Shown in pieces: positions 1-64,000 of a stretch of 64,000 bases of DNA. Both the position numbers and the translations under genes were made by a program. Below the pieces are notes generated by a model. That model searched no databases. It was not told the origin of the DNA and saw only the letters and a program-made list of their open reading frames with translations. Source of the stretch: Pirellulales bacterium (GTDB taxonomy: Bacteria > Planctomycetota > Planctomycetia > Pirellulales > Thermoguttaceae); assembly GCA_016931995.1 (NCBI GenBank), contig JAFGDS010000009.1:1-64000 (forward strand), given 5' to 3'. Position 1 is the first letter of the stretch, and every line of letters starts with the position of its first letter.

Positions 1-80
1 ACCGGATTCATGCCTCAAAAAATCCATCGGCGAGAGCCGCTTCTAACGTAACGATTTGCGTTCGCGCGCGCTTCAGTCGG

Positions 81-1154
81 ATGAACCTTAATTGCATGAC
101 GTACCACTACCACAACGTCTGCCTCGAAACGATCGCGCACCTCCTGCCGGAGGAGATCGTCACCTCGGACGAGATCGAGCGCCGCCTTGCGCCCCTCTAC
201 GCGCGGTTGCGATTGCCGGAAGGAAGGCTTGAGCTGATCAGCGGCATACGCGAGCGCCGCGTCTGGCCTCCGGGCGCGCTGCCCGGCGAGAAGAGCGTCG
301 AGACGGCCGCCGCGGCAATCGCCCGATCCGGACTGGCCAAGGAACGTATTGGGGCGCTCGTGCACGGTTCTGTCTGCCGCGACTATCTCGAGCCCGCCAC
401 GGCCTCGGGCGTGCATCACGGTCTCGGATTGCCTCGCGATTGCCTGGTGTACGACGTCTCCAACGCGTGCCTGGGGTTGCTCGACGGCATGGTCCACGTG
501 GCCAATATGATCGAGCTGGGGCAGATCGGCGCGGGCGTGGTCGTCGGCACGGAGAGCAGCCGCGCCTTGCTCGAAACCACCATCCGCCAGCTCAACGCCG
601 ACGCCTCGCTCTCGCGCAACGACATCAAGACGGCCGTCGCCTCGCTCACCATTGGCTCGGCTAGCGCGGCCGTGGTGCTGGCCGACCGCCGGCTGAGCAA
701 GACGGGCCACCGGCTGCTGGGCGGCGCGGCGGCCGCGGCGACCGAGCACTGTCGTCTGTGCCGCAGCGGTCGCGACGAGTCGGCCGACGCCGCCATGCGG
801 CCGCTGATGTCCACCGATTCCGAGACCCTGCTGCACGAGGGCGTGGCGGCGGCCCAATCCACCTTCGCCACCTTTCTCGACGCGATGGGATGGCGCAAGG
901 AAGACCTCGACAAGACCTTCTGCCACCAGGTGGGCAAGGCCCATCGCCAACTCTTTCTGGATACCTTGGGCCTCGACCCAGCGATCGACTTCCCGACGTT
1001 TTCCTGGCTGGGCAACACCGGCTCGGTCGCCCTGCCCATGACCGCCTCGATCGGCGTCGCCGAGGGCCACCTGCGACCCGGCGACCGCGTCGGCCTTTTG
1101 GGCATCGGCTCCGGCATCAACGTCGTCATGCTCGGCGTTCAATGGGCGGCGTGA
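81..1154 (+). CDS. 3-oxoacyl-ACP synthase III / OleA-like condensing enzyme
   Basis: This is a thiolase-fold condensing enzyme of 357 residues that should join an acyl thioester to a second acyl unit by decarboxylative or Claisen condensation in the cytoplasm. The catalytic set of the FabH/OleA superfamily is visible: Cys130 in SNACLGLLDG, His282 in CHQVGKAH and Asn312 in LGNTGSVALP. The family's usual length is about 320 to 350 residues. The order of motifs fits both FabH (fatty-acid initiation) and OleA (head-to-head condensation of acyl-CoAs); the extended N-terminus and lack of nearby fab genes make an OleA-like or secondary-metabolite role possible. No oleB, oleC or oleD partner is visible, but only 80 bases lie upstream in the window. 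The start could also be Met6 (position 96); no clear ribosome binding site separates the two. Superfamily assignment is firm, substrate unknown. Confidence 0.85.
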   Translation: MNLNCMTYHYHNVCLETIAHLLPEEIVTSDEIERRLAPLYARLRLPEGRLELISGIRERRVWPPGALPGEKSVETAAAAIARSGLAKERIGALVHGSVCRDYLEPATASGVHHGLGLPRDCLVYDVSNACLGLLDGMVHVANMIELGQIGAGVVVGTESSRALLETTIRQLNADASLSRNDIKTAVASLTIGSASAAVVLADRRLSKTGHRLLGGAAAAATEHCRLCRSGRDESADAAMRPLMSTDSETLLHEGVAAAQSTFATFLDAMGWRKEDLDKTFCHQVGKAHRQLFLDTLGLDPAIDFPTFSWLGNTGSVALPMTASIGVAEGHLRPGDRVGLLGIGSGINVVMLGVQWAA

Positions 1155-1216
1155 AGGGGTCGCGGCACTCCAACTCGAGCCACCGCGGCCACCGCGAGAC
1201 GCATGGGTGAGGCGCT

Positions 1217-1651
1217 CTAGCGCGACGTCATTGCGATGTCGATCTGGTTCGCGCCCGGCCCGACCATGAAGCGAAGCTTGCTCCCCTGCCGCGTGCCGTA
1301 TCGGATGGGCGTCAACAACGGACCGGGCCGGGGCGGAGCGCCGGGCAGGGGCTTGGGACTCGGACCCGTCGCCACGACGGTTACAACGTAGTCGCCCGAG
1401 CGAATCCCGCTGGCGTGCCCCGTTTTCAAGACGTAGGTTCCATCGGGGGCAATCGTGGCCTGGGCGGCCGGGCCACCCTGCGCGGGATAGAACGACACCG
1501 TGCCCGAGCCGTCGCCGACCGCCAAGGGCTTGCCGTCGAGCGTGACCGTGCCGGAAACGGATGAGTCGAGCGACGAGCCGCAACCGGTCGCGAGGCCCAG
1601 CGCGGCCGCGACGGCCGTCGCGGCAAATCGAAAAGGAATCGTCGGCTTCAT
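1217..1651 (-). CDS. Small secreted lipoprotein with transthyretin/carboxypeptidase-regulatory-like fold
   Basis: This 144-residue protein has an N-terminal signal peptide ending in a lipobox (LATGC, Cys24), so it is probably a lipoprotein. The mature part begins with VSGTVTLDGKPL and continues with TIAPDGTYVL and GDYVVTVV. That is the pattern of the beta-sandwich carboxypeptidase-regulatory-like proteins that planctomycetes encode in large numbers next to DUF1559 genes. It follows the DUF1559 gene on the same strand with only 6 bases between them, so the two are probably co-transcribed. Biochemical role unknown; the gene pairing is a recurrent planctomycete arrangement. Confidence 0.8.
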   Translation of the reverse strand: MKPTIPFRFAATAVAAALGLATGCGSSLDSSVSGTVTLDGKPLAVGDGSGTVSFYPAQGGPAAQATIAPDGTYVLKTGHASGIRSGDYVVTVVATGPSPKPLPGAPPRPGPLLTPIRYGTRQGSKLRFMVGPGANQIDIAMTSR

Positions 1652-1657
1652 GTTTCC

Positions 1658-2599
1658 CTACGGCACATTGGCGACCTCGCCGCCGGCCTTGGTGCTCAGC
1701 GCTCGATAGAGCATGTAGTCGATTTGCTCGCTCAGCGGTCGGACGGAGCCGTCGACGAGACAAAAATGGACCACGTCCGCGTGACGGCTGCGAAACGACA
1801 TGACGTTCCACCAGGCATTCGGCGTGTCGGGGAAGTAATTCAACGGCGCGTGACAACTGGCCCAATCCCCGTTGGCGTAGTACGCGACCGAATGATGGTT
1901 CTGCGCCGGCACGTCCTCGCCGACCATCAGCGTGTTGCTGGCGCCGTCGGAGACCTCCTCGATGCCGAACGGCTCCTCGTAGTTGTGGCGATAGAAGATG
2001 CCGTTGCAGCCGATCGTGAAGTGCGTGTCGGGCATCGTGCCGTCGTGAACGCACGCTGTTCCGCCCAGACGCGAGTCGCCCAGCACGCCCTTGTAGTTCG
2101 TCAAGGCCACCTCGATGCCCGTCCATTGGTACTCGTCCGTCGAGTTCTCCATGGCCGATTCGTCCGAGGGACAATGCAGAAAATCGCACTGCGTCCGCAT
2201 CGCCACGCGGCACTCGGGGCGGCCAATCCCCTGGCCGCTCAAAAGAGCGCCTTGGAAACCGGGAATGAACTGCTCGTAAAGCCCCATCTGCTCCATGTAC
2301 GGGAGCACGCCGATGATCCACCCCTTGCCGTTGGGTTCGGCCGTCGGCCGGGGGCTCTCCGTGGTCCAGGGACCAATGCTGATGGGGAAAAACACGTGGG
2401 CCGCGAGGTAGCCGTTGATGCCCAAGCCGAACTGCCTGAGGTTGTTCGAGCACTGGGCCCGGCGGGCCGCCTCGCGCGCGGCCTGAACGGCCGGCAGCAA
2501 CAGGGCAATGAGAACCCCGATGATGGCAATGACCACCAGGAGCTCGACGAGCGTGAACCCCTTCGCCGGGGTGGCGGAGGGTTCCGAAGAAGTCTCCAT
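1658..2599 (-). CDS. DUF1559 protein with type IV pilin-like N-terminus
   Basis: This is a 313-residue protein of the planctomycete DUF1559 family, which is hugely expanded in that phylum. The N-terminus carries a prepilin peptidase site, KG followed by FTLVELLVVIAIIGVLIALL, and then the family hallmark LLPAVQAAREAARRAQC and a conserved NNLRQ. The middle has the substrate-unknown DUF1559 domain, and the C-terminus contains the VHFCLVDGSVRPLS segment resembling the family's conserved HxGGxNxxFxDGSV region. I chose Met at 2599, which gives a leader of 13 residues before FTLVELL; an in-frame start at 2644 would add 15 residues. The product is expected in the cytoplasmic membrane or periplasm as a pseudopilin-like protein. 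Family assignment is secure, function is not known. Confidence 0.9.
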   Translation of the reverse strand: METSSEPSATPAKGFTLVELLVVIAIIGVLIALLLPAVQAAREAARRAQCSNNLRQFGLGINGYLAAHVFFPISIGPWTTESPRPTAEPNGKGWIIGVLPYMEQMGLYEQFIPGFQGALLSGQGIGRPECRVAMRTQCDFLHCPSDESAMENSTDEYQWTGIEVALTNYKGVLGDSRLGGTACVHDGTMPDTHFTIGCNGIFYRHNYEEPFGIEEVSDGASNTLMVGEDVPAQNHHSVAYYANGDWASCHAPLNYFPDTPNAWWNVMSFRSRHADVVHFCLVDGSVRPLSEQIDYMLYRALSTKAGGEVANVP

Positions 2600-2767
2600 C
2601 GTTGTGCCCCCGCACGCGAGATTGTGGAGAAGAGGGTCCGGCAACTAGAAAGCGATTATCGCCACGGCGTCGAAATCGGACCATGACCGGGCTTAGCCAG
2701 ACCATGCACAATATTCGCCTTCCGCGTGGAATTTACTGGGAGATGTGGGTACAATGGGCGTCCAGCC

Positions 2768-3667
2768 ATGGACCAATTTCCCGTCTCACGTCCCGCCGTC
2801 GGTCGCCTTGAATTGGCCTACCTCTATGGAGGCGTCGTGCAGTATTGCGCGGGCGAAACGCTCGGGCCCCGCATGCTGGGCGACTACGAACTGGTGTTGA
2901 TCATCGAGGGGCAGGTCTCCTACCGGTTGGATCACCGCGAGCACCGCGCCCCGCCGGGGAGCATCCTCCTCGCCAGGCCGGGGTTCCACGAGGCCTACCG
3001 CTGGGATCCCGTCGTCCCGACGCGGCACGCCTACTTCCACTTCGACATCGTGCGGCCGGCGTACGATTGGCCGCTGCCGGCGTCGTGGCCTTTCCTCCGC
3101 ACCCGTCCCGCGCCCGTCCTCGGCGCGATGTTCCGCCACGTGATCCAGTTGATCTATTGCCATCCGACGTGGCCGGCCGTTCCGCCGGGGCCGGCCGAGT
3201 GCCGGGTGGTCGAGACGCTTATCAGCCTGTTCCTCGAGGAGCAGGTGGCCGAGAACACCGAGTCCGAATACGGACGGCCCGAACCGGTCCACCGCACGCT
3301 CCGTTGGATGCGGCAAACCCTCGACGACGATCCGCAACGACCCGTCGGGCTGGACGACCTGGTGCGCGTGGCGTGCGTGACCGACAAGCATCTGTGCCGT
3401 TTGTTTCGCAAGACGGTTGGATGGCCGCCCATGCGGACGTACAACCTGATGCGTCTGCAATTGTCACTGGCGCTTTTGACGCGGACTAATCTGACGATCA
3501 AGCAGATCGCCAGCCGTTGCGGATACGACAACCAGTTCTACTTCACGCGCTGCTTCACGAAGGTGTTTGCCCGCTCGCCAAACCGCGTGCGTCAGGACCT
3601 TTCGCGGGGCGTGCCGCCGCCGCCCAGCCCCCTGCCGGTCGATATGACTCCCCGCGTGCGTTGGTAG
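2768..3667 (+). CDS. AraC family transcriptional regulator
   Basis: This 299-residue protein has an N-terminal cupin-like sensing domain (residues about 10 to 160, with YELVLIIEGQVSYRL and PPGSILLARPG typical of AraC sugar-sensing barrels) and a C-terminal double helix-turn-helix domain (about 190 to 285). The signature second helix-turn-helix is seen in IKQIASRCGYDNQFYFTRCF. It starts 97 bases before a large secreted glycoside-hydrolase-like gene on the same strand, so it probably controls that gene in response to a sugar. An upstream in-frame GTG at 2726 exists, but Met at 2768 better matches a compact N-terminus. It is divergent from the DUF1559 gene, with a shared intergenic region of about 170 bases. 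Confidence 0.9.
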   Translation: MDQFPVSRPAVGRLELAYLYGGVVQYCAGETLGPRMLGDYELVLIIEGQVSYRLDHREHRAPPGSILLARPGFHEAYRWDPVVPTRHAYFHFDIVRPAYDWPLPASWPFLRTRPAPVLGAMFRHVIQLIYCHPTWPAVPPGPAECRVVETLISLFLEEQVAENTESEYGRPEPVHRTLRWMRQTLDDDPQRPVGLDDLVRVACVTDKHLCRLFRKTVGWPPMRTYNLMRLQLSLALLTRTNLTIKQIASRCGYDNQFYFTRCFTKVFARSPNRVRQDLSRGVPPPPSPLPVDMTPRVRW

Positions 3668-3764
3668 CGCGATTCTTGACGGAGAAAGGCCGCCGGGATA
3701 TCCTTCAGGTCGAAGAGGCGCGCCCATCCCGCTTTGTTGAACCCCTTGAAACGGGGCCCTCGCC

Positions 3765-6143
3765 ATGAATCGCCTTGCGCTGGCAATCGTCTGCGCCGTC
3801 GCGTGTCGCGGGTTGTTTGTCGCCGAGGGTTGCCGCGGCGACGAGCGCGCCGAAGCGGAGGCTCTCGCCAACGGCGGGTTCGAGAAGGGCGTCGAGGGTT
3901 GGGAGCCTCTGTGGGTCCGCGAGGCCGGGGCGGGCCGCGCGACGCTCGACACGGACGAGCGTCGCGGCGGCGACAAGGCCCTGCGGATCGACCATCGAGG
4001 CGACAAGGACTGGAGCCTGGCCCATGCGCTGCGACTGGAGGTTCAGCCCGGCGATATTCTCGAACTGACCTGTTGGGTCCGCGTCCGCGGCGAGGGCAGC
4101 GCCACCCTCGGCGTCGTCACGCGCGACGCGGCCGGCAACGTCGCCGATTGGGTCCACGGCGCCCGGCGCGCCGGCCAAACCGATGGATGGCGCCGGTTGC
4201 GTTCCCGTTTCGTCGTCCCGCCGGGCATCGCGACGATCTGGCCGCGGCTCATCGGCGACGGACCGGCCACCGTGTGGTGCGACGACTTCGCGCTGGCGCG
4301 CCAGGGGAGTATCGCCGAGCTTCGCGGACGAGATCTGCCCGCGTCGGTCCGCATCCGCAATGCCACCGTCGAGGCGACGTTGCGGACGGACAACGCGACA
4401 TTCGCGTTTCGCGATCGTCGCTCGGGCCGAACGTGGGCGCAGTCGGCGGGAAGAGCGTCTCCCATTGTCCTTGAGGCGAAGGCGACCGGTCCCGCCGTGG
4501 ACCTGACGTTGCTCGATCCCGCGTCGATGCGCGAAATCACCGCCAGCGCCAGGCTCGACGGCGACGCGCCGGAGTTGGTGATCTCGCTGGAAGGCCAAGG
4601 CGCCATGGAGGCCCCGCTGGCCTGGCCGGCCCCGATGGCCTCCGCGCCGGGACAACTCTTGATTCTGCCGGTGAACGAAGGCATCAGTTATCCGGCCGAC
4701 GACGCCTCGCTGCCGGAGATGCGATACCACTTGTACGGCGGCCACGGGCTGTGCATGCCGTGGTACGGGGTGACCGACGGCGCCGCCGGGTGGATGGCCA
4801 TCGTCCAGACCCCAGACGACGCGGCCGTCTCGCTTCCGCGCCGCAAGGGATTGCTCGCGCTCGCGCCCGAGTGGGAGCCGCAAAAGGGGCAATTCGGCCC
4901 CCGGCGGGTCGTCCGCTACGTGGTCTTTTCCGACGGCGGCTACGTCGCCATGGCCAAGCGCTATCGCCGGTTCGCCCAAGCGGCGGGTCTTTTCAAAACC
5001 CTCGCCGAAAAACGCAAGGACGTGCCCGCCGTGGACCTGCTCGTCGGCGCGGTGAACGTTTGGTACCGGGATCGCGACGCCGTGGCGCGGTGCCGGGAGC
5101 TACAAGCGGCCGGCATCCGGCGGATCCTGTGGAGCAGCGCCCTGCCGCCGGAGCAGATCCGGATGCTGAACGACCTCGGCGTCCTCACCAGCCGTTACGA
5201 CATCTACCAGGACTCGATGAACCCTGGGAACTTCCCGCGCTTGCGGGGCGTCCAAGCCGGCTGGACCAGCGAGGCGTGGGAAAACGACGACCTGACGACC
5301 GACGCGAATGGCCATTGGGTTCGCGGCTGGGAGGTCGAGGCCAAGGACGGAACGCGGATTCCCTGCGGGACGCTTTGCGACCGGCAGGCCGTGGCCTACG
5401 CGAAGCGCCGGATCCCGCCGGAACTGGCCACGCACCCGTACCGGTGCCGGTTCATCGACACGACGACCGCGAGCCCCTGGCGCGAATGCTGGCACCCCAA
5501 GCACCCCATGACGCGATCCGAGAGCAAGCGGTTCAGGATGGACCTGCTCGCGTACGTCAGCGGCGAGTGCGGTCTGGTCTGCGGGAGCGAGACGGGCCAC
5601 GACGCCGCCGTGCCGTTTGTGCATTACTTCGAGGGCATGATGAGCCTGGGGCCCTACCGCGTGCCCGAGGCGGGTCGCGACATGGCGCGCGTCTGGAACG
5701 ACGTGCCCGAGCGGGTCGCGAAATTTCAAACCGGGCACGCGTATCGCTTGCCGCTGTGGGAGCTGGTCTACCACGACTGCGTGGTGGCCCAATGGTACTG
5801 GGGCGACTACAACAACAAGCTGCCCGCCTTGTGGGATCGGCGGGATCTTTGGAACGCGCTGTACGGCACGCCGCCGATGTTCATGTTCGAACGGACGATC
5901 TGGACGGCGAACAAAGCGCGATTCGTCGAGAGCTACCAGACCATCGAGCCGGTCGCCCGGGCGTGCGGCTACTCCGAGATGCTCTCGCACGCGTGGCTCG
6001 CGCCGGACCACGCCGTGCAGCAAACGCGCTTCGCCAACGGCGTGACGGTGACCGCGAACTTCGGCGACGCGGCCTTCTCCCTGTCCGACGGCGCGACGCT
6101 GCCGCCGTTGACCCACCGCGTCGAAGGGCTCCCTCGGCCATGA
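3765..6143 (+). CDS. Secreted glycoside hydrolase-like protein with N-terminal carbohydrate-binding module
   Basis: This 792-residue protein begins with a signal peptide (hydrophobic residues 3 to 19) and a CBM4/9-like jelly-roll module, residues about 35 to 185. The module opens with NGGFEKGVEGWEPL and ends with VWCDDFAL, both typical of such modules. A beta-rich middle domain (about 190 to 400) precedes a TIM-barrel-like region (about 420 to 730) with VNVWYRDRD, FIDTT near residue 563 and GSETGHD near 607. The layout resembles large uncharacterised hydrolases related to DUF5696 and GH101-type barrels. The Asp in FIDTT and the Glu in GSETGHD are the best candidates for catalytic acids, which is inference. 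The adjacent AraC gene suggests sugar-inducible expression. The exact glycan substrate cannot be read from the sequence. Confidence 0.7.
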   Translation: MNRLALAIVCAVACRGLFVAEGCRGDERAEAEALANGGFEKGVEGWEPLWVREAGAGRATLDTDERRGGDKALRIDHRGDKDWSLAHALRLEVQPGDILELTCWVRVRGEGSATLGVVTRDAAGNVADWVHGARRAGQTDGWRRLRSRFVVPPGIATIWPRLIGDGPATVWCDDFALARQGSIAELRGRDLPASVRIRNATVEATLRTDNATFAFRDRRSGRTWAQSAGRASPIVLEAKATGPAVDLTLLDPASMREITASARLDGDAPELVISLEGQGAMEAPLAWPAPMASAPGQLLILPVNEGISYPADDASLPEMRYHLYGGHGLCMPWYGVTDGAAGWMAIVQTPDDAAVSLPRRKGLLALAPEWEPQKGQFGPRRVVRYVVFSDGGYVAMAKRYRRFAQAAGLFKTLAEKRKDVPAVDLLVGAVNVWYRDRDAVARCRELQAAGIRRILWSSALPPEQIRMLNDLGVLTSRYDIYQDSMNPGNFPRLRGVQAGWTSEAWENDDLTTDANGHWVRGWEVEAKDGTRIPCGTLCDRQAVAYAKRRIPPELATHPYRCRFIDTTTASPWRECWHPKHPMTRSESKRFRMDLLAYVSGECGLVCGSETGHDAAVPFVHYFEGMMSLGPYRVPEAGRDMARVWNDVPERVAKFQTGHAYRLPLWELVYHDCVVAQWYWGDYNNKLPALWDRRDLWNALYGTPPMFMFERTIWTANKARFVESYQTIEPVARACGYSEMLSHAWLAPDHAVQQTRFANGVTVTANFGDAAFSLSDGATLPPLTHRVEGLPRP

Positions 6144-6175
6144 CGCGGCGCGGCGGGGGATGAGGACATGCCGTA

Positions 6176-6346
6176 ATGAAACGCTCGCATCATGATTCCG
6201 ATACACTGGTCCTGATTGCTGTTGGTTTATGCATGTGCGGACTTGCTCTGCCTTATGTAATGAGTCAGTGTTATCTTGGATATCTGGCTATCGCGGCGGG
6301 AGTTTTGTTGGTGATCGTCGGCGTTCTCCGCCGCGGATTATTATGA
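6176..6346 (+). CDS. Small hypothetical membrane peptide (56 aa)
   Basis: A short reading frame begins MKRSHHDSDT and then encodes two hydrophobic stretches, about residues 11 to 29 (LVLIAVGLCMCGLALPYVM) and 34 to 50 (LGYLAIAAGVLLVIVGV), ending RRGLL. The positive-inside charges (MKR at the start, RR at the end) fit a two-helix hairpin with both ends in the cytoplasm. It starts 33 bases after the glycoside-hydrolase-like gene. The base composition is visibly less GC-rich than the neighbours. I do not recognise a family. The hydrophobic pattern supports a real peptide, but its small size keeps confidence moderate. Confidence 0.5.
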   Translation: MKRSHHDSDTLVLIAVGLCMCGLALPYVMSQCYLGYLAIAAGVLLVIVGVLRRGLL

Positions 6347-6416
6347 ACTTCTTTGTCGGCGGGCGAGGCGCTCGCGGCAACGGGACAAGCCTTCGACGCC
6401 GCGCCGTTTGCCGACG

Positions 6417-7181
6417 CTAGGCTTTCCGAGGATGGGCGGGAGTATTCGTTGCGTTGGAAACATCCGCGGCCAGATCCACCAGCCAGACGTTGGCCGGCTC
6501 TTCGGCGAGAATCTCGCGGACGAGATTGACCCACGGGCCGCAGCGGTCGAGGATGACGCTGTCGGCGGTGGCCACCGGCGGTCCCGGACGGGAGAGAATC
6601 GCGTCGGGGTCGGCGACCAGCTCAACCCGCCACGGCCAGCCGCGCGCGGCGGCCAGATCCTCGACGATCGCGCGGAGCCGACCGCTATTCGAGACGGGTC
6701 GGTCCAGATACCAAAGGCACTCCGCCGGCCCCGCCTCCGAGAGTTTCTGGCCGATCCGTTCCAGCGCGGGCAACGTCTCGGCCACCTTGCGGTAGCTGCC
6801 GTGCATGCTGGCCATGTCGCGCAGGCACCCGTCGCGAGCCGCCAATACCACGCCGCCGGCCAGCGCCGCCTCGACGGTGGTCAAGACGTTGTAGCCGTCC
6901 AGACGAAGAACCTGACCGCGGATCGCGTCGGATCCCATCCGCCGGCTCTGGCGGTCGGCCGCTTGTCGATCGCCGCACGCCGAGCGGGCAACGGCCGTCC
7001 GTTGCCGGGCCACGAGGCGGTGCCGATCGCCCACCAGCTTGAGCGAGGCGTCGGGCGGATACCCGCGGGCAAGGAGCCACGACAGCTCGCCCGTCGCCGC
7101 GCGAAGCCGCGCAATCGCGTCGGCGCCGAACAGCCGGCGGTCGAGCGTGTGCGGACCGCGATGGGTCCTTCGATCCGGCAC
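6417..7181 (-). CDS. DUF434 domain-containing protein
   Basis: This is a 254-residue protein of the DUF434/DUF5616 family. The N-terminal helical part contains the DRRLF and ARGYP elements, and the central part has the family's characteristic DGYNVLTTVEAAL, RDGCLRDMASMHGSYRKV and CLWYLDRPVSNSGRL motifs. Several conserved Asp and Arg residues suggest a metal-dependent nucleotide or nucleic-acid enzyme, but no activity is established. The start is a GTG at 7181 with an AGGTGA ribosome binding site lying inside the end of the upstream PEBP gene. Only 4 bases separate the two genes, so they are probably translationally linked. Confidence 0.85.
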   Translation of the reverse strand: MPDRRTHRGPHTLDRRLFGADAIARLRAATGELSWLLARGYPPDASLKLVGDRHRLVARQRTAVARSACGDRQAADRQSRRMGSDAIRGQVLRLDGYNVLTTVEAALAGGVVLAARDGCLRDMASMHGSYRKVAETLPALERIGQKLSEAGPAECLWYLDRPVSNSGRLRAIVEDLAAARGWPWRVELVADPDAILSRPGPPVATADSVILDRCGPWVNLVREILAEEPANVWLVDLAADVSNATNTPAHPRKA

Positions 7182-7185
7182 CGGC

Positions 7186-7827
7186 TCACCTCGAATAGAC
7201 GCCGACCAACTCCCCGGTGGCCAGCACGTGATCCTCGATCTCGGCCAGGAGCTGCTTCTTCGTCATGCTCGGTTCGAGCACGGGGCTGGCGTCCAGGGCG
7301 TAGACGACGAAGTGGTAGTGGTGCGTTCCGGAGCCCGGCGGGGGCATCGGCCCGCGGTAGCCCACCGCCGGCTTGCCCGGCGTGGACCACGACGTGGCCC
7401 CTTGCAGGATCTTCTCCGGCGGCTTGAGCCGGGCCTTGCGGGGCATGGCCTCGGGCAGGCCGGTGGCGTTGCCCGGGATCTTGTAGATCACCCAGTGCAC
7501 CCAGGGCTCGGGCGTGGGCGCGTCGGGATCATCGCAGATCAGGGCGAACTCCTTCGTGCCTTCCGGCGCGTCGGACCAGGCGATCGGCGGCGAGACGTCC
7601 TCGCCTTCGCCGGTGTGCTTGGCCGGGATGCGCTCGCCGTCGGCAAAGGCCGGACTGGTGACTTGCATTGTCATCGGCTTTTCTCCTTGGGGACCATTGA
7701 CCGCCGGCGCGACCTCGGCCGGAGCCCGAGGCCGGTCGGCCTCGGCGTGGCACCCGGCCAGCGCGGCGGCAAGAGCCAGCGCCGCGACGGCGCCGGCCCA
7801 GGTCGAGACGGACACGCGGATTTCCAT
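7186..7827 (-). CDS. YbhB/YbcL-type phosphatidylethanolamine-binding lipoprotein
   Basis: This 213-residue protein is a PEBP-family (Raf kinase inhibitor-like) protein with a lipoprotein signal peptide ending in LAGC. The PEBP core shows SPAFADGERIPAKHTGEG, then DDPDAP, then WVHWVIYKIP, then YRGPMPPPGSGTHHYHFVVYALD, which form the anion-binding pocket (Asp-Pro-Asp, His and the GxHHYxF segment). The start at 7827 is set by a strong purine-rich ribosome binding site (AGGGGAGGGG) about 6 bases upstream. A longer reading frame continues upstream, but that extension has no domain. The C-terminus lies 4 bases before the DUF434 gene. The bacterial function is unclear; ligand binding in the periplasm is likely. 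Confidence 0.9.
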   Translation of the reverse strand: MEIRVSVSTWAGAVAALALAAALAGCHAEADRPRAPAEVAPAVNGPQGEKPMTMQVTSPAFADGERIPAKHTGEGEDVSPPIAWSDAPEGTKEFALICDDPDAPTPEPWVHWVIYKIPGNATGLPEAMPRKARLKPPEKILQGATSWSTPGKPAVGYRGPMPPPGSGTHHYHFVVYALDASPVLEPSMTKKQLLAEIEDHVLATGELVGVYSR

Positions 7828-7886
7828 GGCAGCCCCTCCCCTTTTGTCGCGCTGGACCCGAGGAGAACCGCGGCCGACGCGCCGCG

Positions 7887-9083
7887 TCACGCCTTGTCGT
7901 TGAGCATGACGTGCAAGACGTTTTCGTTGCCGCGAATCGAGGCCAGGAGTTCCTTCGATGGCGCCTGGTCCAACAGCATGGCGCAGCAGGCGGCTTGTGC
8001 TCCCTCGAAAATCGTGTTTTCCATTTCCTCGACGTTGATGCCTTCGCTCCGCAGGCCCGTCAGCACGGTGGCCAGGATGCCCACCTTGTTGAGATGGCGG
8101 ACCACCAGGCCGCACGTGGCGGGCGACTTGCGGCAAAGGTTGACCGTTCCCGGCGGATGGCCCGACTTGAGGAAGACGTCCACGATCCGGACCACTTCGT
8201 CGGCGATGGCCTCGGCGGCCTGATCGGTCGAGGCGCCGACGTGGGGCGTGGCCGTCACCAGGCCGGCCAGCTCCGTCTGATCGAAGGGAGCCTCGCCCGG
8301 GGCCGGCTCGTTCTCGAATACGTCCATGCCCACGCGAAGGCCCTTTTCGGCAATGGCGGCTTTAAGGGCTTCCGAATCCACCAGTTCGCCGCGGGACGTG
8401 TTGATCAGGATCGCGCCGGGTTTCATGGCGTCCAGAAACGCCTTGTTCACCATGTGCTTCGTGTCGGGCGTCATGGCCAGGTGGACGCTTACGGCGTCCG
8501 ACTCGGCGGCGAGCATCTCGGGCGTATCGGCATACCCGACGCTCTGCTCCTCGGCCAATTGAGGCGTGAGACTCCGCGACCAGGCGATCACTTCCATCTC
8601 CAGACCCGCGGCCCGCTGGGCCACCGCCTGACCAATCGCGCCAAACCCGAGAATACCCAACGTCCGCCCCTTGAGGCCCCGAGCCTTGCCGAATTCCTTC
8701 TTCCGCCAGGAGCCATTGCGAAGCGCCGTCGTGGCGTCCACGATCCGCCGGTCGGCGGCGATCAACAACCCGACGGCCAACTCGGCCACGGCGGCGGTAT
8801 TTTTGCCAGGACAGTTGGCCACGTACACCCCCCGCGTGCTCGCGGCGGCTAGGTCGATCGTGTTCACGCCCGCCCCGGCCCGGATCACCAACGATAGGTC
8901 CTTTCCCGCCTCAAACGTGGCCGCGATCACCTTCGTGGAGCGCACCACCAGGATGTTGGTGTCTCCGATAGCCTGGGGCAGGGCCTCGGCCGTAAGGTCG
9001 GGCTGAACGCTCACCTCGAGCCCCAGTTTCTCCAACGCCGTGACGGTCGCGGCGGAAAGCTTGTCGGCGATGAGAACCTTCAT
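7887..9083 (-). CDS. serA: D-3-phosphoglycerate dehydrogenase
   Basis: This 398-residue enzyme oxidises 3-phosphoglycerate to 3-phosphohydroxypyruvate with NAD+, the first step of serine synthesis. The NAD-binding Rossmann motif is LGILGFGAIGQ (residues 142 to 152), and the catalytic residues of D-2-hydroxyacid dehydrogenases are in INTSRGELVD (Arg231), DVFENEP (Glu259) and TPHVGAST (His281). A C-terminal ACT-type domain (about 315 to 398, containing VRHLNKVGILATVLTGL) is likely to sense serine. Length fits the short ACT-bearing type rather than the 520-residue type with an intervening domain. An AGGAGA ribosome binding site lies 8 bases before the ATG. The PEBP gene starts 59 bases downstream. 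Confidence 0.93.
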   Translation of the reverse strand: MKVLIADKLSAATVTALEKLGLEVSVQPDLTAEALPQAIGDTNILVVRSTKVIAATFEAGKDLSLVIRAGAGVNTIDLAAASTRGVYVANCPGKNTAAVAELAVGLLIAADRRIVDATTALRNGSWRKKEFGKARGLKGRTLGILGFGAIGQAVAQRAAGLEMEVIAWSRSLTPQLAEEQSVGYADTPEMLAAESDAVSVHLAMTPDTKHMVNKAFLDAMKPGAILINTSRGELVDSEALKAAIAEKGLRVGMDVFENEPAPGEAPFDQTELAGLVTATPHVGASTDQAAEAIADEVVRIVDVFLKSGHPPGTVNLCRKSPATCGLVVRHLNKVGILATVLTGLRSEGINVEEMENTIFEGAQAACCAMLLDQAPSKELLASIRGNENVLHVMLNDKA

Positions 9084-9340
9084 CAGATGGTCTCCTGTTG
9101 CGGGCTAGAACCTTATTCCCTGTTCGGGGTGGCACGCACCGAGAGTTGGGGAACGTGCCTCATGCCGGGCTGAAACGCCACGATCGATCGCCGGTCATTA
9201 TCGTGTCCGTCTGGCCCGAATGCAACCGGCCGGACCGCCAGAAGCTCGGTCATCGGTGGCACGCTCTGAGCAAAGCGAAGGGCGTGGGACCAAATCGAGC
9301 AGGGCGTGCTAACAAGTCGATGAGGCTGGCGGGCTAACGA

Positions 9341-10126
9341 CTATTCCCACGCCACCACCACGGGGGACCCAACCTGGATGCCCAGCCGCGCCGCGGCCGA
9401 CTCGCCCACGATGGCCAACTCCAAGCAGTTCTGCGAGCTGACCAAGGCGATGAACGTGCCATGGGGATGCTCGCTGTAGGCGTTGTATATACCCCATGTT
9501 TCGTAGATATTACAAACCACGCACGCTCTTTCGTCCATGGGTCGGCCCGCGAGCATGTCCGCCGTGATGTTCGTCACGAGGTTGCCGAATGAGTCGATCC
9601 GCAGCACCACGCCTTCGACGCGATCCTGCCTCTGGACAGGGTTGGGCCAATCGAGGGAGCCGAGCAGGGGGTGCGCCGATCCCAATAGCGTCGGGTCCAA
9701 GCCCAGGCTCAGATGGGCCGCCACCGGCGCGATGATGTCGCGGCCGTGAAACGTCGACGAGACGGGTTCAAGCCAGTACTTCGGATTCTCCAGCCGGACG
9801 AGCAATTCCGGCGGATGGCGCCGGGTGACGCGGCTCAACAGGCCGTTGTCCGGCGCGACGAATCCCCGGCCGGCCACCCGGGCGAAGACGATCGGACGAC
9901 CGCTGCCTACCCCCGGATCGACCACCGCCACGTGGATGGTCCCTTCCGGAAACCGCGTGGCCACGTCCTCCAACACGATGGCTCCCTCGCGAACGTCCTG
10001 CGGCGGGATGGCGTGGGTGATGTCCACCAGCGTCGCGGCCGGGTTGATCGAGAAGATCACCCCTTTCATGATCGCCACGTAGGGGCTGCCCGTGCCGAAA
10101 TCGGTCGTTAGCGTGATGATGCTCAC
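9341..10126 (-). CDS. SAM hydrolase (DUF62, chlorinase/fluorinase superfamily)
   Basis: This 261-residue protein belongs to the S-adenosyl-L-methionine hydroxide adenosyltransferase family, which cleaves SAM to adenosine and methionine using water. The conserved triad is visible: Asp70 in VVDPGVGS, Arg77 in SGRPIV and His127 in FHGRD. The N-terminus has the ITLTTDFG signature. Family halogenases carry an insertion loop that I do not see, so hydrolysis rather than halogenation is expected. The GTG start overlaps the gatB stop codon by 4 bases (GTGA), which indicates translational coupling to gatB. Why SAM hydrolysis is linked to the amidotransferase is not clear. Confidence 0.9.
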   Translation of the reverse strand: MSIITLTTDFGTGSPYVAIMKGVIFSINPAATLVDITHAIPPQDVREGAIVLEDVATRFPEGTIHVAVVDPGVGSGRPIVFARVAGRGFVAPDNGLLSRVTRRHPPELLVRLENPKYWLEPVSSTFHGRDIIAPVAAHLSLGLDPTLLGSAHPLLGSLDWPNPVQRQDRVEGVVLRIDSFGNLVTNITADMLAGRPMDERACVVCNIYETWGIYNAYSEHPHGTFIALVSSQNCLELAIVGESAAARLGIQVGSPVVVAWE

Positions 10127-11598
10127 AGCTTCTGGACCAGCCTGAGACAGGTTTCCTGGACCTGGCCGGGGTTGACGTTGGGATTGCGCCGCTTGGCCTG
10201 GCCAACCAGCGCCCCCACCGCCTTAAGCCTACCTTCCTTGAGATCCTCGACAATCCTGGGATTGGCGTCAAGCAGCTCGCGGCAAAGGGCTTCCAACTCC
10301 GACGGGGCCACCTGCTGGATGCCCAGGGCCACCGTGGCTTTCTCCAGCGACTGGCCGGTTTCCATCATATGGGCAAGCACCTCGCGGCCACGACTGGTGG
10401 TGAACTGGCCGGCTGCCACCCGCGCGAGCAACTCGGCGAGCGACTCAGCCGCGACCGGGAAGGCCTCGATCGCGATTTGCCGCTCGTTCAGGGTCCGAAG
10501 AACGTCCTGCTGGACCCAGTTGGCCGCGGCCTTGCCATCGCCGGCGCCGTCGGCCACCTTCACGAAGTAGTCCACCACGCCGCGGCCCTGGCCCACCAGC
10601 ACGTCGGCGTCGTAGGGCGTAATGCCGAAGGTCTGCTGGAGCCGCATGCGCAACGCGGAGGGCAACTCGCCCAATTCGGCGGCGATGCGTTCGACTTGTT
10701 CGACGGTCGTGGTGACCGGCACGAGGTCCGGCTCCGGCAGGTAGCGGTAGTCGCTCGATTCCTCCTTGGTCCGCTGCGGCTTGGTTGCTTGCGCGTCCTC
10801 GTCCCAGCCCCGCGTGGTCTTGTGTCCGCCGGGCCCGCCCAGTCTGACGCTGGTTTGCTGAAATAGTTCGTATTGCCGTTGCGCCTCGAAAGCCATCGCC
10901 CGTTCGACCGCGCGGAAGCTGTTCATGTTCTTCACTTCGACGATCGGCGTGGCCGCCGTGCCCCCCGGCGTCTCGACGTGCAGGTTGATATTCGCGTCCA
11001 CCCGCAAACTGCCCTCCTGCATGTTGCAATCCGACACGCCGAGGTAGTTCAAAAGGAGCTTTAGTTCGGTCAGATAGGCTCTCGCCTCGGCGGGCGAGCG
11101 GAGGTCGGGCTGGCTGACGATCTCCAACAGGGGCGTGCCGGCGCGGTTCAGGTCAATCCGGCTGTCGGCCCTGCCGGCCGCCTCGTCGTGCATGCTCTTG
11201 CCCGCGTCCTCTTCCAAATGCACGCGGAGGATCCGCACGTCCTTGGGCTCGAATTGGTCCTTCGCGTCGCTGATTGCCAGCCGCCCGTTTCGGCCCAGCG
11301 GCAGGTCGTATTGGCTGATCTGGAAGCCCTTGGGCAGATCGGGATAGTAATACTGCTTCCGGTCCCACTTTGAAAAACGCGGGATCTCGCAATCCAGCGC
11401 GGCGGCCGTCTTCAGGGCCAACTCCACCGCGCGGCGGTTCATCACCGGCAGCGCCCCCGGCATGCCGATGCACACCGGGCACGTTTGCGTATTGGGCGGC
11501 GCCCCGAACGTCGTGGGGCACCCGCAAAACAGCTTGCTCTGGGTGAGCAACTGCACGTGGACTTCCAGGCCGATGACGATCGTGTAGGGGGTGGACAT
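10123..11598 (-). CDS. gatB: Aspartyl/glutamyl-tRNA amidotransferase subunit B
   Basis: This 491-residue subunit of GatCAB phosphorylates and amidates misacylated Glu-tRNA(Gln) or Asp-tRNA(Asn). The N-terminus IGLEVHVQLLTQSKLFCGC and the following CPVCIGMPG give the zinc-ribbon cysteines; IDLNRAGTPLLEIVS and YRYLPEPDL are invariant GatB blocks. The C-terminal YqeY-like tail ends in NVNPGQVQETCLRLV. I chose Met at 11598 because family members start at this point; an upstream extension to 11670 contains no conserved residues. The gene lies downstream of a toxin-antitoxin-like pair that separates it from gatA. No gatC is seen in the window. Confidence 0.95.
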   Translation of the reverse strand: MSTPYTIVIGLEVHVQLLTQSKLFCGCPTTFGAPPNTQTCPVCIGMPGALPVMNRRAVELALKTAAALDCEIPRFSKWDRKQYYYPDLPKGFQISQYDLPLGRNGRLAISDAKDQFEPKDVRILRVHLEEDAGKSMHDEAAGRADSRIDLNRAGTPLLEIVSQPDLRSPAEARAYLTELKLLLNYLGVSDCNMQEGSLRVDANINLHVETPGGTAATPIVEVKNMNSFRAVERAMAFEAQRQYELFQQTSVRLGGPGGHKTTRGWDEDAQATKPQRTKEESSDYRYLPEPDLVPVTTTVEQVERIAAELGELPSALRMRLQQTFGITPYDADVLVGQGRGVVDYFVKVADGAGDGKAAANWVQQDVLRTLNERQIAIEAFPVAAESLAELLARVAAGQFTTSRGREVLAHMMETGQSLEKATVALGIQQVAPSELEALCRELLDANPRIVEDLKEGRLKAVGALVGQAKRRNPNVNPGQVQETCLRLVQKL

Positions 11599-11672
11599 GG
11601 GGATTGGGGGATTGGGATCAGAAACCGCCGGCGGCTTTGCAGAAACCTGCCGCGTTCGCCTCCGTTTCACGG

Positions 11673-12035
11673 TTACGCAGGTCGCAGCCGCACGCGTCCT
11701 GGCTCGGCGATTGCCAACCGGCCTGGGAGCCGTTTGAGGATGGCCCCGTCCGCGAAGAAGGCGCCCACGAGGCGGAGGATGCTCTCACGGTTGGCGTTGT
11801 CGGGGAAAACAAACACCACAAGACCCGCAAAGTCTTCCGGTGGATAAACCCGGACGTCGGCGAAGTCGAAATCGCCCGTCACGAGACACAGACCGTTTTG
11901 CCGAGCAAATGCGGCGATGCGATCGTCGGATGCTGCCCCGAGACCAATGTCGCGGACATCGGTCGCCTCATGCCCCAGGTCGCGCAGGAGATCGGCAGTG
12001 GGACGCGGGAGATCGGCGTCGATCAGGACCTTCAT
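11673..12035 (-). CDS. DUF5615 PIN-like toxin-type protein
   Basis: This 120-residue protein matches the DUF5615 PIN-like family, small nuclease-fold proteins usually paired with DUF433 proteins as toxin-antitoxin modules. Acidic residues of a PIN-like fold are seen in KVLIDADLPR (Asp6, Asp8), in ATDVRDIGLGAASDD and in LVTGDFDFAD (about residues 51 to 60). The DUF433 gene sits 9 bases upstream on the same strand. If it is a toxin, it would be an RNase; that is inferred from the family. The pair lies between gatA and gatB, which is unusual for an operon of an essential enzyme. Confidence 0.85.
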   Translation of the reverse strand: MKVLIDADLPRPTADLLRDLGHEATDVRDIGLGAASDDRIAAFARQNGLCLVTGDFDFADVRVYPPEDFAGLVVFVFPDNANRESILRLVGAFFADGAILKRLPGRLAIAEPGRVRLRPA

Positions 12036-12044
12036 GGCGGCTTG

Positions 12045-12266
12045 TCACGCCGGGAGAGGATGGTGTTGCTCGCGATTGAGTAGCTCGGCTGCGTAGTCCA
12101 GCGCAGCCCGCACGTCCTCGGACGTTAGATCGAAGTCCTTCTGGACGTCCTCGAGGCTCATGCCTCCGGCAAGATAGCCAATGACTCGAGCCACCGGCAC
12201 TCGCGTGCCTCGAATCACCGGCTTGCCGTGGCACACGTGTGGGTCGATCACAATTCGATTGTTCAT
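12045..12266 (-). CDS. DUF433 antitoxin-type protein
   Basis: This 73-residue protein has the compact DUF433 winged-helix signature: IDPHVCHGKPVIRGTRVPV, then ARVIGYLAGGMSLEDVQKDF, then LTSEDVRAALDYAAE. DUF433 proteins are usually encoded immediately upstream of DUF5615 PIN-like proteins and are thought to act as DNA-binding antitoxins. The start at 12266 gives the standard family length; a start at 12299 would add 11 unconserved residues. It probably represses its own promoter in the 130 bases downstream of gatA. Confidence 0.88.
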   Translation of the reverse strand: MNNRIVIDPHVCHGKPVIRGTRVPVARVIGYLAGGMSLEDVQKDFDLTSEDVRAALDYAAELLNREQHHPLPA

Positions 12267-12397
12267 GGCCTTGGCCGCCCCCTCATTCTTCATGCCCACG
12301 GAGCTTCGTTCATCGCTAGCAAAACCCTACACCTCCGACGGCTCGACCTGCGATCTCTACTCCATTCTACCAGGCAATCCCCTTCCCGTCCAGGGGA

Positions 12398-13936
12398 TCA
12401 CCCCAGCTCCGGCTGTCGCGTGTGCCAGGCGGTCGCCGATTGAAACATGCATGCGCCGCGAAGCAGACGCTCTTCTTCAAACGGCGGCGCCTGCAATTGC
12501 AGCCCGATGGGCAGTCCGCCGGAACTGAAACCGCACGGGATCGAGATCGCCGGAATGCCGGCGAGGTTCGCGGTGATCGTGTACAGGTCGAACAGGTACA
12601 TGGCCAACGGATCGTTCACCTTCTCGCCCAGGCGAAACGCCGGGCTGGGCGTGACCGGGCCCACCAACAGGTCCACCGATTCCAGCGCGCGATCCACGTC
12701 CTGGCGGATCAGCCGGCGGACCTTCAGGGCCTTGAGATAATAGGCGTCGTAATAGCCCGCGCTCAGGGCGTACGTGCCCAGCATGATCCGCCGCTTCACC
12801 TCGGGCCCCAGGCTCTCCGCGCGGCTCCGGCGGTACATCCGCACCAGCGCCGTGTCGAGCGACTCGAGCGCCGCCGCATCGCCGGATTTGGTCAACGCCT
12901 TGCGCTCGGCCTCGAGCTGAGCCGTCATCCGCGCCACGTCGGTGCGATAGCCGTAGTGCGCCCCGTCGTATCGGGCGAGATTGCTCGACGCCTCGCTCGG
13001 AGCAATCAGGTAATAGGTGGCCACGGCGTACTTGCCGTGCGGCAGCGAGACCTCGCGGACCGTCGCGCCCAGCGAGCGGTACACGTCCAGCGCCTCCTCC
13101 ATCGCCGCGGCAATCTCCGGATCGAGCCCTTCGCCCACGTGCTCGCGCACGACTCCGAGGCGCAATCCTTCCAGCGGCCGCGCGACCGAGTCGGTGTAGC
13201 GGGGCACGGGCCGGTCGACCGACGTGGCGTCCAGCGGGTCGTGGCCGGCAATCACCTCGAGCAAAAGCGCAACGTCCTCAACCGTTCGCGCCAGCGGCCC
13301 GATCTGATCGAGACTGCTGGCGAAGGCCACGAGTCCGTAGCGACTCACGCGGCCGTAGGTCGGCTTCAATCCCGTCACGCCGCACAACGCCGCCGGCGCG
13401 CGGATCGATCCGCCCGTGTCGCTGCCGATCGAAAGCGGCGTCATGCCCGCCGCCACCGCGGCCGCCGCGCCGCCGCTCGATCCGCCGGGCGTCCGCGCAA
13501 GATCCCATGGGTTGTGCACCGGGCCAAAAGCCGAATTCTCGTTCGACCCTCCCATGGCGAACTCGTCCAGGTTCGTCCGACCGATGAGCACGGCGTCGGC
13601 CGCCCTAAGCCGGGCGACCGCGGTGGCATCGTAGGGCGGGCGGAAATGTTCGAGCATCCGCGAGCCGCAGGTGGTCAACTCGCCGCGCTGGCAGAGCAGA
13701 TCCTTCACGGCGACGGGCAGACCGGCCAGCCGCCCCACCGGCTTGCCCTTCGCCCGGCGCGCGTCGATCTCGGCTGCCTGGGCCAGCGCTGCCTCGACAT
13801 CGACTCGCAGGAACGCCCGAACCGCGCCGTCGTGCCGCGCGATCCGGTCGAGATATGCCTGGGTCACGTCGACCGCCTTCAACCGGCCGGCCTCGAGTTG
13901 GGCAAGCAGTTCCGTCGCCGACAGCTCGGTCAACAT
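12398..13936 (-). CDS. gatA: Aspartyl/glutamyl-tRNA amidotransferase subunit A
   Basis: This 512-residue amidase-signature enzyme releases ammonia from glutamine for the GatCAB complex. The Ser-cisSer-Lys triad is visible: Lys78 in PVAVKDLL, the Ser pair 153/154 in TPGGSSGG and nucleophile Ser177 in GSDTGGSIR. The substrate region [20 protein letters not shown] and DPLDATS are diagnostic of GatA rather than other amidases. Met at 13936 was chosen because [17 protein letters not shown] matches the normal N-terminus. The protein is slightly longer than typical (about 485) owing to the C-terminal region. Downstream is the DUF433/DUF5615 pair and then gatB. Confidence 0.95.
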
Positions 13937-13974
13937 GTGAGGGGATCCCAATAGGAATCGTTCCGGACTACACC

Positions 13975-14062
13975 TGTAGCACCGCCGCCCTCGGCCGTGT
14001 TGAGCGCAACCCAGCCGAGGGCGGTGTTAATCGCAACCCAGCCGGGGGCGGCTGGGCTACAC
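13975..14062. repeat. Tandem CAACCCAGCC intergenic repeat
   Basis: Between gatA and the dus gene the motif CGCAACCCAGCCGAGGGCGG, then TCGCAACCCAGCCGGGGGCGG, occurs twice in direct orientation. An inverted partner flanks the first copy (GCCGCCCTCGGC), and the region closes with GGCTGGGCTACA. It could form alternative hairpins. No gene is visible in these bases. It could act as a bidirectional terminator-like structure, but there is no T-run. Confidence 0.6.
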
Positions 14063-14118
14063 GTCGCCGCACAAGAGATTATCATGCATCGTGACACGAA
14101 ACAACAGGAAGACCCCGC

Positions 14119-15195
14119 ATGACCACCCGTTTCCCCGCCCTCCACATCGGCCCGCTGGCCATCGGCCCGCCGGTGGCGCAGGCTGCGCTGAGCGGCTACA
14201 GCGACGCTCCGATGCGGGTGATCGCCCGGCGGTTGGGGGCCGGTTACACGGTGGGCGAGGTGTGGCTCGATCGGTTCGTTGTCGAGGCCAGCCACGGCCG
14301 TAGGGGCCGGCGACTGCTGGCCGTCCGCGACGAGGAGCACCCTTGCGGCGCGCAACTGATGGGTAGCCGGCCGGAGGAGTTCATCCCGGCGGCGCTCGCG
14401 CTCGTGCGCCTCGGATTCGACGCGATCGACCTGAACCTCGCCTGTCCCGTGCGCAAGGTGCTGGCTCGGCGCCGCGGCGGTTTTCTGATGGGCCAGCCCG
14501 ACGTGGCCCTGGAAATCGTCTCTCGCGTCCGCGACGCCTTGCCCCCGGAGATCCCCGTCACGGTGAAGCTTCGCAGCGGGTTGGACGAGAGCCCCGAGAG
14601 CCGCGAGCGATTTTTCGCGATCTTCGACGGCGCCTTCGGCCGGGGCGCGGCCGCCGCCACGGTCCACCCCCGCACCGTGGCCCAACGCTACGCGGGCCGC
14701 GCCGCTTGGGCGTTTCTCGCCGAGGTGAAACGCCATGCCATCGGGCGGATCGTGCTGGGTAGCGGCGATCTATTTCGCGCGGAAGACTGCCTGGCCATGC
14801 TCCGCCAGACGGGCGTGGACGGCGCGTGCATCGCCCGCGGCGCGATCGGCAACCCGTGGATCTTCGCCCAGGTCCGCGCCCTGCTCGAAGGCCGGCCGCT
14901 GCCGCCTCCACCCAGCGTTTACGAGCAGCGCGACGTGATTGTCGAGCACTATCGGATGGCCGAGGAAGTGTACGGCCCGAAGCGAAGCGGCCGGCGGATG
15001 CGCAAATTCGGCATCCGCTACGCGCAGCTTCATCCGCAATACGCCGAGGTCCGCGCGGCCTTCATCGCCACGCGCCGGCCCGGCGACGTCCGCGAGGTCC
15101 TGCGCCGCTGGTACGCCGACGACCTACCCGGCCGTTGGCCCGATGTGGAATCCTTTGGCCGCATGGTAGAGGGCCACGTGGAGTGCGACGATTAG
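14119..15195 (+). CDS. dus: tRNA-dihydrouridine synthase
   Basis: This 358-residue FMN enzyme reduces uridines in the tRNA D-loop with NADPH. The active-site cysteine is Cys109 in DLNLACPVRKV, followed by the phosphate-binding HPRTVAQRYAGRAAW and the flavin-site GSGDLF and ARGAIGNPWIF. The usual GxG after the Cys motif (normally KxxxxGxGAAL) is replaced by a basic run LARRRGGFLM. That could alter specificity among DusA, DusB and DusC types. AGGAAG lies 8 bases before the ATG. Its stop overlaps the tail of the convergent pyrophosphorylase gene by 4 bases. A second Dus is encoded at about 57 kb. Confidence 0.92.
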   Translation: MTTRFPALHIGPLAIGPPVAQAALSGYSDAPMRVIARRLGAGYTVGEVWLDRFVVEASHGRRGRRLLAVRDEEHPCGAQLMGSRPEEFIPAALALVRLGFDAIDLNLACPVRKVLARRRGGFLMGQPDVALEIVSRVRDALPPEIPVTVKLRSGLDESPESRERFFAIFDGAFGRGAAAATVHPRTVAQRYAGRAAWAFLAEVKRHAIGRIVLGSGDLFRAEDCLAMLRQTGVDGACIARGAIGNPWIFAQVRALLEGRPLPPPPSVYEQRDVIVEHYRMAEEVYGPKRSGRRMRKFGIRYAQLHPQYAEVRAAFIATRRPGDVREVLRRWYADDLPGRWPDVESFGRMVEGHVECDD

Positions 15196-16586
15196 GGCGT
15201 GAAATACGTCGGCTCAAGGACGCGCGTGCCCCGCAAAAGCCGGCCGGCGAGCTCCTCGGGATCGAGGGCCAAAAGCGGGCTGATCTCGACCGGCACGCCC
15301 TCGCGAACCTCGACGCCCGCCGCGCGAAGCCACCGCGCGTGCTCCGCCACGAGCTGCGCGCGGACCCAGTCGGGCGTGTCGGTGGCCGCGCCGGGCGCGT
15401 TTTTCAAGGGGGCAAACGCCCGGGCAGGATCGACCTCCACGACTATCGCGTTCTCGGCCGACGGCAACAGATCGAAAATGAACCGCTCGAACTTGATCGC
15501 GTTGGGCGCGTCCGGCTCGATCCGCTTGCCCGATGCGTCGACGTAGGGCACTTTCTTTTTCGCAATATGAAACGGCAAGGCGTCGGCCCGATGGGCCATC
15601 CGATCGAGAAACGCCACGTCGAACACGTGCACCGCTATGCTGCCGGCCCAGATTTCCAACGAACCGTCGGCCGCGCGGCGCCGGGCCACGTCGTCGGGCA
15701 GGTCGCTGTATTCGATCACGTGCAGCCGGCCGTCGATGTCGACCACATTGCCAACCCGTTCGAGCGGATCGCGCTTGGCGATCACCTGGCTCGACGCCTC
15801 CGACCCGGCCAGCAGGTGATACCCGAGGAACTCCGGTCCGGCGATATCGACCAGCGGATTATCAACCTGGAAGTAAAAGAGCTGCTCAATCCCTCGCGAT
15901 TGGGCGTCTGCCAGCGAACCGCCGCGCACCAGCGCCGCCAGCGTGCCGCCGTGGCCGTCGGGGCTCAGGGCCAGGTGTTCCGGGCCGTCCAACAGCAGCT
16001 TGCCCGTCGTGGCGTCCACCGCCGGCATCGTTCCTTGGCAAAAGACGCGGAGATCGCGTTCGGGCAGCCCGAACCGGTCGTGTCGGGCGAGGAAATCGAC
16101 CGTTTCGTCGTGCGTGACCGGGCTGGTCATGAGGTAGAGCGGGACGGGTTTGCCGTAGCGCCGCGCGGCGGCAAGCATCTTTTCGATGTGGAACTGAAAG
16201 AGCGACTTGCCCGACACCGGCCCGATGGGAAACATGCCCTTGGGATGGTTGAACCCCAGCCTCGTCCCCTGCCCTCCGGCCACGAGGATGACGCCGACCC
16301 GGCCGTCGCGCAGGGCCTCGATGCCCCTTTGCCTGGCCTCGTCGGCGGAGAACCGATTGCCCTGGCCATTCAACCGGAACGCCGCCGGCGGCCTCGATCG
16401 CTTGGCCATCGCGCCCAAATCGCTCAGCGCGTCCCGCTGCTGGTACAGCCGAGCGATCCGCTCGAAATCAATGGCCCGGATCTCGGCTTCCAGCGTCGCT
16501 TGCCGCGACGCATTAAGCTGATTCCAGAAGGCGATCAGGTGCATCTGATCGTGCATCTCCAAAAGGGTTTCAAGCGAGGACTTCAT
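15192..16586 (-). CDS. UDPGP-family UDP-sugar pyrophosphorylase
   Basis: This 464-residue enzyme belongs to the eukaryote-type UDPGP family (UAP1/AGX-like). It should form a UDP-sugar, most likely UDP-N-acetylglucosamine or UDP-hexose, from UTP and sugar-1-phosphate. The uridine-binding loop VAGGQGTRLGFNHPKGMFP (residues about 102 to 120), LALSPDGHGG, FYFQVDNPLV and NAIKFERFIFDLLP are the conserved blocks. The choice between UDP-GlcNAc and UDP-glucose or galactose cannot be made by eye. It would feed peptidoglycan-precursor or envelope-glycan synthesis, in line with the glycosyltransferases at 25 to 31 kb. Confidence 0.9.
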   Translation of the reverse strand: MKSSLETLLEMHDQMHLIAFWNQLNASRQATLEAEIRAIDFERIARLYQQRDALSDLGAMAKRSRPPAAFRLNGQGNRFSADEARQRGIEALRDGRVGVILVAGGQGTRLGFNHPKGMFPIGPVSGKSLFQFHIEKMLAAARRYGKPVPLYLMTSPVTHDETVDFLARHDRFGLPERDLRVFCQGTMPAVDATTGKLLLDGPEHLALSPDGHGGTLAALVRGGSLADAQSRGIEQLFYFQVDNPLVDIAGPEFLGYHLLAGSEASSQVIAKRDPLERVGNVVDIDGRLHVIEYSDLPDDVARRRAADGSLEIWAGSIAVHVFDVAFLDRMAHRADALPFHIAKKKVPYVDASGKRIEPDAPNAIKFERFIFDLLPSAENAIVVEVDPARAFAPLKNAPGAATDTPDWVRAQLVAEHARWLRAAGVEVREGVPVEISPLLALDPEELAGRLLRGTRVLEPTYFTP

Positions 16587-16756
16587 GGGCTTTCTCTGCT
16601 GGCTGGCTTCTCACGAGGTTTCGTCGATGGGTTACGTTGGTTTATGAACGAAGACCGAAAAATGATCTCCTCCCTCATCTCAATCCCGTGAATCTTGTCA
16701 ATCCTGTCTATTCCTTTGGTCTCTTGGCAAACCGAGCCTGGAGCATCGTCCTTTTT

Positions 16757-17545
16757 TCAAAGCGACACCTCCAACCCGTCGTACGCCGGCTCCATGCCCT
16801 CGGGCAATTGGCGGGCCAGGGCGTCGTGTTCGAGGCGGTGGCACATGTGGGTGAGGATGGTCCGTTTCGGGGCCAGGCGTTCGGCCGTGGCGATGGCTTC
16901 CTCGACGTTCATATGGGTGACGTGCGGCGTGTGGCGGAGGCAGCCGAGGATCAGCGTGTCCAGCCCTGTTAGCTTCTCCATGCTTTCCGGCGGAATTTCC
17001 TTCACATCGGTGCAGTAGGCCAGGTTGCCGAAGCGGAAGCCCAACACGTCGTAGCGGCCGTGGCGCAGGCGGATCGGCGTGATCCGTGCGCCGAGGGCCT
17101 CGAACGGCTCGGTGTCGATCCGGCGGAATTCGAGCTTCGGCACGCCGCCGGCCGGATAGGCCATTGCCACCGGATCGAAGGCGTAGTCGAACGCCGAGCG
17201 GATCTTCGCCTCGACCGATTCCTCGCAGTAGATCGGCACGTCGGCTTCGAGATAACGGGGCAGGATCCGAAGATCGTCGAGCCCGAACAGATGGTCCGCG
17301 TGCGAATGCGTGTACAACACCGCGTGGACCACGCCGATTTGCGCGCGCAGCAGTTGCAGCCGCAGCTCGGGCGTCGTGTCGATCAGCAGATTGCCCTCGG
17401 GCAGGCCGATCGCGACGCTGGAGCGCATGCGGTGGTTCTTCGGGTTGGCGCTGGTACAGGTCGCGCAGTCGCACCCGATCACGGGAACGCCGTGGGACGT
17501 GCCCGTGCCGAGGAAAACAAGCTTGCCGGCGATGTCGCGCGTCAC
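16757..17545 (-). CDS. PhnP-like metallo-beta-lactamase-fold hydrolase
   Basis: This 262-residue protein is an MBL-fold phosphodiesterase-type hydrolase. The metal site is THSHADH (His80, His82, Asp84, His85), and the PhnP-type structural cluster is seen in GTSHGVPVIGCDCATC (Cys25, Cys27, Cys30). Later ligands are in LGCLRHTPHVTH and ILTHMCH. The GTG start at 17545 overlaps the stop of the upstream TPR gene by 4 bases (GTGA), indicating coupling. Family members hydrolyse cyclic phosphates such as those in phosphonate breakdown. No phn genes are nearby, so the substrate is open. Confidence 0.9.
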   Translation of the reverse strand: MTRDIAGKLVFLGTGTSHGVPVIGCDCATCTSANPKNHRMRSSVAIGLPEGNLLIDTTPELRLQLLRAQIGVVHAVLYTHSHADHLFGLDDLRILPRYLEADVPIYCEESVEAKIRSAFDYAFDPVAMAYPAGGVPKLEFRRIDTEPFEALGARITPIRLRHGRYDVLGFRFGNLAYCTDVKEIPPESMEKLTGLDTLILGCLRHTPHVTHMNVEEAIATAERLAPKRTILTHMCHRLEHDALARQLPEGMEPAYDGLEVSL

Positions 17546-18894
17546 GGGAGTTTTGCCTGGAGCTCGTTGGCCCGGGCGAGGTCGGCCTCGGCCTGGGCCG
17601 TTTGGCCCAGGGCCATCCGCAGCCGGCCGCGCAGCTCGTACGCCTCGGCCAGCGTGGGACAAAGGCGGATCGCCTGGTCGAGGTCCGCGCTGGCCTCGGG
17701 CAGGCGCCGGGCCACGGCATACGCCCCGCCGCGGGCGCAGTACGCCCGCGCCGCGCCGGGCACGAGGCGGAGCATCTCCGACAGGTCGGCCGCGGCCGCC
17801 TCGGCCAGCTTCGTGTCTTGAGTACGCAGGGCCCTTCGCATCCGCGCCAGCGCCCGCTCGTGCACGGCCGCCACGTACTTCGGATCGAGCCGCAACACCT
17901 CGTCGAAGTCGCGAATCGCCGCCTCGAAATGCGCCATATCGGTCCGGTTGTCGAAGTGATCCGCCCCCGCGTGGGCCTGCCCGCGATGAAGCACGGCCGT
18001 CGGACAGCCCGGCGCCAGCTCGATCACGCGGTTGAAGTCGGCGATGGCCTTGTCGAAGTCTTCGACGTGCTTCAAGGCGAACGCCCGCGCGTTGTAGGCG
18101 ACGCCGCGCTGGCGATAAGCGTGCGCGTCGCGGGGATTGCGCCGGATCGCCGAGGCGGCCAGGCCGATGGCCGCGTCGAAATCCTTCGCCGCCGCCTCGG
18201 CGTCCTTCTTGCCGGCCAGGGCGCGGCCGCGCTCGATGTAGGCGTCGATCTCCGTCGGGTCCAGCCGGATCGCCGCAGCCAGATCGGCGGCCGCGCGGTC
18301 AAATTGGCCGCGGGTTTGATGGGCCAACGCCCGGGCGCGGTGGTGCGCGGCGTCGTTGGGGTTTATGGCAATCTTCCGATCGCAAACGCCGATGCCGTAG
18401 TCCAGGTCGGCGACCGCACGGTCGCGCTCGCCGCGTTTCCAATAGAGTCCTCCGCGCCGGATGTGCGGCAGCGCGGTCTTCGGTTTCAGCCGGATCGCTT
18501 CGGTGTGGTCGGCGATGGCCTGATCCCAGTAGCCGACGAACTCGTTGACCAGAGCGCGACCGAAATACCCGTCGGCGCGGTTCGGGTCGATGCGAATTGC
18601 CCGATTGAAGTCGGCCGTCGCCTCGGCAAGCCACCAGGTCTTGCGCAAGGCTTCGCCGCGCCGGCGGTAGGCCTCGGCCGTGCCGGCGCCCTGGTCGATC
18701 GCCGCGGTCAGCTCGGCAATCGCCTGGTCGTACTGCCGGGCCTCGATCAGGCGCGCGCCCGCCTCGACGCGAGCCTGGGCGCCCGCCCCCGGCGCGGCCG
18801 CCTGGTCTGTTCCCCGCGCCGCGGCGTCACAATCACTCCCGACAATCGCGACCAACACGGCCGCCGACCGCCACCATCCTCTTCGCCAATCCAT
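17542..18894 (-). CDS. Secreted TPR-repeat protein
   Basis: This 450-residue protein begins with a signal-like segment (RRGWWRSAAVLVAIVGS) and then consists of about ten tetratricopeptide repeats, for example YDQAIAELTAAIDQG, YWDQAIADHTEAIRLKP and FDKAIADFNRVIELAPG. Such proteins bind partners in assemblies; no enzymatic domain is visible. Met at 18894 is chosen because GGAGG sits 7 bases upstream of it; a start at 18912 adds only six residues. It precedes and overlaps the PhnP-like gene. Confidence 0.85.
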   Translation of the reverse strand: MDWRRGWWRSAAVLVAIVGSDCDAAARGTDQAAAPGAGAQARVEAGARLIEARQYDQAIAELTAAIDQGAGTAEAYRRRGEALRKTWWLAEATADFNRAIRIDPNRADGYFGRALVNEFVGYWDQAIADHTEAIRLKPKTALPHIRRGGLYWKRGERDRAVADLDYGIGVCDRKIAINPNDAAHHRARALAHQTRGQFDRAAADLAAAIRLDPTEIDAYIERGRALAGKKDAEAAAKDFDAAIGLAASAIRRNPRDAHAYRQRGVAYNARAFALKHVEDFDKAIADFNRVIELAPGCPTAVLHRGQAHAGADHFDNRTDMAHFEAAIRDFDEVLRLDPKYVAAVHERALARMRRALRTQDTKLAEAAAADLSEMLRLVPGAARAYCARGGAYAVARRLPEASADLDQAIRLCPTLAEAYELRGRLRMALGQTAQAEADLARANELQAKLP

Positions 18895-19016
18895 GGTCCA
18901 TCCTCCCTCCATTTGGGTTGCAATATCTTAGTTCCCCAGGCGAATGACGAACAAGGGCGGTTTCCTGGAATCCTCCATCCCCGAAGGCCACCGAGCCGAT
19001 CGTCCCGGCCAACGTC

Positions 19017-19092
19017 GTCATGCGGAGCAAAGCGAAGCATCTCCCACCAAGCGGCGCGAACGAGGAGATCCTTCGCTTCGCTCAGGATGACG
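19017..19092. repeat. Long-arm inverted repeat, GCGAAGGATCTC family, copy 1
   Basis: The left arm reads GTCATGCGGAGCAAAGCGAAG and the right arm CTTCGCTTCGCTCAGGATGAC, separated by about 30 bases. Degenerate copies occur at 33483 to 33555, 37845 to 37920, 40050 to 40122 and 55431 to 55500, always outside confident genes. It would fold to a long hairpin. Confidence 0.75.
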
Positions 19093-19158
19093 CCCAACGA
19101 GATCGGCAGCGGAACCCCGCAATGGCACTTATGGGGGGTAAATGGGGAACAACTCTCC

Positions 19159-19187
19159 TTGACCGGGCGTAGGGATACCGGTAGATT
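19159..19187 (+). promoter_or_regulatory. Candidate sigma-70 promoter for secA
   Basis: TTGACC (19159 to 19164) is followed by a 17-base spacer and TAGATT (19182 to 19187). This matches the -35 consensus at five of six and the -10 at four of six positions. Transcription would begin near 19194, about 57 bases before the secA start. This is a pattern match only. Confidence 0.45.
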
Positions 19188-19250
19188 CTATGATTGGGTT
19201 ATTTTATACACACTACAGCCTATGCTGTCTCCCCCGCTCGGCGGAAAGTC

Positions 19251-22946
<3,696 letters not shown>

Positions 22947-22984
22947 GGGTGGAGTGACGAATGGCGGATGATAGGAGGGACGCG

Positions 22985-23461
22985 ATGAAACCTCGCGTTT
23001 ACGTCGAAACCACGATCCCGAGCTTCTATTGTGAAACGCGCGCCGATTCCGAATCCGTCGCCCGACGGAACTGGACGCAACATTGGTGGGACTTCAAACG
23101 GGCGGCGTATGAGATCTATATCAGCCCGGCGGTTCTCGACGAACTCCATGACGGCGACTATCCAACCAAGGAAATCGTCTTGTCCTTGGTGGCCGGAATC
23201 GCGGTGTTGCCCGTTGATGACGAGGTCCTTGACATTGTGGCAACCTATATTCGCCGCGCGTTGATGCCAGCGGACCCTACTGGCGATGCGCTCCATCTCG
23301 CGCTGGCGTCGTACCATAACTGCGATTTCCTCTTAACCTGGAATTGTCAACATCTCGCCAACGCGAACAAGTTCCAGCACATTCGCGTCGTCAACAATAT
23401 GTTGGGGTTGCACGTTCCAAACCTCGTCACACCCCTTGAACTCCTTGGTGAGGATACCTGA
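22985..23461 (+). CDS. PIN-domain VapC-like toxin
   Basis: This 158-residue protein is a PIN-domain ribonuclease of the group beginning RVYVETTIPSFY, in which Glu8 replaces the usual first Asp. Further acidic residues are Glu53 in VLDELHDGDY, Asp101 in PTGDALHLALAS and Asp114 in HNCDFLLTWN, which together form the metal site. AGGAGG lies 6 bases before Met at 22985, so this start is preferred over 22961. It follows secA by 38 bases and is followed immediately by a 60-residue gene, its likely antitoxin. Cleavage of RNA is expected from the family. Confidence 0.85.
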   Translation: MKPRVYVETTIPSFYCETRADSESVARRNWTQHWWDFKRAAYEIYISPAVLDELHDGDYPTKEIVLSLVAGIAVLPVDDEVLDIVATYIRRALMPADPTGDALHLALASYHNCDFLLTWNCQHLANANKFQHIRVVNNMLGLHVPNLVTPLELLGEDT

Positions 23462-23462
23462 A

Positions 23463-23645
23463 ATGGAACCTGATGCCACGATTACACGAATTCGGGATGC
23501 GCGACACAGGATTTCCGAGAAATGTGGCCACGATCCCGAGAGATTGGTCGAGTACTACATACGACTACAAGCGGAGAAGTATGCCGATCGTCTCGTCAGA
23601 CCCCCAATGCGTCGTCATACGCCCGAGCAGGAGGGTCAGCGGTAG
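23463..23645 (+). CDS. Small putative antitoxin partner of the PIN toxin
   Basis: This 60-residue protein (MEPDATITRIRDARHRIS followed by LVEYYIRLQAEKYADRLV) is a helical, highly charged protein. Small helical proteins of this type, with an ITRIRDARHRI-like start and an HDPERLVEYY-like middle, commonly follow VETTIPSF-type PIN genes. It begins one base after the toxin stop, so the order is toxin then antitoxin, the reverse of classical vapBC. The antitoxin role is inferred from position and size. Confidence 0.7.
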   Translation: MEPDATITRIRDARHRISEKCGHDPERLVEYYIRLQAEKYADRLVRPPMRRHTPEQEGQR

Positions 23646-23750
23646 TGCTTGCGGTTCGGCCGGATTCTCACGCATTGCTCATCTCCAAATAGGGTGAGCG
23701 GATCGCGTCCAACCACTCTCCGCGAAGAGTGTGGCGAGGGGATTGTCCTC

Positions 23751-25235
23751 GTGCCCTACCTCCTCAACCTCCTCTACCTCCTCGTTCTCCTCGCCGCCGC
23801 GCCGTGGCTGGCGTGGAGGGCCGTGCGCACGGGGCGCTATCGGGAGGGGTTCGCCGAGAAGGTGCTGGGCCGGGCGCCGCGGCGCGGGAACGGCGCGGGT
23901 TCTGCTGAAGGGTCTGCTGAAGGGTCTGCTAAAGGGTCTGCTAAAGGGTCTGCTAAAGGGTCTGCTAAAGGGTCTGCTAAAGGGTCTGCTAAAGGGGACA
24001 GTCCCATTTTCGCTGAGACGAAAATGGGGACAGTCCCCGCGAAAATCGGGGCAGTCCCCCGCTTCTGGCTCCACGCCGTGAGTGTCGGCGAGGTGAATCT
24101 GCTCACGCGGCTGGTCGAAGAGATCGACCGGGGCGATTCCGGCGTCGAGTGTGTCATCTCGACCACGACCAAGACGGGCATGGACCTGGCCCGGAGGAAA
24201 TTCCCCGGGCACACCGTGTTCTACTGCCCGTTGGACTTCAGTTGGGCCGTCCGCCAGGCGATGCGGCGCGCGCGGCCCGACGTGCTCGTGCTGGCCGAGC
24301 TCGAGCTGTGGCCCAATCTGATCCGCGCGGCGGGCGAGGCGGGCGCGCGGGTGGCCGTGGTCAACGGCCGCTTGAGCCCCCGGAGCTTCCGTGGCTACCG
24401 GTGGATCCGGCCGCTGGTGGCCCGGGTGTTGCGGCGGATCGATCTCGTGGCCGTGCAGGACGAGCAATACGCCGAGCGATTCCGCGCGCTGGGCGCCCGG
24501 GCGGAGACGGTCCACGTCACCGGCTCGATGAAATACGACGGCGCGCGGACCGATCGCGCCAATCCGGCGACGCGGCGTCTGGCCGAGTTGGCCGGGATCG
24601 GGCCCGACGACGTCGTGTTCCTCGCCGGAAGCACCCAGGAGGGCGAGGAGGCCGCGGCGCTGGCGGCGTTTGGCCAACTGGCCGACGCCTGGCCCCGGCT
24701 GAAGCTCATCCTCGTGCCGCGCCACCCGGAGCGGTTCGACGCGGTCGCCCGGCTGCTGGACGAATCGGGAGTGGATTGGCGTCGCCGCGGCGAGCTGGAG
24801 CGCCGGCCGCCGGGGCTCGGCACGCGGGTGTTTCTGATCGACGCCGTGGGCGAGCTCGGCGCGTGGTGGGGTACCGCCCGGGTGGCCTTCGTCGGCGGCA
24901 GCTTTGGCCGTCGCGGCGGGCAGAACATGATCGAGCCGGCCGCCTACGGCGCGGCGGTGTCGTTCGGCCCGAACACGTGGAACTTCCGCGACGTGGTCGC
25001 CACCCTGCTTGCCCGCGACGCCGCCGTGGTGGTGCCCGACGCCCCGGCCCTGGCCCAATTCGTCCGCCGCTGCCTGGAAGAGCCCGACTACGCCGACGCC
25101 CTCGGCCGCCGCGCCCGCCAGACGGTCGCCGCCCAGTTGGGCGCCACCGAGCGGACGGTGCGGCTTCTGAGGGGGCTGGGGGCGGGGGGCGGGGGGTTCG
25201 GGACTCGGGGTTCGGGGATCGGGACTGGGGGTTAG
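23751..25235 (+). CDS. waaA: 3-deoxy-D-manno-octulosonic acid (Kdo) transferase with in-frame repeat insertion
   Basis: This 494-residue GT30 enzyme transfers Kdo from CMP-Kdo to lipid A precursor at the cytoplasmic membrane. An N-terminal membrane anchor (PYLLNLLYLLVLLAAAPWLA) is followed by the GT30 hallmark WLHAVSVGEVNLL, then the acceptor-site region FYCPLDFSWAV and AELELWPN. Later come VTGSMKYD, FLAGSTQEGEEAA, LVPRHPERF and FVGGSFGRRGGQNMIEPAAYG. Between GRAPRRGNGA and RFWLHAVSV lies a 54-codon insertion made of eight 12-base units (GSAE or GSAK) plus a palindromic GGGGACAGTCCC element. The normal family member has only a short linker there. The C-terminus also runs into a glycine-rich low-complexity tail. 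The start is taken as GTG at 23751, which puts the membrane anchor at the N-terminus. Confidence 0.9.
   Translation: MPYLLNLLYLLVLLAAAPWLAWRAVRTGRYREGFAEKVLGRAPRRGNGAGSAEGSAEGSAKGSAKGSAKGSAKGSAKGSAKGDSPIFAETKMGTVPAKIGAVPRFWLHAVSVGEVNLLTRLVEEIDRGDSGVECVISTTTKTGMDLARRKFPGHTVFYCPLDFSWAVRQAMRRARPDVLVLAELELWPNLIRAAGEAGARVAVVNGRLSPRSFRGYRWIRPLVARVLRRIDLVAVQDEQYAERFRALGARAETVHVTGSMKYDGARTDRANPATRRLAELAGIGPDDVVFLAGSTQEGEEAAALAAFGQLADAWPRLKLILVPRHPERFDAVARLLDESGVDWRRRGELERRPPGLGTRVFLIDAVGELGAWWGTARVAFVGGSFGRRGGQNMIEPAAYGAAVSFGPNTWNFRDVVATLLARDAAVVVPDAPALAQFVRRCLEEPDYADALGRRARQTVAAQLGATERTVRLLRGLGAGGGGFGTRGSGIGTGG
23898..23993 (+). repeat. 12-base tandem minisatellite inside waaA (8 units)
   Basis: Eight head-to-tail 12-base units of the type GGGTCTGCTAAA run without interruption; the first two end in GAA and the other six in AAA. 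Because the unit is a multiple of three it encodes GSAE twice and GSAK six times in frame. Identical units suggest recent expansion and likely length variation between strains. It directly abuts the palindromic element at 23994. Confidence 0.95.
23994..24059 (+). repeat. GGGGACAGTCCC palindromic element inside waaA
   Basis: GGGGACAGTCCCATTTTCG is followed by an inverted CGAAAATGGGGACAGTCCCC copy and a third partial GGGGCAGTCCCC. The arms pair around GCTGAGA. It is translated as GDSPIFAETKMGTVP and continues to AVP. A second copy lies in the GT9 gene at 28963 to 29007, on the opposite strand, and is read in the same frame there. Confidence 0.9.
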
Positions 25236-25357
25236 GGGCTAGGGGCTGGGGGAACGGCTGTCCTCTGAGTCCGACCTCCGAGTTCCGACCTCCGACCTCG
25301 AAAGCCGCTTGCGGCTTCGCGCGGCGTCACGATCACGGCACGCGGAATAACAACCGA

Positions 25358-27259
25358 CTACCGCACGTCGCCCAACTGCAAAAGGCGGTATCGCCGGGCG
25401 GCCAACCCGGACGAGGCGGCCCGGAATGCGGCGATCTCGCGGACGGTGGGGTCGGCTTCGGCCAGCTGGGTAAAAGTCGGGTCGAACCCCGCGCCGCCGT
25501 CCAAGCGTTCGACCAACACCAGATGCGTGAATCCCGCCCGGCGGAGCACCCGGCTCAGATCCGACGGCTCGCGGACGGCCCGGTCGTAGCCGGCCACGCG
25601 GCGGAAAACCGGCTCGCAAACCACGGGCGGCTCGAAGTAGAACGCCCGACCGTCTTGCGACAAAAGACGCCAATGGCCCTGCGCCATGAGGTTCGTCACG
25701 GAAGCCGCGGCGAAGCTCGGCTCGCGCCGGGCGAGGTACTGCTCGCGCGGTTCGACGCCCGCCGCCACGGCCCATTGCTCGCGGGTGTGCGCCATCGCCA
25801 CCACCGCCGAAACCGAGAGTATCGCGACGCCGACCGCTGCCGCCATCCGCCGCGGCGCGGCCGCCATGCGTCGCGATTCCATGGCGACCCACGCCACGCC
25901 CACGGCCAGGCAGCCCGCGATGGGCAGCAACGATCGAACGTCCCGCGCCAAAAGATACCACGCCAGAACGTACGCGCCGGCAACGGCCAGCAGCATGCCC
26001 AGCCCGCGGAGCCGCCGGGCAAACGCCAGCCCCGGCAACGCGGCCAGATAGACGACCCCCAACTGATCGGCCCGTCCGCCGAATCGTTCCGGGCGCATCG
26101 TCACCTGCCAGGGCGCGGCGGGTAGTTCGAGGAGCGCCCGGGCCGACGGCGGCGCCGGCGCGGTTCCTTGCACTGGAGTGACATCGGCCGCGACGTCGGC
26201 CATCCGGTCCCACGTCGGCGGCAAGGGATTCTCGCCCCGCCATGCCGCGCGGGCGTACCACGGTCCGGCCGTGGCCACGGCCACGGCCATCGCGATGGCC
26301 GCGCCTTCCAGCAGCGTTCGTCGCGGAGCGTGGCGGCGGACCGCGGCGCCGATCCACGCGGCGCCCGTGGATAATACGAATAACACCGCCACGGGGGTGA
26401 CGCCCAAGGCCGCCCCGCCGGTCAATCCGGCCAGCGCGAACCACCGCCGATCCTCGCGGCCGACCGTCGCCCGCCACCACGCGGCCAGCGCCAATGTGGC
26501 CAGTGCGGCCAGCGCCGCGACGTCCAACGCCGCAGTCATCTGGTGGTTCACGCCGGGTGTCAACACGACCAACCCGCCGGCCAGCCACGCCCAGCCCTTG
26601 CCCAGGATCGGCCGCGCCAAGACCACCGTGGCCAACGCGAACAGCGTGCCCCAGGCCCAATGGACCAATTGCGCCGCGACCGGTCCCTCGAGCGCCAGCC
26701 CCCAAAGATACCCCATCTCGACCAACAGCGGCCCGGTCGCCCCGTCGTGATACGGCAGATCGACAAACCCGCCGGCGGCGAGAAAACGCTTTGCCAGTTC
26801 CAGATGATGCGCGAGCGCCTCGCCCGAGGTGGGCGGCGCGAGCGCGCCGGCCAGCGACCCAAGACACGCCGCCCCGGCCAATGCCCAAACGAGCCGCGCG
26901 AGCCATCGCGGCGGGCCCTGGCCAGCGCCGGCGCCCCCGCCGGGCCACGCAAACTCGATTTCCCGGGGCTTGCGCGCCGCGCGGTCCGCCGAAAGCCGCT
27001 CCCAGACAATTTGGCCCGCGCCCCAAAACGCGGCCGCCAACGTGCCGATGCCCACAACCGGGCGCCAGATCGCGCCGACCAGTCCGAGCAAACCCAGCGC
27101 CAAGCCAAATGCGATCGCGCCGATTGTCGCGCTCCAAACCGCGACTTCCAAGGCGTCCTCGGCCGGAACACCCAGCCGCCGCGCGATCGGACGGCCCAGC
27201 CCAAAGGCCGCCAGTCCCATCGCCCCCAGCGCCAGCAACGAAACCACCGACTCAAGCAT
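25358..27259 (-). CDS. Multi-pass membrane protein, GT-C glycosyltransferase-like
   Basis: This 633-residue integral membrane protein has about ten to twelve hydrophobic helices over residues 1 to 470, followed by a soluble C-terminal domain (about 480 to 633). The arrangement, with the EALAHHLELAKRFLAAGG and LPYHDGATGPLLVEM loop after the first helices, resembles GT-C (ArnT/PMT-type) glycosyltransferases, which use polyprenyl-linked sugars. A canonical GT-C DxD motif is not obvious. It is convergent with waaA and lies beside the GT4 and GT9 genes, so a role in envelope glycan or lipopolysaccharide decoration is plausible. It has no sequence I can tie to a named enzyme. Confidence 0.65.
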   Translation of the reverse strand: MLESVVSLLALGAMGLAAFGLGRPIARRLGVPAEDALEVAVWSATIGAIAFGLALGLLGLVGAIWRPVVGIGTLAAAFWGAGQIVWERLSADRAARKPREIEFAWPGGGAGAGQGPPRWLARLVWALAGAACLGSLAGALAPPTSGEALAHHLELAKRFLAAGGFVDLPYHDGATGPLLVEMGYLWGLALEGPVAAQLVHWAWGTLFALATVVLARPILGKGWAWLAGGLVVLTPGVNHQMTAALDVAALAALATLALAAWWRATVGREDRRWFALAGLTGGAALGVTPVAVLFVLSTGAAWIGAAVRRHAPRRTLLEGAAIAMAVAVATAGPWYARAAWRGENPLPPTWDRMADVAADVTPVQGTAPAPPSARALLELPAAPWQVTMRPERFGGRADQLGVVYLAALPGLAFARRLRGLGMLLAVAGAYVLAWYLLARDVRSLLPIAGCLAVGVAWVAMESRRMAAAPRRMAAAVGVAILSVSAVVAMAHTREQWAVAAGVEPREQYLARREPSFAAASVTNLMAQGHWRLLSQDGRAFYFEPPVVCEPVFRRVAGYDRAVREPSDLSRVLRRAGFTHLVLVERLDGGAGFDPTFTQLAEADPTVREIAAFRAASSGLAARRYRLLQLGDVR

Positions 27260-27377
27260 CTTTGGAGCGCGGCGACTCGTCGCCGCTTTCTATCGTCGAT
27301 CATCCACGAGAAGGAAAAGAGACCACGAAAGACACGAGATGCGCGAAAAGGATTCGTCGTGGTCCGTCCAGTAAGTA

Positions 27378-27613
27378 GTAAGTAGGTCAGGCTCCGCCTG
27401 ACGATTCCTATTTGTCAACAGTAAGTAGGTCAGGCTCCGCCTGACGATCCTATTTGTCAACAGTGGATTTCGTCAGGCACAGCCTGACCTACGGGGCTTG
27501 CGACTACCTGCTTGTTTTCGTGTCTTTCGTGTGTTTCGTGGTTTCTACATGTCTTTTTTGTGGTGGCTCTCAAACGTCATAAGGTCAGTGGAGCTCGTCA
27601 GGCACAGCCTGAC
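27378..27613. repeat. GTCAGGC palindromic repeat cluster with a 43-base tandem duplication
   Basis: GTCAGGCTCCGCCTGAC occurs at 27386 and 27429, and the variant GTCAGGCACAGCCTGAC at 27472 and 27597. The first two copies lie in a direct duplication of about 43 bases (27378 to 27420 and 27421 to 27462) that share GATTCCTATTTGTCAACA-like flanks. This region, with 27260 to 27639, holds no supported gene. Confidence 0.9.
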
Positions 27614-27639
27614 CTACGAGGCGCTCTCCGACCTCCGCC

Positions 27640-27855
27640 TTAGCGCCCGATCCATCCCAGCGCGCTCAGCCCAAACGCGACCGTCGTGACGACGAGCCAC
27701 GCGACGAAAAGCCACGCCTGCCAGGCGGGAATCGCGGGGCCGTGCGAGGCGGGTTTGTCCTCGAGCAACGTCGCCGCCACCAGACGACGCGCCTCGCGCA
27801 GATGTCCACAATCCTCGCGCGACGGCGCCTCGGGCGTGCGAAGAGGAGCGATCAT
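27640..27855 (-). CDS. Small C-terminally anchored membrane protein (71 aa)
   Basis: This 71-residue protein has a charged N-terminal half (EAPSREDCGHLREARRLVAATLL) and a single hydrophobic helix near its end (WLFVAWLVVTTVAFGLSALGW). It starts 9 bases after the GT9 stop, with AGGA upstream, and so looks like the third gene of the GT4-GT9 operon. No family is recognised. The helix and its tail suggest an N-in, membrane-anchored protein, perhaps a partner of the glycosyltransferases. Confidence 0.6.
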   Translation of the reverse strand: MIAPLRTPEAPSREDCGHLREARRLVAATLLEDKPASHGPAIPAWQAWLFVAWLVVTTVAFGLSALGWIGR

Positions 27856-27864
27856 AATTCAGTC

Positions 27865-29331
27865 CTAAGGCAGGTCCATGCCGTGGTGGCATCCGTCCGA
27901 CGCGCGGCCCAGCTCGGTGAAGTCCACTTCGTATTGCAGCGCCTCGTCCACCGCCCGGGCGACCGCTTCCGGCAAGAGCCCTCTCATGCACGGATGGCCC
28001 GCCACCGGACAAACCTCGCGGTGGCACGGCCGGCACGGCGCGTCGTGGCGCAACACCGTGACGCCGCGTCCAACGGGCTGCCACTGCTCGGGGCAATTCG
28101 TTCCGCTAAACAGAGCCACCACCGGCGTGTCCACGGCAGCCGCCAGATGGGCAGGACCCGAATCCGCGCCCACCAGCGCCGCCGCGCGCTCCAAAAGCGC
28201 CGCCAACTCCATCACGCCCAGCCGACCCGTCCAGTCGCGCGCGCCGGGCCAGTCGCGGCCCTCCAAAATCCGCCGCGCGATTATACGGTCCGCCCGGCTT
28301 CCCACCAACACGAGTTCCCGCCCCCCGCGAAGGATCAATCGGCCCAAAAGCTCCCGCCAGTGTTCGATCGGCCACTGCTTGGCGGGCGTGCCGGCCGATA
28401 CGTGAAGAACCAGAAACGGAGCGGCGACGTTCGACTCGGCCAGCAGCTTGTCCACCGTCCGCCGCGCCGCCACCGGGGGTCGCAGCCGCGGACGCACGTC
28501 GTCCTCCACCGCCTCAATCCCAAGTTGCGCAAGCAGCGCGCGGCGCGATTCGACTTCCGGCCGGTCGGGCACGTACGCCGCGCTGTCGGTGAGCAGAAAT
28601 CCGCCGCCGCCGGCCGCCCAACCCAGCCGCCTTCGCGCGCCGGCCAGCCAAAGCAGCAAGGCCAGCGGGAATTCGCCCCGCACGTCGATGCCCAGGTCGT
28701 ACCGCTCGCGCCGCAGCCGCCAACCCCACCAGCACGTCGCCATTGCCCAACCCAACCGCCCGGCGCGCGAAAACCGGTTCACCCGCGACGCGAACACCCG
28801 ATCCACCTCCGGCATCGCCTCGAACAGCGCCCGATTCCACGCCCCGGCCAACACGTCGATCCGCGCGTCGGGATACCTTTTCCGCAGCGCCGCCAGCATC
28901 CCGCTCGACAAGACCGCGTCGCCCATGTGATCGAGCTGAACGACGAGGATCGACTGCACTCCGGGGACTGTCCCAATTTTCGTCTCGGCGAAAATGGGAC
29001 TGTCCCCTTCGATCGCTGTGGCGGCGTGCGAAGCCGCTTGTGTGCCACTGGCTCCGCCAGTGCTTGCTCCCGAGGCGGAGGGAGAACCACGCTCGCTGGG
29101 CTGGTCTTGGTTCTCGTTGATGTCACACTGGCAAAGCCAGTGGCACACGGCCCTCCCCTCTCCCGCCCGCGGGAGAGGGGTCGGGGGAGAGGGGATTCTC
29201 CATCGAACCGCGCGAAACAACCCCTCCCCGATCCAGTCAATCACCCCAAACAGCACGCGCCAACGAAGCCGCACGTAGCGATACTGGCCCAGCGGGCGGC
29301 GTCGGAATCGCGAAGGACCGCATCCAAACAC
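27865..29331 (-). CDS. GT9-type heptosyltransferase-like glycosyltransferase with in-frame repeat insertion
   Basis: This 488-residue protein is a glycosyltransferase family 9 enzyme of the lipopolysaccharide heptosyltransferase type. The core starts SILVVQLDHMGDAVLSSGML and includes LHVSAGTPAKQWPIEHW, GADSGPAHLAAAVDTPVVALF and a Cys-rich CRPCHREVCPV segment near the end. Upstream of the core is a short basic helix-rich N-terminus (YRYVRLRWRVLFGVIDWIG), then an 82-codon insertion of palindromic repeats. A GTG at 29331 lies one base after the stop of the upstream GT4 gene, so the N-terminus chosen gives a coupled start. If translation instead began at the core (near 28950) the repeat would be untranslated; the open frame and the conserved-looking RYVRLRWRVLFG segment favour the long form. 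Sugar specificity is unknown. Confidence 0.82.
   Translation of the reverse strand: MFGCGPSRFRRRPLGQYRYVRLRWRVLFGVIDWIGEGLFRAVRWRIPSPPTPLPRAGEGRAVCHWLCQCDINENQDQPSERGSPSASGASTGGASGTQAASHAATAIEGDSPIFAETKIGTVPGVQSILVVQLDHMGDAVLSSGMLAALRKRYPDARIDVLAGAWNRALFEAMPEVDRVFASRVNRFSRAGRLGWAMATCWWGWRLRRERYDLGIDVRGEFPLALLLWLAGARRRLGWAAGGGGFLLTDSAAYVPDRPEVESRRALLAQLGIEAVEDDVRPRLRPPVAARRTVDKLLAESNVAAPFLVLHVSAGTPAKQWPIEHWRELLGRLILRGGRELVLVGSRADRIIARRILEGRDWPGARDWTGRLGVMELAALLERAAALVGADSGPAHLAAAVDTPVVALFSGTNCPEQWQPVGRGVTVLRHDAPCRPCHREVCPVAGHPCMRGLLPEAVARAVDEALQYEVDFTELGRASDGCHHGMDLP
28957..29202 (-). repeat. Composite repeat insertion inside the GT9 gene (82 codons)
   Basis: Reading along the gene, the insertion contains a CTCTCCCGC/GCGGGAGAG element (about 29154 to 29194), a CACTGGCAAAGCCAGTG element (29126 to 29142), a CACTGGCTCCGCCAGTG element (29046 to 29062), half of an AAGCCGC element, and the GGGGACTGTCCC element (28963 to 29007). 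The encoded peptides include [17 protein letters not shown] and GDSPIFAETK. There is no stop or frame change. Confidence 0.9.
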
Positions 29332-29332
29332 G

Positions 29333-30913
29333 TCAGAGAACCTCCATGTACGCCTCGTGCGTCGCCCGGGCGGCCGCCGCCCAGGTGTAATGCTCCACCG
29401 TCCACCGGGCCAGCTCGGGGTTGCGATCCCGCGCCGCCGCCCGCAACAGAGCCCGACGGATCTCGCCGATCCGCCCGGGCCGAACGTACTGGGCCCAATC
29501 GCCAAAATACTCCCGGGCGGCTCCGCCCTCGGGCAGCACCAGCGGCGTGCCCGACATGGCCGCCTCGATCGCCGCCAGGCCCGGCGTCTCGAACCAACTG
29601 GCTAACGCCAGACACCGGCACGCGGCATGGCCCGACGCCAGCAGCGGGTCGTCGTGGTCGATCCGCCCGAGGAACGTCACCTCCGGCCCCGCCTCGCGCC
29701 GGCATCGCGCCTCGTACGCCTCGTGGCCCGGCACGGCATCGCCCAGGATCACCAACCGCAACCCCGTGCCCCGCACCGCCCGAATCAGATCGAGCTGGTT
29801 CTTCCGCGGCTCGATCCGCGCGGGGCACAAAACAAAATCGGGCACTCCAACAGGGGCGAGGGGCTCGGGGCGGGGGACGGCCCTGTTTCTCCCCTCGCCC
29901 GCCCGCGGGAGAGGGGCCGGGGGTGAGGGGACCATGCCCTTGCCCGCTTGCGTGCCACTGGCTCCGCCAGTGCTCCCGGATTGTGTGCCACTGGCTCCGC
30001 CAGTGCTTGTTTTCGCTGGGCCCCCCTCGTTGTCTTCCGCAGCCAGCACTTCCCCATACCGCTCGGCAAACGCCTCTGGCCTTGCCGCCGCGAACCGCGG
30101 ATCGGCCCCGTTGGGTACCACCCGGATCCGCTCCGGCCGCACGCCGAAATACCGCACGAGTTGCCAAGCCTCGGCCTTCGAGTTCGGCAGCAACAGGTCC
30201 GCCGCGTGATAGAGCCGCCGCCGCCACGACGGCAGCCGAGGGCACGCCGCCCGGGCCAGAAACCGCCCACACGCCGCCACCCGGCCCGCCAAGGTCTTCC
30301 CACCCCGCCAATACCCCGCCAGATCGAACCACGCGATCGTCGAAACCACCACCCGCACCCCCCGCCGCCTCGCCTCCTCCGCCACCGCCACGAACTCCGG
30401 CCGGCTGCCAAACAGGTGAAGTATGTCTACCTTGGCCAAAAGGTCGTCGAGCACCGGCCGTGTGCCACTGGCTCCGCCAGTGCTCCGGAATCGAGTGCCA
30501 CTGGCTCCGCCAGTGCTTATTCCAGAGCCGGACAGAGATCCACGCTCACTCAGACGTTCCTGACTCCGCTTCGTTTCACACGGGCCAAGCCCGTGGCACG
30601 CTGGTGCCGCGACGTGCGAAGCCGCAAGCGGCTTTGGAGGAGCAAAGGCCGTCCTCCCCTCTCCCGCTTGCGGGAGAGGGGCCTGGGGTGAGGGATTGCC
30701 GCTTCTCCCCTCTCCCGCCCGCGGGAGAGGGGCCGGGGGTGAGGGGATTTCGACACCGACCGATCCATGCCCCCCCCCCACGAAAACAACCTCCACCCCC
30801 ATCTCCGCCAGCGCCGCTCCCGTCTCCTCCATCTGCACCTCGCCCCCGCCGGGGGAGGTCACGGCCCGGCAACCCGGCAGGAGGGCCACTCGGAAGCCCT
30901 GGGCCCGAGACAC
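29333..30913 (-). CDS. GT4-type glycosyltransferase with two in-frame repeat insertions
   Basis: This glycosyltransferase family 4 protein of about 526 residues begins with the GT4 N-terminal element VALLPGCRAVTSPGGGEVQM. It has the acceptor-domain part DLAGYWRGGKTL and LLLPNSKAEAWQLVRYF, then VVPNGADPRF, and the donor-site block PARIEPRKNQLDLI, SWFETPGLAAIEAAMSG and PLVLPEGGAAREY, where the Glu in the SWFETPG segment is the conserved catalytic or phosphate-contacting Glu. Two blocks of repeat-derived sequence, 97 codons and 57 codons, interrupt it after GGGHGSVGVE and after AAEDNEGG. Removing them restores a normal GT4 spacing of about 372 residues. The start is uncertain: GTG at 30913 is used, with GTG at 30889 and ATG at 30970 as alternatives. 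It overlaps the GT9 and small-membrane-protein operon. Confidence 0.82.
   Translation of the reverse strand: MSRAQGFRVALLPGCRAVTSPGGGEVQMEETGAALAEMGVEVVFVGGGHGSVGVEIPSPPAPLPRAGEGRSGNPSPQAPLPQAGEGRTAFAPPKPLAASHVAAPACHGLGPCETKRSQERLSERGSLSGSGISTGGASGTRFRSTGGASGTRPVLDDLLAKVDILHLFGSRPEFVAVAEEARRRGVRVVVSTIAWFDLAGYWRGGKTLAGRVAACGRFLARAACPRLPSWRRRLYHAADLLLPNSKAEAWQLVRYFGVRPERIRVVPNGADPRFAAARPEAFAERYGEVLAAEDNEGGPAKTSTGGASGTQSGSTGGASGTQAGKGMVPSPPAPLPRAGEGRNRAVPRPEPLAPVGVPDFVLCPARIEPRKNQLDLIRAVRGTGLRLVILGDAVPGHEAYEARCRREAGPEVTFLGRIDHDDPLLASGHAACRCLALASWFETPGLAAIEAAMSGTPLVLPEGGAAREYFGDWAQYVRPGRIGEIRRALLRAAARDRNPELARWTVEHYTWAAAARATHEAYMEVL
29852..30022 (-). repeat. Repeat insertion 2 inside the GT4 gene (57 codons)
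   Basis: Along the gene it carries two CACTGGCTCCGCCAGTG elements (29989 to 30005 and 29956 to 29972) and one CTCGCCCGC/GCGGGAGAG element (about 29891 to 29930). They are read as STGGASGT twice and PLPRAGEGR once. No stop codon occurs in the frame. Confidence 0.9.
30458..30748 (-). repeat. Repeat insertion 1 inside the GT4 gene (97 codons)
   Basis: Along the gene it carries two CTCTCCCGC/GCGGGAGAG elements (30705 to 30748 and 30654 to 30695), an AAGCCGCAAGCGGCTT palindrome (30619 to 30634), an inverted GGGCTTGGCCC-like element near 30580 and two CACTGGCTCCGCCAGTG elements (30499 to 30515 and 30466 to 30482). The peptides include PLPRAGEGR, PLPQAGEGR and STGGASGT twice. Confidence 0.9.
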
Positions 30914-31327
30914 GCCTGCAAGGTGGTATTTTATGGCCACCGATCGAGGTATTTCAAGGGCGTTTGCCACACCAAAACCAACTCAAGCCGACAAAGGACC
31001 TCTTGTAAAAGCGAGGCGCCATCTTGCGCTTTCACGGCGCGGAGGTCGAGCCCAATCAGTTGGGGGCATTGGGAATAGCCATAAACCGTTTTCTAAATAC
31101 ATCTTATGGCGATTCCCATACATGCTGTCGAGCGACGTGAAAAACCACCCTTTATGAGGGGGCCATGGCAAGAAAAATCCTCGGTTTTGTTTGTCAGGTA
31201 ATAGGTGTGATCGGACAATCATAAGCAGTGAATGGGCGGGCGAGCGTGTTGCTTGTCCTGGCTGATTCATTGGGCATTTGAAAGTGACCCAGAATAAGTG
31301 GAACTACACCATACGGAGGAAGACGCA
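30914..31327. other. Intergenic region upstream of the PEP-CTERM gene
   Basis: I see no gene or repeat in these 414 bases. The base composition is distinctly lower in GC than the neighbours, and the last 15 bases hold the GGAGGAAG ribosome binding site of the PEP-CTERM gene. A promoter for that gene must lie here but I could not identify convincing -35/-10 boxes. Confidence 0.5.
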
Positions 31328-32242
31328 ATGCGAAAGGGACTTTTATTTGGATTGGCGTTGTTCGCGTTGGCCCTGTTGATTCAGGCCCCGGCGGTCCAAG
31401 GCGCGGTCATTAACAGCTACATGGCGCCCGGGGTCATCAACCAGTTGCAGGACTTCGACGCCGAGCGTCTGCTGGATAGCACTGGCGCTCCGAAGCCACT
31501 GGTAGCCGGACAAAAACTCATTCAGGTGGGTGATTACATCGAAGCGATCGTGAAGTTTGACACGATCAACAGCACGAACATTCCCGCTACCCTCGGGGCC
31601 AGCTACCAGTTGACCGGATACTCCAAGGTGCAGGTCCTTGCATTGAACCCGACGGCGACGCCTGGTCTCTACAACATCATCATGGGGCCTGGCATCGACC
31701 GGGACGGTGACTTGGTCAATGAGACGTGCATCGAGCTCTACGAAAACACCAACGTCGTCGCCGCCACGGCGTTCGACGTGACCGTCGATCCGGATCTTGG
31801 CGGCATCGCCAGGGCTACGTCGGGCAACCTCATCGCGACGTTGGGTTTTGGCCAGGCGGCCGGTGTGTTGCCCCCGTCTAACGACGACTTCTGGGTGGCT
31901 CTCAACGCGCCGCAGGACATTTCCGTGTTTAAGACCACTGCTGCGGGAGGTACGTTTCACTTCGGCTTGACGGTCTTGCTGAATCCCGGCCTTCTGCCGA
32001 TCGACACGGAGTTGCTGGGCGGTGGCGTTACAGTGTTGGCTGGGTTGGGCGGAACCACGCATGACGTTGCGGGCAACGGATCGCTGAAGATGGTGACGTA
32101 CGACATGCACTCTGACTGGGATGCGCAGACGGACACGCTTGCCGTGTTCAAGGTCGTTCCCGAACCCGCGTCGGTAGTGGTGTGGACGATGCTGGCGGGG
32201 ATCGCCCTCGGCTTGGTCTATCGACGGAGGAGCGCGAAGTAG
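31328..32242 (+). CDS. PEP-CTERM sorting-domain protein
   Basis: This 304-residue protein has a signal peptide (LLFGLALFALALLIQAPAVQG) and a C-terminal PEP-CTERM tail: VPEPASVVVW, a hydrophobic helix (TMLAGIALGLVY) and RRRSAK. The PEP-CTERM/exosortase system exports such proteins and removes the tail during sorting to the surface. The middle part is rich in Asp and Asn and probably beta-sheet. A GGAGGAAG ribosome binding site lies 6 bases before Met at 31328. The gene appears to be single, ending at a strong terminator. No exosortase gene is in the window. Confidence 0.9.
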   Translation: MRKGLLFGLALFALALLIQAPAVQGAVINSYMAPGVINQLQDFDAERLLDSTGAPKPLVAGQKLIQVGDYIEAIVKFDTINSTNIPATLGASYQLTGYSKVQVLALNPTATPGLYNIIMGPGIDRDGDLVNETCIELYENTNVVAATAFDVTVDPDLGGIARATSGNLIATLGFGQAAGVLPPSNDDFWVALNAPQDISVFKTTAAGGTFHFGLTVLLNPGLLPIDTELLGGGVTVLAGLGGTTHDVAGNGSLKMVTYDMHSDWDAQTDTLAVFKVVPEPASVVVWTMLAGIALGLVYRRRSAK

Positions 32243-32262
32243 CCTCCGCGGATTTGAATGCT

Positions 32263-32295
32263 AAGGGCCGCCCAACTGGGCGGCCCTTTTTTTTT
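32263..32295 (+). terminator. Rho-independent terminator of the PEP-CTERM gene
   Basis: A perfect 11-base-pair stem AAGGGCCGCCC / GGGCGGCCCTT with an AACT loop is followed by a run of nine T. It lies 20 bases after the PEP-CTERM stop, in a genome region where few terminators are obvious. Confidence 0.92.
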
Positions 32296-32333
32296 CGCGC
32301 GGTAGACAAAACGGGCCCATCGCAGTCAGCCAG

Positions 32334-32414
32334 GGTGCCATGGCCACGCTTGCGTGGCCATGCGTGGCATTTCCTCGGGATAACATGTCCACGGCGAGCG
32401 TGGGCATGGCACCC
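32334..32414. repeat. Nested palindrome with CATGGCCACGC arms
   Basis: CATGGCCACGC and GCGTGGCCATG face each other across a two-base centre (32339 to 32362). An outer pair GGGTGCCATG (32334 to 32343) and CATGGCACCC (32405 to 32414) encloses it. The outer and inner arms overlap, so two alternative folds are possible. Confidence 0.85.
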
Positions 32415-32445
32415 AAGACGTTACGCCTATCCGTTATGTTTTGTG

Positions 32446-33351
32446 TTACCCACTTGGCGACGACGGTGTCGAGACGCGGGCGACCCGCCCCCTCAGCACC
32501 CACCGCTTGACCCGTTGCCAGGGGTTCCGGTTGGCGCCCAGCAGGCGGCCGGAGCGGAGGAGGCCGCGGTAGGGGTCGAATTGCCAGTAGTGGGGGGCGG
32601 GATGAAGGGGACCGCGGCCGAGGAGGATCTTGAGGGCTTCGACGGTTGCGACGCCGCTGGCCAACTGGCAGGCCAAGCCCGCGGAGGGAGCGGTGCGGGC
32701 GGTCAGGTCCACCCGGTTGAGGTCGAGATAGGCCATCTGCGTTGCCCGCGGGCAGAGGCCCACGGCAAAGGCCACGAGCTGATCGAGATGGCTCATGCCG
32801 TCCGACAGGTCGAAGTAGCGGTCGAAGCTCATGCCGGCCGGGTCGAACGTGAGCCAGGCCGTGCCGAAGCCGATGGGCCCGGCCGTGACCGACCAGATAC
32901 CGCGATTGCGGGCCTCGGCAAACAGCATCCGCCGGGCTTCGATGCTGAAGAAGTCCACGCCATCGACAAAGAGATCGGCGCCGTCGAAGAACTCGCCGAC
33001 GTTGTCGGCCGTGATCTTCTCCTTCCACACCCGCAGGTCCACCTCGGGGTTGATCGCCCGAGCCGCGTCGGCCATGACCTCGACCTTGGGCCGGCCGATC
33101 GTGGGCACGGCAGCGCCGAATTGCCGGTTGAAATTGGCGGTCTCGAATTCGTCCGGATCGGCGATGGAGAATCGCCCGACGCCCAGCCGGGCGAGAGTCG
33201 CGAGATGCACGCCGCCCACCCCGCCCATGCCCGCGATGGCGATGCGGCTGGCGCGGAGCCGCTCCTGCTCTTCGGCGGATAGGAGTCCCAGGTTGCGGGA
33301 AAAGGCTTCCGCGTAGGACCAGGGCGAGGGCTGCGGCATGGGGCTCGTCAC
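32446..33351 (-). CDS. ThiF/MoeB/HesA-family adenylyltransferase
   Basis: This 301-residue protein carries the nucleotide-binding motif IAGMGGVGGVHL (about residues 37 to 48), the ADPDEFETANFNRQFG metal and ATP block and the FVDGVDFF region of the E1-like superfamily. These enzymes adenylate the C-terminus of a small sulfur carrier or a peptide substrate. The CxxC zinc pairs of MoeB are not evident, so it is closer to HesA/ThiF-like stand-alone forms. The start is a GTG at 33351; Met at 33339 is equally possible. No thiamine or molybdopterin genes are adjacent. Confidence 0.82.
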   Translation of the reverse strand: MTSPMPQPSPWSYAEAFSRNLGLLSAEEQERLRASRIAIAGMGGVGGVHLATLARLGVGRFSIADPDEFETANFNRQFGAAVPTIGRPKVEVMADAARAINPEVDLRVWKEKITADNVGEFFDGADLFVDGVDFFSIEARRMLFAEARNRGIWSVTAGPIGFGTAWLTFDPAGMSFDRYFDLSDGMSHLDQLVAFAVGLCPRATQMAYLDLNRVDLTARTAPSAGLACQLASGVATVEALKILLGRGPLHPAPHYWQFDPYRGLLRSGRLLGANRNPWQRVKRWVLRGRVARVSTPSSPSG

Positions 33352-33368
33352 ATGGAACGGTGGATGAA

Positions 33369-33555
33369 TTCACCACGGAGACACGGAGGCACGGCGACGT
33401 CGATGATGCAAAGAGTCCTCGGTGTCTCCGCGTCTCCGTGGTAAACTTGAGGTTATCAGCAATCCCGAATCGCGCCCGCAAGTCATCCTGAGCGCAGCGA
33501 AGGATCTCGGCGGTGTTCGTGGGAGACGAGATGCTTCGCTTCGCTCAGCATGACG
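33369..33555. repeat. Two long inverted repeats upstream of the ThiF-like gene
   Basis: The first (33369 to 33441) pairs TTCACCACGGAGACACGGAGG with a reverse GTCTCCGCGTCTCCGTGGTAAA copy. The second (33483 to 33555) is the GCGAAGGATCTC-family inverted repeat. Together they fill the 226 bases between the ThiF-like and nitroreductase genes. Confidence 0.85.
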
Positions 33556-33577
33556 GGCGTGTCCATTCCGAATAATC

Positions 33578-34672
33578 TCAGGACGTCTTCTCCTCATACA
33601 CGTCGTCGACCGCGCGGCGGAGCGAACGGTAGCGCGAGGGCGCACTGTAGCCGACACGCAGGAGCAACGTCACCGTTCGACCGGAGGTCTCGGGCACGAG
33701 CTGCGAGAAGCGTTCGATGAGACGGTCGATCCTGGCTCGGTGCGCGGGATTGAGCTTGCGGCCTTCGTACTGCTGCACGTGCGCGAAGAAGATCGAGAGG
33801 CTCCCGAGCGGTTGGACGGCCAACGGCTCGGCGTCGGCCGCGAGCCAGAGCCGCTGGACCGCGCGGCCAGCGGCGAGGAAGCTCGCGGTATCGGGCTTCG
33901 CCACGCTCAGCACGGCGATGGCCCCGCTTCGCAGCACGGACACGGCCGAGGGCAGCGTCAACAGCCGGCCCAGCCCGAGTCGATGGATCAGGCGCATCCG
34001 CCGCCAATCGCGGAGCACCCGCAACAGGGGGCCCGCGCCAGGCGGCAAGTCGAGCGTGCGGAGGTCCAGGCCGTCGCGGGTTCGTTCGGCTTCTTCCGCC
34101 GAATACCGAATCTGGCGGAACAGCTCATTGTGGAACGGTTCGTACTCGAAGCGGATGCGGTCGCTGGCGGCGAGGATCCCGGCGGTGGCGCGGATCCGCG
34201 GCCGGTCGGCGATCCAGTTTACGTGCACGTCGGCCAGCGCGCCGGCCGCGTCGGTGAGTCGTTGGATCGCCGCCGGGTCGATGGGCCGCGCGGAGTACAT
34301 CCGCCGGCACGTTGCGCGGCTGGCGAGATGCCCCGCCAAGGGATCGGGCATGCCGCCGGGGCTGAACGTCAGCCGCGCGATCGGCGCGGCGTCGTCCGTG
34401 CCCGGGGCGACCGACACGCGCGTCTCGTGGCCTAGTCCCCGCGCGGCGATCGAGATGTTCTCGATGGCCGCGCCCAGCCCCACCAGGTCGAACATGTGAT
34501 TCACGTCGGACGGCAGTGCCCGGGACGTATCCAGATGGACGTCGAGCCGATCCGAGCGGGAGACGAATCGCCAGGGCTGGTTGTTGTCGGGCGTGGGCGC
34601 GAGGACCGCCGCTTCGACCAGAGCGCGGTGGGAGAGGAGTGTGGTTTCGGGAAGTGACGCTGCAGGGTTCAT
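33578..34672 (-). CDS. Nitroreductase-family protein
   Basis: This 364-residue protein is a nitroreductase-like flavoprotein with an N-terminal VEAAVLAPTPDNNQPWRF segment that matches the FMN-binding pocket (the NNQPW block) and a central AVQRLWLAADAEPLAVQPLGSLS segment. It is longer than simple nitroreductases (about 190 to 220) and may contain a duplicated or split fold. The start at 34672 gives the natural N-terminus; an extension to 34732 only adds repeat-derived residues. It follows the HlyD gene of the exporter by 65 bases on the same strand, and may be co-transcribed. The substrate is unknown. Confidence 0.75.
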   Translation of the reverse strand: MNPAASLPETTLLSHRALVEAAVLAPTPDNNQPWRFVSRSDRLDVHLDTSRALPSDVNHMFDLVGLGAAIENISIAARGLGHETRVSVAPGTDDAAPIARLTFSPGGMPDPLAGHLASRATCRRMYSARPIDPAAIQRLTDAAGALADVHVNWIADRPRIRATAGILAASDRIRFEYEPFHNELFRQIRYSAEEAERTRDGLDLRTLDLPPGAGPLLRVLRDWRRMRLIHRLGLGRLLTLPSAVSVLRSGAIAVLSVAKPDTASFLAAGRAVQRLWLAADAEPLAVQPLGSLSIFFAHVQQYEGRKLNPAHRARIDRLIERFSQLVPETSGRTVTLLLRVGYSAPSRYRSLRRAVDDVYEEKTS

Positions 34673-34679
34673 GGTTATC

Positions 34680-34785
34680 CCCTCACCCCCAACCCCTCTC
34701 CCGCTTGGCGGGAGAGGGGAGAGGGAGTTCATGACGATTATCCCTCACCCCCGACCCCTCTCCCGCTCGCGGGCGAGGGGAGAGG
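34680..34785. repeat. Two CTCTCCCGC/GCGGGAGAG palindromic elements
   Basis: The elements lie at 34680 to 34725 and 34742 to 34785. The second supplies the last codons and stop of the HlyD gene, encoding LPSPASGRGVGGEG. The first sits in the gap to the nitroreductase gene. Confidence 0.9.
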
Positions 34786-35844
34786 TTGCGACGAGCCCTC
34801 GTTGGATGAGTCCGCGGCCTGCTGGATCGGCGCGTCGATGACGGTGTCAACGCGGAGGCCGACCACCAAACTACCTGGTTCGTCCAGATCAATCCATACC
34901 TCGCGGGTCTTGGTGTCGAAGAGTTCGTCGGGGTAGCCGGTCTGGAGGGTTTTGCGGTCCATCCGGGGGCTCAATTGGGTGACGTGGCCCCGGTAGACGT
35001 GGTTGGGCAGGCCGTCGGCGGTAATCCGCGCCGGAAGGCCCAACTCAACCCGCGGGGCGTCCAACTCCTCGACGAACGCCCGAACGCGGAGTTTGTCGGT
35101 ATTGACCATGATAATGGTGGGCTCTTCGGCGTCCGGGCCGGTCAGCTCGCCGGGCTTGACGGCCACGTCGAGGATCCGCCCACGGCAGGGGGCGCGAAGC
35201 TGGGTCCGCTCGTGTTGGACGCGGGCGAGTTCGCGTTGGGCGCGGGCGGCGCCGATCCGGGCCTCGGCCATGGCCAATTCGTCGGGTCGGGCGTGGGCCT
35301 CCAGCAGTTCGTGTCGTTGCTGGGCGGCATCGACCTCGGCTTCCAGGGCGGCGACGAGGGTGCGTTGGTTGTCGGCTTCCTGTTGGGAGACGGCGTCGGC
35401 CTCGTGCAGCTCCCTGATCCGATTCCAGGCGAGTCGGGCGCGTTCCAGCTCGGCCAGCTTCGCCCGCAGCAGGGCGGCGGCCTCGGCCCGCTCGTGGCTG
35501 CGGGCGCCGTTAACCAGGCGGTCGCGTCGGGCCTCGGCCAGGGCCACGTTGGCCTCGGCCAGCGCCACTTGCTGTCGGTGTTCCTGGTCGTCCAGAGACA
35601 GGAGCACGTCGCCCTGCTCGACGATCTGGCCCTCGTGGACGTGGACGGTGGCGATGCGTCCGGCCAACTGAGGCCGCAGCTCGATTTCCAGCGAGGCGCC
35701 CTCGACCCAGCCCGGCGCGGAGATGGCGCTCTGGCTGCGCGGCGCGACGGGCCGGACGGCCGTGCTCTTCGACTGGTGGTCGATGAGCACGCCCAAGAAC
35801 ACGACGCTGACGACGCCGGCGGTAATCAAGATGGGCTTGGTCAT
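34738..35844 (-). CDS. HlyD/DevB-type membrane fusion protein
   Basis: This 368-residue periplasmic adaptor has an N-terminal membrane helix (ILITAGVVSVVFLGVLI), a lipoyl-like domain (GRIATVHVHEGQIVEQGDVLL), a long coiled-coil hairpin (about residues 95 to 215, rich in Glu, Ala, Arg and Leu) and a beta-barrel part with LRAPCRGRILDVAVKPGELTG. It links an inner-membrane ABC exporter to the outer membrane. Only 3 bases separate it from the ATPase gene. The final 16 residues are encoded by an intergenic-type palindromic element, so the true tail was probably extended by that repeat. Confidence 0.88.
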   Translation of the reverse strand: MTKPILITAGVVSVVFLGVLIDHQSKSTAVRPVAPRSQSAISAPGWVEGASLEIELRPQLAGRIATVHVHEGQIVEQGDVLLSLDDQEHRQQVALAEANVALAEARRDRLVNGARSHERAEAAALLRAKLAELERARLAWNRIRELHEADAVSQQEADNQRTLVAALEAEVDAAQQRHELLEAHARPDELAMAEARIGAARAQRELARVQHERTQLRAPCRGRILDVAVKPGELTGPDAEEPTIIMVNTDKLRVRAFVEELDAPRVELGLPARITADGLPNHVYRGHVTQLSPRMDRKTLQTGYPDELFDTKTREVWIDLDEPGSLVVGLRVDTVIDAPIQQAADSSNEGSSQPLPSPASGRGVGGEG

Positions 35845-35847
35845 GGT

Positions 35848-36603
35848 TCACACTCCGGCCGTGCAGGCAAGTGCGTCGGAAGGTTGCTGTTCGGTGCGGA
35901 CGATGCGGCCGCCGTCCAGGTGGAAGACGCGGTCCGCGTAACGGAAGATGCGTGGGTCGTGGGTGACGACGACGGCCGTCTTGCCGTCTTGCGCCGTCAA
36001 GCGGTGGAACAGTTCCATGGTCTCCTGGCCGCTTACCGCGTCGAGCGAGGCGGTGGGCTCGTCGGCCAGGATGACGGGCGGATCGGCCACGAGCGCCCGG
36101 GCGATGGCCACGCGCTGGCATTGGCCGGCGCTCAGGTTGCGGGGATGGGACCTGGCCATGTCGGCCAGTCCCACCGCGTCGAGCAGATCCAGGGCGCGCC
36201 GTCGCGCGGCGTCAGGCGGGGCGGCGCGCAGCACGAGCGGCACGCGGACGTTGTCGAGCACGCTGAGCCCGCGAATCAGGTGGAATCGCTGGAACACGAA
36301 GCCGATGCGATGGCGTCGCAGCGCGGCACGGCGGGGTTCGTCCAGGCCGGCAAGCTCCTCGTCGGCCACGCGGACGCGGCCGCGGTCGGCGGAGAGGATG
36401 CAGCCCAGGATCGACAGAAGGGTCGTTTTGCCGCTTCCCGACGGACCGGCCAGGAAGACGCACTCTCCGCGGCGGACGGCCAAGTCCACGCCGCAAAGGA
36501 CGGGCGTAACCGTGGCGCCGGCGCGATAGGCCTTGTGGACGCCTTCGGCCCAGACGGCCGAGTCTTCCGCGCGGGGCGCGTCGGTGGCGCGATCGACCGT
36601 CAT
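35848..36603 (-). CDS. ABC transporter ATPase, DevA/LolD-type
   Basis: This 251-residue ATPase has Walker A GPSGSGKTT, the Q-loop segment VFQRFHLIRGLSVLDNV, the ABC signature LSAGQCQRVAIARAL, Walker B VILADEPTASLD and the switch His in VVTHDPRIF. The signature is LSAGQ instead of LSGGQ. It is the MacB/LolD/DevA-type subgroup that works with FtsX-like permeases. The ATG overlaps the permease stop by four bases (ATGA). Confidence 0.92.
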   Translation of the reverse strand: MTVDRATDAPRAEDSAVWAEGVHKAYRAGATVTPVLCGVDLAVRRGECVFLAGPSGSGKTTLLSILGCILSADRGRVRVADEELAGLDEPRRAALRRHRIGFVFQRFHLIRGLSVLDNVRVPLVLRAAPPDAARRRALDLLDAVGLADMARSHPRNLSAGQCQRVAIARALVADPPVILADEPTASLDAVSGQETMELFHRLTAQDGKTAVVVTHDPRIFRYADRVFHLDGGRIVRTEQQPSDALACTAGV

Positions 36604-37724
36604 GACTGCAACACCATCATGGGATCGAGTTTGCGGATGCGATAGTAGGGCAGCAGCGAGGAGACGAGGCAAATCGCCAGGACCAGGACGCAACTGCCCA
36701 GCGAAAGCCCCCAGGGCACCATGATGGGCGCCTGGGGCGTGCTGTAGAAGTATTGGATGCCCGAGACGATCCCCAGCCCGAGGATCGAGCCGACCAGGGC
36801 CATGATGAACGCCTGAATCAGGAGGATCGAGTATACCTGGCGCTCGGTGGCGCCGATGGCCTTGAGCGTTCCGAACTCGCCGAGCCGGTCGAGCACCAGG
36901 GCGTAAAGCGTCTGGGCAACCATGATCATGCCGACGAGGAGCCCCAGGAGCGTGGCGGCGCCGAAGCTGATACCCAAGCCCGTGCGGGTCATCCAGTAGT
37001 CGATGGAGATCCGGCTATATTCGTTTCGCGAGAACGCTTCGAGCCGCGGGGCCACTTGCCGGATGCCGGCGCAGACCTGGGCGACGTCCGCCCCCGGCTC
37101 GGTTTGGACGAGGAAGTAGGAGCAGGCGTCGGGCTCTTTCCCGATATACTCGGCGGCCCGTTCGTAGGTCGTGAAGACGTAGGGCGTGACCAGAAAGCCC
37201 ATGATCCCGTTGCTCATGGCGACAATGCGGGCGCGTCGGCCGTTCAGCTCGCGGACGTCGCCCATGCGCGGATGCTCGAGCTTCTCGCTCTCGCACTCGT
37301 CGAGGATGACGCCGTCGGTCTGCAGAATGGCCTCGGCGGAGCCCCGGGTGAGATTCCACGCTCCGCCCAAGAGGCTGACGCGGTCGACTCCCACGATGAG
37401 GACTTGTTCGAAACCGCCGCTGGGCAGCGTCATGTCGGCGAACCCAACGAGATAGGGCTCGGCGCGGCGGACGCCGGGCACGGTGCGGATGCGATGGACC
37501 CAGCGCCGGGGGACGTCGCGCGCGAAATCGACGTTGTGCATGCGCTTGTGCCCCACCCAGATGTCGGCCTCGCCCTGGTCGACCAAAAGGCCGGCCTTCC
37601 GGATCAGGCCGACAAACAGCCCGCCCTGGACGTTGACCAGCACGATGGAGAAGATCACGCCGACCAACGCCGTGAGGAGCTTTCCGCGGTCGGCAATCAG
37701 CGTGTGAACGGCCAGAGACCACAC
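36600..37724 (-). CDS. DevC/FtsX-type ABC permease
   Basis: This 374-residue permease has four membrane helices: one near the N-terminus (LLTALVGVIFSIVLVNVQGGLFVGL), then a large periplasmic domain (about 45 to 255), then three helices (LGISFGAATLLGLLVGMIMVAQTLYALV, LLIQAFIMALVGSILGLGIV and LGSCVLVLAICLVSSLLPY). This is the MacB/DevC topology. With DevA- and DevB-like genes directly downstream it forms a DevBCA-type exporter; cyanobacterial DevBCA exports glycolipids, but here the cargo is unknown. The start is GTG at 37724, one base after the stop of the hypothetical gene upstream. Confidence 0.9.
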   Translation of the reverse strand: MWSLAVHTLIADRGKLLTALVGVIFSIVLVNVQGGLFVGLIRKAGLLVDQGEADIWVGHKRMHNVDFARDVPRRWVHRIRTVPGVRRAEPYLVGFADMTLPSGGFEQVLIVGVDRVSLLGGAWNLTRGSAEAILQTDGVILDECESEKLEHPRMGDVRELNGRRARIVAMSNGIMGFLVTPYVFTTYERAAEYIGKEPDACSYFLVQTEPGADVAQVCAGIRQVAPRLEAFSRNEYSRISIDYWMTRTGLGISFGAATLLGLLVGMIMVAQTLYALVLDRLGEFGTLKAIGATERQVYSILLIQAFIMALVGSILGLGIVSGIQYFYSTPQAPIMVPWGLSLGSCVLVLAICLVSSLLPYYRIRKLDPMMVLQS

Positions 37725-37725
37725 G

Positions 37726-38223
37726 TTACAGGCACCTCGCTACCATACAGCAATAATAGGTCACGAACCCGTCCGGCCTCGCGGGGGGTGGCGGGGGCTC
37801 TTCTTCCGCGAGGGCGCGTCGCGGCGAACGCCCGCCGGCGTGCCCCGTCCCGAGCGAGGCGAAGGATCTCGTTGGCGCAACGGGAGTTAAGATGCTTCGC
37901 CGCGCTGGGCGCGACGGGATGAGGCGAGCGCCCACGAGCCCGACAAACTCGGCGCCGTCGGCAAAGTTTGCGCAGTCGAACAATCGGCCCGACAAACCCT
38001 GACCAGGTTCGGGGGGATAACCCGCCGGGACGGGCGCATCCGCCACGACCGGCACATCCGCTACAAGCGGAACACCCTCGACGGAATCAGTTCCCTTGAA
38101 GACGGCTCTTCTTGGTAAAGTCGCAACGGTTGTGCCGATGTTTTGGAATACGACATCCAGAATCTGCGGCCCGCGCGGTCGCTTGGCCACCCACTCCACG
38201 AGAATCTCGACCGGACGAACCAT
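37726..38223 (-). CDS. Hypothetical protein divergent from the Wza-like gene
   Basis: This 165-residue frame reads like real protein in its first 100 residues (PVEILVEWVAKRPRGPQILD, VVFQNIGTTVATLPRRAVF, VPLVADVPVVADAPV, FDCANFADGAEFVGLVGARL), suggesting a beta-sandwich domain. The last third is encoded by a GCGAAGGATCTC-type inverted repeat (37845 to 37920) and low-complexity proline-rich sequence. A GGAAGG ribosome binding site precedes the ATG. Its ATG and the ATG of the plus-strand Wza-like gene share the same CATG (38221 to 38224). No family is recognised. Confidence 0.5.
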   Translation of the reverse strand: MVRPVEILVEWVAKRPRGPQILDVVFQNIGTTVATLPRRAVFKGTDSVEGVPLVADVPVVADAPVPAGYPPEPGQGLSGRLFDCANFADGAEFVGLVGARLIPSRPARRSILTPVAPTRSFASLGTGHAGGRSPRRALAEEEPPPPPARPDGFVTYYCCMVARCL

Positions 38224-39277
38224 GGTGCCCTTCCGCCTTAGGTATTTGTGTCTGTATCTGGCCGTCGCGTTTCCTTTGCTGGGCGCTTGCGCCGGTTGTC
38301 AAACGACGCCGAGCCGCCCGGCCGTGCCGGTCGACGGCGTGCCGATGCCTCGCGAGCTGTGCAAGGTGGTCCTTCCGACCTACCGGATCGAACCGCCCGA
38401 CGTGTTGATGATTGACGCGGTGCATATCGTGCCCAAGTCGCCCTATCATCTGCGGACGCTCGACGCGCTTGCCTTGCAGGTCGGCGGAGCGTTGACCGAC
38501 GCGCCGATCGAGGGCGTGTTCCCGATCGAGCCGGGTGGAATCGTCAAGCTGCCGCCGGCCTACGGATCGGTCCGCGTCGCGGGCCTGACCATCGAGGAAG
38601 CGGAGAAGGCCATCGAGGCGCATCTGCGCAACTATCTTCGCGAGCCGCGCGTTTCGGCAAGCCTGGCCCAAATGGCCGGCCAACAGCAGATCACCGGCGA
38701 GCACCTGGTCGGGCCCGATGGCACCGTCACGCTGGGTAGCTACGGCAGCGTGCCGGTGGTTGGCCTGACCATCAGCGAGGCGAGAGCCGTCCTCGAACAC
38801 CACCTGTCGACGTATCTCGACAACCCGGAGATCTCGGTCGACGTGTTCGGATTTAACAGTAAGGTGTATTACATCGTCACGCAAGGAGCGGGGACGGGCG
38901 ACCGGCTCTATCGCTTCCCCGTCACCGGCAACGAAACGGTGCTCGACGCGATATCGCAGATCAACGGCCTGGAGCAGGTGTCATCCAAGCGGATCTGGAT
39001 CGCCCGGCCGTCGCAAGGAGTCGAACCGGTCACGATCCTGCCGGTCAGTTGGGAATCGATCACGGCCTGCGCGTCGGCCAACACCAACTACCAGATTTTG
39101 CCCGGCGACCGCGTGTTCATCGCCGAGGATCGCCTGGTGGCGTTCGACACGAGTCTCGGCAAGATCATTGCCCCGCTGGAACGCATCATGGGCTTCACGC
39201 TTTTGGGCACGGGCACGGCGACGCGGTTGTCGGGTCCGGTCCTCAAGGGCGGCGGCAATCCCACAAACAACTTCTAA
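38222..39277 (+). CDS. Wza-like polysaccharide export lipoprotein
   Basis: This 351-residue outer-membrane or periplasmic lipoprotein (lipobox LGACAGC) has a Poly_export domain (residues about 60 to 160, with YRIEPPDVLMIDAV, then IEPGGIVKLPPAYGSVRVAGLTIEE) and SLBB-like repeats (YGSVPVVGLTISEARAVLEHHL, FRFPVTGNETVLDAISQING). Wza family members form the outer pore for capsule or exopolysaccharide. Met at 38222 gives the signal peptide; an in-frame start upstream at 38096 gives no recognisable extra domain. The next gene, 54 bases on, is a small lipoprotein that could be a partner. No tyrosine autokinase or polymerase is visible. Confidence 0.85.
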   Translation: MVPFRLRYLCLYLAVAFPLLGACAGCQTTPSRPAVPVDGVPMPRELCKVVLPTYRIEPPDVLMIDAVHIVPKSPYHLRTLDALALQVGGALTDAPIEGVFPIEPGGIVKLPPAYGSVRVAGLTIEEAEKAIEAHLRNYLREPRVSASLAQMAGQQQITGEHLVGPDGTVTLGSYGSVPVVGLTISEARAVLEHHLSTYLDNPEISVDVFGFNSKVYYIVTQGAGTGDRLYRFPVTGNETVLDAISQINGLEQVSSKRIWIARPSQGVEPVTILPVSWESITACASANTNYQILPGDRVFIAEDRLVAFDTSLGKIIAPLERIMGFTLLGTGTATRLSGPVLKGGGNPTNNF

Positions 39278-39331
39278 GGGACCTCGCCTGACATCCTTTG
39301 GATTCAACAAATCATGAGCGGCCATATCCAC

Positions 39332-40000
39332 ATGAAGGCGCTATTGCTTCTATCCGGCGTTTTGCTGGGTCTGCCGGTCAGCGCGGGCTGCCAAGGCGTT
39401 TGCTCGAAGCGGCAGTTCTGCCCGTACGATCTGATGCCCCCGTGTTTCAGCACGCGCGTGGCCAGCGAGATCTGCTCGCCCGACCCGTGCTTTGGCCTTC
39501 GTCCGACCTGCTGGCAGGCCTGGAGCCCGTGTTGTCCGCCGTGTCCTCCTCCCTGGGCGGCCTGCCCGAACGACGAGGCGCCGACCGGGAGCAGCCTCGA
39601 TATCCGCCCGATTCCGGAGGAAGGCGGCGAGATCGAGGAACTGGAGGCGGACGAGCCTTTGGCGCCTCCGGCGCCGGAGACGGCCGCGCCGGTCCCACCA
39701 CCTCCACCGGCCCCGCCCGAGACGACGCTCTCGCCCGAGCCGCGCGCCGTACCGCGGAGCGCGGCGCCCGACGCGGAAAAACCCTCGGCGAACGACGGTT
39801 CCGACTCGCGGTCGTCGCCCCTGTCAAACCGTCTGGCGAGCCGCGCCGCGACCCCGACGAAGACGACCGTCCGATTTGTGTCGGCGGCGGAGCAGGTTGC
39901 CCACGTCGAGCCGGTCGAGCCGCCCAGCGAGGAAATCATCGTCGAATCGCGCGAATCGGCGAAGGTCCGCGTGTTGAGCAAACCGCCGCTGCGACGGTAA
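39332..40000 (+). CDS. Cys- and Pro-rich secreted lipoprotein
   Basis: This 222-residue protein has a lipoprotein signal peptide (lipobox PVSAGC) and then about thirteen cysteines within the first eighty residues (for example CFSTRVAS, CSPDPC, CCPPCPPPWAACP). A long proline-rich linker follows (PAPETAAPVPPPPPAPPE), and a charged tail. Cysteine density suggests a disulfide-locked surface head. It follows the Wza-like gene by 54 bases and may be in its operon. Met at 39332 is preferred over 39314 because it gives a clean signal peptide. No family recognised. Confidence 0.6.
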   Translation: MKALLLLSGVLLGLPVSAGCQGVCSKRQFCPYDLMPPCFSTRVASEICSPDPCFGLRPTCWQAWSPCCPPCPPPWAACPNDEAPTGSSLDIRPIPEEGGEIEELEADEPLAPPAPETAAPVPPPPPAPPETTLSPEPRAVPRSAAPDAEKPSANDGSDSRSSPLSNRLASRAATPTKTTVRFVSAAEQVAHVEPVEPPSEEIIVESRESAKVRVLSKPPLRR

Positions 40001-40049
40001 GGCGCAAAGGCACTCGGCGCGCGTCCAAGGATCCTCGCCGCAATCACGT

Positions 40050-40122
40050 GTTATCCCGAGCGCGGCGAAGGATCTCGTGGGCCGCGCATGCGTCGAAATG
40101 CTTTGCTCCGCTCGGCATGACG
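40050..40122. repeat. GCGAAGGATCTC inverted repeat, copy at 40 kb
   Basis: TTATCCCGAGCGCGGCGAAGG pairs with CTTTGCTCCGCTCGGCATGAC. It lies in the 149 bases between the lipoprotein gene and yjbQ, which converge. Confidence 0.75.
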
Positions 40123-40149
40123 GGGGGCGTCGCGTCCCGCGATGGGTCT

Positions 40150-40575
40150 TCACTTCGGCTTCCCAAACAACGTCAGCAGGAGTCGCCGCGACCCCGCCCG
40201 ACGGCGGTGCTCCCAAAGGAAGATGCCCTGCCAGACGCCGAGCCGGACTTGGCCGACCCCAATGGGCACCGTCAGGCTGTTTCCGGTCAACGAACACTTG
40301 AGGTGCGCCGGCATGTCGTCCGGTCCCTCGATCGTGTGCCGGTACGGGAGATCCTCCGACGCCAGAATGTTCAACGATCGCTCGAGGTCCAGAGGCACGT
40401 CGGGATCGGCGTTTTCGTTGAGCGTGAGCGACGCGGACGTGTGCTGAAGGAACACGTGCAAAATCCCGACGTCGATCTGGCTGACTTCGGGAACAGCAGC
40501 GAGGACCTCGCACGTGATGGGATGACACCCCCTTGCGCGCGGGGAGAGAGACAGTTCCTTCTGAAGCCAAATCAT
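40150..40575 (-). CDS. YjbQ/UPF0047 protein
   Basis: This 141-residue protein belongs to the UPF0047 (YjbQ) family. The conserved VFLQHTSASLTLNENADP motif holds the metal-binding His, and HLKCSLTGNSLTVPI and GVWQGIFLWEHR follow. The E. coli homologue is reported to have a minor thiamine-phosphate synthase activity; the main role is not settled. The start at 40575 gives the family length, while 40614 adds thirteen extra residues. Confidence 0.9.
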   Translation of the reverse strand: MIWLQKELSLSPRARGCHPITCEVLAAVPEVSQIDVGILHVFLQHTSASLTLNENADPDVPLDLERSLNILASEDLPYRHTIEGPDDMPAHLKCSLTGNSLTVPIGVGQVRLGVWQGIFLWEHRRRAGSRRLLLTLFGKPK

Positions 40576-40789
40576 GCTCACACCTTCCACTCGCTCGTCG
40601 TGGCGGTTGCCCAACTCGCCCCCGGCATTTCGCGCGACCCATCGGGCGCGTCACTCCGTAGTACAATGATTGCCGAACCGGCAGTCAACGCCCCGTGTCC
40701 TGGCACGGGGAACGCGGGTGACGTGGCCAACGGGACCGGCGGGCGCAAAGCACGCCCTCATTTAGGAGAAAAAAACGGGGTTCTCGTTA

Positions 40790-40817
40790 TTGACCAGGGG
40801 CGAAATCTGCGTATACT
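40790..40817 (+). promoter_or_regulatory. Candidate sigma-70 promoter for the 71-residue gene
   Basis: TTGACC (40790 to 40795), a 16-base spacer and TATACT (40812 to 40817) match the consensus at five of six positions each. Transcription would begin near 40824, leaving a leader of about 160 bases before the gene at 40988. Confidence 0.5.
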
Positions 40818-40849
40818 GATATGTTTACGTACAGGCTGGCCACCCCACT

Positions 40850-40932
40850 ACAGAGGGTTTGTCAATACCCAGACTTCCTGGTCCGACAACTCCGCGACCG
40901 GGCATGGGGGCGGCCTTTGCAGCCCCCTCTGT
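40850..40932 (+). promoter_or_regulatory. Structured leader with mutually exclusive stems
   Basis: ACAGAGGG (40850 to 40857) can pair with CCCTCTGT (40925 to 40932), enclosing 67 bases. GGGGGC (40906 to 40911) can instead pair with GCCCCC (40922 to 40927). The two stems share three C residues and so exclude each other. This is a switch-like arrangement, seen by eye only. Confidence 0.35.
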
Positions 40933-40987
40933 TGTGCGGGTAGCTAGCGTTGTTATGTCCAACCTGGTTGGACGGAGAGTGGAGCGA

Positions 40988-41203
40988 ATGCGGAACGTTT
41001 TTGAGGCAATTCTCGAGTGCGGTCACGACGAAGATTTTCTCCCGGTCGAAACCGACGACTTCCGGCCGACCGAAGCGCCGGCGGGCTCCAAGGCCAAGCT
41101 GGAGATGCTGGCGGATCGGGTGATGAAGGGCCTGCCCCTTTGGCATCCCCAGGACCGTTGCGACTACAGCGGCCTGACGGGAGCCGTTCGGCCGCGGGAG
41201 TAG
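40988..41203 (+). CDS. Conserved small hypothetical protein (71 aa)
   Basis: This 71-residue protein starts MRNVFEAILECGHDEDFLPV and contains TEAPAGSKAKLEMLADRVM followed by GLPLWHPQDRCDYSGLTG. The PxPxGSxxKxxxLxxR and GLPLxHPxDR pattern recurs in small planctomycete proteins from memory, though I can name no family. A GGAG sequence precedes Met at 40988; longer starts at 40955 or 40859 are possible but add unconserved residues. Its leader contains a candidate promoter and structure. Confidence 0.65.
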   Translation: MRNVFEAILECGHDEDFLPVETDDFRPTEAPAGSKAKLEMLADRVMKGLPLWHPQDRCDYSGLTGAVRPRE

Positions 41204-41527
41204 CGAAAGACTCGCGCCGTCCGCGCAACGTGGCTCAGGCTGGGTGACGCGCGGACGCCGACAGCGCCCCGATTCTCTCACCCAGCAGCCGTGTGACTCG
41301 CGTCAACCTGATTCGGACGGTCCCCCCGAGGGAATCGCCCCCCGGTGTCGGTTCGCGCCTGTGCGGTATAATGTGCAGGGGCGCGACCGGCGGATGGCAG
41401 GGTTGTACGCCGAATTCCGAGCGCCGATAATTCACGAACCATCCCGGCTCGGCGGGAGCCTCGCCCTCCCGATGTCCTCCGGTCGCTCGGAGGCATCAAC
41501 CGCGACACTCGCGGGAGGACGCTCGAC
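41204..41527. other. Intergenic region upstream of the HtrA-like gene
   Basis: A perfect TATAAT at 41367 to 41372 may be a -10 box, but no convincing -35 hexamer lies 16 to 18 bases before it. No other feature is seen apart from a possible hairpin near 41450 to 41520. Confidence 0.4.
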
Positions 41528-43012
41528 ATGAACGGCACGACGACCTGGACGCGGGCAACGGGCGCCTTGCTAGCCGCGTGCGCGGTGGGTTTGGCCGCGG
41601 CGCGGCTGCCGGCGGAAGAGCCCAGCGGCCTGGCGCTGGCTGCCGCCATGGAAGAGCGGCTGGTCGCCGCGATCGCCCGGGCGGAGAAGTCCGTGGTGGC
41701 CATCGCCCGGGTCCGCCGCGAAGCGCCCGGCGAATTGCTCGGCATCGAGCTGCGGCCCGATCCGTTTGGCCGGCGGTCGGCCGTGTTGAGCCAGCCGCAG
41801 CCGACCGATCCGGACTTCGTGCCGAACGAATATGCCTCGGGCGTGGTGGTGGATCGCCAGGGTCTCATCCTGACGACGTACCACGTGCTGGGCCAGGAGA
41901 GCGACTACTACGTCACGACCATCGACCGGAAGGTCTACCGCGCGACGATCCGCGCGGCCGACCCGCGCAGCGACCTGGCCATCCTGGCCATCGAAGCGAC
42001 CAACCTCGTGCCGATCACCCTGGGCGACGCCGCCACGCTCCGCAAGGGCCGGATCGTCATCGCCCTGGGCAATCCCTACGCCATTGCCCGCGACGGACAG
42101 CCCAGCGCCGCCTGGGGCATCGTGTCCAACCTCACCCGAAAGGCCCCGCCCGCGACCGACGAGGTGGACGGTACGGGCAAGACGACGTTGCACCACTACG
42201 GCACGCTCATCCAGACGGACGCGAAGTTGAACCAGGGCACCAGCGGCGGGCCACTTCTGGATCTTCAGGGGCGAATGGTCGGATTGGTGACGGCGCTGGC
42301 GCCGCGGGCTGGGTTCGAGGCGGCCGCGGGCTACGCCATTCCCGTTGATGCCACGTTCCGCCGCGCGCTGGAGACGCTCAAGCAGGGACGCGAGGTGGAA
42401 TATGGGTTCCTGGGCATCCAGCCGGCGAACCTCGCGCCGCACGAGGTGCTCGCGGGCGTCCAGGGGATGCGGGTGCAACGGGTACAGCCGGGTCCGGGTA
42501 CGCCGGCCGCCCGCGGCGGGCTTCTTCCCGGCGACGTCGTCACGGCCGTAAACGACCAGCCCGTGTTCGACGCGGACAGTCTGGTGCTCGAGGTGGGCCG
42601 GCTGCCGGTCGAGTCGGTCGCGCGGCTGAGCGTTCTGCGCGACGGTCGGCCCAAGGTGCTCCACGTGGTGCTGGGCAAGTACCCGGTCCGCGAGAAGCCG
42701 ATTGCAACGGCCGGTCCGCCGCCGTGGCGCGGCTTGCGGGTGGATTATCCCACGGCCGTGGCCAACGATGCGGCGTCGCCTGGTCAAGCATCCGCCTATT
42801 TCGAGGACGCCGTGCTGGTGACCAGCGTCGAGCCAGAAAGCCCCGCCTGGCAGGCCGGCCTGAGACCGGGCATGTGCATCAGTCACGTGGAATGGCGCGC
42901 GGTCCACACGCCCGCCGAGTTCCGCAAGCTCGTGGCCGGCCGTTTGGATCCCGTGCGCCTCCGGTTGACCGAGGAGCAGGACCCCTTGCGCGTCGTCCCG
43001 CCCGAGTCGTAG
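41528..43012 (+). CDS. HtrA/DegP-like serine protease with two PDZ domains
   Basis: This 494-residue secreted protease has a signal peptide and an S1C trypsin-like domain with triad His119 (TTYHVLG), Asp149 (DPRSDLAIL) and Ser239 (NQGTSGGPLLD). Two PDZ domains follow: residues about 290 to 390 (FLGIQPANL and GLLPGDVVTAVNDQPV) and about 405 to 490 (AVLVTSVEPESPAWQAGLRPGM). It should degrade or refold misfolded envelope proteins. The NYN RNase gene starts 15 bases downstream. Confidence 0.92.
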   Translation: MNGTTTWTRATGALLAACAVGLAAARLPAEEPSGLALAAAMEERLVAAIARAEKSVVAIARVRREAPGELLGIELRPDPFGRRSAVLSQPQPTDPDFVPNEYASGVVVDRQGLILTTYHVLGQESDYYVTTIDRKVYRATIRAADPRSDLAILAIEATNLVPITLGDAATLRKGRIVIALGNPYAIARDGQPSAAWGIVSNLTRKAPPATDEVDGTGKTTLHHYGTLIQTDAKLNQGTSGGPLLDLQGRMVGLVTALAPRAGFEAAAGYAIPVDATFRRALETLKQGREVEYGFLGIQPANLAPHEVLAGVQGMRVQRVQPGPGTPAARGGLLPGDVVTAVNDQPVFDADSLVLEVGRLPVESVARLSVLRDGRPKVLHVVLGKYPVREKPIATAGPPPWRGLRVDYPTAVANDAASPGQASAYFEDAVLVTSVEPESPAWQAGLRPGMCISHVEWRAVHTPAEFRKLVAGRLDPVRLRLTEEQDPLRVVPPES

Positions 43013-43027
43013 CCGCGCGAGCGCGTC

Positions 43028-43612
43028 ATGCCCCGAACGATCCTTCTTATCGACGGTTACAATCTCATGAGCGTGGCCGGGGTTCCGTCCCAACGACGGG
43101 GGCCCGGCGCGCTGGCCCGGTCGCGCCTGGCGCTGCTGAATTTCCTGGCCGAATCGCTCCAACCGGAGCAGATCGCGCGGACGACCGTCGTCTTCGACGC
43201 GTCCGGCGGCCCGCCGGGCCTGCCCCGGACGGTCTCGCATCGGGGGATCACGGTCCGATTCGCGGCGGCCTATCCGGACGCCGACGCCCTGATCGAAGAG
43301 ATTATAGGCCAGAACACCGCCCCGAGGCGGCTGACGGTCGTGACCAGCGACCATCGGCTGCAGCGGGCCGCGCGGCGCCGCCGCGCGACGTTTGTCGACG
43401 CCGACCAGTGGTACGCCCAACTCCTGCGCCGCCGCGACGCAGGCCGGCTTGGCCGCGACGCCCGCCCGAGTAAGCCCCCCAGCCCGCTTCTGGCCGAGGA
43501 CGTCGAATACTGGTTCCGCCAATTCGGCGGCGAGTCGGTCCTCGGCGACCTGTGCCGCGAGACGCCCTCGCTGGAAGACGCGATGACCCGGGATCGAGAA
43601 GACCCCAGGTAG
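43028..43612 (+). CDS. NYN/YacP-type ribonuclease-like protein
   Basis: This 194-residue protein has the NYN (PIN-like) YacP domain: LLIDGYNLM at the N-terminus, VVFDASGG in the middle, AYPDADALIEEII and TVVTSDHRLQRAARRR further on, which supply the conserved Asp residues. YacP-type proteins are double-strand or single-strand RNases that act in ribosome and mRNA turnover. It starts 15 bases after the protease and is probably in the same transcript. Confidence 0.88.
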   Translation: MPRTILLIDGYNLMSVAGVPSQRRGPGALARSRLALLNFLAESLQPEQIARTTVVFDASGGPPGLPRTVSHRGITVRFAAAYPDADALIEEIIGQNTAPRRLTVVTSDHRLQRAARRRRATFVDADQWYAQLLRRRDAGRLGRDARPSKPPSPLLAEDVEYWFRQFGGESVLGDLCRETPSLEDAMTRDREDPR

Positions 43613-43652
43613 TGTAGTCAGTCTCGCTGTTGGGATCCTATTCGGTGAGTGC

Positions 43653-43718
43653 CACTGGTTCCGCCAGTGCGGGATTCCACGCGATTGCCCACGACGGCTC
43701 TCACCGGCAAAGCCAGTG
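43653..43718. repeat. Pair of CACTGGC/GCCAGTG palindromes
   Basis: CACTGGTTCCGCCAGTG (43653 to 43669) and CACCGGCAAAGCCAGTG (43702 to 43718) lie in the gap between the NYN gene and the methyltransferase-like gene, which converge. The flanks resemble those at 60056 (GCGGGATTCCACG and GCGGAATTCCACG). Confidence 0.9.
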
Positions 43719-43752
43719 GCACGCGCCGGACGTGAGCGTCTTCGACGCCGCT

Positions 43753-44304
43753 TCACGCGGCCCTGCGCCGGGCAACGGCGGCCAATCTCGCGACGTCGGC
43801 GGTCGCGATAACTCCGATCTGGACCTGCCCACCCGGCAGCACGCGCTCCATGAGCACGGTCGATCCGGCGTGGAGCATCCGCGGGAAATAAAACCACGCC
43901 TGGGCGAGGGCGTCCGCGTTTTGCCGCGCGGAAATCACCACCAGGTCCACGGGTCCCAATGCGTTGGCGCCGCGGGCCAGCGCCGTGAAGGGGTCGCCGG
44001 GCAGCAGCCGGACGTGGGCTCCCGTTGACGCGAGCACCCGGTGCGCCAGCTTCAGGGTCACGCCTGGACCGTCGCACGCCGAGCGGGCCTCGAACGGGTC
44101 GATGCCGACGAAATGCACGTCGGCGCCCGCGCCGGCGCGCCGCGCGGCGTCAATCATGCGAACCGCCCGCCGCCCCTCGCCGATGCCGCATTCGAGGATC
44201 CGGCGGACTTTGTTGCGACAGATCGTTCGATAGACGATCCGATCTGTCGGCGGATTGGAAAGATGCGAAAGATAAAGAAGCCTGAGCGTGTCGGCAATGG
44301 GCAC
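43753..44304 (-). CDS. Class I SAM-dependent methyltransferase-like protein
   Basis: This 183-residue protein has a Rossmann-like pattern: ILECGIGEGRRAVRM (motif I-like GxGxG variant), VHFVGIDPFEAR (motif II-like with Asp), GDPFTAL and VDLVVISARQNAD. It lacks obvious target-recognition parts. The GTG start at 44304 is set by AAGGAGG 6 bases upstream; an open frame continues upstream to 44691 but without conserved sequence. It is divergent from the giant repeat protein gene and 127 bases away. Substrate unknown. Confidence 0.7.
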   Translation of the reverse strand: MPIADTLRLLYLSHLSNPPTDRIVYRTICRNKVRRILECGIGEGRRAVRMIDAARRAGAGADVHFVGIDPFEARSACDGPGVTLKLAHRVLASTGAHVRLLPGDPFTALARGANALGPVDLVVISARQNADALAQAWFYFPRMLHAGSTVLMERVLPGGQVQIGVIATADVARLAAVARRRAA

Positions 44305-44431
44305 CTTCGCCCTCCTTGGCGATCGTTGTGCAACTGCGAGAGAGCGCTTCCTGAAATTCCTTTCGGCTGCCGGTGGCCGCGAATCGAGCCCAACCGGAAG
44401 ATCCACATGCGGGTCAACTGGCGTTCCGGTT

Positions 44432-47400
44432 ATGCCGAAAAGACAGAGAAGGGAGAGTAGGAAGATTTTGACGGCGAGCCCATCAATCTGGGTCCGCAAA
44501 CGGGGGGCAGTCCCATCGGGTTGGCGACACGATCGAGCCGGGTTCGCCACCTCCGGAACGGGATGGCCCAAAGGGGGGGCTAAATTGTTACGCGGTCGGC
44601 CCTTACGTTTCGAGCCATTGGAGCGGCGATGCCTGCTATCGCTGGGGGCGGTGGGCGACGACCTGCTTGCCCACCTAGCCGGGCAGGGCAATCAGACCAC
44701 CTTTTCGCAGAGCCGCGCTCCCACGGTGGCGATGGATGCGGACGGCGATTTCGTGGTCGTTTGGGCCGACAGCGCCGCCGACGGCAGCGGTTACGGCGTG
44801 TACGGCCAGCGTTTCGATCCGGCGGGGTCGCCGCAGGGCGACGCCTTTCGGGTCAACGGCATGACGCTCTCCCCGCAGACGCTTCCGTCCGTTGCCATGG
44901 ACCCGGACGGCGATTTCGTGGTGAGCTGGTCGAGCCTGTTGCAGGACGGGAGCCTTTACGGCGTGTACGCGCGCCGCTACAACGCGGCGGGCGAGCCGCA
45001 AGGCGGCGAGTTCCGCGTCAACCAGCACACGGCCGGCAACCAGGACTTCTCGGCCGTGGCCATGGATGCCCAGGGCGACTTCGTCGTTGCGTGGGTCAGC
45101 CAGGACCAGGACGGCGACCGCGCCGGCATCTTCGCGCGGCGCTACGACGCCGCTGGATCGGCGCTGGGCGACGAGTTCCAAGTCAACACAACGACCTCGG
45201 ACAACCAGCGTTGGCCCACCGTCGCCATGGACGCCGTGGGCAACTTCGTGGTGGCGTGGACCAGCCAGGCGCAGGACGGCAGCGGCGGCGGCATCTTCGC
45301 CCAGCGCTATTACGTGGACGGCGCTCCGCTGGGCGAGGAGTTTTGCGTCAATACGACCACGACGGGCAACCAACAGTACGTCTCGGCGGCATTCGATCTG
45401 GACGGAACGATTTTCGTCTGGCAGAGCTACGACGCGGCTGGTTCAACCTGGAACGTCTGTTCGCGGCGGTACGATCTTGACGGCGCGCCCGTCGGCGACG
45501 AAGTCCTCTTGGGCGAAGGTCGCCACGCGAGCGTCACCAAGACGCCCGGCGGCGACTATGCCGTCGCCTGGGAGACGTTCGATCCCGCGAGGGTCGAGCC
45601 GTCGTCGATCCACGTGCGGCATTTCGACCCCTTCGGGTTGGCCGACGGCGAACCGGTGCGGATCACCAATCAGTTGGGCACCAATCAGTTCGGCCCGGCC
45701 GTGGCCTCCGACGGCGACCGGCTCGTGCTCATGTGGACCAACGACACAACGCTGGGCAACGGGCTCGACGTGCGGGCGGTGACGATGACGGTCACGCCCG
45801 CCCAACCGCGCAACCACGCGCCCTATTTCGCGCCGATCGCCGATCGAGAGATCGACGAGGGCCAGACGCTCTCGCTTGTCGCCTCCGCGACCGACCCGGA
45901 CGATCCGACGGCCGCGCTGACCTACAGCCTCGCGCCGGGCGCGCCGGAGGGCGCCGCGATCGACCCAGCCACCGGCGCGTTCCAATGGACTCCCAGCGAG
46001 GCGCAGGGGCCGGGCACGTTCATCGTGACGGTTCGGGCAACCGACGAGGGCGCGCCGCCGCTCACCGGCGCGACGACGTTCCGCGTCACGGTGCGCGAGG
46101 TGAACTCGCCGCCCGTGGTCGATCCAATCGAAGATCAATCCATCGACGAGGGCGCCACCCTCTCGCTCGTCATCCCGGCGAGCGATCCGGACTTGCCGCC
46201 GGGAACGCTCACGTTCGCGTTGGCTCCCGATGCGCCCGAGGGAGCGCGGCTCGACGCGGCGACGGGGGAGTTCGCGTGGACGCCCAACGAGTCGCAGGGC
46301 CCCGGCGATTACGTCATCGCCTTCACCGTGACGGACGACGGCAGCCCGCCCTTGGCCGTCGAGGGCTCCTTCGTTGTTATTATCCGCGAGGTCAACGAGC
46401 CGCCCGCGCTCGATTCCATCGAAGACCAGACGATTGATCTCGGCCAGACGCTGGCGATTACCGCCGTGGCCCATGACGTGGACTTGCCCCCCAATGCACT
46501 AATCTTCAATCTGGTCGATCCGCCGGCCGGCGCGTCGATCGATCCCGTCACGGGCGAGCTGACCTGGACGCCCACCGCCGAGCAGGGCGCGGGCGAGTAT
46601 CCATTCACCGTCATGGTGGACGACGGCCAGGCCAGCGACGCGGCGTCGTTCCTCGTCACGGTCGAGACCCCCATCCTCGAGGCGATCGTGGATCAAACGA
46701 TCGACGAGGAACAAACGCTCTCCGTGCGGCTTGTCGGCACGCCGCCGTACGATCTGACCAGCGGCGTGACGCTGGCCCTGGCCGCCGGCGCGCCCGAGGG
46801 CATGGCGATCGACCCCGCGACGGCGATTCTCACGTGGACGCCCACCGAATCGCAGGGACCCGGCGCGTACCGCGTGACGGTTGTGGCCACCGACGCGACC
46901 GACCCGGCGGCGCGCGACACGGAGGCGTTCACGATCACCGTGAACGAAGTGAACCGGCCGCCGGAGATCGCGCCGATCGAGGACGCGACGATCGACGAAC
47001 TGGCGATCTGGACGTTTCAGGTGGTGGCGGTGGATCCGGACGTGCCGCCGAACCAGATCACGTTCGGCCTCGACGCCGGCCCGGAGGGAATGGAGATCGA
47101 CCCCGTCACCGGCGTGCTGACGTGGACGCCGGCCGAGGATCAGAGCTCCGACGTGCCGTACGAAGTGATCGTTCGGGCGACGGATGACGGCGAGCCCTCG
47201 CTCTTCTCGACCGCCACGTTCTGGATCACCGTCAACGAAGTGAACGCGCCGCCGGCGATCGCGCCGATCGCCGACCAGACGGTGGACCAAGGCCAGACGC
47301 TTACCCTCACTGTCGAAGCCACCGACCCGGACGTGCCCGCCAACGTTCTCGCGTTCAGTCTCGACGAGGCCCCCGCGGGCGCGGCGATTGACCCGATCTC

Positions 47401-50400
47401 GGGCGCGTTCGCCTGGACCGTGCCGATGGACGAGCCGGTCGGCGACCGCGACGTGGTGGTCCGCGTCATCGACGACGGCGATCCGGCCCTGTCGGCCACG
47501 GCGAGTTTCACCATCACCGTCGAGACGCCGCTCATCGACCGGCCCGACGACGTCGCGATCGACGAAGGACAAACGCTGCAGGTTGCCATCCAACCCACCG
47601 CGCCCTGGACCCTCGCCGAGCTGACGCTGAGCATCGTCGGCCTGCCGGCGGGCGCGACGTTCGACCCGGTTTCGGGCGTGTTGACCTGGGCAACCGCGGA
47701 GGAAGACGGCCCCAGCGAACGCACCCTGACCGTGCGCGCCCAAACCAGCGAGGCCGTGCCCCGCGTGGACACCGAGACGTTCACGATCCGCGTGAACGAG
47801 GTGAACCGGCCGCCCGTGCTCTCGCCCGAGGTGGTCGAAGACCAAACGATCACCGCGGGCGAGTCGATCGAGCTCCTTTTCACGGCCGCGGATCCGGATA
47901 TCCCGGCCAACGTGCTGACGTTTTCGCTGGGTGACGAGGCCCCGGACGGCGCGGAGATCGATCCGGCGACCGGCCGCTTCTTCTGGCAAACGGCGGCCGA
48001 CCAGCCGGGCACGTACCCCGTGACGGTTCGCGTCACCGACGACGCGGCCGAGCCGCTCTCCGACGAGGTGACGTTTTCGATCATCGTCGCCAATCCGAAC
48101 GCTGCCCCCGCGATCGACCCCATCGAAGACCAGACCGTGGCCGAGGGCCAGACGCTCGCGCTGACCGTGACGGCCGCGGACCCCGACGGGCCGCCCGAGA
48201 AGCTGGCGTTCAGCCTAGCCGACGGCGCGCCGCCGGGAGCCTCGATCGACGCGGTAACGGGAGCGTTTACGTGGACGCCCGACGAAGCGGACGGGCCCGG
48301 CGACCATGACGTGACGGTGTGGGTCACCGACGCGGGGGCCGTTCCCGCTCAGGCGTCGATCACCTTCGTGGTCCACGTCACCGAAGTGAACCTGCCGCCC
48401 GCGCTCGATCCGGTCGGGGATCAGACGCTCGCCGAAGGCCAGTCGCTCGACCTGACGCTCGGGGCCGTCGATCCCGACGTGCCGGCCAATGCGTTGACGT
48501 TCCAACTGGACGCCGGGGCACCCGACGGGATGGCGCTCGACGCCCAGACGGGCCGGCTCACGTGGACGCCGGGTTCCTCGCACGGCGGGCAGAGCTACAC
48601 GGTGACCGCCCGCGTAACCGACAACGGCGCCCCGCCGCTGGACGACGCCGTGACGTTCCTGGTCACGGTGACGGAGTTGAACCACGCCCCGGTCGTCGAG
48701 CCGATCGCCGATCGCTCGATCGCCGAGGGCGACCTGCTCGATATCACCGTGCTGGCCACCGATGGCGACGATCCGCCCGACGCCCTCACGTTCAGCCTCG
48801 ATCCCGGCGCGCCGGCCGGCGCGACGATCGACGCCGCCTCGGGCATGCTGCTTTGGCAAACCGGCGAGGCGGACGGGCCCGGCACGTATTCGTTCACCGT
48901 CCGCGCCACCGACGACGGCGCGCCAAATCTTAGCGGCACGACCACGTTCCTCGTCCACGTCGAGGAGGTGAACGAGGCCCCGGCGCTCGAGCCCCTCGCC
49001 GATCGCTCGGTTGCCGAGGGCGAAACCGTCGCCTTCACGGCGGCGGCCGCGGATCCCGACGATCCGCCCAATGCCCTGATCTTCAGTCTCGACCCCGGCG
49101 CGCCCGCCGGGGCCACCATCGACCCGACCACGGGCGCGTTCTCGTGGACGCCGGGCGAGTCGCACGGCCTGGGGTCTTACAGCGTCACGATTCGGGTGAC
49201 CGACGACGGCGCGCCCGCCTTATCCGACGCGGCGTCGTTCGTTATCCACGTGACCGAGGCGAACGCGGCGCCCGTCTTCCAGCCGATCGCCGATTGCTCG
49301 ATCGCCGAAGGCACGACGCTCGAACTCGTGGCCGTGGCGTTCGACGCGGACCTACCGGCCAACCAACTCACCTATTCCCTGGTGGAAGGACCGCCCGGGG
49401 CCACTATCCACCCCCGGACCGGTCTCGTCCGTTGGTCCACCGCCAAGGGCGACGCCCCGGCCGCGCGCCGCTTCACGCTCCGCGCGACCGACGACGGCGA
49501 CCCCGCGCTAGCCGACGAGGTCTCTTTCCTCGTCACCGTGGTCGACGCCAGCGAGGCGCCGAAACTGTTTTCCTTGCTGACGCGCGTCGCGGCCGAGCAC
49601 GAACCGTTTTCGTGCGCGATTCCGTGGTCCGATCCCGAAGGGCCCACCACGCCGGTCACGTTCCGCCTCGAGCCCGGCGGGCCGGAGGGCGCCACGATCG
49701 ACGCCGCCACCGGCGAGTTCCGCTGGACGCCCGGCGAGGAACACGGCGGCCTGACGCACGCCTTCACCATCTCGATGTTCAGGGACGCCGCGCCCCATCA
49801 GGTGGTCCAAACCCTGCTGCGGGTTCGCGTCAACGAGCGCAACGCATCGCCGGTCCTTGCGGTCATCGCGGACCAGACGCTTGTCGAGGGCGATTCGCTC
49901 GCGCTTGAGGCCGTCGCGACGGACGAGGACGTGCCGGCCGACCTCTTGACCTACTCGCTGGCCGCCGGCGCGCCGGAGGGCATGACCGTGGATCGTCGAA
50001 CCGGCCACGTCGCGTGGACGCCCGGACCCGGCCAAGGGCCTGGCGAGTACGCCGTCACGCTCGAAGTGGCCGACAGCGGTTGGCCCGCGGGCCGCGACGC
50101 GCGGTCCTTCACCGTGACGATCGTCGCGGCGGCGCCCGGCGACGCGGCCGCCGCGCCCCCGTCGGCGCCGCCGATCGAGCCCCTCGCGGATGCCGGTTCG
50201 GCGGAGACTTCGCCCTCCCTGTCTGCCGGCGCGCGCGCCCTGGCCGGCAATGCCGGCTCGACCGCGGAACAAGCCGGCGACGGCGTCTCGCGGCGCGGCT
50301 ATTTCGGACCGCTGCCGACGACGCCCCTGGTCGCGCCGCGCCGGCCTCTTCGCCTATTGCCGGCCCCGATCGTTGACCTGCTCTTGGTCCGCGGCGCGCT

Positions 50401-50404
50401 TTAG
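44432..50404 (+). CDS. Giant secreted protein with LEPR-XLL-type leader and about 15 cadherin/Ig-like repeats
   Basis: This 1990-residue protein begins with a basic segment and the planctomycete motif LRFEPLERRCLLS (residues 58 to 70), the hallmark of large surface or secreted proteins (LEPR-XLL domain). Residues about 85 to 400 hold repeated VAMDADGDFVVVWADS-like units (four to five copies), suggestive of a beta-propeller or FG-GAP-type fold. Residues about 455 to 1890 hold about fifteen units of about 93 residues, each starting with a PxxxPIEDQTIDEGQTLSL-type strand and containing ASDPDLPPxxLTFSL and IDPxTGxFxWTP. This is the pattern of He_PIG/cadherin-like Ig domains. Strong sequence similarity between units indicates duplication. 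A likely adhesin or matrix protein; the C-terminal 100 residues have no anchor that I recognise. Confidence 0.88.
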   Translation: MPKRQRRESRKILTASPSIWVRKRGAVPSGWRHDRAGFATSGTGWPKGGAKLLRGRPLRFEPLERRCLLSLGAVGDDLLAHLAGQGNQTTFSQSRAPTVAMDADGDFVVVWADSAADGSGYGVYGQRFDPAGSPQGDAFRVNGMTLSPQTLPSVAMDPDGDFVVSWSSLLQDGSLYGVYARRYNAAGEPQGGEFRVNQHTAGNQDFSAVAMDAQGDFVVAWVSQDQDGDRAGIFARRYDAAGSALGDEFQVNTTTSDNQRWPTVAMDAVGNFVVAWTSQAQDGSGGGIFAQRYYVDGAPLGEEFCVNTTTTGNQQYVSAAFDLDGTIFVWQSYDAAGSTWNVCSRRYDLDGAPVGDEVLLGEGRHASVTKTPGGDYAVAWETFDPARVEPSSIHVRHFDPFGLADGEPVRITNQLGTNQFGPAVASDGDRLVLMWTNDTTLGNGLDVRAVTMTVTPAQPRNHAPYFAPIADREIDEGQTLSLVASATDPDDPTAALTYSLAPGAPEGAAIDPATGAFQWTPSEAQGPGTFIVTVRATDEGAPPLTGATTFRVTVREVNSPPVVDPIEDQSIDEGATLSLVIPASDPDLPPGTLTFALAPDAPEGARLDAATGEFAWTPNESQGPGDYVIAFTVTDDGSPPLAVEGSFVVIIREVNEPPALDSIEDQTIDLGQTLAITAVAHDVDLPPNALIFNLVDPPAGASIDPVTGELTWTPTAEQGAGEYPFTVMVDDGQASDAASFLVTVETPILEAIVDQTIDEEQTLSVRLVGTPPYDLTSGVTLALAAGAPEGMAIDPATAILTWTPTESQGPGAYRVTVVATDATDPAARDTEAFTITVNEVNRPPEIAPIEDATIDELAIWTFQVVAVDPDVPPNQITFGLDAGPEGMEIDPVTGVLTWTPAEDQSSDVPYEVIVRATDDGEPSLFSTATFWITVNEVNAPPAIAPIADQTVDQGQTLTLTVEATDPDVPANVLAFSLDEAPAGAAIDPISGAFAWTVPMDEPVGDRDVVVRVIDDGDPALSATASFTITVETPLIDRPDDVAIDEGQTLQVAIQPTAPWTLAELTLSIVGLPAGATFDPVSGVLTWATAEEDGPSERTLTVRAQTSEAVPRVDTETFTIRVNEVNRPPVLSPEVVEDQTITAGESIELLFTAADPDIPANVLTFSLGDEAPDGAEIDPATGRFFWQTAADQPGTYPVTVRVTDDAAEPLSDEVTFSIIVANPNAAPAIDPIEDQTVAEGQTLALTVTAADPDGPPEKLAFSLADGAPPGASIDAVTGAFTWTPDEADGPGDHDVTVWVTDAGAVPAQASITFVVHVTEVNLPPALDPVGDQTLAEGQSLDLTLGAVDPDVPANALTFQLDAGAPDGMALDAQTGRLTWTPGSSHGGQSYTVTARVTDNGAPPLDDAVTFLVTVTELNHAPVVEPIADRSIAEGDLLDITVLATDGDDPPDALTFSLDPGAPAGATIDAASGMLLWQTGEADGPGTYSFTVRATDDGAPNLSGTTTFLVHVEEVNEAPALEPLADRSVAEGETVAFTAAAADPDDPPNALIFSLDPGAPAGATIDPTTGAFSWTPGESHGLGSYSVTIRVTDDGAPALSDAASFVIHVTEANAAPVFQPIADCSIAEGTTLELVAVAFDADLPANQLTYSLVEGPPGATIHPRTGLVRWSTAKGDAPAARRFTLRATDDGDPALADEVSFLVTVVDASEAPKLFSLLTRVAAEHEPFSCAIPWSDPEGPTTPVTFRLEPGGPEGATIDAATGEFRWTPGEEHGGLTHAFTISMFRDAAPHQVVQTLLRVRVNERNASPVLAVIADQTLVEGDSLALEAVATDEDVPADLLTYSLAAGAPEGMTVDRRTGHVAWTPGPGQGPGEYAVTLEVADSGWPAGRDARSFTVTIVAAAPGDAAAAPPSAPPIEPLADAGSAETSPSLSAGARALAGNAGSTAEQAGDGVSRRGYFGPLPTTPLVAPRRPLRLLPAPIVDLLLVRGAL

Positions 50405-50411
50405 AGCGCCT

Positions 50412-50750
50412 TTAGCGAGACCACGAGCCGCGGCGCGACTTGGCTTCCCACGGCGGAAGGCCCGACCCGTCGGGCGACTCCTCGAAGATAACCGACGGCT
50501 CGATGTTCTCCGTGTTCGACATGGGCGCCACCCGCTCGGAGATCACCTCGCCCTCGACCACGTCGCCCGAGATGGATTCCATCGAAGAGCCGGAGAGGAT
50601 GGAGCCCGCGCGGGCGTCCGGATCGCAAGAGTCGCCGCAACCGCCGGTGAAGGTCGGTCCGCAGTCGTCGTAAGGGTGGGCGCACATCGTGCAACCGGTT
50701 GTCCCGGCCGCCAGTCCCATTGCCGCGAGGAGAATAAGGGCGCGACCCAT
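50412..50750 (-). CDS. Small planctomycete lipoprotein with Cys-rich head
   Basis: This 112-residue protein has a signal peptide with lipobox AGTTGC, followed by CTMCAHPYDDCGPTFTGGCGDSCDPD. Small lipoproteins with this CTMC-PYD-CGPxF head recur in planctomycetes. The C-terminal half is acidic and disordered. The ATG at 50750 has GGGGGAG 8 bases upstream. It converges with the giant protein gene with 7 bases between their stops. Confidence 0.75.
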   Translation of the reverse strand: MGRALILLAAMGLAAGTTGCTMCAHPYDDCGPTFTGGCGDSCDPDARAGSILSGSSMESISGDVVEGEVISERVAPMSNTENIEPSVIFEESPDGSGLPPWEAKSRRGSWSR

Positions 50751-51438
50751 GAGAAACACTCCCCCGGCTTTGGCCCGGAAAGAGCCTTTCGCCGGCGCTA
50801 TGGTTGGTGATGAGAAATCGAGTCCACGGTATTGTCGGCCGCAAAGCTTTCCCAATCCGCATCTTTTTACACAAGACGATGCAAAAACCGGCCAGTGGCA
50901 GGGGACATCACGAGAATTGTTCAATCCAGTTATCGCATACTACCCATCTTCTCGTTAACGGCGAAATCCAGTGGACCGCTACGGTTTCTTTCCTCTATTC
51001 CTTTGATTGCGGCCAATCATGGCCGCCTGTATGTGCAGGCTCCGGCGACAACCGTGAAGAGGAACCCATAAACCCCGCGGTACGCCTTCCCGGCGGCGTG
51101 CCAGCCCCGGCACCGTCGCCTCTGCGCCTCCGCGGCTCCGCGCGAGCATTGTTTGAATTGATTTTCTCGCGCGGAGACGCGGAGACGCAGAGTGGGATGA
51201 AGGCACAAAGTATGGCTGGTATAAGAAGAAGGGCAGGTTAGATAAACAGTGATGATCGAGTTGTTAATTCCGATCACGTAGGTGGCGGGTTGTTTTGAAA
51301 ATTTGCCGGTTATTCCTGTTGTAGCGGCAAGAATTGGCCGATTACGCAGTGTACAGCGAACAACCGTTCGGACGCCGCGCCGCCAACGCGCCGCCGGCGG
51401 CCGGATTTTGGAGGAAAACCCTGGTGGTGGACAAGGCT
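50751..51438. other. Intergenic region between the small lipoprotein and the BBP7 barrel
   Basis: No supported gene. It carries an inverted repeat of the CGGAGACGCGGAGACGC family (about 51118 to 51192) and otherwise unremarkable sequence. It must contain the promoters of both flanking divergent genes, but no clear boxes are seen. Confidence 0.5.
51118..51192. repeat. CTCCGCGGCTCCGCGCGAG / CTCGCGCGGAGACGCGGAG inverted repeat
   Basis: Two arms of about 25 bases (GCCTCTGCGCCTCCGCGGCT and CGCGGAGACGCGGAGACGCA) face each other over about 25 bases. It is related to the 33369 to 33441 element by the GGAGACACGGAGG-like core. Confidence 0.7.
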
Positions 51439-52854
51439 ATGAGACGCACTTCGATCTGTCTTGCGGTCGTCGCCGTGCTCCTTGTTAATACGGCGCGGGG
51501 CCAGATGCCGCTTCCGAGTGGGGAATACATCCTGCCGGGCAGCCAGCCGACCTTGTCTCCCACGCCACCCGCACCGCCGCAGACGCAGGCGGACCTCGTA
51601 CCCCAGCCCGACCCCATGGCCGGCGCGGCCGAAAACGTCTGGTCGCAGCCGCAAGAGTACATCCCCTCGCCCACCCCGGAGCCCGCCCTCCGCGAGGCCA
51701 ACGGCCTGGGCCCCTGCTGCGAGCGGACCGGCGAGGGCTACTGCTGCCCGAGGGATTGGTACTTCGTCCAGGGCATCCGCGTGATGAATCATCCGAAGCC
51801 CCGCGGCGTCTCCATCGGGCAGCGCGGGGCCATCGTCGAGGCCTACAACGGCATCACGTACGTGGACGTCTACCGCCAGAACACGAATCTGAACACGCGG
51901 TGCGCGGTGTTTGAGCCCAGCGGCGGCTACGAAGGCACCGTGGGCCACTACCTCGGCCGCGACTCGGACAACCGCGATCAGTACATCGAATTCACCTACT
52001 ACGGCCTGCACGCCTGGCAAGGCGGCGCCGTGACCGTGGCCGACGAGGACGCTATTGCCCAGAGCACCACGCTCTGGCCAAACTCCGATAGGCTTAGTGG
52101 CAGCGAGGCACTGCTCTCGGGCAATCTCTTCAGCGCGTTCAACGCCGGCGTGGGCGGCTTCAACCGGGCGGATCGACAGGAAATCAACTACGCGTCGGAG
52201 TGGAACAACTTTGAGTTGAACCTCCGCATCGCGCCGCGGGACCGCCGCGACCGGCTCATCCTCGAGCCCAGCGGACGGTGGCGCCGCGAGGGACAGGACA
52301 ACTGCCGCGTCTCCTGGTTGGGCGGCGTGCGGGGGATCTCGCTCGACGAGAACTTCCGCTTCTACAGCACGGGCCACCATCTCTTCTTCAACGGCGCCAC
52401 CGTCGAGGAGTACGACGTCAGCGGTCTGTACGACGTCCGCAGCCGCAACGACATGATCGGCCTGCAGTTTGGCGCCGAGGTCACCAAGCGGTACGGCCTG
52501 GCCACGTGCGGCATGAGGGCCAAAGGCGCGGTCTTTGTCAACTTCGCCGACCACTTCAGCCACATCCGCACCCTCGGCGCGAATTCCGACCCGTTATGCA
52601 CCGTCGCGGACTTCGACGTTGAAGGTCTCCCGCGGTCGCGCAACGTCGCCGGCTTGGCCGAGTTCGGGTTCCTGGCTTCGTACCAGCTTCGGCCGAACAT
52701 CGTCGCCCACGCCGCCTACGATCTGATGTGGATCTCCGGCCTGGTCCTTGCCCCGGAACAGATCCAAGCCCAACCCATCGCGCCGACCGCGATCAACACG
52801 GGCGGCACGCTCTTGATGCAGTCGGTCACCCTCGGGCTGGAGATCAACTGGTAG
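51439..52854 (+). CDS. BBP7-family outer-membrane beta-barrel protein
   Basis: This 471-residue protein has a signal peptide (ICLAVVAVLLVNTARG), a short proline-rich linker and a barrel domain. YCCPRDWYFVQGIRVMNHP opens the BBP7 region, WLGGVRGISLDENFRFYS and IGLQFGAEVTKRYG mark the middle, and it ends LGLEINW, a typical C-terminal barrel strand with aromatic residue. BBP7 is a planctomycete-specific family thought to sit in the outer membrane. Met at 51439 puts the signal peptide at the N-terminus. Substrate or pore properties are not known. Confidence 0.85.
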   Translation: MRRTSICLAVVAVLLVNTARGQMPLPSGEYILPGSQPTLSPTPPAPPQTQADLVPQPDPMAGAAENVWSQPQEYIPSPTPEPALREANGLGPCCERTGEGYCCPRDWYFVQGIRVMNHPKPRGVSIGQRGAIVEAYNGITYVDVYRQNTNLNTRCAVFEPSGGYEGTVGHYLGRDSDNRDQYIEFTYYGLHAWQGGAVTVADEDAIAQSTTLWPNSDRLSGSEALLSGNLFSAFNAGVGGFNRADRQEINYASEWNNFELNLRIAPRDRRDRLILEPSGRWRREGQDNCRVSWLGGVRGISLDENFRFYSTGHHLFFNGATVEEYDVSGLYDVRSRNDMIGLQFGAEVTKRYGLATCGMRAKGAVFVNFADHFSHIRTLGANSDPLCTVADFDVEGLPRSRNVAGLAEFGFLASYQLRPNIVAHAAYDLMWISGLVLAPEQIQAQPIAPTAINTGGTLLMQSVTLGLEINW

Positions 52855-53000
52855 CCCCGTGGAGTGCGGCGACTTGTCGCCGCCAGGCGCCACTGCTGGC
52901 TCGTCCAGCAGTGCGTAATGCGGCCGGCTTGCCACGGCCGGGCCCATGGGGGACAATGCCCTTTGTGTGGGGGGCATTGACTCCAGCGAAGGGCGCCGCC

Positions 53001-55343
<2,343 letters not shown>

Positions 55344-55430
55344 GTCGTATAACGTGTCGGGCGCCATGTCCACGCAATTCCCGGACACCCTCCGCAAAAG
55401 CTATCGGGCCACCCGCTAACTGGCATGATT

Positions 55431-55500
55431 GTCATTCTGAGCGCAGCGAAGAATCTCTCGTGATTCGTGGACGAGATCCTTCGCTGCGCTCAGGATGACT
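55431..55500. repeat. GCGAAGAATCTC inverted repeat, copy at 55 kb
   Basis: GTCATTCTGAGCGCAGCGAAG pairs with CTTCGCTGCGCTCAGGATGAC. It sits in the 231-base gap before the secretin-like gene. Confidence 0.8.
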
Positions 55501-55574
55501 CGCTTAATCCAGTCACGATGTTCTGTTACGACGCCTTACACTTCCATCCGACCTTTTTCACGAGGAGGCGCGCC

Positions 55575-56510
55575 ATGCGCAAGATCCTGCTTTGTTCGGC
55601 GTTGTTGTTGGGCGTCGTGCTGACGGCCAGGGCGTGGGCGGACGACGAGGCGACGAAGGCGCCGCTGGAGCCAACCGCCGAGACGTTCGTGCCCGTTCCG
55701 GTTCAACCGGTTCCCCCGCCGGCGGTGCAACCGGCCAAGCCGCCTGTGAGTATCGATCCGCCGCCCACCCTCGTGCCCGGCCCGCCAACGTGGACGGGGC
55801 CAACTCCCGCCGCGCCGCCGGTGTTGCAGGCGTTCGGCACGCCAACGACGCCCGACCAGCTGCGGGGCGTCACGCTCGACGTGGTCGCGGTCCTTCTGGC
55901 GGCCGGCCCGGACGGCAAGATCGCCGGCGAGCCGGCGCGGCCCGCCGGGATGGTGGCCGACCAGATCGTCGAGGCGGTGAACGAATCGAGCGACGCTCCG
56001 GACGTGCTGCCGCTGCTGGCCAAGCTCGGCGCGCTAGAGGATGTCGAGCTGTTGTACAATGTGCGACTCGCGACGCTGGTGAACCAGAAGGTGCGCGCAA
56101 CCAGCGGGAAGACGGTCCACACGGTCACGGGCGTGCAGTTGGGGCCGAGAGGGATGGCCAACAGCACGAGAGCCCAGGAGCTAGGCATTCGTCTTCAGGC
56201 GACGCCGCGGGTCGCGTCCGAAAACGCCCTACTTGTGGAACTTTCGTTCGAGGCGTCGTGCCTCGGCCCGGAGGAGGAGGGCACGACCCTTTCCACGGAC
56301 AGCGAAGGCAAGACGGTCCGCATGCCCGGCATGAACACGATCGTGATCGAGACCACCCTGGTCGCGCGCAACGGGCAAACGGTCGTCGTCCACCGCGGCC
56401 TGCGCGGGGACGGGCCGAAGACCCGGCTGCTGCTCGTTCTTGTGAAGCCGCGGCTCGATCCGGTCGAGCCGGTGCAACACTTCTTGCCCGAGCCGGTCCG
56501 AGTGCAATAG
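55575..56510 (+). CDS. Secreted protein with secretin-like C-terminal segment
   Basis: This 311-residue protein has a signal peptide and a proline-rich linker (about 25 to 80). The C-terminal half (about 190 to 300) reads ELGIRLQATPRVASENALLVELSFEAS then TIVIETTLVARNGQTVVVHRG. It resembles the beta-strand-rich N-terminal part of type II/III secretins, which carry the TxxxxTGxxVxxxxG pattern, but no complete secretin domain is present. GAGGAGG lies 7 bases before the ATG. No other secretion-system gene is near, so a stand-alone outer-membrane or periplasmic role is likely. Confidence 0.55.
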   Translation: MRKILLCSALLLGVVLTARAWADDEATKAPLEPTAETFVPVPVQPVPPPAVQPAKPPVSIDPPPTLVPGPPTWTGPTPAAPPVLQAFGTPTTPDQLRGVTLDVVAVLLAAGPDGKIAGEPARPAGMVADQIVEAVNESSDAPDVLPLLAKLGALEDVELLYNVRLATLVNQKVRATSGKTVHTVTGVQLGPRGMANSTRAQELGIRLQATPRVASENALLVELSFEASCLGPEEEGTTLSTDSEGKTVRMPGMNTIVIETTLVARNGQTVVVHRGLRGDGPKTRLLLVLVKPRLDPVEPVQHFLPEPVRVQ

Positions 56511-56558
56511 ACGACCAGAGGCGTGTGGCGAAGCCGCAAGCGGCGCCCAATTCCAACC

Positions 56559-57632
56559 ATGATCGACCGGATGGACGCTAGCCTGTCTGAACCGCGCACG
56601 CCGTCACCGCCGGCCCTTTGGCTCGGGTCGCTGCGGGTGGAGCCGCCGCTGTTGATGGCCCCCATGGCGGGCTTCACGAACTTCGCGTTCCGCCGGATCG
56701 CGCGACAATACGGCGGGGTGGGTCTGCCGGCCACGGAGATGGTCAGCGCGCGGAGCCTGTTGGAGATGGACGCCCGGCGTCGGGGCGATCCGGCGCGGCT
56801 CTGGGGAGTGCGCGACGAGCCGCGGCCGCTGGCCGTGCAGATCTGGGACAACGATCCGGGCCGGCTGGCCGAGGTCGCCCGGCGGATTGCCCGGGACTAT
56901 CGGGCGAGCGTCGTCGATCTGAACTTCGGCTGCCCCGTGCCGGACGTCTCGAAGAAAGCCGAAAGCGGCGCGTACCTTTTGGAGTACCCCGAGCGGATCG
57001 GCGCTATTGTCGCCCGCGTGGTCGGCGCGGCCGCGCCCACGCCCGTGACGGCCAAAATCCGCCTGGGTCCCACGGCCGAGCGGATCACCGCGGGCGACGT
57101 GGCCCAGGCGGTCGAGGAAGCCGGCGCGGCGGGTCTAGTGGTGCATGGGCGCACGGCGGGCCAGATGTATCGCGGCCGGGCCGACTGGGAGCGGATCGCG
57201 GACGTGAAGTCGCGCCTGCGGCGGATCCCCCTGGTGGGCAATGGCGATCTACGCTCGGCCGACGACGTCGTCCGGGCGTTTCGCGACTTCGGCGTGGACG
57301 GCGCGATGATCGGCCGCGCGGCCTTGGGCCGGCCGTGGCTCTTTCGCCAGGCGGCCGCCGCGCTGGCCGGCGAGCCCATTCCGCCCGATCCGACACCGGC
57401 CGAGCTTCGCGGGCTACTGTTGGAGCATCACCGCCTGGTGGTCCAACAACACGGCCCACGCAAGGGGACGATCCTGATGCGGACCTTCGCGGGCCGCTAC
57501 GGCGCGGGACTGCCCGACGTACATCGCTTTCGCGCGTCGCTCGCGCGGGCGACAACGCCCGAGGAATTCACGGCAGCCGTGAACGAATGGTTTGCCCCGC
57601 CGCCGGCTGGGTCCAACGGTGGCACGGTTTGA
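56559..57632 (+). CDS. dus: tRNA-dihydrouridine synthase (second copy)
   Basis: This 357-residue Dus has the canonical order MAPMAGFTNFAFRRIARQYG, then DLNFGCPVPDVSKKAESGAYLL with active-site Cys125, then VHGRTAGQMYRGRADW, then VGNGDLRSADD and GAMIGRAALGRPWLFRQ. These residues match DusB-type enzymes better than the copy at 14 kb, which has a divergent loop. The start is Met at 56559; Met at 56571 is also possible. Two Dus enzymes in one window suggests different target positions in tRNA. Confidence 0.92.
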   Translation: MIDRMDASLSEPRTPSPPALWLGSLRVEPPLLMAPMAGFTNFAFRRIARQYGGVGLPATEMVSARSLLEMDARRRGDPARLWGVRDEPRPLAVQIWDNDPGRLAEVARRIARDYRASVVDLNFGCPVPDVSKKAESGAYLLEYPERIGAIVARVVGAAAPTPVTAKIRLGPTAERITAGDVAQAVEEAGAAGLVVHGRTAGQMYRGRADWERIADVKSRLRRIPLVGNGDLRSADDVVRAFRDFGVDGAMIGRAALGRPWLFRQAAAALAGEPIPPDPTPAELRGLLLEHHRLVVQQHGPRKGTILMRTFAGRYGAGLPDVHRFRASLARATTPEEFTAAVNEWFAPPPAGSNGGTV

Positions 57633-57644
57633 ACTCGCGCGTGC

Positions 57645-57699
57645 CACTGGCTCCGCCAGTGCCGTGGACGGCTGGATGCGCGCCCTGGCGGAGCCCGTG
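57645..57699. repeat. CACTGGC palindrome and related GGAGCCCGTGGC element
   Basis: CACTGGCTCCGCCAGTG (57645 to 57661) is followed by a degenerate relative (GCGGAGCCCGTGGCACGC). They fill most of the 96 bases between the convergent dus and fusA genes. Confidence 0.85.
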
Positions 57700-57728
57700 G
57701 CACGCACCGTCGATCGACTGCCACCCCG

Positions 57729-59828
57729 CTATCTGCCCGCGCCGACGCAGGCGCCGGCCTTGGTTTCCTTCCGCGCGGCGATGACCTCGCGTTGGAGGTT
57801 GGCCGGAAGGCGGCCGTAGCGGGAGAATTCCAGGGTGAAGGTGCCTTGGCCCTGGGTCATGCTGCGAAGGCTGGTCGAGTAGCCGAACGTCTCGGCCAGC
57901 GGCGCCTCGCCTTCGATCCGGGCCGTGGGGCCCGCCATGCTCGTGCTCGTGACCATGCCGCGACGCGACGTCAGATCGCCCACCACGGACCCTTGGAATT
58001 CGCCGGGGCATTCGATCTCGATCCGCATGATGGGCTCCAGCAGCACCGGCCGCGTTCGGGAAAAGACCTCGCGCATCGTGGTTCGCGCGACCGTTTGGAA
58101 GGCCAAGTCGGAGCTGTCCACCTCGTGGTAGGAGCCGTCTTCGAGATCGACGTGCAGTCCCACCACCGGATAACCGGCCACGGGACCCTTGGCCAGGCTC
58201 TGCCGGAAGCCCTTTTCCACCGCGGGAATGTACTGTTTCGGAATCCGCCCGCCGGTAACGTGCTCCTCGAACAGGAAGACCTTCTCCTCGCTGTCCTCGA
58301 CCAGCGGGCCCATCCGCCCGACGATGTGGGCGAACTGGCCGGAGCCGCCCGTCTGTTTCTTGTGCCGCACGTCGAACGCGGCCGTCTCGGTCGGCGCCTC
58401 GCGGTAGTTCACCTTGGGCGCGCCGACCTCGACCTCGACGCCGTACTCGCGGCGGATCCGCTCGATGTAGACCTCGAGGTGTAGCTCGCCCATCCCGGCG
58501 AGGATCGTCTCGCCCGTCTCCTCGTCGCCGGAGACGTGCAGCGTTGGATCCTCGCGACGCATGCGGTAGAGGGCCTTGCCGAGCCGATCGGCGCCGTCGC
58601 GGGCGACCGCGCGGATCGCCATCTTGATGACCGGTTCCGGCACGAACATGCTCTGGAGCGTGCAGCAGGGATACTCCGAGGCGTACGTGTCGCCGCTGGC
58701 GGCGTCGACGCCCAGCACGGCCACGATGTCGCCGGCCACGGCCTCCTCGACGTCCTCGCGCTGGTCGGCGTGCATCCGCACGATGCGACTGATGCGTTCC
58801 TTGCGGCCGGTCCGCTGATTGTAGTACGTGCCTCCGCGCGTGAAACGGCCCTGGTAAAGTCGCATGAACGTGAGCGACCCGTAGGGGTCCTCGACGATCT
58901 TGAAGGCCATGGCCACCGTGGGTTTGTCGGGATCGGCGGCCAGCCGGATCGGCTCGTCGGGCCGGCCGTGTGGGTAGGCGATCGCCTCGGCTTCCAGCGG
59001 CGAGGGCAGGTACGCCACCACGGCGTCCAAAAGCGATTGCACGCCCTTGTTGCGATAGGCCGAGCCCAGGAAGACGGGCGTGAACAACTGCCGGCCCACG
59101 GCCGAACGGATCACCGACTGGATCATCGCCAGCGGGACGTCCTCTTCCTCCAGGAGCAGCTCCATCAGCTCGTCGCTGTACATGGCCAGGGCCTCGAGCA
59201 GATGGCGCCGCGCCCGCCGGGCGGGCTCGACCATCTCCGCCGGAATGGCCTCGGCGCGAACGTCCTCGCCGTTGGCGCCGTCGAAGTGGAGCGCCTGCCC
59301 CGTGAGCAGGTCCACGACGCCCTGGAAGTCGGCCCCCGCGCCCAGCGGGAGCTGCATCAGGTGGGCGTCGCAGTCGAGACGCTCGCGGAGCTGCTCGGTC
59401 ACGCGCGCCGGATCGGCCCCAATGCGGTCCATCTTGTTCACAAAGGCGATCCGCGGCACGCCGTAGCGGCGCATCTGGCGGTCGATTGTGAGCGATTGCG
59501 CCTGCACGCCGCCGACCGCGCAGAGCACCAGCACGGCGCCGTCGAGCACGCGGAGGCTCCGCTCCACCTCGACGGTGAAATCGACGTGGCCGGGCGTGTC
59601 GATCAGGTTGATCCGGGCGTCGCCCCAATCGACCGTGGTGGCCGCGCTGGTGATGGTGATGCCGCGCTCCCGCTCGAGATCCATGTGGTCCATCGTGGCG
59701 CCTTCGCCGCGGACCTCCTGCATCCGATGGATGCGGCCGGTGTAGAACAGAATCCGCTCGCTCAGGGTCGTCTTGCCCGAGTCGATGTGCGCGGAGATGC
59801 CGATGTTGCGAAGACGTGAGCGATCCAT
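57729..59828 (-). CDS. fusA: Elongation factor G, spdEFG1-like
   Basis: This 699-residue GTPase catalyses ribosomal translocation. The GTPase motifs are AHIDSGKTT (P-loop), DTPGHVDF and NKMD, and domain IV contains NYREAPTETAAFDVRHKKQTGGSGQF. The P-loop Ser (HIDSGKTT) rather than Ala is shared with mitochondrial EFG1 and with the spdEFG1 group found in spirochaetes, planctomycetes and delta-proteobacteria. The P-loop evidence suggests a translocase role. Met at 59828 gives the standard length; the longer upstream frame has no conserved sequence. Confidence 0.93.
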   Translation of the reverse strand: MDRSRLRNIGISAHIDSGKTTLSERILFYTGRIHRMQEVRGEGATMDHMDLERERGITITSAATTVDWGDARINLIDTPGHVDFTVEVERSLRVLDGAVLVLCAVGGVQAQSLTIDRQMRRYGVPRIAFVNKMDRIGADPARVTEQLRERLDCDAHLMQLPLGAGADFQGVVDLLTGQALHFDGANGEDVRAEAIPAEMVEPARRARRHLLEALAMYSDELMELLLEEEDVPLAMIQSVIRSAVGRQLFTPVFLGSAYRNKGVQSLLDAVVAYLPSPLEAEAIAYPHGRPDEPIRLAADPDKPTVAMAFKIVEDPYGSLTFMRLYQGRFTRGGTYYNQRTGRKERISRIVRMHADQREDVEEAVAGDIVAVLGVDAASGDTYASEYPCCTLQSMFVPEPVIKMAIRAVARDGADRLGKALYRMRREDPTLHVSGDEETGETILAGMGELHLEVYIERIRREYGVEVEVGAPKVNYREAPTETAAFDVRHKKQTGGSGQFAHIVGRMGPLVEDSEEKVFLFEEHVTGGRIPKQYIPAVEKGFRQSLAKGPVAGYPVVGLHVDLEDGSYHEVDSSDLAFQTVARTTMREVFSRTRPVLLEPIMRIEIECPGEFQGSVVGDLTSRRGMVTSTSMAGPTARIEGEAPLAETFGYSTSLRSMTQGQGTFTLEFSRYGRLPANLQREVIAARKETKAGACVGAGR

Positions 59829-60204
59829 GGCCGACTCGATACTCAGTTGCCGCACGACAGGAAACGAAACGCGCCCTTGGGCTGCCCTGCAGCTGGTCCG
59901 AAGCCGCTGGCAAGCCGCCATTTCCGCCGGACCCAATACCCCGGCAGTGGTGTCCGGATGGCGCGCAGACCTATAAGTATAATCTGATCGTACAACCGCG
60001 GCTAGTGTGGTGATTCCGGATTGCGGGATCGTATTGAGAGCCGTCTTTTGAGTGCCGCTGGCTCTGCCAGTGCGGAATTCCACGGATCCCCACGACGGCC
60101 CTCAGGTGGGGGGGTGCCTCATCAGGCGCGCGGCATCGCGCATGGCGTCGCGCGCCTGCGAAAACGTGGCGCGCGTCCCATCCAGTCCCGGCGCGGCGGC
60201 CCTG
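59829..60204. other. Intergenic region upstream of EF-G
   Basis: No gene is supported. A CACTGGC-family palindrome lies at 60056 to 60072 with the flank GCGGAATTCCACG. A short AT-rich stretch near 59970 to 59990 (TATAAGTATAATCTG on the plus strand) is a candidate for the EF-G promoter on the minus strand, though the box spacing is not convincing. Confidence 0.5.
60056..60072. repeat. CGCTGGC/GCCAGTG palindrome
   Basis: CGCTGGCTCTGCCAGTG is a two-base variant of the CACTGGC family, preceded by GAGTGC and followed by CGGAATTCC. Confidence 0.85.
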
Positions 60205-60645
60205 CTACTTCGTCGCGTACTTGAGCATGAGCACGGGGCAGTGGGCCAGGCGGACGATGCGCTCGGCGACGGAGCCCAAGAGCAGGCGGCGCAGGGCCGA
60301 TTTGCCGTGGGAGGCCACGACGATCAGGCCGGCATCGACTTCCTCGGCGTAGGCGACGACCTCGTGGCCGGGATCGCCGAAGAGAATCACGGCGTGGCCC
60401 GCGTCGCCGTGGCCCAGCCGGGCGAGTTCGTCGTTGAGGGCCGCGTCGGCGTGTTGGCGGCGGCTCTCGTCGTCGATCGCCTCCCAGATGACGCCGGGAT
60501 CGGCCGCTTCGAGGATCGGCAGCACGTGGACCACGTGCAGATTGGCCGGGTCGCCGATCAGTTCACGGGCGGTCGCCAGCGCCTTGGCCGCGTCTTCGGA
60601 GAAGTCGAACGGGACCACAACGGTTCGGCGGGGAAGCCAGCTCAT
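60205..60645 (-). CDS. Universal stress protein (UspA family)
   Basis: This 146-residue protein has the Usp alpha/beta fold with [15 protein letters not shown] at the N-terminus and the nucleotide-binding [17 protein letters not shown] near the end (G2xG9xG(S/T)-like), ending CPVLMLKY. It is expected to bind ATP and act in stress survival. The ATG overlaps the upstream LysM gene's stop by four bases. Confidence 0.92.
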
Positions 60646-61256
60646 CGCGTGGGCTCCTTGGTGAAAAAGGAATCAACCTCGGCGGCGCCGGCCGGTTCGG
60701 GATCGGCCACCGGCACGAGGAGTTTCTTCCTCGCCGGCGGCGACTCGGCGGCAATGGGCGCCAATCGCGGCGGGATCCGCAGCTCCGCGCCGATGGGCAG
60801 CACATCCGGGCTGGCCAACACGCCACGGTTGGCGTCGAAGATCTCGCCGGCCCGGGAGGCGCTGCCCAGGTACTGCTGGGCGAGGCCGGCCAACGTGTCG
60901 CCGTCGGCTACCTTGTGGATCCGCGCCGCGGGACGCTCGTCCGCTCGTGGAGGAAAGTCGTTTCCACGCCGGGCATCGTCATGCGGATACGCCCGGGCCA
61001 GCTCGGGGGGCAAAACCTGCGCTTCGAGCCTGGCGCGGACCGTCGCCGGCGCGTACGCCGACGTCTCGGCCGCGGGAGGCGGCGCGTTGCGCACGCTGCT
61101 GGCCGGCGGGGCCGGCCCGGTGTAGCGGTGCACCACGAGCGGCTTCACCGGCGGCGAGGCCACGGGCCGGGGACCGCGATGGCGATAAGCCATGGCCCCC
61201 GCCAGTCCGCCCGCCAGCACCAGCGACGCCAGCACGATTTTGACGCCTCGATCCAT
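60642..61256 (-). CDS. Membrane-anchored LysM-domain protein
   Basis: This 204-residue protein has one N-terminal membrane helix ([20 protein letters not shown]), a proline-rich linker and a LysM domain (residues about 115 to 165) with [18 protein letters not shown] and [24 protein letters not shown]. LysM binds peptidoglycan, so the protein is probably tethered to the wall. The tail ends in a charged segment. Its ATGA overlap with the universal stress gene indicates coupling. Confidence 0.88.
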
Positions 61257-61430
61257 AATCCAACGATTTCCGCGGCCCGTGCACGGTTCCCCCGGGGAAA
61301 GATCCTCCCTCTTCCTCATCGGGAATCGGAAGAGGCGGTATCGAGCCGCGGCAACGCGATAACGTGTCGCGACGGGCCAAGGCGGGCCGTTGGCGCCACG
61401 TGTAGCGGACGTGCGGGCATTGAGGTGTGC

Positions 61431-61488
61431 CACTGGCTCCGCCAGTGCTCACTTCACCCTTTGTCGGAAGGCACTGGCAAAGCCAGTG
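61431..61488. repeat. Pair of CACTGGC/GCCAGTG palindromes upstream of the LysM gene
   Basis: CACTGGCTCCGCCAGTG (61431 to 61447) and CACTGGCAAAGCCAGTG (61472 to 61488) lie in direct order between the secDF stop and the LysM start, with 24 bases between them. Confidence 0.9.
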
Positions 61489-61523
61489 GCACTCCGCGCC
61501 CCCCGGGAATCTCGCGAGGCGGA

Positions 61524-64000
61524 TTACTTCGTCGCCGGCTTGCTCATCCAGAGCAAGATAGGGGCGGCGATGAACACGGTGCTGTAGGTGCCGGCGACCA
61601 GGCCGACGAGCATGGCGAACGCGAAGGCGTGGATCGCCTGACCGCCGCCAACGTACATGATGAGCACCACGACAAACGTGGTCACGAACGTGAGCAACGT
61701 CCGGCTCAAGGTCTGGTTGACGCTCAGATTGATCATGTCGGCCGTGATGTGGGGCGACTTGCCGCGGATCTCGCGGATCCGGTCGAAGATGACGATCGTG
61801 TCGTTGAGCGAATAGCCCATGATCGTCAAAAACGCGGCCAACACCGTCAAACTGATCTTGAATTGCTCGACCATGAGGAACCCGAGCACGGGCGCCAGAT
61901 AGACGCTCAAGGCCAACGCCGCGAACGTGATCAAGACGTCATGCACGATGGCCACGACCGCCGCCAGACCGAACATCACCCTCTGGAACCGAATCCAAAG
62001 GTAGAGAATGATTGTGAGGGTGGACCCCAACAGGGCGTATAGGGCCTTTATCTGCATGACTCCGGCCACTTTGCCGCCGATGCTGCTGGAGGCGGGGAAG
62101 TAGGCCGCGTCGCGCAGCTCGCCGTCAAGCGGCTCCAACACAAGCTCCCGCAACATCTCCTCGGAAAGCTTGGTTTTCAGGAGCCACCGATCCAGCGTGT
62201 CCTTTGCATCCTCGGCCGGTATCACGCGGGTCAATTCGATGGGCACGGACACGCTGGCCTTGGCTAACAGATCGTCGATTCTCTTCTGTAGCGACTCCTG
62301 GTCCACCGGCTGTTCGAAGGCCAATTCGGCCTCGACGCCGCCCGCGAAAGGACTGCGCGTCTTGGTCGGCTCGGCCGCGTCGGGCGATTTCTTTTCTTCG
62401 GGTTCCATCTTCTCGGGCGATTTTTCCTCGGTCGCCTTGTCCGCCGGCTCGGCCTGGGCCAAGAGCACGGCCGCCGGATCGGTCGACGCGAGCAGACTGT
62501 TGGCGGGCAGATCGACGCGAGACTGGTCCGCCTTCGCCGGCGCGTCCTTGGCCGGCTCGGTCTCGGCCGGCGGGACCGTCTTCTCGGGCGCTTTTTCCTC
62601 GGGCGCCGACTCCGTCGCGGGAGCCGCTTCCGGCTTCGCATCCGTCGTCTCCGCCGTGCCCGAGGCCTCGGGTTTCGCGTCCGCCGGCGTCTTCTCCACC
62701 GATTCCGCGGCAATGGGCGTCACCTTGCCGACGGTCAGGCTGTTGGTGGCCAGCGCGGCGCCAAACACCTTGTGGATGTGTCGTTCCACCACCTCGATGG
62801 CCGACAGACCCTCGTTTTCGGGAAGGTCGGGATCGACCTCTTCCGACGTGTTGATGAGGAAACGCAGGCCTTTTTTCTCGCCCTCGATCTGCACGTCGCT
62901 GACGGTCAGGTCGCGCAGGTCGGCGAGGTCCTCGCGGACCTTCGAGATGGGCTGCGTCTCCTTGAACAGGATGACGACCGACTCGCCGCCGGTGAAGTCG
63001 ATGTCCAGTAGCCCCTTGCCGCGCACGAACGCGGCGCCCAGGCCGATGACGACGAGAACGACGGACAGCACGGTGGCCGGCTTCATGTAGCGGACGAAGT
63101 CGATCCGCGTGTGCCCGATCATTTGCATCATCGACAGCTTGGTGATCCATCGGCGCCGCTCGGCGATATCGAAGACGACGCGCGAGCAGAACACCGCGGT
63201 GAACATGCTCATGACGACGCCGAGGATGAGCACCACGGCGAAGCCCTTGATCTGCGTCGTGCCCACCCACCACAGGATGACCGACGAGATGATCGTGGTC
63301 AGGTTCGAGTCGACGATGGCCGAGAGGGCCCGCGAAAAGCCGTTCCGGATGGCCATGCGCAGCGCGGCGTCCCGGGCCAATTCCTCGCGCATGCGCTCGA
63401 AAATGAGCACGTTCGCGTCCACGGCCATGCCCACGGTGAGCACGAAGCCCGCCAGCCCCGGCAGGGTGAAGTCGGCCTTGACCACGATCATCAGCGCCAG
63501 CATCAGCAACACGTTGGCCAACAGCGCGCCGCAGGCCACGAGCCCCGCGAAGCGGTAGTAGACGGCCATGAACGCCAGCACCAACGCGATCGACAGCCCC
63601 AGGGCGAAGCTGCTGCGGCGGATCATGTCGGAGCCGAGCGTCGGCCCCGTGAGCAGCTCGCTGATGGGCTCCTTCTTGAGCGCCGCCGGCAGGCGCCCCG
63701 CGTTGAGCACGTCGGCCAGGTCCTTGGCCGACTCCTTGGTGAAATTGCCGGTGATCTGCCCGGAACCCTGAATCGCCGATAGCAGCCGCGGCGCGGAATA
63801 CAGGTTGCCGTCGAGGATGATGCCCAGCTTCCGGTAGAAGCCTTCGACCTTGTCCGGCTCGTTCTCCTGCGTGAGATATCCGAAGCGACGGGCACCGTCC
63901 GAGTCAAACGTGAAGGTGACGCAGTTCTCGAGATCGCGGACCGTGGGGTAACACGAGTCGAGGTAGTCGCCCGTGACGTTGTACTCGTCGTTGACGACGA
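61524..64000 (-). CDS. secDF: Fused protein translocase SecDF (5' end beyond the window)
   Basis: The visible part of about 825 residues covers the end of the SecD periplasmic domain (VTFTFDSDGARRFGYL and ILDGNLYSAP), the SecD membrane helices with the DANVLIFERMREEL motif, the SecF start (DIDFTGGESVVILF) and the SecF helices with NDTIVIFDRIREI. SecDF uses proton flow to finish translocation. A region of about 125 residues inside the SecF periplasmic domain (about 62340 to 62710) is low-complexity and rich in Lys, Glu, Ala and Pro. It is far longer than in E. coli SecF. The reading frame is open to the window edge. LysM and Usp genes lie downstream on the same strand. Confidence 0.95.
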   Translation of the reverse strand, partial: VVNDEYNVTGDYLDSCYPTVRDLENCVTFTFDSDGARRFGYLTQENEPDKVEGFYRKLGIILDGNLYSAPRLLSAIQGSGQITGNFTKESAKDLADVLNAGRLPAALKKEPISELLTGPTLGSDMIRRSSFALGLSIALVLAFMAVYYRFAGLVACGALLANVLLMLALMIVVKADFTLPGLAGFVLTVGMAVDANVLIFERMREELARDAALRMAIRNGFSRALSAIVDSNLTTIISSVILWWVGTTQIKGFAVVLILGVVMSMFTAVFCSRVVFDIAERRRWITKLSMMQMIGHTRIDFVRYMKPATVLSVVLVVIGLGAAFVRGKGLLDIDFTGGESVVILFKETQPISKVREDLADLRDLTVSDVQIEGEKKGLRFLINTSEEVDPDLPENEGLSAIEVVERHIHKVFGAALATNSLTVGKVTPIAAESVEKTPADAKPEASGTAETTDAKPEAAPATESAPEEKAPEKTVPPAETEPAKDAPAKADQSRVDLPANSLLASTDPAAVLLAQAEPADKATEEKSPEKMEPEEKKSPDAAEPTKTRSPFAGGVEAELAFEQPVDQESLQKRIDDLLAKASVSVPIELTRVIPAEDAKDTLDRWLLKTKLSEEMLRELVLEPLDGELRDAAYFPASSSIGGKVAGVMQIKALYALLGSTLTIILYLWIRFQRVMFGLAAVVAIVHDVLITFAALALSVYLAPVLGFLMVEQFKISLTVLAAFLTIMGYSLNDTIVIFDRIREIRGKSPHITADMINLSVNQTLSRTLLTFVTTFVVVLIMYVGGGQAIHAFAFAMLVGLVAGTYSTVFIAAPILLWMSKPATK

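Follow-up and report, generated by a model that had tools for sequence, protein, structure and literature searches.

A short palindromic repeat inside planctomycete genes, with a frame skew probably due mostly to its junction motif and to stop codons

Two genes on opposite strands of the window, the 64,000-nt stretch of Pirellulales DNA analysed here, encode nearly the same peptide from the same frame of a short repeated element. A preliminary description took this agreement as a hint that the frame or the orientation of insertion is constrained. What is the element, and is a shared frame a sign of constraint? Frames were named from the element itself: in F0 the initial G of GGGGAC opens a codon, and the R frames are read on the other strand from the 3' end. 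The features concerned are as follows.

23751..25235, plus strand: host gene waaA (Kdo transferase), supported by PF04413 (E 6.8e-57) and by orthologues
23898..23993, plus strand: array of 8 x 12-bp tandem repeats (GGGTCTGCTAAA/GGGTCTGCTGAA) directly 5' of the element, absent from orthologues
23994..24038, plus strand: element copy 1, inside waaA in frame F0 (GDSPIFAETKMGTVP), absent from 22 orthologues
24039..24059, plus strand: partial third unit of the element (GCGAAAATCGGGGCAGTCCCC), in frame; the third unit also follows other copies
27865..29283, minus strand: host gene, glycosyltransferase family 9 (GT9), with a putative start; PF01075, E 8.5e-41
28963..29007, minus strand: element copy 2, inside the GT9 gene in frame F0 (GDSPIFAETKIGTVP), absent from orthologues
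29020..29196, no strand assigned: other palindromic repeats (CACTGGCTCCGCCAGTG, CACTGGCAAAGCCAGTG, CCCCTCTCCCGCCCGCGGGAGAGGGG) in the GT9 linker insert, distinct in sequence from the element
29197-29268, minus strand: GT9 N-terminal helix, common to orthologues (query 1-24 matched here)

Both translations were checked. Translated in the GT9 frame, the reverse complement of 28963-29007 gives GDSPIFAETKIGTVP, and 23994-24038 gives GDSPIFAETKMGTVP in the waaA frame, so the near-identical peptide reported earlier in the two genes, in the same frame and orientation of the element, is confirmed as GDSPIFAETK(I/M)GTVP. The two copies are laid out as GGGGACAGTCCC-ATTTTCG-CYGAGA-CGAAAAT-KGGGACAGTCCCC and form a 48-nt inverted-repeat pair that is 96% complementary. 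With up to one mismatch allowed, GGGGACTGTCCC has 8 matches in the window against 0.52 expected. In waaA, a stretch of about 53 amino acids containing the element is missing from 22 orthologues of the same family and order. These relatives read ...PRR-xxx-YWLHAVSVGEV, and the extra residues here are those of the element and of a GSAE/GSAK tandem array, which corresponds to the 12-bp repeats at 23898-23993 and belongs to the same insert. In GT9 orthologues the N-terminal helix (VRLRWRVLFGVIDWIG) runs into ILVVQLDHMGD without the element. Judged by these alignments, both window copies are insertions inside genes that are absent from orthologues. The GT9 copy was at first placed at a gene boundary, a placement overturned by the orthologues that share the N-terminal helix.

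The range 28957-29202 also takes in unrelated palindromes of the same GT9 insert (CACTGGC..., CCCTCTCCCGC...GCGGGAGAGGGG). The adjoining GT4-like glycosyltransferase gene (29333-30970, minus strand) contains several other palindromes (CACTGGCTCCGCCAGTG; CCCCTCTCCCGCCCGCGGGAGAGGGG), and the frame caller split it into coding and non-coding-like pieces. Genes here thus house other repeat families as well.

The element is an imperfect hairpin of about 45 nt (44-45 nt), RAR-GGGGACAGTCCC-NTTTTCG-loop-CGAAAAT-NGGGACAGTCCCC, sometimes followed by a 24-nt third unit. Folded as single-stranded DNA, the hairpin reaches -17 to -20 kcal/mol with z about -6.5. A search of Rfam with the element gave no match. 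The window belongs to a 5.43-Mb Pirellulales assembly in 153 contigs (G000), where the 19-nt left half with up to 3 mismatches finds 118 half-sites; the reversed control finds 0. Matches occur in 19/60 relatives and are confined to one family, bar one single match with 1 mismatch elsewhere in the order. Carriers are assigned by GTDB to Pirellulales/Thermoguttaceae/Planctomycetota, and one short contig is labelled Bryobacterales. Copies were studied within about 1.0 Mb of stretches chosen around matches. Target-site duplications were absent from 75/78 copies, and a copy's own two flanks agreed no better than flanks paired by shuffling.

Of the short copies, about 41% are intergenic. Genic copies lie in dozens of hosts, including the core enzymes MnmE, RmlD, dihydrolipoyl dehydrogenase (LPD), Kdo transferase, NuoA and a DinG-like helicase, and the host open reading frames are intact. 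Most copies are free of stops in most frames and most have a length that is a multiple of 3 nt. Compared with orthologues, the copies in LPD, MnmE, RmlD, waaA and GT9 are clean loop insertions that keep the reading frame. Near-identical peptides in unrelated enzymes could suggest a functional module that was domesticated and spread to many proteins. This is very unlikely, as the hosts have no common function, orthologues in many relatives do without the peptide, a large share of copies is intergenic, and the genic copies, read in five frames, yield at least five different peptides.

All genic copies in the sample were then assigned a frame, since random frames would speak against the proposed constraint. 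The coding frame was called from the flanks only, with the element masked, using a home-made caller based on a self-trained hexamer Viterbi model. In G000, 46/89 copies lie in genes: F0 21, F1 3, F2 0, R0 14, R1 5 and R2 3. Uniform frames are rejected (chi2 52.6, Monte Carlo p 5e-5). These 46 include both discovery copies; when they are removed, F0 accounts for 19/44 and the conclusion is unchanged. The same pipeline applied to 500 random 45-nt windows made 393 genic calls with F0 the rarest (45), hence the caller does not manufacture F0. Orientation is unskewed (24 F, 22 R). The frame distribution is therefore non-random, as the preliminary description had hinted, and both orientations are common. 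The preliminary description had put the chance of a shared frame at 1/6. Given the genome-wide skew, that chance comes to about 0.32 when the squared frequencies of the 46 observed frames are summed. Agreement in frame between two genic copies is thus expected in roughly a third of cases, and the window pair is itself unremarkable.

The 45-mers, unlike the 44-mers, have a length divisible by three, so copies are most informatively compared by the codon phase of their left junction. The left (5') junction falls on a codon boundary in 33/46 genic copies of G000 (p 1e-7 against 1/3). In other genomes it does so in 16/26 short genic copies where 1/3 is expected (p=0.003), giving 49/72 pooled. The favoured feature is a 5' junction on a codon boundary rather than one frame or one orientation. 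A chance coincidence of the window copies under uniform frames is scarcely credible: a single pair weighs only 1/6, but uniformity is rejected across 46 copies and the junction phase recurs in independent genomes.

Among the other carriers, G033 has 0 genic copies (23/23 intergenic). The 80-nt form in G013 was left out as too uncertain, with 11 'in-gene' calls in mixed frames, 3 of them with stops. G002 was left out as a replicate since in most of its copies the element forms the end of one multicopy IS-like sequence. At loci such as L139, L140 and L144 (match at 1501) of that genome, the element lies near the end of this sequence with flanks ...CCACTTTCGCCAA / AACTTGTTCTTGGACGGCCGC, and so has hitch-hiked on a larger element.

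The sequence (Y)RAR stands directly 5' of nearly every copy, genic or not (for example CGAA, CAAA, TGAA or CGAG), with A at -2 in 72/74. In coding DNA, RAR coincides with a codon boundary in 50-60% of cases, to be compared with the 49/72 observed for the element. The motif derived from intergenic copies, when applied to coding DNA, predicts F0.31, F1.13, F2.07, R0.29, R1.12 and R2.09, and real junction tetramers resampled through the same pipeline give F0 28% and R0 22%. About 40% of intergenic copies have a stop in F2. With zero fitted parameters, a model multiplying junction preference by openness brings 67 copies from a log-likelihood of -120.1 to one of -99.9. The fit is imperfect (Monte Carlo p 0.016 in G000, 0.007 pooled) owing to an excess of F0 in 45-mers, the absence of F2 and an excess of R0 in 44-mers. 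Under this model the purine motif at the junction and the stops in F2 would largely explain the frame skew, that is most of it and not all. The constraint implied by the preliminary description is real, but it seems to operate chiefly at the DNA junction and via stop codons.

The residual F0 excess may mean that the peptide is under weak selection or that the model is imperfect. Selection could also be the whole cause, with insertion random over frames and F0 and R0 kept because host proteins tolerate GDSPIFAxxKIGTVP and GDCPDFRAxENGTVP better than what the other frames encode, which is basic or hydrophobic. We regard this as possible though doubtful. Dicodon scores of the 45-mer consensus are indeed least unfavourable for F0 and R0 (-1.1 and -1.3), and F0 exceeds the junction model. 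However, scores for the 44-mer are off the observed frames (F0 scores worst, yet holds 7/28 copies), and both orientations and at least five frames are in use. Generic coding-likeness of the peptide was tried as the cause of the skew and rejected for want of a gain in likelihood: a fitted term improves on openness by only 0.6 log units, and on the junction model by 0.36. A more specific proposal is that the host filters retained insertions by frame and that the F0 peptide is specifically tolerated or useful, with a mobile hairpin repeatedly supplying it to unrelated enzymes; we consider this unlikely.

Insertion lengths bear on the same choice. Relative to orthologues, the insertions measure 19 (LPD), 26 (MnmE), 33 (RmlD) and about 53 (waaA) amino acids. 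These lengths are, respectively, 13, 9, 30 and about 93 nt in excess of the element with its third unit. Because the insertions are longer than the element, RAR may have come with the insert rather than been the target, a point in favour of peptide selection. The junction argument requires RAR to be a feature of the target; if RAR was inserted, the phase preference would need another cause, of which selection is the obvious one.

The best account, to which we give a probability of roughly 55%, is that the element is a non-coding palindromic repeat of the REP/RPE-like kind whose frame skew comes mostly from the junction motif and stops. The repeat has dispersed through this Pirellulales genome and is present in some relatives within its family. 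Where it entered tolerant loops or linkers it survives as an in-frame peptide, because most copies are free of stops in most frames and most are a multiple of three long. In GC-rich coding DNA, (Y)RAR would fall on codon boundaries more often than elsewhere, as Glu/Lys codons in one orientation and Phe/Leu codons in the other, and for this reason codon-boundary insertions (F0, and R0 for 45-mers) would dominate. Stop codons would remove part of F2. Mobilisation in trans by a TnpA-REP-like enzyme would be a natural guess.

Among known repeats, the Rickettsia palindromic elements (RPEs) lie between and inside conserved genes, where they add in-frame peptides without destroying the protein (PMC2229807, PMC3767692). 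The planctomycete element is likewise a short palindrome, genic and intergenic, frame-preserving and absent from orthologues. It differs in its size (44-45 nt against 105-146 bp), in being GC-rich, in its unrelated sequence and its restriction to a planctomycete family, and in having a frame skew that was measured and traced to the junction. Rickettsia Gmk carrying an RPE is reportedly still made and active. REPs also occur inside genes, as in the GTAG/CGTC REPs (PMC3733652) and TnpA-REP systems (PMC8266576), with intragenic copies in Opitutus terrae and Rickettsia conorii. The element resembles them as a high-copy imperfect hairpin with a mismatch or bulge in the stem, a short 5' motif and no target-site duplication. 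In contrast, its 5' motif is (Y)RAR and not a GTAG or CGTC tetranucleotide, and 0/7 loci of Y1 (RAYT) transposase genes (PF01797) in the assembled G000 have the element in the flanks taken. Because it lacks both the tag and a flanked transposase, the element was not filed as a REP member. Bacterial MITEs (Correia/NEMIS, ERIC) are non-autonomous repeats that in some cases are joined in frame with genes (PMC2229807), but the element is shorter and has neither TA termini nor target-site duplications. It is a new family of in-frame palindromic repeats of the known class typified by REPs and Rickettsia RPEs. No earlier description was found in the literature searched, whose coverage left out most subscription journals.

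The element adds a well-sampled planctomycete case to the few palindromic repeats known to invade protein-coding genes. It illustrates in detail how a junction motif and stops can produce a frame bias before peptide function is invoked. For annotators, GDSPIFAETKIGTVP-type peptides in planctomycete proteins are to be read as derived from a DNA repeat and not as protein domains.

Some other genic copies have a 9-18-nt near-duplication of RARGG just upstream. At L372 (1250-2150), long inverted repeats (CCCAGGGTAGCGGCTGCGCCGC...) and CACTGGC palindromes flank a Y1 transposase gene; this unit, a tyrosine transposase between terminal inverted repeats, may be connected with the CACTGGC family instead of the present element. 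An 80-nt form of the element, with the same ends and a TGTGAACGGTTAC tail, is common and mostly intergenic in some relatives, and occurs at loci of G033, G013 and G035 (for example L119-L138). In G033 a conserved 25-nt stretch, ACCTGTCCCCTTCCCGCGGCGCGAG, lies upstream of the 80-nt form, and contigs often begin at the repeat, suggesting that the assembly breaks there.
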